From Actinomycetes bacterium (GTDB lineage: Bacteria > Actinomycetota > Acidimicrobiia > Acidimicrobiales > Palsa-688): DNA of 35,494 nucleotides. The notes beneath the pieces are model-generated. The model was given only the letters and a program-made list of their open reading frames with translations. It did no database searches and was not told the origin of the DNA. Position 1 is the first letter of the stretch. Each line of letters begins with the position of its first letter. Shown one piece after another: positions 1 through 35,494 of the stretch. Both the position numbers and the translations under genes were made by a program. Location: contig JAKCDU010000039.1 in NCBI GenBank assembly GCA_021838445.1, forward strand, positions 1-35,494. Reading direction: 5' to 3'.

Positions 1-249
1 GACCTCCTTGCGCAACTCGACCAGCTCCGCCTGGTCGGCCGTCGTCGTTCCTGCTCGGCCACCAGAGTCGATCTCGGCCTGCTTAACCCACGACCGTAGA
101 GACTCCTTGCCCACGCCCAACTGGCGGGCGACACGGGAGATCACGCCATCGTCGCGGGGATCCTGCTGACGTAGCTCGTTGACCATGCGCACCGCTCGAT
201 CCCTCAGTTCAGGCGGGTACCGCTTCTGTGCCGGGTGCTTGTTATCCAT
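1..249 (-). mobile_element. IS3-type transposase orfA, 5' part (runs off the window)
   Basis: The first 83 residues of a transposase OrfA (the helix-turn-helix subunit) read on the minus strand from ATG at 249 to the window edge. The N-terminus MDNKHPAQKRYPPELRDRAV is the usual start of an IS3/IS1601-like OrfA, followed by an HTH with VARQLGVGKESLRSWVKQAE and the start of a Glu/Leu-rich zipper (ADQAELVELRKEV). In IS3 elements OrfA binds the terminal inverted repeats, and a -1 frameshift joins it to the DDE-containing OrfB. OrfB would lie left of the window. I could not identify the terminal repeat to the right of 249. The reading frame is intact as far as visible, so the element may be active, but completeness cannot be judged. 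Confidence 0.85.
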
Positions 250-421
250 GACTCCATCCTCGCTTCCAAGCTATGAAGCCTCCGGGATACCCAGGCCGAA
301 TCAACCGGCGAGCCGAGTGGCCCCCGCTCACGGCGCTCACCACCTGGCTCGGTGCTAGCAAGAACTTGGCACCCACACAGCACGATCGTCGCAACCCCCC
401 ATCGCCACGTACGCCGTGTCC

Positions 422-963
422 TCACGAGACGAGCGCATCGAGGACGGCGGTGACGCTCTCGCACACGACCGGGTCGGTGATCAAGCCGTCGCTGCCGACC
501 ATTTGGCGGGTGACGGGGATCCTCACGCATGCCTCGGCCACAATTGCGGCATGCACGTAGCCGAGCACGATCGCGAGGGACCGGTAGGCATCGGCGGCTC
601 CCGTCGGAGATGCCGACACGTTGATCCACCCCACCGGCTTGTCGTAGATGGAGCCCACGTCGGCGTCGCCGACTGCCCACTCCAAGAGATTCTTGAACGC
701 GCCGGGTAGCGCCCCGGCGTACTCGGGAGTGGAGAACAAGATCGCGCCGCAGCCTCGGATCGCGGCCCGTAAGGCTTCGACCGCCGGGTGCAGCGGTTCG
801 ACGTCCTGATCGGGATCGAAGTGCGGAGGCGGCCGACACCGTCGAAGAGCACCGCCTCGACCCCGGCAGAGGCCACGCGAACAGCGGTGCGCAGCAACGC
901 CGAATTGGTCGAGCCCGCTCGAAGGCTTCCCGAAACCAACAGCACCTTGCGCCTCGTGTCCAC
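422..963 (-). pseudogene. NADPH-dependent FMN reductase, frameshifted
   Basis: The two halves of a flavodoxin-fold NADPH:FMN reductase lie in different minus-strand frames. The N-terminal half starts at GTG 963 (VDTRRKVLLVSGSLRAGSTN, the FMN-phosphate loop GSLRxGSxN). The C-terminal half begins around 740 (FSTPEYAGALPGAFKNLLEW, the family signature) and ends at 422. The join lies near 825-832. Restoring one base after the codons for VGRL gives the expected PHFDPDQDVEPLHP stretch, so a single-base deletion explains the break. It may be a true mutation or an assembly error. The family reduces FMN, quinones or metals with NADPH. Its position next to an IS3 transposase and the 3' end of tRNA-Val fits decay in an accessory stretch. 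Confidence 0.8.
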
Positions 964-1353
964 GCAGTAGTCAACCACCAACGGTGCCGCCAGCTTCCGG
1001 GGCCACGATGCCTGACGCCCTTGCGTCGACGCCTTTCGCCCTTGCAGCACTGACCGAATCCCAACCTCGACCTCCGTCCGGCGCATCTCGCCATCTCGGC
1101 GAGTAGGGCACTGCCCTACGCTGCGGTAGGGCTGCGTAGGGCAGACCGGACCACGAGGGACGCCTTCGAGGCCGTCCGCCGCGAACGCCCAGCTTGCGTC
1201 CGGCGTGGCGGTCGGATCTCGTGCGTAGGGCAGGGTGATCAACGGTCGATAATGGAGTCGATAAACCCTGTGGACAACCTCGTGGGACACACCGACACGC
1301 CATGAACGCCCATGATATTTCGGCCTAAAGGCGCAAAGATTCAAAGCACAGGG
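964..1353. other. Gene-free stretch with repeat cluster and one DnaA-box-like site
   Basis: No convincing gene lies between the FMN reductase start and tRNA-Val. The stretch holds a cluster of GTAGGGCA-type repeats (1103-1233, listed separately). A single TTGTCCACA on the minus strand (1269-1277) matches the actinobacterial DnaA box. One box alone does not make an origin. Confidence 0.6.
1103..1233. repeat. GCGTAGGGCAG repeat cluster, possible operator
   Basis: The 11-mer GCGTAGGGCAG occurs three times: on the minus strand at 1111-1121 and on the plus strand at 1134-1144 and 1223-1233. Additional GTAGGGC cores start at 1103 and 1126. The first two cores form a perfect palindrome, GTAGGGCACTGCCCTAC (1103-1119; 8-bp arms, one-base spacer). 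This arrangement is typical of a regulator binding site. The nearest start downstream on the minus strand is the FMN reductase GTG at 963, about 140 bp away. The regulator is unknown. Confidence 0.55.
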
Positions 1354-1427
1354 TGGGCGCTGAGGGACTCGAACCCCCGACCACCGCGTTGTAAGCGCGG
1401 TGCTCTAACCAACTGAGCTAAGCGCCC
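1354..1427 (-). tRNA. tRNA-Val (anticodon TAC)
   Basis: A full cloverleaf reads on the minus strand: acceptor GGGCGCT/AGCGCCC, D arm GCTC...GAGC, anticodon stem CCGCG/CGCGG with loop CTTACAA (anticodon TAC, codon GTA), T arm GGGGG-TTCGAGT-CCCTC, and discriminator A at 1354. CCA is not encoded. The first ten bases overlap the end of the DUF523 gene. The 3' end faces the accessory stretch with the IS3 transposase. Confidence 0.95.
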
Positions 1428-1891
1428 GGGAGCGTCCATGGTAGAACGCCGGAGCCCTCCAGATCCTCTTCGGAGCAGACCGGGAGCCCGATGGCCCGGA
1501 GAGCGGCCGCGGTTACCCCGTCGCCGTCCACCAGGACCCGGGAGTGGGTGCCGTCATAGATCTGGTGGCATCCACACGACGGGGAGCGGGCCTTGAGGAC
1601 CGCTCCGGTGGCCCGGGCGGCGACCGCCAGCGCCACCGCTTGCTCGGCGCCGCGCCGGTAGAGGTCCGTCACGTCGGTCCCGTCGGCGGTACGGACCCGT
1701 CCCCCGGCGGTCACCTCCGCCGCCGGGCGGGGCGTGGGGAGACCCCCCGCCACCTCGGGGCACACCGGGAGCAGCCGGTAGCCGGCGCCCAGCGCCGTCA
1801 CCCTGCTCGACGGCGACGAGCCTCCCCGGTGGTTGCAGGCGACACCGAGCAGACACGCCGACACCACCACGGTTGGGCGCTCCTCGGCCAC
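1418..1891 (-). CDS. DUF523 family protein
   Basis: A 157-aa protein of the DUF523 family, whose function is not established. The N-terminal signature SACLLGVACNHRGG carries C13 and C19. The second signature ARSPSCGCHQIY carries C106 and C108. The spacing of these cysteines suggests metal or Fe-S binding, which is inference. Length matches the family (about 150-160 aa). The start is GTG at 1891 (GTGGCCGAGGAGCGC). Its TAG stop (1418-1420) lies inside the 5' end of the downstream tRNA-Val gene, so gene and tRNA overlap by 10 bp on the same strand and any co-transcript must be cut at the tRNA 5' end, destroying the mRNA terminus. Confidence 0.9.
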   Translation of the reverse strand: MAEERPTVVVSACLLGVACNHRGGSSPSSRVTALGAGYRLLPVCPEVAGGLPTPRPAAEVTAGGRVRTADGTDVTDLYRRGAEQAVALAVAARATGAVLKARSPSCGCHQIYDGTHSRVLVDGDGVTAAALRAIGLPVCSEEDLEGSGVLPWTLPGA

Positions 1892-1946
1892 CCGCTGAGG
1901 CTAGACCCGCAGCGGCGGCCCGTCAGGCCCGCGGCGGCCCCCCGGC

Positions 1947-1978
1947 TGTCGCCCCCGCCTCCACGGGCAGGGGCGACA
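1947..1978 (-). terminator. Hairpin after whiB-like gene
   Basis: Perfect 9-bp stem TGTCGCCCC/GGGGCGACA with a 14-nt loop, 16 bp past the WhiB stop codon. No T-run follows on either strand, so it may be a weak terminator or an mRNA-end-stabilising hairpin. Confidence 0.4.
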
Positions 1979-1993
1979 CTCCGGGTCATGACC

Positions 1994-2323
1994 TCAGGCG
2001 GTCAGTTGAATGCCGGGAGACGGGTTCTTGGGGGGTCGCCCCCGCTTGCGCTTCTGGCTGAGGACCCGGCCGTTCAGGAACAGCTCTCCACCCCAGACCC
2101 CCCAGGGCTCGCGGCGGCTGAGGGCACCTTCGAGGCACTCGGCTACGACCGGGCAGGTCTGGCAGATGCGCTTGGCCTCCAAGATGTCGGGGATCTCATC
2201 GGAGAAGAACAGCCCGGTCAACGAGCTGTCGGCGTCGCGGCAACTGGCGGCGTCCCAGTCGACGACGGGGCCATCGGTCCCCTCGCATCCTGTCTGTTCG
2301 TAGCCCAGCTCGAAGGCGAACAT
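1994..2323 (-). CDS. WhiB-family Fe-S transcriptional regulator
   Basis: A 109-aa WhiB-like protein. The four iron-sulfur cluster cysteines are C28, C54, C57 and C63 (C-x25-C-x2-C-x5-C), followed by the GVWGG turn at 75-79 and a basic AT-hook-like tail KRKRGRPPK at 91-99. Members bind a [4Fe-4S] cluster and act on promoters together with region 4 of the primary sigma factor, sensing redox state or NO. The family is found only in Actinobacteria and their phages. The start is ATG at 2323 with an AAAGGA Shine-Dalgarno 7 nt upstream. Which paralogue it is (WhiB1/2/7) cannot be decided here. It is preceded on the same strand by a small gene with a terminator, so it probably has its own promoter. 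Confidence 0.93.
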   Translation of the reverse strand: MFAFELGYEQTGCEGTDGPVVDWDAASCRDADSSLTGLFFSDEIPDILEAKRICQTCPVVAECLEGALSRREPWGVWGGELFLNGRVLSQKRKRGRPPKNPSPGIQLTA

Positions 2324-2368
2324 GTCGCCGTCCTTTCTCTCCCTGTGTCCGGTTCCTGGAAAAACGAA

Positions 2369-2397
2369 GAGGCCGCCGGGATTCTCCCGGCGGCCTC
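2369..2397 (-). terminator. Rho-independent terminator of the 67-aa gene
   Basis: A 12-bp perfect stem GAGGCCGCCGGG/CCCGGCGGCCTC with a 5-nt loop. On the minus strand it is followed by TTCGTTTTT, the U-tract of an intrinsic terminator. It lies 31 bp after the stop of the 67-aa gene and about 45 bp before the WhiB start, so it separates the two transcripts. Confidence 0.85.
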
Positions 2398-2428
2398 TGG
2401 ACCCTCTCTCGGATGTTCGGTGCTCGTC

Positions 2429-2632
2429 CTAGCCGGACGTCCGATCCCGAGGGCCCAGTGGCCAACCGTCGATGTAAGTGGCGGTCATGGTGAATCGCTT
2501 CTGCGAGTGCTTGGCGACGACCGCCCCGTCCACGAGGTCGTGCAGAGCTGCGCCCACATACCCGCCCCGAGGACGCGGCTGGGACCAGAGGGACGAGGCG
2601 CAGCTCGACTCAGCGGTGACGTTGCTGTTCAC
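2429..2632 (-). CDS. Small protein of unknown function (67 aa)
   Basis: I do not recognise this protein. It starts at GTG 2632, chosen because a strong Shine-Dalgarno (AAAGGAGG) lies 6 nt upstream. It has no membrane segment. The central part reads YVGAALHDLVDGAVVAKHSQ and the C-terminal part TMTATYIDGWPLG, a mixed composition typical of a small folded protein and not of a shadow frame. A promoter-like sequence lies just upstream and a clear intrinsic terminator just downstream, so it looks like a monocistronic gene. It sits between the inositol-phosphatase-family gene and the WhiB regulator on the same strand. Confidence 0.65.
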   Translation of the reverse strand: MNSNVTAESSCASSLWSQPRPRGGYVGAALHDLVDGAVVAKHSQKRFTMTATYIDGWPLGPRDRTSG

Positions 2633-2674
2633 TGACGCCCTCCTTTCGTCCTGGTGCCGGGCGACATAGATGAG

Positions 2675-2698
2675 ATCATGCCACGCCGACCCAGTCAA
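2675..2698 (-). promoter_or_regulatory. Putative promoter of the 67-aa gene
   Basis: On the minus strand TTGACT (2693-2698) is a good -35 hexamer. A weak -10 candidate, TCTCAT, follows after 17 nt. The site begins just after the TAA stop of the upstream phosphatase gene. A transcript from here would carry the Shine-Dalgarno of the 67-aa gene. The -10 match is poor. Confidence 0.4.
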
Positions 2699-2704
2699 AC
2701 GATT

Positions 2705-3457
2705 TTATTGGGACAAAAGGCCCCGGCCGGCCACCGCCTGGCCGAGCAGGTCGGGCGTGGCGGCAGCCACGATGGTCCGCCGCTCGCTCCCTTCGCTGAC
2801 CACCAGGTCCCGGCCCGACGCCTCGGCCACCTGGGCCCCCGCCTCGGTGCAGACCAGCATGGCCCCCAGGTAGTCCCACGGCGCCAGCGACTGCGGGGCG
2901 CAGTCGATGAAGGCGTCGAGAGAGCCGCACGCCACTGCGCACAGGTCCAGGGCGGCCGCGCCGAGGCTGCGGAACTGGTTCCAGCCGAGGTGGGTGCGGG
3001 GGTAGCCGCTGAAAGCCACCATGGCCGAGCCCATCGTCGTACAGCCGGTCGGGGCGATCGGGCGCCCGTCCCGCTCGGCGCCGCCCCCCCGGACGGCGGT
3101 GAAGCGGGACCCGACGGCCTGGTTGGCCACGACTGCGGCCAGCGGCCCCTCCCGGTCGAGCGCGCACAGACTGGTCGCCCACCACGGCAGTCCCCGGGAG
3201 GCGTTGGTCGAGCCGTCCACCGGGTCGACCACCACCCTGACGGGGCGTTCGGGGTGGTGCAGTCCCGACTCCTCGGAGAACGCCCCGAAACCGGCCCGTT
3301 CCAGCACCGCCAGCACCGCGGCGTCGGCGATCACGTCGCTTTGGTACTGGTCGGCCCGCCGACCCGAAGGGCCCCAGTCCTCCAGGCCCTCGAGGGCTTC
3401 GGCGACGGCTGTCACCGCGTCGTGGAGGACCTGCAGTACCGATTCGGGGGAAGTCAC
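2705..3457 (-). CDS. Inositol monophosphatase family protein
   Basis: A 250-aa member of the Mg2+-dependent, Li+-sensitive phosphatase superfamily (inositol-1-phosphatase, histidinol phosphatase HisN, fructose-1,6-bisphosphatase, CysQ). Metal-binding motifs are present: SEES at 61-64 (the Glu of motif A), DPVDGSTN at 78-85, and W194-D195 with TEAGAQV (motif B). The family hydrolyses small phosphate monoesters in the cytoplasm; the substrate cannot be read from the motifs. GTG 3457 is the start. It is divergent from the 190-aa gene with only 17 bp between start codons, so its mRNA is probably leaderless. Length is normal for the family. Confidence 0.92.
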   Translation of the reverse strand: MTSPESVLQVLHDAVTAVAEALEGLEDWGPSGRRADQYQSDVIADAAVLAVLERAGFGAFSEESGLHHPERPVRVVVDPVDGSTNASRGLPWWATSLCALDREGPLAAVVANQAVGSRFTAVRGGGAERDGRPIAPTGCTTMGSAMVAFSGYPRTHLGWNQFRSLGAAALDLCAVACGSLDAFIDCAPQSLAPWDYLGAMLVCTEAGAQVAEASGRDLVVSEGSERRTIVAAATPDLLGQAVAGRGLLSQ

Positions 3458-3474
3458 CGGGTAGGGTCTACCCG
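3458..3474. promoter_or_regulatory. Divergent leaderless promoter core
   Basis: Seventeen bp separate two divergent start codons and contain the imperfect palindrome GGGTAGGGTCTACCC. On the plus strand TAGGGT (3462-3467) lies 7 nt before ATG 3475. On the minus strand TAGACC (3470-3465) lies 7 nt before GTG 3457. TANNNT 6-8 nt before the start codon is the known geometry of actinobacterial leaderless promoters. The minus-strand box lacks the final T. Confidence 0.6.
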
Positions 3475-4047
3475 ATGGCCGTGATCGACGTAGCCGGGTA
3501 CGTAGCCGAGCTCAAGGACCATGCCGTCGACCACGGTTTCCACGTCCACGACGAGCGTCACTTCGTCGAAACCTACTCGCTGCGCCAGGCCTGGGAGGTG
3601 GACCTGCACCCCGAGGACGCGTGCAACGGGCCGCTCGACCTGCACCTCGCCCTCGAGGTGGATCCCCGGGTGCTGCTGGCCTTCGAGGACCTGGTGGTGG
3701 AGCTTCCCGAGGGCCAGGACCCCCCTGACGACTTCCGATTCCCGCTGACCTTCACCTGGGCCCTACCCCCCCTCCCCCACGGCCCCGACCTCCTGCGCCT
3801 GGCCATCGACCTGGCCGGCATCGGCGGGATCGAGCTGCCACTCGAGTCCTCGGCCATCGACAGTTACGCCTCGGCCACCGACCCCGCCGAGCGGCGGATC
3901 ACCATCGTGGCCCGCCAGCAGGTGTCGCTGGCTCGAGTGCTGGTAGGCGAGGAGCTGCTCTGCGAGACCTTCGACAAGGCCCTGGCCGTCAGCCAGTACC
4001 TCCTCGAACGCGCCCCCGCCTGGCTCGGACCCGAAGCCGAAGGCTGA
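3475..4047 (+). CDS. Hypothetical protein (190 aa)
   Basis: Not recognised by family. The 190-aa product is acidic and soluble, with no signal peptide or membrane segment. It is rich in beta-strand-like stretches (PLDLHLALEVDPRVLLAFED, RITIVARQQVSLARVLVGEE). ATG 3475 is fixed by a TAGGGT box 7 nt upstream and the absence of a Shine-Dalgarno. Codon use matches the neighbours, so it is a resident gene. The shared divergent promoter with the phosphatase-family gene suggests co-expression only. Confidence 0.8.
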   Translation: MAVIDVAGYVAELKDHAVDHGFHVHDERHFVETYSLRQAWEVDLHPEDACNGPLDLHLALEVDPRVLLAFEDLVVELPEGQDPPDDFRFPLTFTWALPPLPHGPDLLRLAIDLAGIGGIELPLESSAIDSYASATDPAERRITIVARQQVSLARVLVGEELLCETFDKALAVSQYLLERAPAWLGPEAEG

Positions 4048-4230
4048 AGCTCCACCGGCGAGCCCGCTCAGCGCCTCCCACCGCCGGGCGCGTATCCCCC
4101 ACCTGTGCCCCACGTTCGGTCATGCTCTGGGACGGCCGTGAGGCGGCCGGTAGGGAGCGACGGTCGTGACCGACCCCGTCAGCGTGGACGGAGAGCCGGC
4201 TCGGTCACGGCCGCCGCTGTCTCCAGCGGG
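4048..4230. other. Convergent intergenic region with inverted repeat
   Basis: The 183 bp lie between two converging stop codons. They hold an inverted repeat CGTGACCGA (4165-4173) / TCGGTCACG (4201-4209) with a 27-nt loop, which could act as a bidirectional terminator. No T-run and no gene were seen. Confidence 0.4.
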
Positions 4231-5589
4231 TCACACCATGGTGTCGAGGATCTCCTCGACGATCTCGATGGTGGTCTCGGGATGGAGGAAGGCCAGGCGG
4301 GCCACGGTCTCCCCCTCCCATTTGGTCGGGGTCACGAATCCGACCTGGTCCCGCAGGAGCCGGCGGGACCAGGAGTCGTAGTCGGCCGCTTCCCACCCGT
4401 CACGGCGGAACAGCACCACCGACAGTTCGGGTGGGCGCAACAACGTCAGCCCATCCCGGGAAGCGATGACCTCGGCGGCGGCGCGGGCTATGGCCAGACC
4501 AGCCTCTACCGCGTCCCGGTAGGCGTCGGTCCCGTGCACCGCCAGGGAGAACCAGATGGCCAGACCCCGGGCCCGGCGGGTCAGGTGGTAGGCGTAGTCG
4601 CTCGGGTTCCACGCTTCGGGCCCGTCGGTGTGTATCACGTCGAGGTAGCTGGCGTCCTGGGTGTGCACCGCCCTCGCCAGCGACGGGTTCCGGTAGATGA
4701 GCGACGCGCAGTCGAACGGGGCGAACAGCCACTTGTGGGGGTCGACGACCAGGGAGTCGGCCCGCTGGATGCCCTCGAAGCGGTGGCGGGCCGAGGGGGC
4801 GAAGAGGGCCGCCCCTCCGTAGGCCCCGTCGACGTGGAACCACAGCCCCCGCTCCGCCGCCACCCGGCTCACCCCGTCGAGATCGTCGACGATGCCGGCG
4901 TTGGTGGTGCCACCCGTGGCGACCACCCCGATGACGTCGGAGGGGTCGGGATCGGAGCGCAACGCCGCCTCTAGGGCGGTCCCGGTCAGGCGGTGGTCGC
5001 GGGTGGGCACGATCAGCGCGTCAACATCGATCACGTGCAGGGCCTTGCCGATCGACGAGTGGGCCTGGTCGCTGACGGCGATGCGCAGCCTGGCCGGCTG
5101 GTCGGCCGCAAGATGGCGGCCGACCTCGCGGGCCACCATCAGCGCCGACAGGTTGCCGGCGCTCCCCCCGGAGACGAAGCACCCCCCGGCGCCGGGCGGC
5201 AGGCCGGCGGCGTCGGCTATGACGCGCAACACCTGGTTCTCGGCGGCGACCGCTCCGGCGGCCTCCAACCAGCTCGAGCCCTGTAGTGAAGAGCAGGAGA
5301 CGACCATGTCGAACAGCAGCGATGCCTTGGTCGGAGCGGCCGGGATGAAGGCCAGGAACCGGGGGCTGTCACACGACACGACCGCGGTGGCCACGCTGTC
5401 CGAGAAGACCCGGAGGACCTCCGTCGGGTCGCTACCTCTGTCGTTGATGACGCCCTCGAGGGCTCGGTCCAGGGTGGCCTTGTCCCCGGCGTGGTCGAGA
5501 GGCACCGGGTCGAGCATCAGGCGGTCCCGGCAGTATTCGAAGATCAAGGAGATGAGCCGCTCGTCAGCCTGGAACATCGGGTTGAGCAC
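4231..5589 (-). CDS. PLP-dependent group II decarboxylase
   Basis: A 452-aa fold-type I pyridoxal-phosphate enzyme of the group II (aromatic-L-amino-acid/glutamate) decarboxylase family. The Schiff-base lysine is K286 in VDPHKWLFAPFDCA. H177 in SDQAHSSIGKA stacks on the cofactor and HVDGAYGG (252-259) supplies the Asp that contacts the pyridine nitrogen. The phosphate-binding SGGSAGNLSAL is at 140-150. Members decarboxylate aromatic amino acids, glutamate or aspartate; the substrate is not determinable from the sequence. The start may be GTG 5589 or ATG 5577, four codons later; neither has a clear Shine-Dalgarno. It is a single gene facing the 190-aa gene. Confidence 0.92.
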   Translation of the reverse strand: MLNPMFQADERLISLIFEYCRDRLMLDPVPLDHAGDKATLDRALEGVINDRGSDPTEVLRVFSDSVATAVVSCDSPRFLAFIPAAPTKASLLFDMVVSCSSLQGSSWLEAAGAVAAENQVLRVIADAAGLPPGAGGCFVSGGSAGNLSALMVAREVGRHLAADQPARLRIAVSDQAHSSIGKALHVIDVDALIVPTRDHRLTGTALEAALRSDPDPSDVIGVVATGGTTNAGIVDDLDGVSRVAAERGLWFHVDGAYGGAALFAPSARHRFEGIQRADSLVVDPHKWLFAPFDCASLIYRNPSLARAVHTQDASYLDVIHTDGPEAWNPSDYAYHLTRRARGLAIWFSLAVHGTDAYRDAVEAGLAIARAAAEVIASRDGLTLLRPPELSVVLFRRDGWEAADYDSWSRRLLRDQVGFVTPTKWEGETVARLAFLHPETTIEIVEEILDTMV

Positions 5590-5659
5590 CGATCCAGCAT
5601 GCCAGTGCCAAACCGGTCGCCGTTACCCGGGCCGCCGCGGTGTAGCCGCCGCAGCGAGG

Positions 5660-6187
5660 TCAGCCGTCCCGACCGCGGCCGGCCCGGTACTCCGCGACGG
5701 CCCACAGGTCGGTGACGACGCGAGGATCGAAGCGGGCCCATCCGCCGTCATCGCCGAGCACCACGGCCACATCCCGGGGATTGCGCTGGCGGACTATCCA
5801 TCCGCCGTCGAAACGGGTGACCCTGCCGATGTGGCGGCGATCCCGGCCGAAGTCCTCGAGGCGTCCCAGCAGCTCCGCGGGTAGCTCACCCGCGTCGACC
5901 CCGCGGAATCCGGGATCGGGGATCACCCGCACCTCCCCGCTGTCGACCGCGGCGTTGTGACGGTCCGTTCGGTTCTTCACGTAGACCACCGTCGCCACAA
6001 CCATCCCGACCACGAAAACCGCGGCGGTGACCCCGGCCCGGGCGCCGAAGGCCGACCCCACGCCGATCAGAGCCAGCGGGACGACCACCGTGGCCGCCCG
6101 GGTCGGAGCGGTCAGGTTCGACCACTGCGCCCGCACCGACGGCAGGCGCCCGGGGTAGAGATCGTCCCGGCGGGGAGGGGATATCAC
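5660..6187 (-). CDS. Two-TM membrane protein, hypothetical
   Basis: A 175-aa protein with two adjacent hydrophobic helices (about residues 28-45 and 47-65: TVVVPLALIGVGSAFG and AAVFVVGMVVATVVYV) and a soluble C-terminal half of about 105 residues ending in RFDPRVVTDLWAVAEYRAGR. No family recognised. The open frame extends further upstream, but GTG 6187 is preferred: a CACACT box lies 7 nt before it (leaderless geometry), and upstream codons would overlap the divergent SDR gene. Start codons of the two genes are 27 bp apart. Confidence 0.7.
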   Translation of the reverse strand: MISPPRRDDLYPGRLPSVRAQWSNLTAPTRAATVVVPLALIGVGSAFGARAGVTAAVFVVGMVVATVVYVKNRTDRHNAAVDSGEVRVIPDPGFRGVDAGELPAELLGRLEDFGRDRRHIGRVTRFDGGWIVRQRNPRDVAVVLGDDGGWARFDPRVVTDLWAVAEYRAGRGRDG

Positions 6188-6214
6188 GCCCTGAAGTGTG
6201 GCAGGGTGACGGCT

Positions 6215-6961
6215 GTGCCCACCACCATCGACCTCACCGGCAGAGTGGCGCTCGTCACCGGCGCTTCCAAAGGCATCGGGGCGGGAATAGCCCGCCTGCT
6301 GTCCGAAAGCGGAGCATCGGTGATGCTCTCGTCGCGAAAGATCGAATCCCTCGAGGAGACCGCCGCCCAGATCGGGGGCGACACCGCCGTGTTCGCCGCT
6401 CACGCCGGGCGCCTGGAGGATGCTCAGGCCTGCGTGGCCGCCACCATCGAACGCTTCGGTGGCCTCGACATCCTGGTCAACAACGCCGCCACCAACCCTT
6501 ACTACGGCCGGGCCATAGACATCGACCTACCCCGATTCGACAAGACGGTGGAGGTGAACCTGCGCGGCCCGCTGGTGTGGACCCAGGAAGCCTGGAAGCA
6601 GGCCATGTCCGAACGGGGCGGATCGGTGATCAACATCTCGTCCATCGGCGGTCTGCAGCACTCCGGCCCGATCGGCATCTACGACATGACCAAAGCGGCC
6701 CTCATGCACCTGACCCGCCACCTGGCGTCCGAGCTCGGCCCGAAGGTCCGGGTCAACGCCATCGCCCCGGGCCTGGTGAAGACCGACTTCGCCAGGGCGC
6801 TGTGGGAGCCCGGCGGGGAGGACGCCGTCCGCCCCTGGCCGCTGCAGAGGCTCGGCGACCCCTCCGACATCGCCGGCGCGGTCCTCTACCTGTGCTCGGA
6901 CCTCGCTTCGTGGGTCACCGGCGAGGTGCTCGTCGTCGACGGAGGGGCGTTGCTGGTCTGA
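6215..6961 (+). CDS. Short-chain dehydrogenase/reductase
   Basis: A classical SDR of 248 aa. The cofactor-binding TGASKGIG is at 15-22 and NNAA at 89-92. The catalytic tetrad is N115, S143, Y156 and K160 (YDMTK), and the end is VTGEVLVVDGGALLV. The residue R41 after the second beta strand (SSRKIESL) suggests NADPH, which is inference. Such enzymes reduce 3-oxoacyl groups or oxidise alcohols; the substrate is unknown. Two GTG starts compete (6206 and 6215). I chose 6215 because CAGGGT lies exactly 7 nt upstream and because the protein then begins VPTTIDLTGRVALVTGAS, a normal SDR N-terminus. Confidence 0.92.
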   Translation: MPTTIDLTGRVALVTGASKGIGAGIARLLSESGASVMLSSRKIESLEETAAQIGGDTAVFAAHAGRLEDAQACVAATIERFGGLDILVNNAATNPYYGRAIDIDLPRFDKTVEVNLRGPLVWTQEAWKQAMSERGGSVINISSIGGLQHSGPIGIYDMTKAALMHLTRHLASELGPKVRVNAIAPGLVKTDFARALWEPGGEDAVRPWPLQRLGDPSDIAGAVLYLCSDLASWVTGEVLVVDGGALLV

Positions 6962-7190
6962 CGGCCCCAGCTCGATCTCGGACTCGCCGCGACCACCCGA
7001 AAGGTACGGGCAGCTCGCCAGGGGGTGCTGCAACAGGCCGAGGCCGACTTCCAGCCGCTGCCCTTCGACGCTGATTCGGCCAGGGCGTTCGGGAGAGTGG
7101 CCGCTCCGCTCAGAGATAGCGGCCGCAAGGTGCAGGCTCGCAGCTACAACGCCATGATCGCCGCTACGGCGATCGCCAGCGACCTTCCCC
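6962..7190 (+). pseudogene. VapC PIN-domain toxin remnant
   Basis: The plus-strand frame that begins directly after the SDR stop encodes the C-terminal half of a VapC-type PIN ribonuclease: LPFDADSARAFGRVAAPLRD, then SYNAMIAATAIASDLP, matching the second half of the PIN core up to the point where VapCs continue LPLYTxNPxDF. The first half, with the N-terminal catalytic Asp, and the last strand are missing. There is no start codon or Shine-Dalgarno at the left break, and no VapB antitoxin. The frame runs on into the tRNA gene at 7201. It is a dead fragment left by a rearrangement or integration next to the tRNA. Confidence 0.75.
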
Positions 7191-7200
7191 ATATCGTCCG

Positions 7201-7274
<74 letters not shown>

Positions 7275-7371
7275 TAACGAGTCAACGTAAAGGATCTCGG
7301 CGGGCCCGGGCCAGTCGGAGATCCCGGCGGCCCAGACCTGCTCGACGGCCAGGCCAGCCCGAAGGCTGAGG

Positions 7372-7902
7372 CTAGAACATGCCGATCTGCGACACGTTGG
7401 ACAGGTTGGCGACGGCAAACGCCGCCCCCTCCAGACACGACTTCAGCATGTCGTTGACCGAGCCGGCCCGGCTGGCCACGTCGCTGCTCACCGCCTCGAA
7501 GCCGGTGCCGTCCTCCTCGACGCCTTCTCGCGCCGGTACCCAGCCCCGGACCTGCTCGGTGTCGATCTGATTGAACGCAAAGGACGACTGCGAGACAGCC
7601 CGCAGGGCCTCCTCCGATACGGAGATGGCGTTGGAGTTGGCGAAACGCCGCTGGTTGCCCTTCAGCTGCAGCACCTCCATCTCCTCGACCGACTGAGACA
7701 TCAAGCGGGCCGCCCGATTGACCAGTTCGTTCACCGAGTCGGAGTTGCCCGGGTCGGTCAGCTCGAGGAACCTGACGCCGTCGCCGGAGTTGGCGGCCTC
7801 GATCAGACCGTCGAAGGCCTCGACGGCGGCGGTACCGGCGCTTTCGGCCCCGGCCCAGGTGCCGCCGTGGAAATCCTTCCAGTCCTGCTTGGAAACGCTC
7901 AT
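7372..7902 (-). CDS. Hypothetical protein (176 aa)
   Basis: Not recognised. The 176-aa product is soluble, predominantly alpha-helical and rich in Ser, Asn and Val, with a short hydrophobic C-terminus (AAFAVANLSNVSQIGMF). The middle (VNELVNRAARLMSQSVEEME) looks like an amphipathic helix. The start ATG 7902 follows a GAGAGAGAG purine tract. It lies 102 bp downstream of a 55-aa gene on the same strand and starts with a similar MS-x-S motif; the two may be co-transcribed. Serine and asparagine content is unusual for this high-GC genome. Confidence 0.7.
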   Translation of the reverse strand: MSVSKQDWKDFHGGTWAGAESAGTAAVEAFDGLIEAANSGDGVRFLELTDPGNSDSVNELVNRAARLMSQSVEEMEVLQLKGNQRRFANSNAISVSEEALRAVSQSSFAFNQIDTEQVRGWVPAREGVEEDGTGFEAVSSDVASRAGSVNDMLKSCLEGAAFAVANLSNVSQIGMF

Positions 7903-8004
7903 CTGCTCTCTCTCAACTGGGATCGGGTTGGTCGTGGTTTGGTTGGGGATGGACCGGCCAGACCGCTACAGAGCCTGAAGCGCCGGCGGGCGCTCGGGTC
8001 GCAC

Positions 8005-8172
8005 CTAGTCAAGCGACACGCCGGCGCGCTCGGCGGCGGCGCGCAGGTGCTCGTCCGACGCGTTCCCGAGGAGATCCCAGTCGGCGTCGCCGCGGTCTTC
8101 CTCATCCTTCTGCATGACGGCGACCAACTCGTCCACCGCCGGATCCGATTCCGCGTCTGAAATGTCGCTCAT
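8005..8172 (-). CDS. Small acidic protein (55 aa)
   Basis: ATG 8172 to TAG 8005-8007 encodes 55 residues, beginning MSDISDAESDPAVDELVAVM and ending LRAAAERAGVSLD. It is strongly acidic and likely helical. A GGGAAGGG tract 9 nt upstream serves as Shine-Dalgarno. It precedes the 176-aa gene on the same strand and probably shares a transcript with it. No family recognised; a role as partner or regulator of the 176-aa protein is speculation. Confidence 0.6.
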   Translation of the reverse strand: MSDISDAESDPAVDELVAVMQKDEEDRGDADWDLLGNASDEHLRAAAERAGVSLD

Positions 8173-8454
8173 CGTCTGCACCCTTCCCTAGCCCTCGTCA
8201 GAGTCCGGGTGAACCCCTCGGTTCAAGAAGCTAGCCCTTCCTCGCACTCCCACGGCGCACCGTGGGAGTCGAGCAGGTCGAGCAACGGCCTGGCCGGCAG
8301 AGCCATGGGCCCGATCGGTGGGAGGCTGACGCCGACTGGCGGTAGGCGACCGCCACCGCCGGAGCATCAGCTGGGGCTGGCTGGCGCAGCGCTGATCTAG
8401 CACCATGGTCCCACCCGGATACACCCGCCGGGTCGGACCCGACCAGGAGAAGCC
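8173..8454. other. Intergenic region with two hairpins
   Basis: The 282 bp between divergent genes contain no gene. Two inverted repeats stand out: ACTCCCACGG/CCGTGGGAGT with a 4-nt loop (8246-8269) and TGGCGGT/ACCGCCA with a 5-nt loop (8337-8355). Neither is followed by a T-run. They could be regulator sites or part of a 5' leader of the oxidoreductase gene at 8455. Confidence 0.45.
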
Positions 8455-9360
8455 GTGAAGCACTGGTTCACCTACCCGCTCGTCACCCATCCCTCCAACC
8501 CGGAGTTCATGAGCCGCCGGGCGGTGATCCGCCTGGCGACCGCCGCCGATGCCGCCGGCTTCGACGGGATCGGTTTCACCGATCACCCGGCTCCCTCGGA
8601 CAAGTGGCTGAACGCCGGCGGCCACGACGCCCTCGACCCTTTCGTGGCCCTGGCCGCAGTCGCCGCGGTGACCGAATCCATCCGCCTGATCCCGAACATC
8701 GTGGTCCTCCCCTACCGCAACCCCTTCTTGGTGGCCAAAGCCGCGGCCAGCCTGGACCTGATCTCCGAGGGACGATTCGTCCTGTCCGTCGCGACGGGAT
8801 ACCTGCGCAGCGAGTACCGCTCCCTCGGGGTGGACTTCGAGCGGCGCAACGCCATCTTCGACGAGTCGCTCGAGGTACTGGGAGGAGTGTGGACACGGGA
8901 CCGCTTCGCCTTCGAGGGCCACGACTTCGTGGCCGGTGGCGTGTCGGCCAACCCCAAGCCGGCCCACGTGCCCATCTGGATAGGCGGCAACAGCGCCCTC
9001 ACCCGGCGGCGGGTGGCCACGGCGGGGGACGGGTGGAACCCCTTCCCCGCCCCGGCCCAGCTCGCCCGCACCGCCCGCACCGTCCCCCTGGAGGGCCTCG
9101 ACGACCTGATCCCGATGCTCGAGGACCTGTGGATCCAGGTCGAGCGGGCGGGCCGGGACCGAGCAGACATCGACGTGGTGTTCACGACCGGACTGCCGGG
9201 ACCGGCCGAGGCCGGCTTCGACGCCGGCCAGCACCTCGAGAAACTGGACCAGATGGAGTCGCTCGGCATCACCTGGACCAACGTCGGCATAGCGGGCGAT
9301 TCCATCGACCACGCCGTCGAGACCATCGAACGCTACGGCCGCGAGGTGATCTCCGGCTGA
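8455..9360 (+). CDS. LLM-class (F420-dependent type) oxidoreductase
   Basis: A 301-aa luciferase-like monooxygenase-fold protein of the kind that uses coenzyme F420 in Actinobacteria. Typical features are ADAAGFDGIGFTDHPA near the N-terminus, the IRLIPNIVVLPYRNPFLVAK strand-turn, SEGRFVLSVATGYLRSEY and PVPIWIGGNS-like text (HVPIWIGGNS). The TIM-barrel family covers F420-dependent dehydrogenases/reductases and flavin monooxygenases; F420 preference is inferred from lineage and the absence of a reductase partner. GTG 8455 is chosen because AGGAG lies 6 nt upstream. It is a single gene, convergent with tRNA-Asn. Confidence 0.88.
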   Translation: MKHWFTYPLVTHPSNPEFMSRRAVIRLATAADAAGFDGIGFTDHPAPSDKWLNAGGHDALDPFVALAAVAAVTESIRLIPNIVVLPYRNPFLVAKAAASLDLISEGRFVLSVATGYLRSEYRSLGVDFERRNAIFDESLEVLGGVWTRDRFAFEGHDFVAGGVSANPKPAHVPIWIGGNSALTRRRVATAGDGWNPFPAPAQLARTARTVPLEGLDDLIPMLEDLWIQVERAGRDRADIDVVFTTGLPGPAEAGFDAGQHLEKLDQMESLGITWTNVGIAGDSIDHAVETIERYGREVISG

Positions 9361-9364
9361 AACG

Positions 9365-9437
9365 CTCCGGGGGAGGGACTCGAACCCCCAACCTAGTGGT
9401 TAACAGCCACCCGCTCTGCCGATTGAGCTACCCCGGA
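9365..9437 (-). tRNA. tRNA-Asn (anticodon GTT)
   Basis: Minus-strand cloverleaf: acceptor TCCGGGG/CCCCGGA, D arm GCTC...GAGC, anticodon loop CTGTTAA (GTT), T arm GGGGG-TTCGAGT-CCCTC, discriminator G at 9365. CCA is not encoded. It lies 44 bp downstream of the rpoD stop on the same strand with no terminator between them, so it may be read from the dnaG-rpoD transcript. Confidence 0.95.
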
Positions 9438-9481
9438 AGGACGGCCCAAACCCTACCAGGAACGCGGCGGGGCACCGCGTC

Positions 9482-10720
9482 TCACTGCTCGTCGAGGTAG
9501 TCCCGCAGATGACCCGAGTGCATGGGGTGGCGCAACTTGGCCAGCGTCTTGGACTCGATCTGGCGGATGCGCTCCCGGGTCACCCCGAACTCGCGGCCCA
9601 CCTCCTCGAGGGTGTGCATCTCGCCGTCGTCGAGCCCGAAGCGGAGCCGGACCACCTTGCGCTCCCGTTCGGTCAGCTCGACGAGGGCCTGGTTGACCGC
9701 CTCGTTGAGCATGGCCCGGGCCGCCGCCTCGGAGGGCGCCACCGCCGCCTGGTCCTCGAGCAGGTCCGACAGGCTGAAGTCGTCCTCTCCCATGGGCTGC
9801 TCCAACGAGACCGTCTCCTGGCTCACCCGCAGGATCTCCCGCACCCGCTCGGGGGTCATCTCCACCCGGGAGGCGACCTCCTCCTCGGTCGGTTCACGCC
9901 CGAGATCCTGTAGGAGCTGGCGCTGGGTGCGCAGCACCTTGTTGATGGTGTCGACCATGTGCACCGGTATCCGGATGGTCCGGGCCTGGTCGGCGATGGC
10001 CCGTGTGATGGCCTGGCGGATCCACCAGGTGGCGTAGGTGGAGAACTTGAAGCCCTTGGTGTGGTCGAACTTGTCCACCGCCCGCATGAGGCCCAGGTTT
10101 CCCTCCTGGATCAGGTCCAGGAAGGCCATGCCCCGGTTGCGGTAGCGCTTGGCTATGGATACCACCAGGCGCAGGTTGGCCTCGATGAGGATCCGCTTGG
10201 CCGCGATGCCTTCGCGGCGCAGCCGCTCGTCCTCGCTGACCCGGGCCCGGTCGGCGAGCAGGGCGCTGTCCTCGCCGCCGCTCTCCTCCAGGCGGGCGGT
10301 GGCGGCCAGGCCGGCCACCACGCACCGGGCCAGGATGACCTCCTCGGCGGCAGTGAGGAGCGGCACCTTGCCGATCTCCTTCAGGTACATGCGCACCGGG
10401 TCGTACATCCCGCCGGCATCCCCCTCCCGGCGGGATTCGGAGGCCTCACGCAGCCGGCTCCGGGGCCTGGTCCGCTCAGCGACCACGGCGCGAGCCGATA
10501 CGGGGCCCTCGTCGGGCAGGAGCTCCAGGTCGGCCGGCTCGCGCTCCACGTCGTCGCGGTAATCGATGCCCTGGGCTCTCACCCGGGCCACCGCGGTGGC
10601 GATGATCTCCGGGGTCAGCTCCACCGAGCCCAGCACCGAGAGGAGGTCGTCGGGGGTGAGGTAGCCGCGCTCCCTGCCGATCAGCAGCATGGCCACGAAG
10701 TCCCCGGTCAGCTCGCTCAC
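9482..10720 (-). CDS. rpoD: Primary RNA polymerase sigma factor (RpoD/SigA type)
   Basis: A 412-aa sigma-70 group 1-like factor. It has region 1.2 ([21 protein letters not shown]), regions 2.1-2.4 ([20 protein letters not shown] through [20 protein letters not shown]), region 3 ([20 protein letters not shown]) and region 4.2 HTH ([20 protein letters not shown]) near the C-terminus. It directs RNA polymerase to -35/-10 promoters. The N-terminal about 100 residues are variable and acidic/basic, as in actinobacterial SigA. GTG 10720 overlaps the dnaG stop as GTGA, indicating translational coupling; the dnaG-rpoD order is the old macromolecular-synthesis operon without rpsU. Length fits a primary factor and exceeds most group 2 sigmas. 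Confidence 0.95.
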
Positions 10721-12576
10721 ATCATCGACCCCGTCACTGCCGGATCCACCGCGTGACGCTCGACGAGCCAGGCCACCAGGTGCTCCTCGGCCTCCACGGC
10801 CTGAGCGTGGCGGGTCACGTCATCGGCCCGCATGCGCTCGAGGCCCAGCTTCAGCCAGGTGATGGTCGGAGCGTAGGACGCCTGCTCGGCCGGCGGGAGC
10901 TGGCGCATCTCCGACTGCAGCTCTCTCAGCTCCCGCTGCACCGCCCGCTCCACCAGTCGGATGGCTACGTCGTCTGGGTCGGCGTCGCTGTCCTCGACGG
11001 CCAGGCGCTGCAGGAGTCCCGCCACCTGGGGGTCGGCCGCCTCGATGGCCTGGTGCAGGTCGGCGGTGGCCCGGATCACCTCGAAGGCGTTGGCCGCCAG
11101 CACGTGGGAGAACAACGGGCGTTCGAGCCTCCCGACCACCTCGTCGCGTCGGTGCACGGCCAGCCGGAGGGCCTCGAGCTCGGGCCCGCTCAGCCCGACG
11201 GCCGGGGTCTCGGCCGGGGACGGCCCGGGGGGCGGGTCCGGGCGGCGCGGATCCCGGCTCGGCGCCGGTCGGCCCTCGGGGGCGGCATCGACCGGCCCGG
11301 CCTCGGCCATGGCCCGCAGCCGGTCGGCGTCCACCCGGCAACGGTCGGCGACGTCCATCAAGTACTGGTCGCGCACCAGCACGTCGGGGTGGGCGCCGAT
11401 CATGGCCACCGCCGACCCCGCGGCGCGCGACCGGCCCTCGGGGGTGGAGAGGTCGCTTCGGGCCAGCAGCCGGTCGAGGCGGAAGCCGAGGTAGGGACGC
11501 GCCTCGTCGACTGCAGCCGTGAGGGCGGCCGGGTCCCGCCGGGCCACGTCGGCGGGGTCGTCGCCGGCGGGCAGGCCGATCACCCGGATCTCGACCTCGT
11601 AGCGCTTCTCCCACTCGTAGAACTTCTCGGCCGCGGCCTGTCCGGCGCTGTCGCCGTCGTAGGCCAGGTGGATGCGCCGGGCGAAGTTGGTCAGTTGCTT
11701 GATGTGGCCCTCGGCCAGCGCTGTGCCGCACGTGGCGACCGCCTCCTCCACGCCGGCCTGCTGCAGACCGATCACGTCGGTGTAGCCCTCACAGACCACG
11801 ACCCGGCCCTTCTCCACCACCGCCCGCTTGGCCCAGTTGAGCCCGTAGAGGGTGCGGCTCTTGTCGTAGACCGCGGTGTTGGCGGTGTTCTTGTACTTGG
11901 GCAGGCGCCCCCCCGGCAGCATCCGCCCACCGGCACCGACGGGCCGGCCCCCCGGATCGAAGATGGGGAACAGTATCCGGCCCCGGAAGAAATCGGTGTA
12001 GCGGCCCTTCTCGTCGACGGTCGCCAGGCCGGCGTCGACGAGCACCGCCGGAGGCACTCCGAGGCCCCGGACCAGGCGGTCCCAGCCCTCCGGCGCCCAG
12101 CCGATGCGGTAGCGCCGCACGACGTCGCCATCGTAGCCACGCTCGCGCCGCAGGTAGCCCCGGGCGGCGCGGGCGTCGGGCGAGGTGAGCAGGCACTCGT
12201 GGTACCACTGCACGGCCGCCTCCAGGGCCTCGTGGATGCGGTTGCGCCGCTGGCGGTCGCGGCCTCCCCCGGTGGCGTCGTCGTCGTAGCGGAGGGTTAC
12301 GCCGGCCCGGGCGGCCAGCTTCTCGATGGCCTCGACGAAATCGAGGTGCTCGGTCTCGCGCAGGAACGAGATGGCGTCACCTTTGGCCCCGCAGCCGAAG
12401 CAGTAATACAGCCCCAGCTCGGCGTTGACCGAGAACGACGGGCTCTTCTCGGCGTGGAAGGGACACAGCCCGGTCCACCGGGTGCCCACTTTGCGCAGGG
12501 CCAGGTGCTCGCCGACGAGGGCCACGAAGTCCGTGGCCGCCCGGACCCGGGCGATGTCCTCCTCGACGATGCCCAT
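10717..12576 (-). CDS. dnaG: DNA primase DnaG
   Basis: A 619-aa bacterial primase that makes RNA primers at the replication fork. The N-terminal CHC2 zinc finger has C38, H41, C59 and C62 ([11 protein letters not shown]...[11 protein letters not shown]). The central TOPRIM catalytic core contains [13 protein letters not shown] and [14 protein letters not shown], with the acidic metal-binding residues. The C-terminal third, after a Pro-rich linker, is the DnaB-interacting helical region, which is poorly conserved. ATG 12576 starts 28 bp after the ppdK stop on the same strand. The gene ends in a 4-bp GTGA overlap with rpoD. Confidence 0.96.
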
Positions 12577-12604
12577 GACCTGAGCCTAGGACCAGCGCTT
12601 GTCG

Positions 12605-15232
<2,628 letters not shown>

Positions 15233-15261
15233 CCCCCGATACTACGACCCGGCGCAGGGCC

Positions 15262-16581
15262 TCAGATTCCCAGTCTGGACCCGACTTCGGCGACGAGCGC
15301 GTCGATGGGCACCCGGACCTGATCGGTGGTGTCGCGGTCGCGAATGGTCACCGCCCGGTCCTCGAGGGTCTCGAAGTCGACGGTCACCGCGAGGGGCGTG
15401 CCGATCTCGTCCTGCCGCCGGTAGCGCCGCCCGATGGATTGGGTCTCGTCGTAGTCGCACATGGCCATCGGCTGGAGAAGCCCGAGCACCTCCTCGGCCA
15501 CCGGCACCAGGGTGTCCTTCTTGGAAAGGGGCAGGACGGCGACCTGGTAGGGGGCGAGGCGGGGGTGGAGGCGCAGCACCGTGCGCTTCTCCCCTCCGAT
15601 CTCGTCGGTGTCGTAGGCGGCCAGGAGGAAAGCCATCATCGTGCGCGTCGCGCCCGCCGCCGGCTCGATGACGTAAGGGACGTAGCGCTCGTTGGAACCC
15701 TGGTCGTAGTACTCGAGCTTGACCCCGCTGGCCGCGGCGTGGGCCTTCAGGTCGTAGTCCGTGCGGTTGGCGATGCCCTCGAGCTCTCCCCAACCCCACG
15801 GGAAGCGGAACTCCACATCGGAGGTCCCCGCCGAGTAGTGGGAGAGCTCCTCGGCTTCGTGAGGGCGCAGGCGCAGCGTGTCGCGGGGTATGCCGAGGCT
15901 CACGTACCACTCGAAGCGCTCCCGGCACCAGTAATCGAACCACTTGCCGGCGTCGGCGGGGGGAACGAAGTACTCGAGCTCCATCTGCTCGAACTCGCGG
16001 GTGCGGAACACGAAGTTCCCGGGGGTGATCTCGTTGCGGAAGGACTTGCCGATCTGGGCGATACCGAACGGCGGGCGCTTGCGGCTCGTCTGCAGGACGT
16101 TGAGAAAGTTGACGAAATGGCCCTGGGCCGTCTCGGGCCGCAGGTAGGCCACACTGCCCTCGTCCTCGACGGGACCGGCATGGGTCTTGAACATCAGGTT
16201 GAACGCCCGGGCCTCGGTCAGGTCGGTACTGTCGCAGTTCGGGCAGTGCAGCTTCCCGTCGGTCGGGCTGGCCTCGAGGTGATCGGCCCGCCAGCGCTCG
16301 TGACAGTTGCGGCAGTCGATGAGAGGGTCGGTGAAGTTGGCCAGGTGGCCGGAGGCCTCCCAGATCCGCGGCGTGGACAGGATGGCAGCGTCCAGACCGA
16401 CCACGTCGTGGCGCAGCTGGACCATGCTGCGCCACCACTCGTTCTTCACGTTGCGCAGCATCAGCACCCCGAGCGGCCCGTAGTCGTAGGTGGACCTGAA
16501 GCCGCCGTAGATCTCGGCCGAGGGGAAGATGAAGCCTCTCTGCTTGCTCAGCCTGACGATGTCGTCCATCTCGGGGGGCAC
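15262..16581 (-). CDS. glyS: Glycyl-tRNA synthetase (homodimeric type)
   Basis: A 439-aa class II synthetase of the alpha2 (archaeal/eukaryotic-like) type found in Actinobacteria, charging tRNA-Gly. It has the N-terminal LSKQRGFIFPSAEIYGGF, a zinc-ribbon-like insertion with CRNC and CPNC pairs, motif 2 at FRNEITPGNFVFRTREFEQ, and motif 3 with GATRTMMAFLL, followed by the anticodon-binding domain (LAPYQVAVLPLSKKD). GTG 16581 is supported by AGGAG 7 nt upstream; ATG four codons later is an alternative. It heads the glyS-ppdK-dnaG-rpoD series. Confidence 0.96.
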   Translation of the reverse strand: MPPEMDDIVRLSKQRGFIFPSAEIYGGFRSTYDYGPLGVLMLRNVKNEWWRSMVQLRHDVVGLDAAILSTPRIWEASGHLANFTDPLIDCRNCHERWRADHLEASPTDGKLHCPNCDSTDLTEARAFNLMFKTHAGPVEDEGSVAYLRPETAQGHFVNFLNVLQTSRKRPPFGIAQIGKSFRNEITPGNFVFRTREFEQMELEYFVPPADAGKWFDYWCRERFEWYVSLGIPRDTLRLRPHEAEELSHYSAGTSDVEFRFPWGWGELEGIANRTDYDLKAHAAASGVKLEYYDQGSNERYVPYVIEPAAGATRTMMAFLLAAYDTDEIGGEKRTVLRLHPRLAPYQVAVLPLSKKDTLVPVAEEVLGLLQPMAMCDYDETQSIGRRYRRQDEIGTPLAVTVDFETLEDRAVTIRDRDTTDQVRVPIDALVAEVGSRLGI

Positions 16582-16693
16582 TCGGTCACTCCTTGGTCGG
16601 TGGACCGTTCCCGGTCCTCTGCGAGGCTCACCTTGCGGTAGGCCCGGCGCACGCGAATATGCCGCGGCAGGCTAGCGACACCTGGGATGGACC

Positions 16694-16729
16694 GGGCCAC
16701 CCGGGCCACCAGGGCCACCCGGGCCGGGC
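16694..16729. repeat. 9-bp tandem repeat, GGGCCACCC type
   Basis: GGGCCACCC, GGGCCACCA and GGGCCACCC lie in tandem (16694-16720), followed by a degenerate fourth unit. They sit in the 182-bp region between the divergent starts of glyS and the 318-aa gene, and are probably non-coding slippage repeats. Confidence 0.6.
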
Positions 16730-16763
16730 CGGGTTGGCTCCCCTCTGCGTCAGCGGCGGTGGC

Positions 16764-17720
16764 ATGCTGTTGGCATGTCGATTCTCGCCGGGCCCCGAGC
16801 TGCCGCCGGTGCCGCCGATACCGACCGGCGGACCGGCCGGGGAACCGGGCGTGCTCGACGGGTCTGACGGACCGTCGCCGGGGCCGGCGAGGCCGGCGGG
16901 CCCCCCACCTGGACCGTGGACGGCCATGTCCGCTCCGCCCGGCGATGGCTGGGGTGCGCCGGCCCCCGGACCCGGCGACGCCTCGGGCGCCGCGGCCACC
17001 ACCGGGCCCGGCGACGCCTCGGGGGCCGCGGCCGCGACCCCGCCCGGCGACCCTTGGACCCGACCCCCTACCGGAACCCCGCCCGAGCCGTGGGCCCTGC
17101 CCGCGGCCGGGGACGGCTGGGACCGCTACGGGGCGGGCCGCCCCCCGATCGACCCGACTACGGTCGCCATCCCGGTTGCCGGTCGTTTCTCCGAACCGAG
17201 CCGGCGGCGGCGGTGGCCGGCCCGTCTGGCCGTGGTGGTGGCCCTGGCTGCGGTCGGCGGTGGTCTCGGCGCCCTCGCCTGGCACAACGACCAGGCCGCG
17301 ACCAGATGGCGCCAGCTCTACCAGGCCCAGGTGGGCGTCAGCGCCGCCGCGGCCGGCCAGATCCGCACCGCCAACGGCAACATCGCGGCGTTGAACGCCG
17401 AGAAGCGCAACCTCGACGCCCAGGTGGCGACCATGGCGTCGCAGCTGGCGACGGTGGCCAACCAGAAGGAGAAGGCCATCGACCAGACCACCGTGCTGAA
17501 GGACCTGCTCAGCGCCGCCGGCCAGGTCGCCGACCACCTCCAGGCGTGCATCGCCGCCACCGACCAGCTCGACAGCGACCTGAACGCCGCGGTGGCGAGC
17601 GGCAGCACCACCGCCCTGGTCGCGCTGCAGGCCGAGGCGGCCAGCGTGGACAGCACCTGCCAACAGGCCCAGGACGGCAACAACGCGCTGCAGGCGGCCA
17701 TCAGGAGCGCCTCCTCTTGA
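16764..17720 (+). CDS. Membrane-anchored coiled-coil protein with Pro/Gly-rich N-terminus
   Basis: A 318-aa protein, if it starts at ATG 16764. Residues 1-140 are a disordered Pro/Gly/Ala-rich region containing an internal 12-residue repeat (PGDASGAAA...). A basic patch (RRRRWPAR) precedes one membrane helix (LAVVVALAAVGGGLGALAW, about 155-173). The C-terminal 140 residues are an extracytoplasmic, Ala/Gln-rich coiled coil with two cysteines. The start is uncertain; ATG 16927 (MSAPPGDGW) would shorten the disordered tail. The stop overlaps the TTG start of the serine protease gene (TTGA), so the two are coupled and the products may work together at the membrane. No named family recognised. Confidence 0.7.
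   Translation: MLLACRFSPGPELPPVPPIPTGGPAGEPGVLDGSDGPSPGPARPAGPPPGPWTAMSAPPGDGWGAPAPGPGDASGAAATTGPGDASGAAAATPPGDPWTRPPTGTPPEPWALPAAGDGWDRYGAGRPPIDPTTVAIPVAGRFSEPSRRRRWPARLAVVVALAAVGGGLGALAWHNDQAATRWRQLYQAQVGVSAAAAGQIRTANGNIAALNAEKRNLDAQVATMASQLATVANQKEKAIDQTTVLKDLLSAAGQVADHLQACIAATDQLDSDLNAAVASGSTTALVALQAEAASVDSTCQQAQDGNNALQAAIRSASS
16971..17049 (+). repeat. 36-bp in-frame tandem repeat
   Basis: Two 36-bp units starting CCCGGCGACGCCTCGGG (16971-17006 and 17007-17042) plus the beginning of a third encode a 12-residue repeat in the disordered N-terminal part of the 318-aa protein. The unit length keeps the frame, so copy number can vary without breaking the gene. Confidence 0.75.
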
Positions 17721-18511
17721 GCCTGCGCCGCCACCGCAGGCCCGGTCGCCGGCGGCCGCGGCACGGATGGCCGGCGGCCGTGGTGCTGGCCCTCGGCGCG
17801 GCCGCCGGCGGCGCCGGTTGCGCCCCTGACCCGCCCCCCGGGACGGCCGCCGTTCCGGTCGCGGTGACCGCCGCCGCGGTGGCCTCCGACCCGTCCGGCG
17901 CCGGTGCGTCCGGCACCACCGGCCACATCCTCACCGAGGCCCGAGGCTTCGTGTTCCGGGCTCGCAACGCGGCCTGCCTGAGCGTCGGCACCGCCTTCGC
18001 CGTGACCGACGGGTCGGCGTCGGTGGTCACCAACCGGCACGTGGCCGCCGGGGCCACGCACCTCGACCTCTCCACCTGGGACGGCCGGGACTTCACCTCG
18101 CAGGTGGCCGGCCACGCCAACGCGGAGGACCTGGCCGTCCTCCTGGCCTCCCCCCCCGGCCCCGGGTCGGCCCCCCTGGCGGCCGCCGATCCGCTCGCCG
18201 GCACGCCGGTCTACGTCGCCGGCTACCCCCTCGGCAACCAACTGACGGTCACCTCGGGCCGGGTCCTGGGAACCGTCGCCGGCGCCCAGGTCGGCCTGGG
18301 CGGCCCGGTCATGGAGATCAGCAACCCCATACAGCACGGCAACTCGGGCAGCCCCGTGCTGGACCCGTCAGGGAACGTGGTCGGGGTGGTGTTCGCCCTC
18401 GACACGGCCACCGGGGACGGGTTGGCCATGCCGGTCAGCCAACTGCGGGCCCTGCTGTCGGGGGCCGCCCTCGACCCCGCCCCGCTCGCCTGCGCGCCAG
18501 TATCGCCTTGA
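17717..18511 (+). CDS. Secreted trypsin-like serine protease
   Basis: A 264-aa S1 (trypsin-like/HtrA-type) protease. The N-terminus is very basic (RRHRRPGRRRPRHGW), then a hydrophobic signal segment (PAAVVLALGAAAGGAGC) with C35 as possible but non-ideal lipobox cysteine. The catalytic triad is H108 (TNRHVAAG), D138 (AEDLAVL) and S210 (HGNSGSPVLD). There is no PDZ domain. The family cleaves misfolded or specific extracytoplasmic proteins. The start is TTG 17717, overlapping the previous stop as TTGA; no other start gives a complete signal peptide. It converges with recO 12 bp away. Confidence 0.85.
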   Translation: MSLRRHRRPGRRRPRHGWPAAVVLALGAAAGGAGCAPDPPPGTAAVPVAVTAAAVASDPSGAGASGTTGHILTEARGFVFRARNAACLSVGTAFAVTDGSASVVTNRHVAAGATHLDLSTWDGRDFTSQVAGHANAEDLAVLLASPPGPGSAPLAAADPLAGTPVYVAGYPLGNQLTVTSGRVLGTVAGAQVGLGGPVMEISNPIQHGNSGSPVLDPSGNVVGVVFALDTATGDGLAMPVSQLRALLSGAALDPAPLACAPVSP

Positions 18512-18532
18512 GGGCGGCTGCGCTCAGCCCTC
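18510..18532. terminator. Hairpin between converging protease gene and recO
   Basis: A compact hairpin with inner stem GGCTG-CGCT-CAGCC and outer GAG/CTC pairs spans the 12-bp gap and both gene ends. It could stop transcription from both sides but lacks T-runs. Confidence 0.35.
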
Positions 18533-19243
18533 GCGCAGCATGTGAACGGCCCGCAGGCGCCGCTCGAGGTGGGCCTCGAGGGCGACCGTGGCCAGGTGGG
18601 CCGTGGCGAACACCGCCGGCCCGGGAGGTTCGCTCAACGCCGAGCCCAGGCGTCCCCCGAGGATCCGCCGCACCAGGTCGACGGTGGCCGTTTCGACCGA
18701 CGCGCCGCGGCGGTGCTCCCGGCAGAGCACCCCGCCCTCGGTCGGGTCGAAGCTGACGGTGTCGGGGGTGCCGCACACGACGCACCCGTCGAGCACGGGG
18801 GCGACCCCCTCGAGGGCGAGCAGCTTCCAGTAGAAGGCCCCGACCAGCAGTTGGGGCCGCTCGGGCGCCTCGGCCAGGGCCCGGAGGGCGCCGGTCAGCA
18901 TCTTGAACAGGGCCGGGTTGGGCTCGCCCTCCTGGGCGACCTGGTCGACGGCTTCGACCAGGGCCAGGGCGTCGGTCATGCGGTCGAGGTCCTCGCGCAG
19001 GACCCGGTGGGGATCGACGGTCTCGGCCTGGTTGATCACGTCGAGGTTGCGGCCCTCGTGCAGGAGGAGCGACACGTGGCCCGGCGGTTCGAGCCTCCCC
19101 CCGAACCGGCTCTTGGTCTTGCGCACCCCTTTGGCCACGGCCCGTACCTTGCCCCGGCCGCCGGTCATGAGCACGATGATGCGGTCGGCCTCCCCGAGCT
19201 TGTGGGTCCGCAGCACCACCGCCTCCTCCCGGTAGAGCGTCAC
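18524..19243 (-). CDS. recO: DNA repair protein RecO
   Basis: A 239-aa RecO, which anneals ssDNA and, with RecR and RecF, loads RecA onto SSB-coated gaps. The N-terminal OB fold begins VTLYREEAVVLRTHKLGEAD, with GRGKVRAVAKGVRKTKSRFG typical of the family. The C-terminal half has a zinc motif CVVCG...GGVLCREH. The open frame extends upstream into uppS, but GTG 19243 is the start giving a normal N-terminus, 19 bp after the uppS stop. Length is as usual (about 240). Confidence 0.93.
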   Translation of the reverse strand: MTLYREEAVVLRTHKLGEADRIIVLMTGGRGKVRAVAKGVRKTKSRFGGRLEPPGHVSLLLHEGRNLDVINQAETVDPHRVLREDLDRMTDALALVEAVDQVAQEGEPNPALFKMLTGALRALAEAPERPQLLVGAFYWKLLALEGVAPVLDGCVVCGTPDTVSFDPTEGGVLCREHRRGASVETATVDLVRRILGGRLGSALSEPPGPAVFATAHLATVALEAHLERRLRAVHMLREG

Positions 19244-19262
19244 CGCCGGGGACGCCGAGCCA

Positions 19263-20015
19263 TCAGGGGATCCCGTCGTCGCGCACGCCGGGGGTGTTGC
19301 CGTAGCGGCGGTCGCGGGCCTGGAACTCCCGGACGGCCTCGAAGAGGTGCTCCCGGCGGAAGTCCGGCCAGAGGACGTCGGTGAAGACCAGCTCGCTGTA
19401 GGCCAGCTCCCACAGCAGGAAGTTGGAGATTCGGAACTCACCCGAGGTGCGGATGACCAGGTCGGGATCGGGGAGCTCAGGGGCGTAGAGGTGCTGGCGG
19501 ATGGTGCGCTCGTCGATGCGGCGGGCCGCCACCCCCGATTCGACGATGGCTCTCACGGCGTCGACCAGCTCGGCTCGCCCCCCGTAGTTGAAGGCCACGG
19601 TGAGGGTCATCGCCCGGTTGGCCGCGGTGAGGGCGGCCGCCTCGTCCATGCGGCGCACCACCCACCGGGGCACCCTCCAGTCACGCCGGCCCATGAAGCG
19701 GATGCGCACCCCCATGCGGTGCAGCTCGTCGCGCCGGCGGGTCAGCAGCTGGTCGGCGATCACGTTGAGCAGGAAGCGCACTTCCTCGTGGGGACGCCGC
19801 CAGTTCTCGGTGGAGAAGGCGTAGACGGTGAAATAGGGGATGCCCAGCTCGAGCGCGCCGCAGGCGGCGTCGAACAGCGCCTCCTCGCCGGCCCGGTGGC
19901 CCTCGGTGCGGGGCAGTCCCTGCTTGGTCGCCCAGCGGCCGTTGCCATCCATCACGCAGGCCACGTGGCGGGGTATGCGGTTGGGGTCGAGGCCGTCCAA
20001 GTCCACCATCGGCAC
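19263..20015 (-). CDS. uppS: Isoprenyl (undecaprenyl) diphosphate synthase
   Basis: A 250-aa cis-prenyltransferase making the C55 or similar polyprenyl diphosphate carrier for cell-wall synthesis. Catalytic D23 lies in CVMDGNGRW, followed by GHRAGEEAL, YAFSTENWRRP and the C-terminal DLVIRTSGE...SNFLLWELAYSE. The product chain length cannot be told from sequence. The start is GTG 20015 or ATG two codons later; a GAGGTGG tract lies upstream. It sits between an LLM gene and recO on the same strand, 12 and 19 bp apart, so it is probably part of one transcript. Confidence 0.95.
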   Translation of the reverse strand: MPMVDLDGLDPNRIPRHVACVMDGNGRWATKQGLPRTEGHRAGEEALFDAACGALELGIPYFTVYAFSTENWRRPHEEVRFLLNVIADQLLTRRRDELHRMGVRIRFMGRRDWRVPRWVVRRMDEAAALTAANRAMTLTVAFNYGGRAELVDAVRAIVESGVAARRIDERTIRQHLYAPELPDPDLVIRTSGEFRISNFLLWELAYSELVFTDVLWPDFRREHLFEAVREFQARDRRYGNTPGVRDDGIP

Positions 20016-20027
20016 GGTAGCGCCACC

Positions 20028-20954
20028 TCAGCTCAGGAGGGGAACCACCTCCCGGGCGATGAGCCGGATGTGATCGAGATCGGACAGGTCCAGGACCTGC
20101 AGGTAGGCCGTGGAGGCTCCCGCCGCCGCCCACTCCCCCAGCCGTTGGGCCACCCGGTCGGGCGTGCCGCACGCCCCGTTGGTCTCGAGCTCGTCCACCT
20201 CGCGGCCGATGGCCGCCGCCCGGCGGGCCACCTCGGCGTCGTCGGACCCGCAGCAGACCACCACCGCCGACGAGAAACGCATCGACGCCGGGTCCCGGCC
20301 GGCGTCCGCGCAGGCCTGGCGGACCCGCTCGAACTGCGCAGCGGCGCCGGCCGGGGCGAGGAACGGGCTGTTGAACTCGTCGGCGAAGCGAGCCGCCAGG
20401 CGGGGGGTCCGCCGGGCTCCGGCGCCGCCCACGATGACCGGGGGGTGGGGCTTCTGCCAGGGCTTGGGCAGCCCGGGACTGTCAGCTACCTGGTAGTGCC
20501 GTCCCTCGAAGGAGAAGGTCGGGTCGTCACCCCACAGGCCGGTGATCACCGTCAGCTGCTCCTCGAGGCGCTCGAAGCGCTCCCCGGTGGGAGGGAACGG
20601 GATGCCGTAGGCGCGGTGCTCGTCGGCGAACCAGCCGGCCCCCAGGCCCAGCTCGACCCGACCCCCGCTCATGGCGTCGACCTGGGCCACGGCCACGGCG
20701 AGAGGCCCGGGAAGGCGGAAGGTGGCGGAGGTGACGAGGGTGCCGAGGCGGATGGTCCGGGTGTCGCGGGCCAGTCCGGCCAGCGTGATCCAGGCGTCGG
20801 TGGGACCGGGGAGCCCGTCCACGTCGCTCATCTTCAGGTAGTGGTCGGACCGGAAGAAGGCGTCGTAGCCCTCCTCCTCGGCGCAGCGGGCCACGGCCAG
20901 GAGCTGGTCGTAGGAAGCGCCCTGCTGCGGCTCGGTGAAGATGCGGAGTTTCAT
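20028..20954 (-). CDS. LLM-class F420-dependent type oxidoreductase
   Basis: A 308-aa luciferase-like TIM-barrel oxidoreductase, a second paralogue in this window. Features: CAEEEGYDAFFRSDHYLKM, TRTIRLGTLVTSATFRLPG, DAMSGGRVELGLGAGWFADEH and PPVIVGGAGARRTPRLAARF. Members with GxGAGWxxxEH are typical of F420-dependent enzymes in Actinobacteria; the substrate is unknown. ATG 20954 is divergent from dinG with 41 bp between starts. A CATCAT box lies 6 nt upstream of the start. uppS follows 12 bp downstream, so this gene may lead the uppS-recO transcript. Confidence 0.88.
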   Translation of the reverse strand: MKLRIFTEPQQGASYDQLLAVARCAEEEGYDAFFRSDHYLKMSDVDGLPGPTDAWITLAGLARDTRTIRLGTLVTSATFRLPGPLAVAVAQVDAMSGGRVELGLGAGWFADEHRAYGIPFPPTGERFERLEEQLTVITGLWGDDPTFSFEGRHYQVADSPGLPKPWQKPHPPVIVGGAGARRTPRLAARFADEFNSPFLAPAGAAAQFERVRQACADAGRDPASMRFSSAVVVCCGSDDAEVARRAAAIGREVDELETNGACGTPDRVAQRLGEWAAAGASTAYLQVLDLSDLDHIRLIAREVVPLLS

Positions 20955-20995
20955 GGACCCATGATGGCCGTTGGGGGAACGTAGCCTCGAAGGCC

Positions 20996-22957
20996 GTGCC
21001 CGACCCCGTGATCGATCTGGCCCTGTCGAGGGCCACCGGGGCGCTGCCCACCTCCGAGGAACGCCCCAACCAGAGGGCCATGGCCCAGGCTGTGGCGGCC
21101 GCCATCGACGAGCGCCACCACCTGATCGTCCAGGCCGGGACCGGTACCGGCAAGTCGCTGGCCTACCTCGTCCCGGTGCTGGCCCGCGGCGCCCGGGTGG
21201 TGGTGTCCACCGCCACCAAGGCTCTCCAGGACCAGCTGGCGACGCGCGACCTGCCCCGGCTGCGCGAGTCGCTCGGGCTGCCTTTCGAGTTCGCCGTGCT
21301 CAAGGGCCGGTCGAACTATGTCTGCCTGCAGCGGGTCTCCGAACTGGGTGCCGGGGGTGACCAGCTGCTCCTCGACGATCCCGGCTCGGCCGACCTCGGT
21401 CCGCTCGGCCGGGAAGTCCGCCGCCTGGCCCGCTGGGCCGAGGAGGGCACCGAGACGGGGGACCGGGCCGAGCTCGACTTCGAACCGCGCGACCAGGCCT
21501 GGGCCCAGGTCAGCGTGTCCGCCCGTGACTGTCCCGGGGCGAGCCGCTGTCCGGCCGGGGAACGCTGCTACGCCGAGAAGGCCCGCGGCCGGGCCGCCCT
21601 GGCCGACGTCATCGTGGTCAACACCCATCTCTACTCGGCCGCCCTGGCCATCGGCGGCGACTTCCTCCCCGAGCATGACGTGGTCGTCTTCGACGAGGCC
21701 CACGAGTTGGAGGACATCGCGTCGTCAGCTTTCGGCTTCGAGATCACCTCCGGACGCTTCGCCGCCCTCGGCCGGGGCAGCCGGGCCCTCCTGGCCGATC
21801 CCGCCCCGGCCCAGTCGGTGGAGGAGGGAGCCGCCGTATTCACCGAGACGGCCAAAGCCCACCTCGGGCGCCCCCTGCCCCGGCCGCTGCCCGGCGACGA
21901 CATCGACCGCTTGGTCATGCTGCGCCAGCGCCTGGCCCGTCTGGGGGCCGAGCTGCGCCGCTCCGGGGACCGCGGCGGCGAACACGGCCGCCTGCTGCGG
22001 CTGCAGCAGGCCCTCGGCCACCTGCAGCGCGACATGGACCAGCTCGTCGAGCTCGGGGGCGACGACGTGGCTTGGGTCGAGGGCAGCGACTGGAACCCGG
22101 CGCTCAGGGTGGCGCCGGTGGACGTCGGGGCGTCGTTGCGGGCCCGGCTGTGGTCCCCCAAGGGGGGCTACGAGGCCCCGGAGGGGCCCACCGCCATCCT
22201 GACCAGCGCCACCATCCCACCCCGCCTCGGGCAGCGCCTGGGTCTACCTGACGGGTCCTACGACCAGCTCGACGTGGGCAGCCCCTACGCCTACGACGAG
22301 CAGGCGCTGCTCTACTGCCCGCTGCACCTGCCCGACCCCCGCCACGAGGATTTCGAGACGGCCATGCACGAGGAGCTGGTGGCGCTCATCGAGGCCGCCG
22401 GGGGCCGGACCCTGGCCCTGTTCACCAGTTGGCGGGCCATGCGGGCCGCCGCCGAGGAGGTCAAGAAGCGGGTCGGCTTCGAGGTCATGACCCAGTCCGA
22501 CCTGCCCAAACCGGCTCTGGTCGCCCGCTTCAGTCGGGAGGAGACGTCGTGCCTTTTCGCCACCATGGGCTTCTGGCAGGGCGTGGACGTGCCGGGCTCG
22601 GCCCTGTCGCTGGTCACCATCGACCGGCTGCCCTTCCCCCGCCCCGACGACCCGCTCCTCCAAGCCCGCCGGGAGAAAGCCGGCCCGGGCGCCTTCGAGT
22701 TGATCGACATCCCCCGGGCGGCGGCGCTGCTGGCCCAGGGCTGCGGACGCCTCATCCGCTCGAGCAGCGACCGCGGGGTGGTGGCCGTGTTCGACCGGCG
22801 CCTGGCCAAGGCGCGCTACCGCTGGACCTTGGTCAACGCCCTGCCCCCCATGCGCCGCACCCGGCACCGCTCCGACGTGGCAGACTTCCTCGCCGCGGCC
22901 CGTCTAGGACCCGAGGCCGAACCCGGTAGTCAGGCCCCGGTAGCTAGGCCCCGGTAG
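20996..22957 (+). CDS. DinG/XPD-family ATP-dependent DNA helicase
   Basis: A 653-aa superfamily 2 helicase of the Fe-S DinG/XPD type, a 5'-3' unwinding enzyme of repair and R-loop or G4 processing. It has a Q-motif (RPNQRAMAQAV), Walker A AGTGTGKS at 47-54, the Fe-S cysteines (NYVCLQR then DCPGASRCPAGERC), DEAH in VVVFDEAHELEDI, and C-terminal motifs FATMGFWQGVDVPG and QGCGRLIRSSSDRGVVAVFD. GTG 20996 has TAGCCT 8 nt upstream (leaderless type). The last codons and the TAG stop lie inside a 14-bp tandem repeat. No exonuclease domain is fused, unlike Firmicute DinG. Confidence 0.93.
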   Translation: MPDPVIDLALSRATGALPTSEERPNQRAMAQAVAAAIDERHHLIVQAGTGTGKSLAYLVPVLARGARVVVSTATKALQDQLATRDLPRLRESLGLPFEFAVLKGRSNYVCLQRVSELGAGGDQLLLDDPGSADLGPLGREVRRLARWAEEGTETGDRAELDFEPRDQAWAQVSVSARDCPGASRCPAGERCYAEKARGRAALADVIVVNTHLYSAALAIGGDFLPEHDVVVFDEAHELEDIASSAFGFEITSGRFAALGRGSRALLADPAPAQSVEEGAAVFTETAKAHLGRPLPRPLPGDDIDRLVMLRQRLARLGAELRRSGDRGGEHGRLLRLQQALGHLQRDMDQLVELGGDDVAWVEGSDWNPALRVAPVDVGASLRARLWSPKGGYEAPEGPTAILTSATIPPRLGQRLGLPDGSYDQLDVGSPYAYDEQALLYCPLHLPDPRHEDFETAMHEELVALIEAAGGRTLALFTSWRAMRAAAEEVKKRVGFEVMTQSDLPKPALVARFSREETSCLFATMGFWQGVDVPGSALSLVTIDRLPFPRPDDPLLQARREKAGPGAFELIDIPRAAALLAQGCGRLIRSSSDRGVVAVFDRRLAKARYRWTLVNALPPMRRTRHRSDVADFLAAARLGPEAEPGSQAPVARPR

Positions 22958-22983
22958 CTGGGCCCCGGTAGCTGGGCCCCGGG
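22932..22983. repeat. 14-bp tandem repeat across the helicase gene stop
   Basis: Units (A/G)GGCCCCGGTAGCT at 22932-22945, 22946-22959 and 22960-22973, plus a partial fourth. Because 14 is not a multiple of three, each unit shifts frame. The TAG stop of the helicase gene (22955-22957) comes from GGTAGC of the second unit. The repeat fills the gap between converging dinG and era. Confidence 0.85.
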
Positions 22984-23005
22984 TTGCCGACCCTGCGGGT
23001 GGCGC

Positions 23006-23845
23006 TCAGAAGCCGAGGCGCTCCAGGGCCTTGGGCCGGCTCTGCCAGTTCCGGTCGACTTTGACGAACAGATCGATGTAGGCCCCGGGCGGCAGCTGCT
23101 GGCGTACCGCGATACCGACCTGCTTGAGCACCTCGCCGCCGCGGCCGATGACGATGCCCTTCTGCGAGTCTCGCTCCACGAGGATCTCACAGCGGATGCG
23201 CGGCCACTCCCATTCGGTGACCCGGCAGGCGATGGAGTGGGGTACCTCGTCGTGGGTCACCGCCAAAAGCTGCTCCCGCACCAGCTCGGCCACCCAGAAG
23301 GCCTCGGGCACGTCGGTGACCATGTCGTCGGGGTAGAGCAGGGGCCCTTCGGGCAGACGGCCGGCGATGGCCTCGACGAGCTCGCCCACCCCCTCCCCGG
23401 TGCGGGCCGACACCGGGTAGAAGTCCAGGAAGTCCGAGACCTCGGCGGCCGCCCGGAGCTGGTCGAGCACCTGGCGTCGGCCGACGGCATCGGTCTTGTT
23501 GACCACGAGAATGGTCTCGGCGGGCACCAGGCCGGCGACGAAACGATCGCCCCGGCCCACCGCCGCGGTGGCGTCGATCACGAACAGGATCAGGTCCACC
23601 CCACCGAGGGCGTCGGTGGCGGCCTCGTTGAGACGCGACCCGAGGAGGGTGCGCGGCTTGTGGATCCCCGGCGTGTCCACGAACACGACCTGGACGTCGG
23701 GCCGGGTCAGGACCCCCCGCACCTGGTTGCGGGTCGTCTGGGCCACCGGGGAGGTGATCGAGACCTTCTGGCCTAGGATCCGGTTGAGCAGCGTGGACTT
23801 GCCCACGTTGGGGCGCCCGACCAAGGTGGCGAAGCCCGACCTCAA
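23006..23845 (-). CDS. era: GTPase Era
   Basis: A 279-aa Era GTPase that binds the 3' end of 16S rRNA during 30S maturation. G motifs: GRPNVGKS (10-17), TTRNQ, DTPG, NKTD and SAR; the C-terminal KH domain has GIVIGRGGEVLKQVG. The open frame extends upstream, but TTG 23845 is chosen because it overlaps the CNNM gene stop as TTGA and gives the usual short N-terminus (LRSGFATLVGRPNVGKS). It is the distal gene of phoH-ybeY-CNNM-era. Confidence 0.95.
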   Translation of the reverse strand: MRSGFATLVGRPNVGKSTLLNRILGQKVSITSPVAQTTRNQVRGVLTRPDVQVVFVDTPGIHKPRTLLGSRLNEAATDALGGVDLILFVIDATAAVGRGDRFVAGLVPAETILVVNKTDAVGRRQVLDQLRAAAEVSDFLDFYPVSARTGEGVGELVEAIAGRLPEGPLLYPDDMVTDVPEAFWVAELVREQLLAVTHDEVPHSIACRVTEWEWPRIRCEILVERDSQKGIVIGRGGEVLKQVGIAVRQQLPPGAYIDLFVKVDRNWQSRPKALERLGF

Positions 23846-25164
23846 GAGCCGGCCTGCTCGGCCGGCCGGTCCAGGCGGTCGGCCGGCACCGAGATGCGGA
23901 CCCGGCCGATGCGCCGGCCCTGCACCCGCTCGGCGGTCAAGCGGTAACCGTGGACCTCGCCGCACTCGCCCTCGTTCGGCACGTGGCCGAGCAGTGAGTA
24001 CAGCAGGCCGCCGACGGTGTCCCAGTCGTCGCCTTCGGGCAACTCCACCTGGCCGGCGCCGTCGAGCAGTTCGTTGACCTCGTCGACGGGCATGCGGGCG
24101 TTCACCACGATGGTGCCGTCGCTGAGGTGCTCGGTGGGGGTCTCCTCGACGTCGTACTCGTCGGTGATCTCCCCCACCAGCTCCTCGAGCAGGTCCTCGA
24201 GGGTCACCAGCCCGGCGGTACCACCGAACTCGTCCACCACGACGGCCATGTGGAACTTCCCGGCCTGCATCTCCCGCATCAGCTCGGACACCTTCTTGCT
24301 CTCGGGGGTGAACTGGGCGTCGCGCATCACCTCGGACACCTGACTGTCACCCCGGCCCTCGCGCTCGGCGCGCATCAGGTCCTTCACGTAGACGATACCG
24401 GCGATGTCGTCGATGCCCTGGGAGAACACCGGGATGCGGGAGTAGCCGGCGGGAATGACGATGTCGATCACGTCGGTGATGCGGGCGTAGGACTCCACCG
24501 CCACCATGTCGGGCCGCGGCACCATCACCTCCCGCACGACGGTGTCGCCGAAGTCGATGATGGAGTGGATCAAGGTCCGCTCCTCATGTTCGACGACCCC
24601 TTCCTCGGCGGCTTCGTCGGCGATGGCCCGGAGCATCTCGTCGCTGGTGTAGGGACCGGACTTGATCCCCTTTCCCGGCAGCAGGGCGTTGGTCACCCCG
24701 ATCAGGGCCCGGGTGATCCAGCCCAGGGGGCGGAACGCCACGAGCAGGCGGATCACCGGCGAGGCCAGGAGGGCGGCCCGGTCGGAGTGCTGGACGGCCC
24801 AGGTCTTGGGAGCCAGTTCGGCCACCACGAAGATGACCACCACCTCGAAGGCGGTGGCGATGAGCACCCCCACACCTCCGAAGGCGTGCTCGGCCAGCAC
24901 CCCGACGAGGGTGGCGGCGACCAGGGTGCACAGCTCCAGGGCGAAGAGGATCACCGGCAGGACCCGGTCGATGCGCTCCACCAGTCGCAGGAGGGTGCGG
25001 GCCCGGCGGTGTTCCTCCTCCACCAGCGTCATGGCCTTGACCTTGCTGATGCGGGTGATCGCCGTCTCCGACATGGCGAGGAAACCGGTGATTCCGATCA
25101 GCACCACCACCACGGCGAGCAGGACGATGTCGTTGCCGGTGAAATGGTGGCTGGCCCCGATCAC
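23842..25164 (-). CDS. CNNM/CorC-type membrane protein with CBS pair
   Basis: A 440-aa hemolysin-family (CNNM, CorB/CorC-like) protein. The N-terminal transmembrane domain has three to four helices (IVLLAVVVVLIGITGFLAMS, VLPVILFALELCTLVAATLV, LIATAFEVVVIFVVAELAPK). Two CBS domains follow (VREVMVPRPDMVAVE and VSEVMRDAQFTPESKK...MAVVVDEFGGTAGLVTLEDL), then a C-terminal CorC_HlyC domain. Relatives export Mg2+ or act in divalent-metal homeostasis. GTG 25164 overlaps the ybeY stop as GTGA and its own stop overlaps era as TTGA, so it is translationally coupled on both sides. Association with ybeY and era is conserved in Actinobacteria. Confidence 0.93.
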   Translation of the reverse strand: MIGASHHFTGNDIVLLAVVVVLIGITGFLAMSETAITRISKVKAMTLVEEEHRRARTLLRLVERIDRVLPVILFALELCTLVAATLVGVLAEHAFGGVGVLIATAFEVVVIFVVAELAPKTWAVQHSDRAALLASPVIRLLVAFRPLGWITRALIGVTNALLPGKGIKSGPYTSDEMLRAIADEAAEEGVVEHEERTLIHSIIDFGDTVVREVMVPRPDMVAVESYARITDVIDIVIPAGYSRIPVFSQGIDDIAGIVYVKDLMRAEREGRGDSQVSEVMRDAQFTPESKKVSELMREMQAGKFHMAVVVDEFGGTAGLVTLEDLLEELVGEITDEYDVEETPTEHLSDGTIVVNARMPVDEVNELLDGAGQVELPEGDDWDTVGGLLYSLLGHVPNEGECGEVHGYRLTAERVQGRRIGRVRISVPADRLDRPAEQAGS

Positions 25165-25811
25165 GGACCGGTCCCGTCCTCGGCGACGTCGGGGGGCTCG
25201 ACCCCGCCAGGGGGCTCAGCAGCGGCGGTCGGCGGGGTGCCGGGCGGCGCCGCGGGGGCGGCGGGCGCGGCGCGGTCATCGGACGCCGCCCTGGGGTAGG
25301 CCGAGCCCGGTACCGACCCGTGATGGCGTCCGAGCAGCTCCCGCTCCTTGGCCTCCATGATCTCGGCCTCCTCGGGGTCCTCGTGATCGAGGCCGAGAAG
25401 GTGGAGCAGCCCGTGGACCAGTAGGAGGGCCAGCTCGTCGTCGAAGGTGCCGGCGTGTTCCGGGGCGTTGCGGTGGGCCACCGCCGGGCAGATCACCACG
25501 TCGCCGAGGAGGGTCGGAAGGTCGTCGGGGGTCGGACTGAACCCGGGCCCCGTCCCCCCCGAGTCGGGGCTGCGACCTCCCTCCACCGGCTCCTCGTCGA
25601 TGGGGAAGGCCAAGACGTCGGTCGGGCCCTCCTTGCCGAGGAAGCGCGAGTTGAGATCGGCGATGGTCGCCTCGTCGACGTACAGGACCGAGACCTCGGT
25701 CGGGCCCCGGACGCCCTCGTCGGCCAGGACGGCCTCGGCCAGCCTGATCCAGCGCATGGTGTCGACCGGGTGGTCCGACTGCTCGTCAGCCGCAAAGACA
25801 GACGGTGGCAC
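25161..25811 (-). CDS. ybeY: Endoribonuclease YbeY
   Basis: A 216-aa YbeY, a zinc metalloribonuclease involved in 16S rRNA 3' processing and 70S quality control. Zinc ligands H133, H137 and H143 form the HGLLHLLGLDH signature. Upstream FLGKEGPTDVLAFPID is also typical. An unusual Pro/Ala/Gly-rich tail of about 50 residues follows the core (AAPAAPAAPPGTPPTAAAEP), making it longer than usual (about 150-160). The start is GTG 25811, 16 bp after the phoH stop; the Shine-Dalgarno is weak, and a later in-frame start is possible. Confidence 0.93.
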   Translation of the reverse strand: MPPSVFAADEQSDHPVDTMRWIRLAEAVLADEGVRGPTEVSVLYVDEATIADLNSRFLGKEGPTDVLAFPIDEEPVEGGRSPDSGGTGPGFSPTPDDLPTLLGDVVICPAVAHRNAPEHAGTFDDELALLLVHGLLHLLGLDHEDPEEAEIMEAKERELLGRHHGSVPGSAYPRAASDDRAAPAAPAAPPGTPPTAAAEPPGGVEPPDVAEDGTGP

Positions 25812-25827
25812 CTTCGTCGCGGCTCCC

Positions 25828-26865
25828 TCAGGCTCCGGGTCCGAAGCCGTCCGGTTCGCCTCCGGACGGCGCCCGCTCAGCAGGCTCGGCCCTGCTCCCG
25901 GCCCGACCCGTGCGCAGGGCCTCGGCGGCCTCGTAGGCGCCGACGATGTCCGAAACGATCCGATGGCGCACCACGTCTCGCCGGCCCAGGCTGACCCAGG
26001 CCAGACCGTCGATGCCGGCCAGCATCTGCTCCAGGCCGGTCAGGCCCGAGCGGCCCCCCGGCAGGTCGATCTGGGTGTCGTCGCCGGTCACGACCACCTT
26101 CGAGCCGAAGCCGATACGGGTGAGGAACATCTTCATCTGTTCCGGCGTGGTGTTCTGGGCCTCGTCGAGGATGATGAAGCTGTTGTTCAGGGTGCGGCCC
26201 CGCATGTAGGCGAGGGGTGCCACCTCTATGGTCCCGGTCTCGAGCAACCGGCGGGCCGCCTCGGTGCCCAGCATGTCGTAGAGGGCGTCGTAGAGGGGCC
26301 GCAGGTAGGGGTCGACCTTGGCCATCAAGTCGCCGGGCAGGAAGCCCAGGCGCTCCCCCGCCTCGACCGCCGGTCGGGTCAGGATGATGCGATCCACCTG
26401 CTTGGCCTGAAGGGTCTGCACCGCCAGGGCCACGGCCAGGTAGCTCTTGCCGGTGCCGGCCGGCCCCACCCCGAAGGTGATGATGTGGTCCCGGATGGCT
26501 TCGGCGTAGCGCTTCTGCCCGCTGGTCTTGGGCCGCACCGACCGGCCCCGCGCCGACCGCAATACCTCGGAGGTCAGCACCTCCGAGGGGCGCTCGTCGG
26601 CTCGGACCATGTCGATGGTGCGGTGTACCACCTGGGGGTCGATCTGGGCTCCCTGTTCGAGCAGCAGCCGTAACTCGTCCACCAGCCGGGCGGCGACGAC
26701 GGCGTCATCGCCGGCGATGGTGAACTCGTTTCCCCGCGCGTGGATGGACGTGCCCTCGAAGGCGCTCTCCACAGTGCGCAGATTCTCGTTGAGCGGGCCC
26801 ACGAGACGCGGCATCAGGTGGTTGGGGACGGTGACGGTGACGGTAGTGGACACGGCCGGATTCAC
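25828..26865 (-). CDS. phoH: PhoH-like ATPase
   Basis: A 345-aa PhoH-family protein: an N-terminal KH-like region (VPNHLMPRLVGPLNENLRTV), then a P-loop ATPase with Walker A GVGPAGTGKS (132-141) and Walker B ILDEAQN (to 238), plus VVTGDDTQIDLPGGRSGL. The family is linked to RNA metabolism and occurs directly upstream of ybeY in many bacteria, as here. The C-terminal 35 residues are a low-complexity tail. The start GTG 26865 lies 57 bp after the HIT gene stop on the same strand. Confidence 0.95.
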   Translation of the reverse strand: MNPAVSTTVTVTVPNHLMPRLVGPLNENLRTVESAFEGTSIHARGNEFTIAGDDAVVAARLVDELRLLLEQGAQIDPQVVHRTIDMVRADERPSEVLTSEVLRSARGRSVRPKTSGQKRYAEAIRDHIITFGVGPAGTGKSYLAVALAVQTLQAKQVDRIILTRPAVEAGERLGFLPGDLMAKVDPYLRPLYDALYDMLGTEAARRLLETGTIEVAPLAYMRGRTLNNSFIILDEAQNTTPEQMKMFLTRIGFGSKVVVTGDDTQIDLPGGRSGLTGLEQMLAGIDGLAWVSLGRRDVVRHRIVSDIVGAYEAAEALRTGRAGSRAEPAERAPSGGEPDGFGPGA

Positions 26866-26922
26866 TTCGAGGCTACCGCTTGGCCGGGCTCCGCAGGACG
26901 GACCCCGCCGCGGGGGGTCGTT

Positions 26923-27282
26923 TCAGACAATCGGGTCGACCCCCGGCGGCCAGCCCATCTGTTGGCCACCGAGCACATGCATGTGGAGATGGGGGACGCT
27001 GTTGAGGGCGTGCCCCCCGACATTGAACACCAGCCGGTAGCCGTCTTCGGCAATCCCCCGGGCCTGAGCGCCGGTCCGGGCGGTGGCAAACATCTCCGCC
27101 AGCAGGTCCCCGTCGCCGGGTTGCACGTGGGCGGCGTTGGTGATGTGGCGGCGGGGCACCACGAGGAAATGGACCGGGGCCGCCGGGTTGATATCGGAAA
27201 AAGCGTAGGTGTGCTCCGACGAGACGACCTCCTCGGAGGGGACCTCGCCGGCCACGATCTTGCAGAACAGGCAGTCGGCCAT
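26923..27282 (-). CDS. HIT-family (HINT-type) nucleotide hydrolase
   Basis: A 119-aa histidine-triad protein, HINT/PKCI branch, hydrolysing phosphoramidates such as AMP-lysine or AMP-NH2. The catalytic triad is in HLHMHVLGG near the C-terminus. C4 and C7 in MADCLFCKIVAGEVPSE are the usual N-terminal pair. ATG 27282 lies 7 nt after a TAGCTT box, so the transcript should be leaderless. It leads the phoH-ybeY-CNNM-era series and is divergent from the 190-aa gene at 27307. Confidence 0.95.
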   Translation of the reverse strand: MADCLFCKIVAGEVPSEEVVSSEHTYAFSDINPAAPVHFLVVPRRHITNAAHVQPGDGDLLAEMFATARTGAQARGIAEDGYRLVFNVGGHALNSVPHLHMHVLGGQQMGWPPGVDPIV

Positions 27283-27306
27283 CGCTACGAAGCTACCCTC
27301 ACGGCG
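27283..27306. promoter_or_regulatory. Bidirectional leaderless promoter, shared TA
   Basis: On the plus strand TACCCT (27294-27299) lies 7 nt before GTG 27307. On the minus strand TAGCTT (27295-27290) lies 7 nt before ATG 27282. The first two bases of both -10 boxes are the same TA/TA step at 27294-27295. Both boxes match TANNNT and both have exact leaderless spacing. Confidence 0.75.
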
Positions 27307-27879
27307 GTGACAGGGCACGGGAACGACGAGTCTCGACCCGACGACATCCTGGCCGAACTGGCCCGCTGGTCGGCCACCGAGCGCGTCGGGCGGGCCGCTC
27401 GGGAGCGAACCCGGCTGCGGTCGCTGCTCGAGCAGTCGGCGACCGAGGCCACCCTCAGCGGCCTGCTCGTCGACCTGGCTGAGTCCGGGGTCGAGGCCAC
27501 CGTCTCGGTGCGGGGGGGCGGCCGCTACACCGGGCGGCTGTCGGGCGTCGGGCGCGACCTGGTGGCCCTCGATCGGACCGCTCAGGGCCCGGTCCTCGTG
27601 CCCGTCGCCGCAGTCGGCACCGTCACCCCGGCCGGCGCCGGGCCGGCGACCTGGCAGCCGGGGGGGCGGCGGCGCCCCCCATTGGAGCTGACCCTGGCCG
27701 GGGCCCTCGACGTGCTCGCCGCCGAGGCCGCTCCGGTGACGGTGCACGTCGGCGAGGAGCGCATCACCGGCACCGTGGCGTCGTGTGGGGAGGACCTGCT
27801 CACGGTGCGCACCGACACGGGGCCCCATCGGGCCGTGCACGTGGCGCTCGGGGCCGTCACCGGTATCGAACTTCGCTGA
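27307..27879 (+). CDS. Hypothetical protein with two Sm/beta-barrel-like repeats
   Basis: A 190-aa soluble protein with no recognised family name. An N-terminal helical part (DDILAELARWSATERVGRAA) leads to two similar small beta-rich modules: VEATVSVRGGGRYTGRLSGV...DLVALD (about 62-85) and PVTVHVGEERITGTVASCGEDLLTVRT (about 143-169). The pattern resembles Sm-like or small beta-barrel folds, which is inference. GTG 27307 is chosen for the TACCCT box 7 nt upstream. It is divergent from the HIT gene. Such proteins are common in Actinobacteria as unannotated genes. Confidence 0.7.
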   Translation: MTGHGNDESRPDDILAELARWSATERVGRAARERTRLRSLLEQSATEATLSGLLVDLAESGVEATVSVRGGGRYTGRLSGVGRDLVALDRTAQGPVLVPVAAVGTVTPAGAGPATWQPGGRRRPPLELTLAGALDVLAAEAAPVTVHVGEERITGTVASCGEDLLTVRTDTGPHRAVHVALGAVTGIELR

Positions 27880-27961
27880 GAACCCACGGGTCGCAGGGCC
27901 CGGAGCCGGGCGCCTCGGGAACCGGACCGCCCGAGCGTGACCGCCGGGGCGGACGGGCCGC

Positions 27962-28228
27962 TCAGACGGCGTCGCTGGGGGTGCCGTCCTCGGAGTAGGC
28001 CCGGGTCCCGCGCGGCTTGGGCTCGGGATACAGGTGCTCCAGCGTGCCCGGCTCTATCCGCATCCTGGCGATGAAATCGTCCACGTCCGACGACTGGACG
28101 CGGATCACCCGCCCCATCTTGTAGGCCGGTAGCTGGCCCTCGTCGATGAACCGGTACAGAGTGCGCAGCGTCACCCCCAGGTGCTCGCAGGCTTCACGCG
28201 TGCCCATCCATTGGATCGGATCGCTCAT
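27962..28228 (-). CDS. HTH DNA-binding protein (BldC/excisionase type)
   Basis: An 88-aa winged-helix protein of the MerR-like/excisionase HTH_17 class: WMGTREACEHLGVTLRTLYR forms the helix-turn-helix, and GQLPAYKMGRVIRVQSSDVDDF the wing and following helix. BldC-type regulators and phage Xis proteins share this fold. Here it is divergent from a cpaB/tadZ-like pair with a 56-bp gap and may regulate it; that is inference from position. A 25-residue charged tail follows the domain. ATG 28228 lies 6 nt after a TAGTAT box, so it is leaderless. Confidence 0.9.
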   Translation of the reverse strand: MSDPIQWMGTREACEHLGVTLRTLYRFIDEGQLPAYKMGRVIRVQSSDVDDFIARMRIEPGTLEHLYPEPKPRGTRAYSEDGTPSDAV

Positions 28229-28284
28229 GCCGACATACTAACCTTCTTATAGACAAGCCAGTAGGATCTCGTTAGATTTCATGT
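28229..28284. promoter_or_regulatory. Divergent promoters of the HTH gene and the cpaB-like gene
   Basis: For the plus-strand cpaB-like gene: -35 TAGACA (28250-28255), 17-bp spacer, -10 TAGATT (28273-28278), 6 nt, then GTG 28285. For the minus-strand HTH gene: -10 TAGTAT (28240-28235), 6 nt, then ATG 28228. The region is AT-rich compared with its surroundings, as expected for promoters. Confidence 0.75.
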
Positions 28285-29067
28285 GTGGCGTGGCGACGGG
28301 CCGACGGTACACGGACCATACTGGCGGGCCCGTCCCGGGCACCTCAGGTCGTACGAGCCGACGACCCCGGATCGCCACCGGCCGACCCGGCGGGCACGCT
28401 ATCAGGCCGGCGGGTGGCCCGACCCGGTTTGCGGGCCGTGGTCGGCGGTCTTCTGGTGGCTGCGGCCGCAGTGATCGTCTTCGCCGCGTCCCTCTCGGCG
28501 GCGGGCGGCAGCCGACTGTCCTACGTGGTGGCCGAGCGGGACCTGCCGGCGGGCGCGGTGATCAGCCCGGGGGATGTGGGCCTGGCCCCCATGGCCCTCG
28601 ACGGGGCCACCCGGGCCGCGTCGTTCCGTAGTCCCGACGCCCTGGTGGGCCACGCCCTGGCAGTGGCAGTCGGGCCGGGCCAACTCGTGGAGTCGTCGAT
28701 GCTCGCCGACCGGCCGGGGCCGACGCGACCGGTGAGCGTGGCCGTCGACCCCACCTCCATGGCCGCCCTGGCCCCTGGAGACCCCGTCGACGTCCTCGAG
28801 ACGCCTGCGCCAGCCGGGGCCGGCGGTGGTCAGGCCGGCCCGTCGGGCGGGCCGGGCAGCCCCACGGTGGTGCTGCGCAACGCCGTGCTCATGTCCGTCG
28901 GCGGGCCCCCCACCGGGCTGCTGGCCGGGGCGGGAGCTTCGGGGACCGTCGTCACCCTCGGGGTGGGCAGCCTGACCGAAGCGGAGGCACTGATCGCCGC
29001 CGCCCACAGCGGGACCATCGACTTGATCCGGGCCGACCCCTCCGACGGCCGGGGCAGCGGACCGTGA
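28285..29067 (+). CDS. CpaB/RcpC-like SAF-domain membrane protein
   Basis: A 260-aa protein with an N-terminal cytoplasmic stretch, one transmembrane helix (about 51-72, VVGGLLVAAAAVIVFAASLS) and a SAF domain directly after it (YVVAERDLPAGAVISPGDVG). This is the architecture of CpaB/RcpC, the periplasmic partner in Flp/Tad pilus assembly. A Gly/Pro-rich insertion lies at about 175-190 and the final part is the second RcpC-like module. It is translationally coupled to the tadZ-like gene (GTGA at 29064-29067). The start GTG 28285 is fixed by the promoter. A function outside pili is possible because other Tad genes are not in view. Confidence 0.8.
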   Translation: MAWRRADGTRTILAGPSRAPQVVRADDPGSPPADPAGTLSGRRVARPGLRAVVGGLLVAAAAVIVFAASLSAAGGSRLSYVVAERDLPAGAVISPGDVGLAPMALDGATRAASFRSPDALVGHALAVAVGPGQLVESSMLADRPGPTRPVSVAVDPTSMAALAPGDPVDVLETPAPAGAGGGQAGPSGGPGSPTVVLRNAVLMSVGGPPTGLLAGAGASGTVVTLGVGSLTEAEALIAAAHSGTIDLIRADPSDGRGSGP

Positions 29068-30368
29068 CCGGTGAGCGGTTCGTCCTGCTCGGGCTGGCCC
29101 CGCCCCGGGCGGCGTGGTTCGAGTCGGTCTCGCGCTGGACCACCTCGGCTGCGCTCGCCGCCGAGTTCGTCAAGTGCGTGTCGGCCGAGGAGGTCAGGGC
29201 CCGCCTGCGTTCCGGTCGGAGCCACTCGGCGCTCCTCGTCGACACGGCCAGCCCGGCGCTCGACCGCGACCTGGTGGACGACTGCGCCGGGCACGCCACC
29301 CCGGTCATCGTGGTGCGCAACCCCCGCCACCCCGGCGCGCCCGGCCAGGCCCGGGACCTCGGCGTGGCGGCCGAGATGGACTCCGGGTTCGGTCCCGACG
29401 ACCTGATCGAGGTCCTGAGCCGCTACTGCCGGCCGGTCAGCGACGCCACCGGCCTGCCCCCCGGTTTGGACGACCAACCGGCCCAGGGGTTCTGGCAGGC
29501 GCCCCTCTTCGTGGTGTGCGGCCCCGGGGGCACCGGCGCGTCCACCGTGGCCATGGCCCTGGCGTCGGGACTGGGCCGTGACCCGCGCTGGGGAGGACGG
29601 GTGCTGCTCGCCGACCTGGCCCGCCCCGGGGAGCAGGCCATGCTGCACGACAGCGCGGAGCTCGGGCCGGGGCTGCAGGAGCTGGTAGAGGCCCACCGCC
29701 TGAGGCGGCCGGAGCCCGGCGAGATCTCGACGATGACCTTCTCGGTGCCCAGGCGGGGCTACCGCCTGCTCCTCGGCCTGCGCCGGCCCGAGGCGTGGGC
29801 CGCCATGCGACCCCGTGCGGTCGACGCCGCCCTCACCGGTCTGCGCCGCAGCTTCCAGGCGGTGGTGGCCGACGTGACCGGCGACTTCGAGGGGGAGGCC
29901 GAAGGGGGATCGGCCGACGTGGAGGAGCGCAACCACGTGGCCCGCAGCGCGGCCCGCCAGGCCACCGTGTGCCTGGCCGTGGGCACCCCCGGGCTCAAGG
30001 GGATCCACTCGCTGACCGTGCTGATCCGCCAGATGGTCGCCGCCGGAGCGGAGCCCGAGCGGGTCGTCGCCGTGCTGAACCGGTCGCCCCGTCACCCCCG
30101 GGCCCGGGCCGAGTCGGCGAGGGCCCTGGCCTCGCTGCTCGACGCCAGCGGCGCAACCCTGGCCTTGGCCGGGCCGGTGCACCTACCGGAGCGCAAACTC
30201 GAGGACGTCCTGCGCCACGGCCACCCCATCCCCGGGGCCCTGACCGAGCCCGTCACCCGGGCCATCGGCCTGGTGGCCGACCGCCTGGCCGACGCCCCGC
30301 CACCGCCCAACAACCCCCAACGGGTGACCCCGGGGAGCCTGGGCACGTGGGCCGACGACCGCCGGTAG
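29064..30368 (+). CDS. TadZ/CpaE-like MinD-superfamily protein
   Basis: A 434-aa protein with an N-terminal degenerate receiver-like domain (about 1-120) and a C-terminal MinD/ParA-fold ATPase domain, the layout of TadZ/CpaE, which localises Tad pilus machinery at the pole. The P-loop GPGGTGAST (153-161) keeps the glycines but has Ala where the GK(S/T) lysine should be, and no signature lysine in front, so ATP hydrolysis is doubtful. ADVTGDF (about 271-277) resembles a Walker B strand. The start GTG overlaps the cpaB-like stop. No TadA, TadB or TadC follows; the sequence turns into unrelated accessory genes. Confidence 0.8.
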   Translation: MTGERFVLLGLAPPRAAWFESVSRWTTSAALAAEFVKCVSAEEVRARLRSGRSHSALLVDTASPALDRDLVDDCAGHATPVIVVRNPRHPGAPGQARDLGVAAEMDSGFGPDDLIEVLSRYCRPVSDATGLPPGLDDQPAQGFWQAPLFVVCGPGGTGASTVAMALASGLGRDPRWGGRVLLADLARPGEQAMLHDSAELGPGLQELVEAHRLRRPEPGEISTMTFSVPRRGYRLLLGLRRPEAWAAMRPRAVDAALTGLRRSFQAVVADVTGDFEGEAEGGSADVEERNHVARSAARQATVCLAVGTPGLKGIHSLTVLIRQMVAAGAEPERVVAVLNRSPRHPRARAESARALASLLDASGATLALAGPVHLPERKLEDVLRHGHPIPGALTEPVTRAIGLVADRLADAPPPPNNPQRVTPGSLGTWADDRR

Positions 30369-30404
30369 CGAGGAAGTTGCGGCGGCCATCGGCAGACCTA
30401 CGGT

Positions 30405-30443
30405 GGGAGCCGGCGCCCGGGCGACCCGCGGCGGTTGGCTCCC
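30405..30443 (+). terminator. Hairpin after the tadZ-like gene
   Basis: GGGAGCC (30405-30411) pairs with GGCTCCC (30437-30443) across a 25-nt GC-rich loop, 36 bp after the stop. There is no T-run. It may mark the end of the cpaB/tadZ transcript and the boundary to the accessory stretch. Confidence 0.4.
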
Positions 30444-30463
30444 CCGCCTCGTCCGCTACCCCG

Positions 30464-30670
30464 TCACGTCTCGGCGCGAACCGAGACCTCGGTGACCCCC
30501 ACGGGGCCCGGTGCCCACTCGTGAGCCAGGGCCCGGTCGGTTCCGGCCAGCTCCGCCGGAACGGGGCTGAGCGGCACGGCGCGCAGGGTCAGCTCGATCT
30601 GGTGCGTGCAGGTAAACGGCCAACTCCGGCCGCTCGGCACCTCAGCCGAGGTCCGCTCCACCATCCACAC
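30464..30670 (-). CDS. Possible small protein (68 aa), uncertain
   Basis: ATG 30670 to TGA 30464 gives 68 residues, including FTCTHQIELTLRAVPLSPVP and HEWAPGPVGVTEVSVRAET, a plausible beta-rich composition with high third-position GC. No Shine-Dalgarno or -10 box is obvious and no family is recognised. It overlaps an oppositely directed candidate by 65 bp, so at most one of the two is likely to be complete. It may be a truncated gene at the island border. Confidence 0.35.
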   Translation of the reverse strand: MWMVERTSAEVPSGRSWPFTCTHQIELTLRAVPLSPVPAELAGTDRALAHEWAPGPVGVTEVSVRAET

Positions 30671-30803
30671 CCAGGCCCGGCTACATCAACTCGGACTGCT
30701 GCCATCCGACGCCGCCCTGCCGCTCTTGTGGTCCCGCAGGACCTTGCTGCCGGCGTTGCGACGCGCCTTCACCCTCGACCAGACAAGGAGCACCCAGCCG
30801 TGA
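30606..30803 (+). CDS. Possible small protein or gene fragment (65 aa)
   Basis: GTG 30606 to TGA 30803. The last 45 residues (TQARLHQLGLLPSDAALPLL, then SRRTLLPALRRAFTLDQ) look like real helical protein. The stop overlaps the next gene's GTG start as GTGA, the coupling pattern seen elsewhere in the window. The N-terminal 20 residues lie over the opposite-strand candidate and may not be coding. It could be the C-terminal remnant of a longer gene cut at the island edge. Confidence 0.4.
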   Translation: MQVNGQLRPLGTSAEVRSTIHTQARLHQLGLLPSDAALPLLWSRRTLLPALRRAFTLDQTRSTQP

Positions 30804-31081
30804 ACGAAGACCTCCACGGAGCCGCCCGCCGCATCCTCGAATCCTGGGCCGACACGCCCGGCCCGGCCGCCGAAGCCGTCAGTCTCGACATCCTCAGCAG
30901 TCAACGGGCAACCAGGAAACGGCAGGCCGTTGCTGGCGATTTCCTCGCCCAGATGGCCGGCGGCCTGCCTGAGCACGTCATCCTCGCCGGAGACCTGTAC
31001 CCGAACGCCCCGACCGCGTTCGCGACCATCCCGCCGCCGGCCGGCTCCGAGAGCAGCGAACCGACGTCGCGAGTCCCGTAG
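30800..31081 (+). CDS. Hypothetical protein (93 aa)
   Basis: GTG 30800 with a clear AAGGAG 9 nt upstream. The product begins VNEDLHGAARRILESWADTP, is helical in its first 60 residues and ends in a Pro/Ser-rich tail. Family not recognised. It lies 181 bp upstream of the phage-capsid pseudogene on the same strand; an origin as a phage head-region or cargo gene is possible but unproven. Confidence 0.6.
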   Translation: MNEDLHGAARRILESWADTPGPAAEAVSLDILSSQRATRKRQAVAGDFLAQMAGGLPEHVILAGDLYPNAPTAFATIPPPAGSESSEPTSRVP

Positions 31082-31262
31082 TTCAGCCAAGGGCGGAACT
31101 ACCGGCCAAGAGATGATCCCCGAACCTGTCACAGGCCTCCGGTATCCTCACTTCTGCTGCGGCAGGCCCCCGGAACTTCCATGCGCCGGGTGGGGCTGTT
31201 GCGCTGACTGACCTCGGGTCGTCGGCGCGTGCGGCGGCCCCTGACATGAAGGGATCGTCCGC

Positions 31263-32941
31263 ATGAATCTCGAAGCCGCCGTCGGAGCCTTGGTCGCCGC
31301 AGCCGTGTTTGGTGAGCCCGAGGGCCGTGCCCTCACCAAGCTCAGGACCGTCGACACTCTCGACCTCAGGGACGCGCGGGCCAAGGTGCTCGCCGCGGCC
31401 GAGAAGGTCAACGTCGAGGACCCGAGCTACAAGGACATCGAGGTCCTGGCTGCTTGCGCCGATCTGGCCAAGGCCATCGAGGCCGAGATGGGGCGCAGGC
31501 TGGAGACCGAGGAAAGCCGCCGTATTGCGGCCGATCAGCTCACGGCGTCGATCGCAGCGAGCGCCTCGGCCAGCGAGGACACGGCTTCACGCCTGGAGGG
31601 CACCACAGGCCGCCGCCGGCTTCCCAGCATCGCGACCTTGTCTCGACATCAGCCGGGCCGTACCAGGCCGGCAGCGCCCGCCCAGCGGGGCACTGGTCGT
31701 GTCCTGACCGCCGCGGCCGGCCAGGTCGTCGGCTCCGTCGAGGAAGCGGCCGTCGAAGCTGCCCGGGTTCTGGAGCGGCAGGTCTCCCAGCGCCGGAATT
31801 GGGGAGCACGGGAGCTGATCCCGTTGGTGACCAGCCGGGCCGAGTACCCGCAGGACCGCCAGCTCGGCATGGACGAGTGGGCCAACGAACGGAAGCTGGA
31901 TGCGGTCACGTCGCCCCAGGCCCTCGCCGCGTCCGGCGGTGTCTGCGGGCCCGTCGCGGTCGATTACAGCGTTCAGACCATCGCCGTCGCCGATCGGCCG
32001 GTCAAGAGCGCCCTGGCGAACTTCGGGGCCGGCCGGGGAGGTTTGAGGTATATCCTTCCTCATACCTTGGCTGCGGTCACCACCGACGCCCCCGCGTCGG
32101 TCTGGACCGAGGCCACCGACGCCAACCCGGGCGGCTCGACCAAGCCCCACGCCCTTTTTCTCTGCCAGACTGTCGAGGAGGCCTACGTGGACGCGGTCAC
32201 CTCCATCGTCCAGTTCGGCAACTTCCAGGCCCGGTACGCCCCGGAGCAGGTAGCCCAGTACATGGAGACCGCCGAGGCCGTCCACAGCCGCCTGGCCGAG
32301 GCCACGCTGCTCGCTGCCATATCTGCCGGTTCGACCCGGTCGACCGCGGACAACTACGAGGTCGGGGCTGCCCGCGATTTCCTGGCGACGATCGACCGGG
32401 CCGCCTCCGCCTACCGGTTCCGCAACAGGATGGCTCCGACCGCCCCCCTCCGGGTGGTCTATCGTCCTACGTCAACGACATGGTGAGGGCCGACCTCGCT
32501 CGTAACATGCCCGGCGACAGCGGCGGGTCGTCCGAAAGGCTGGCGGTGTCCGACGAGGAGATCGCCGACTGGTTGAAGGTCCGCAACATCAACGGGACGA
32601 CGACCTACGACTCGGTGACCACCTCGACGGCGTACACCGGGGGCGTCGCCAACCAGGGCTAGTCGGCGCAGGGTGCCGGGCAGCTCGAACCGTGGCCCCT
32701 CACCACTCTCGTTTGGATTTTCCGTGAGGGTGCGTGGGTTTTCCTGGACGGCGGCGAACTGAACCTGGGCATGGTCCGGGACTCGACGCTGAACAAGACC
32801 AACGACTTCCAGATGTTCTCGGAGACCTTCGAGAAGGCGATCTTCCGGGGTCACGAGAGCATCGAGATCGCCATGAAGCTCGACCCGACCGGCACGTCTG
32901 TCGGCTCGGTGGCGGGCACCACCCTGACCATCGGGAGCTGA
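31263..32941 (+). pseudogene. HK97-type phage major capsid protein, broken
   Basis: ATG 31263 opens a frame with a helical N-terminal part (MNLEAAVGALVAAAVFGEPE, a possible scaffold-like delta domain) and then capsid sequence (ALFLCQTVEEAYVDAVTSIV, RYAPEQVAQYMETAEAVHSR). At about 32459 one base is missing: adding one C gives RVVLSSYVNDMVRADLARNM in a continuous frame. That second frame meets an in-frame TAG at 32660-32662, then continues without interruption through WVFLDGGELNLGMVRDSTLN, FQMFSETFE and a TGA at 32939-32941. The C-terminal block is the hallmark of actinophage capsids. With the two lesions repaired the product would be about 560 aa. No portal, terminase or protease genes are nearby. 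Confidence 0.75.
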
Positions 32942-33059
32942 TGGATTCCGGCCGGCACCGTTCGTTCAGCTTCGGGATGGGCTACGGACAGCGGTGTCGG
33001 CCGGGCACGGGTCTGCCGGGTCGGCCGGTTTCTGGTTGAGTGGCCGGCCGGCCCCGCAG

Positions 33060-33347
33060 CTAATCGTCTTGATGCCGATCCTCGCCCTCCGCCTCTACTT
33101 CGGCGTGGACCTTGCCCGCGTGGCGCTCCTGGAACTTCTTGCAGATTCGGCGGGCCGCCTCTACTGCTGCAGTGCCGACCAGGCCACCTTCGGCGTCGTT
33201 CAGGAGGTGCATCGTGACATGAACGATGTCCTGTCCTGCGCCACGACGCTCCTCGGGTGGCTCATAGGTCACCTGGACACCTTCGCTGCTGAGATCCCGA
33301 CGGAGCATCACGGCTCCACGCATCGGGCCTGAGTAGATCACCCGCAT
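33060..33347 (-). CDS. Hypothetical protein (95 aa)
   Basis: ATG 33347, with TAGGGT exactly 6 nt upstream (minus strand 33359-33354), encodes 95 residues. The middle reads VQVTYEPPEERRGAGQDIVH and the C-terminal part is a charged helix (VEAARRICKKFQERHAGKVH). It is a small alpha/beta protein without membrane segments. No family recognised. It is divergent from the DUF2510-nuclease gene (84 bp between starts), so it could be a regulator or partner of that unit; this is only positional. Confidence 0.65.
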   Translation of the reverse strand: MRVIYSGPMRGAVMLRRDLSSEGVQVTYEPPEERRGAGQDIVHVTMHLLNDAEGGLVGTAAVEAARRICKKFQERHAGKVHAEVEAEGEDRHQDD

Positions 33348-33431
33348 CCCATTACCCTAGGCGGTCACATACCCGGGAATAGAGACCCGGGGGTGGCGAC
33401 GGCACAGCGAGGGGTTGTTCTGTGAGCTGGA

Positions 33432-34643
33432 ATGACTGAGGCAGGTTGGTATCCCGATCCCGAGGGCCGCGACTCGCTCCGCTACTGGGACGGGTCGGCA
33501 TGGACCGGCCATTGGTCGGAGAAACCTCGTTCGCCCGTCGATGAGGCGCACCCGACCGGAAGTCTCGACAAGCCCGCCCCTCGGATCATCCGGACGCCGC
33601 ACGAGGCCGAGGAGCTGGCCGCCGAGTGGTGCCGCTGGTACGGCTACGAGGACGTTGAGACGACCGGCCACAGCTCCGACGGCGGTGTGGACGTCCGCGC
33701 CCGAAGGATGGTCGCTCAGGTCAAGATGCTCTCCGTTCCAGTCGGTCGCCCCGACCTGCAGCAGCTCTACGGGGTGGCGATGGCTCAGCGGGCGGTACCG
33801 CTCTTCTTCAGCGTCGGGAACTACAGCCGGGAGGCCAGCCAGTGGGCCGAGCAGGTCGGAATGGCCCTCTTCGGCTACACCCGCGCCGGCGAGGTCGAGG
33901 CCGTGAACAGCTTCGCCGTGGCGATCGAGAATCGAGCCGAGGGGCAGTTGGCGAAGCCGAAGGAGCCGTGGTGGGCGCTCCCTCTGGGATGCGACGACGC
34001 CACCGCCTGCTCACGAATCATGCCCGAGCAGGGCCGGTTCCGGCGGCAGACCGACCAGATCTTGTGGATACGCCAAGGATGGCTTCCCGTTGCGACGGTC
34101 CGTTACGACTACACCTACGTGTCGATGGTGAGCGGCCGGGGAGAGCGGTTCGTGAACCGCCAGCTCCAGCAGCGAGTGCCGTACATTCCGGCCCGCAGCC
34201 CCCGCACCGAGGAGCTGTTCGCCCAGTCCAGTGCTGCCGTCGAGATGGTGAAGGGGTACGCGGTCGGCGTCCCGCCGTCGCAGGCCAAGATGACGCAGCT
34301 CCCGGCCGAACAGGTCAACCTTCGACCCAGGGAAGGCATAGACCGGCTCATCGAGATGATCTACGACGCATACCACAGCTACAGCCGCCCTCCCCACCAG
34401 GGACACCACGCCCTGACCCGCTACAACCTCCCGGGCAACGCCCGCACCCTACGGGTCATCGAGACCGGCAAGTTCGTCGTTCCGATCTTCGCTGCGCTCA
34501 TCGCCGGCCCGGCCGGCAACCGGATCACCGTCGTGGAAGGAGTGACCGGCAGCCTCGACCCGCACCTCAGCTCCCACTTGACCCGACACGCCCCGGACCT
34601 GCTCGACGAGATATACGCCGGCCGGCAGGTCGGACCGACGTAG
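33432..34643 (+). CDS. DUF2510-Mrr-like restriction endonuclease fusion
   Basis: A 403-aa protein. Residues 5-25 (GWYPDPEGRDSLRYWDGSAW) are a DUF2510 module, usually found at the N-terminus of actinobacterial membrane or signalling proteins. Residues 55-150 resemble an Mrr_cat/restriction-endonuclease-like domain: helix EAEELAAEWCRWYGYEDVE, then GGVDVRA with D87 and VAQVKM with Q96-V97-K98, the D-(x)n-QxK catalytic pattern, followed by LQQLYGVAMAQRAVPLFFSV. The remaining 250 residues are not recognised and may be the sensor or target-binding part. Mrr-type nucleases cut modified or foreign DNA. No transmembrane helix was seen. A 146-aa gene follows 6 bp after the stop, so the two form an operon. 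The Shine-Dalgarno is weak. Confidence 0.75.
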   Translation: MTEAGWYPDPEGRDSLRYWDGSAWTGHWSEKPRSPVDEAHPTGSLDKPAPRIIRTPHEAEELAAEWCRWYGYEDVETTGHSSDGGVDVRARRMVAQVKMLSVPVGRPDLQQLYGVAMAQRAVPLFFSVGNYSREASQWAEQVGMALFGYTRAGEVEAVNSFAVAIENRAEGQLAKPKEPWWALPLGCDDATACSRIMPEQGRFRRQTDQILWIRQGWLPVATVRYDYTYVSMVSGRGERFVNRQLQQRVPYIPARSPRTEELFAQSSAAVEMVKGYAVGVPPSQAKMTQLPAEQVNLRPREGIDRLIEMIYDAYHSYSRPPHQGHHALTRYNLPGNARTLRVIETGKFVVPIFAALIAGPAGNRITVVEGVTGSLDPHLSSHLTRHAPDLLDEIYAGRQVGPT

Positions 34644-34649
34644 GGTCGG

Positions 34650-35090
34650 ATGCGGGCGTTCAAGCTGGTCTACTCGTTCAAGGCCGAGGGCGAGAAATGG
34701 GTGAGCACAGACACGGTGCGGGCGACGATTCGGTCGGCCGTAGAGGACGTAACGGCGACTCACCAGCGATGCAAGCTGGCCGGAGATGTCGAGTTCCGCC
34801 GGTTCGACGCCCGGGACCGGAAGCGGTCGCGCTCCTTTTCGGTGCTACTCGGGTTCGTTATAGCGGACGACGACTTCGCCGACGACCAGGAGGCGCTCTA
34901 CGAGGATCTGCGTCTGGTCTCGCACGCCTTGTGGAACGGTCTCGTGGAGCAGCGGTACGCGGACGAGCTGTGGCTCAAGGAGCTGCTGGTCGCCGGGGCT
35001 GTGGTGTTCGACAACGGCGAAGACCCAGCCGAGTTCACCTTCTACACCAAGCCCGACAAGCCGAGACCCGGCCACCTTCGGGCGCTGTAA
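34650..35090 (+). CDS. Hypothetical protein (146 aa), partner of the nuclease gene
   Basis: ATG 34650 begins 6 bp after the nuclease stop. The 146-aa product starts MRAFKLVYSFKAEGEKWVST and contains an alternating beta/alpha pattern with an acidic stretch (FVIADDDFADDQEALYEDLR). No family or catalytic motif recognised. The very short gap indicates one transcript with the DUF2510-nuclease gene, and thus a functional link (possibly immunity, sensor or modifier), which is inference. Codon GC is slightly lower than in the housekeeping block. Confidence 0.7.
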   Translation: MRAFKLVYSFKAEGEKWVSTDTVRATIRSAVEDVTATHQRCKLAGDVEFRRFDARDRKRSRSFSVLLGFVIADDDFADDQEALYEDLRLVSHALWNGLVEQRYADELWLKELLVAGAVVFDNGEDPAEFTFYTKPDKPRPGHLRAL

Positions 35091-35153
35091 GCCCCGGGCG
35101 TCGACCGGATGGCGGTGCTGGAGTCCTCCGTGGGGTTGAGACGCTAGTCCCCC

Positions 35154-35159
35154 TAAGAT
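35154..35159 (+). promoter_or_regulatory. Leaderless -10 box of the 54-aa gene
   Basis: TAAGAT (35154-35159) matches TANNNT and lies exactly 7 nt before ATG 35167. No convincing -35 hexamer at 17-18 bp. Confidence 0.6.
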
Positions 35160-35166
35160 CGGGGAA

Positions 35167-35331
35167 ATGATGGTCAAGGCCGGCCGGCCCACACCACGCC
35201 CGGCCGACGAGCGTGAGGCCCTCCGGGCGGCTGCCCTGATCTGCGGTGCCGCAGCCGCCCTTCGGATGGTCGAGGCCAACCGTCCGAAAGCCCCCGACAG
35301 CCAGGCGATTGACCTAGCCCAAGGCCCGTGA
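35167..35331 (+). CDS. Small protein (54 aa), unknown
   Basis: ATG 35167 to TGA 35329-35331 encodes 54 residues with a basic N-terminus (MMVKAGRPTPRPADER) and an Ala-rich helix (LRAAALICGAAAALRMVEAN). It is too short for family recognition. The TAAGAT box 7 nt upstream and the consistent codon pattern support it. It converges on nucS with 12 bp between stops. Confidence 0.5.
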   Translation: MMVKAGRPTPRPADEREALRAAALICGAAAALRMVEANRPKAPDSQAIDLAQGP

Positions 35332-35343
35332 GCTGTCGTTCTC

Positions 35344-35494
35344 TCAGAACAGCGTCAGCCGGCCCGCGTCCTCCCCTCGGAGCTGGTCGTAGTCGACCTC
35401 GACGCAGTCGATACCCCGGGCCCTGGCAACGACCTGGGCCTGCGGCTTGATCTGCTGCGCCACGAAGATACCCCGCACCGGCCGGAGCCGGCCG
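35344..35494 (-). CDS. nucS: Endonuclease NucS (EndoMS), C-terminal end
   Basis: The last 49 residues of NucS, reading in from the right edge: VRGIFVAQQIKPQAQVVARA, then RGIDCVEVDYDQLRG and the terminal LTLF. This matches the end of the mycobacterial and archaeal NucS/EndoMS catalytic domain, whose QxK lies in AQQIKPQ. NucS performs non-canonical mismatch repair in Actinobacteria that lack MutS/MutL. The LF end resembles a beta-clamp-binding tail. The N-terminal part lies beyond the window. It is a core gene and marks the right border of the accessory stretch. Confidence 0.85.
   Translation of the reverse strand, partial: GRLRPVRGIFVAQQIKPQAQVVARARGIDCVEVDYDQLRGEDAGRLTLF

Follow-up and report, generated by a model that had tools for sequence, protein, structure and literature searches.

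Does the DUF2510-containing nuclease gene of this locus act together with the 146-aa gene that follows it, as a two-gene antiphage system of the kind that an earlier note on this DNA proposed, or does the nuclease stand by itself? The window analysed here, a stretch of 35,494 nucleotides, is one whole contig from a draft assembly that comprises 117 contigs, and the open reading frames (ORFs) were found at the positions where the earlier note had placed them. The results described below identify the nuclease, P0001, as an Mrr-type nuclease that is encoded by a single gene and ends in a conserved C-terminal domain (CTD), carried on a strain-specific insertion together with phage debris (Table 1).

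Table 1 Features of the insertion and of its genes. Positions refer to the window; residue numbers are those of P0001.
Feature	Position	Strand	Basis or remark
Insertion, about 4.97 kb	30369..35343	.	Lies between nucS and a cpaE/ssd-like gene; right end approximate
Broken gene of a phage major capsid protein	31263..32941	+	PHROG 777, E 3.2e-24; frames read
Orphan ORF of 95 aa, divergent; coding uncertain	33060..33347	-	ORF reading, codon bias
P0001, 403-aa DUF2510 + Mrr_cat + CTD protein	33432..34643	+	Pfam, alignment, profile-profile match
DUF2510 module, residues 4-35	33441..33536	+	PF10708, E 4.5e-11
Mrr_cat nuclease domain, residues 55-146	33594..33869	+	PF04471, E 4.8e-12; D87, Q96-x-K98
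CTD, residues about 177-403	33960..34640	+	Conserved in relatives; no Pfam model
P0002, 146-aa orphan protein	34650..35090	+	Starts 6 bp past P0001 stop codon

The domain composition of the N-terminal half of P0001 was as the earlier note had described it. Both Pfam profiles, that of DUF2510 and that of the PD-(D/E)xK nuclease domain to which it is fused, scored above their curated cut-offs (46.5 bits against a cut-off of 21 for PF04471). The catalytic motif that the earlier note had read from the sequence was intact, and D87 and K98 were at least 90% conserved over 15 aligned rows, with Q96 found in the branch of relatives referred to below as QxK. The Mrr-cat motif has the form (D/E)..(D/E/Q)xK, and the domain is joined to separate DNA-binding domains (PMC3874153); the catalytic residues of P0001 agree with this form. 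No Pfam match to the Mrr_N winged helix was obtained in P0001, which carries DUF2510 in its place, and no mention of DUF2510 was found in the open literature searched. Codon bias, trained on the other genes of the contig, was 0.17 in the P0001 frame and negative in all other frames. A two-sequence AlphaFold model of P0001 had a pLDDT of 32, which is too low for a usable fold.

The earlier note had placed the nuclease gene in an accessory stretch with phage debris. This was borne out, and the whole stretch turned out to be an insertion between cpaE and nucS, a point which that note had missed. In two genomes of the same genus (G001 and G002) and in one of the same family (G020), a match to window positions 35344-35494, which hold the 3' end of nucS (NF002876, E 2e-107), begins about 8 to a few hundred bp after the cpaE-like gene. 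Since the cpaE-like gene and nucS nearly adjoin in these three genomes, the ca. 4.97 kb that separate them here, which were seen only in the present genome among those compared, represent an insertion. The cpaE-like gene on the left flank ends at 30368 (TIGR03815, E 7e-7, below the model cut-off). No direct repeats of 9 bp or longer, target-site duplication or att repeats were found at the boundaries. An assembly chimera was considered as the source of the stretch and is unlikely, because the host genes flanking it on both sides keep the order of the relatives. The insertion carries the broken capsid gene, the 95-aa ORF, the P0001 gene and the 146-aa ORF.

The broken capsid gene near the nuclease, also pointed out in the earlier note, was confirmed by its match to a major head protein family (PHROG 777) and by its two lesions: the reading frame is shifted near 32460-32480, and an in-frame stop codon occupies 32660-32662. 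Its product is 43-44% identical to the major capsid proteins of Gordonia phages. The gene, near which no further phage structural gene was recognised, is also akin to the capsid genes of Microbacterium and Arthrobacter phages. The occurrence of an actinophage-like capsid gene in the same insertion would fit an origin of the nuclease as prophage cargo, in which P0001 would be a superinfection-exclusion gene brought by the phage that owned the adjacent capsid gene. We consider this origin improbable, as not one P0001 relative occurred in 50,697 phage records, the CTD was not found in viral contigs, and no integrase, portal or terminase gene was recognised among the profiled ORFs of the insertion, in which the broken capsid gene was the sole phage gene recognised. 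The insertion may be a composite of separate events.

The 146-aa ORF that begins 6 bp after the nuclease gene (P0002) is without a recognised family, as the earlier note had stated; no match was obtained in Pfam, PADLOC, NCBIfam or PHROGs. Its codon bias was 0.27 in its own frame, with all other frames negative. The two genes thus lie on the same strand with a 6-bp gap, both are coding and both are contained in one insertion, an arrangement consistent with a two-gene defence or toxin-antitoxin-like module in which P0002 would regulate, neutralise or guide P0001. However, no P0002 homologue was found in 98 close relatives, in a draw of 297 further genomes from the order, or among phages, plasmids and viral contigs, and P0002 was found in none of the 14 neighbourhoods of P0001 relatives, all of which do without it. 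Such a module is, on these results, distinctly improbable. The two-gene system as a conserved unit, which the earlier note had put forward, was rejected, since the partner was not found with any of the 14 nuclease relatives, and no conserved system should be taken to include the 146-aa protein. The 146-aa gene would rather be a co-carried orphan, possibly co-transcribed with the nuclease gene; a conserved functional link to P0001 is unsupported. A single-sequence AF2 model of P0002 (pLDDT 66.9) gave a low-confidence ferredoxin-like arrangement (beta-alpha-beta-beta-alpha-beta), and a Foldseek search with this model returned generic ferredoxin-like folds only (best E 2e-3). This fold is too widespread to give a hint of the function of P0002.

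The earlier note had described the C-terminal part of P0001 as being of unknown fold; there was indeed no consistent match between the CTD and Pfam or the PDB, nor was a DNA-binding fold recognised in it, but the CTD is not isolated, being conserved in 14 other genomes belonging to 10 other genera. Within the same family of organisms, G012 encodes the CTD by itself as a 226-aa protein (54% identical), and in another family, G276, G290 and G299 encode Mrr + CTD proteins without DUF2510. Further members were obtained by profile search in G058, G461 and G482 (one genus) and in G516, G524, G144, G331, G816, G649 and G037. P0001 has the architecture by which the CTD-containing Mrr family is defined here, with a homologous CTD, about 200-230 aa long, placed after Mrr_cat. 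The CTD is therefore a conserved domain, and it is described in none of the libraries used. At E <= 0.01, CTD matches, some of them weak, were present in 14 of 347 genomes of the order including the present one; Mrr_cat of any kind was present in 60 of 198. A scan of genome contigs gave no match with P0001 as the query and the G012 contig only with the CTD alignment as the query. When phages, plasmids and viral contigs were compared with P0001 and the CTD, the Mrr domain alone was matched, mostly in actinobacterial plasmids. The CTD-only gene of G012 (L023, 334-1014) has no nuclease and lies between two ORFs that, as judged by eye, encode a reductase-like protein and a luciferase-like monooxygenase.

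In a tree of the nuclease domains, P0001, G290 and G299 grouped with stand-alone QxK Mrrs (100/98), and the ExK Mrr + CTD proteins were separate from this QxK group (96/98). The CTDs in the two branches, QxK and ExK, were nevertheless homologous (hhalign probability 99.6, E 1.2e-23). The homology of the CTDs, taken together with the split in the nuclease tree, indicates that the CTD has been joined to two Mrr lineages. Given the weak support (81/35) for the node that places P0001 with G290 and G299, the number of times that a nuclease and a CTD were joined is uncertain. The N-terminal modules also differed, with DUF2510 in P0001 and G144, a zinc-ribbon-like CxxC...CxxC stretch in G037 and none in the rest; the DUF2510-nuclease-CTD fusion recurred once outside P0001, in G144. 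The G037 gene (L103, 3564-4943) encodes an ExK Mrr and a CTD, and the zinc-ribbon-like N-terminus replaces DUF2510.

P0001 was compared with known systems on this basis. E. coli Mrr (a type IV restriction enzyme; Mrr_N + Mrr_cat) and Mrr-like enzymes such as Rv2528c share with it a D...QxK-type motif in an Mrr_cat PD-(D/E)xK domain, and they are, like P0001, one-gene proteins with a second, non-catalytic domain. Unlike these enzymes, P0001 lacks Mrr_N and has its nuclease in the centre, with DUF2510 in front and the accessory CTD, which has no Pfam match, at the C-terminus. The nearest nuclease lineage (100/98) is that of stand-alone QxK Mrrs found in this order, such as those of G046, G478 and G511, which are about 160-240 aa long. 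The nuclease domain of P0001 is 38% identical to that of G046 and 37-47% identical to the products of actinobacterial-plasmid genes named 'restriction endonuclease'; unlike P0001, the stand-alone proteins and the plasmid genes match in the nuclease domain only, with neither CTD nor DUF2510 seen. The ExK Mrr + CTD proteins, which are about 340-390 aa long and occur in other genera within the order and the phylum (for example in G516, G524, G482 and G144), have the domain order of P0001 and a homologous CTD, but they belong to the separate nuclease lineage and have no 146-aa partner. PDC-S02 of PADLOC, a single-gene phage defence candidate of which few mentions were found in the open literature, matched the Mrr domain weakly (E 1.1e-7, residues 56-141) and did not match P0001 beyond the nuclease domain. 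When sequence profiles were compared, the solved structure nearest to the family's Mrr part was that of AF1548 (PDB 1y88; E 8e-8), with no match to the CTD.

The neighbourhoods of the P0001 relatives bear on whether the family serves in defence. The relatives were found mainly as solitary chromosomal genes amid housekeeping genes, an outcome that the earlier note had itself counted against its proposal, and the Pfam matches of 81 neighbour proteins from ten loci were mainly to metabolic or housekeeping families. Besides, the member gene of genus g43 is part of a 17-kb stretch that is collinear between three genomes, and that of genus g197 has a conserved context, also in three genomes. Such conserved surroundings and mostly metabolic neighbours would suit a chromosomal DNA-processing or repair nuclease family with no role in defence, the present copy of which would be on an insertion by chance. 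This explanation is rather unlikely in our view, given that the distribution is very sporadic, that the nuclease lineage and the front modules change, and that the present copy is located on a strain-specific insertion.

PADLOC matches among the 81 neighbours were few, and many of these were to families with general relatives (helicases, P-type ATPases). The single clear restriction neighbour was an HsdR-like protein (ResIII + EcoEI_R_C) of G144, encoded two genes away from the DUF2510-Mrr-CTD fusion. Since this fusion lies beside an HsdR-like helicase, a restriction role for the nuclease alone is still plausible. In the G144 stretch (L049, 7458-12508), the gene of the fusion protein is followed by a 217-aa ORF without a Pfam or PADLOC match and by the gene of the lone HsdR-like helicase of 925 aa; the stretch is possibly a restriction cluster.

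P0001 is most readily explained as a putative single-protein Mrr-type restriction factor, a reading to which we give about even odds and more weight than to any other. Its sporadic distribution, the strain-specific insertion with phage debris and the HsdR-like neighbour in G144 favour this reading, whereas the position of most relatives in stable housekeeping neighbourhoods, which are not typical of defence genes, speaks against it. Of the antiphage module suggested in the earlier note, what stands is an Mrr-type nuclease with a DUF2510 front in a strain-specific stretch with phage debris, and what falls is the two-gene unit. In a restriction factor of this type, Mrr_cat would be the DNA-cutting part, as suggested by its family and its intact D...QxK motif, and its likely activity would be the cutting of incoming, perhaps modified, DNA. 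DUF2510 would serve as an interchangeable front module. The CTD would be the constant part and would probably recognise the target or restrain the nuclease; a role in recognition or control is suggested because the CTD stays while the nuclease lineage and the N-terminal module change. A bolder proposal, conceivable though doubtful, makes the CTD a hitherto undescribed domain for sensing DNA or phage that has been placed on at least two Mrr lineages; the resulting proteins would form a family of single-gene restriction factors within the phylum, and the 146-aa protein would be a local regulator in the present strain. Should the CTD serve in recognition, the family would combine a constant sensor with exchangeable nucleases and would offer a direct route to what the CTD senses; if the family is one of housekeeping nucleases, the finding would be ordinary.

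Two small ORFs also lie in the insertion. The 95-aa ORF, which the earlier note had presented as a leaderless gene diverging from the nuclease gene, is present, but its coding signal is ambiguous, with a codon bias of 0.02 in its own frame versus 0.10 in a frame of the opposite strand. No homologues of it were found in 96 relatives, phages or plasmids. A leaderless start is plausible only, a TAGGGT hexamer being located 6 nt upstream of the ATG. The insertion has at its right end (35167-35331) a possible 54-aa ORF (MMVKAGRPTPRPADEREALRAAALICGAAAALRMVEANRPKAPDSQAIDLAQGP), whose coding score is near neutral.
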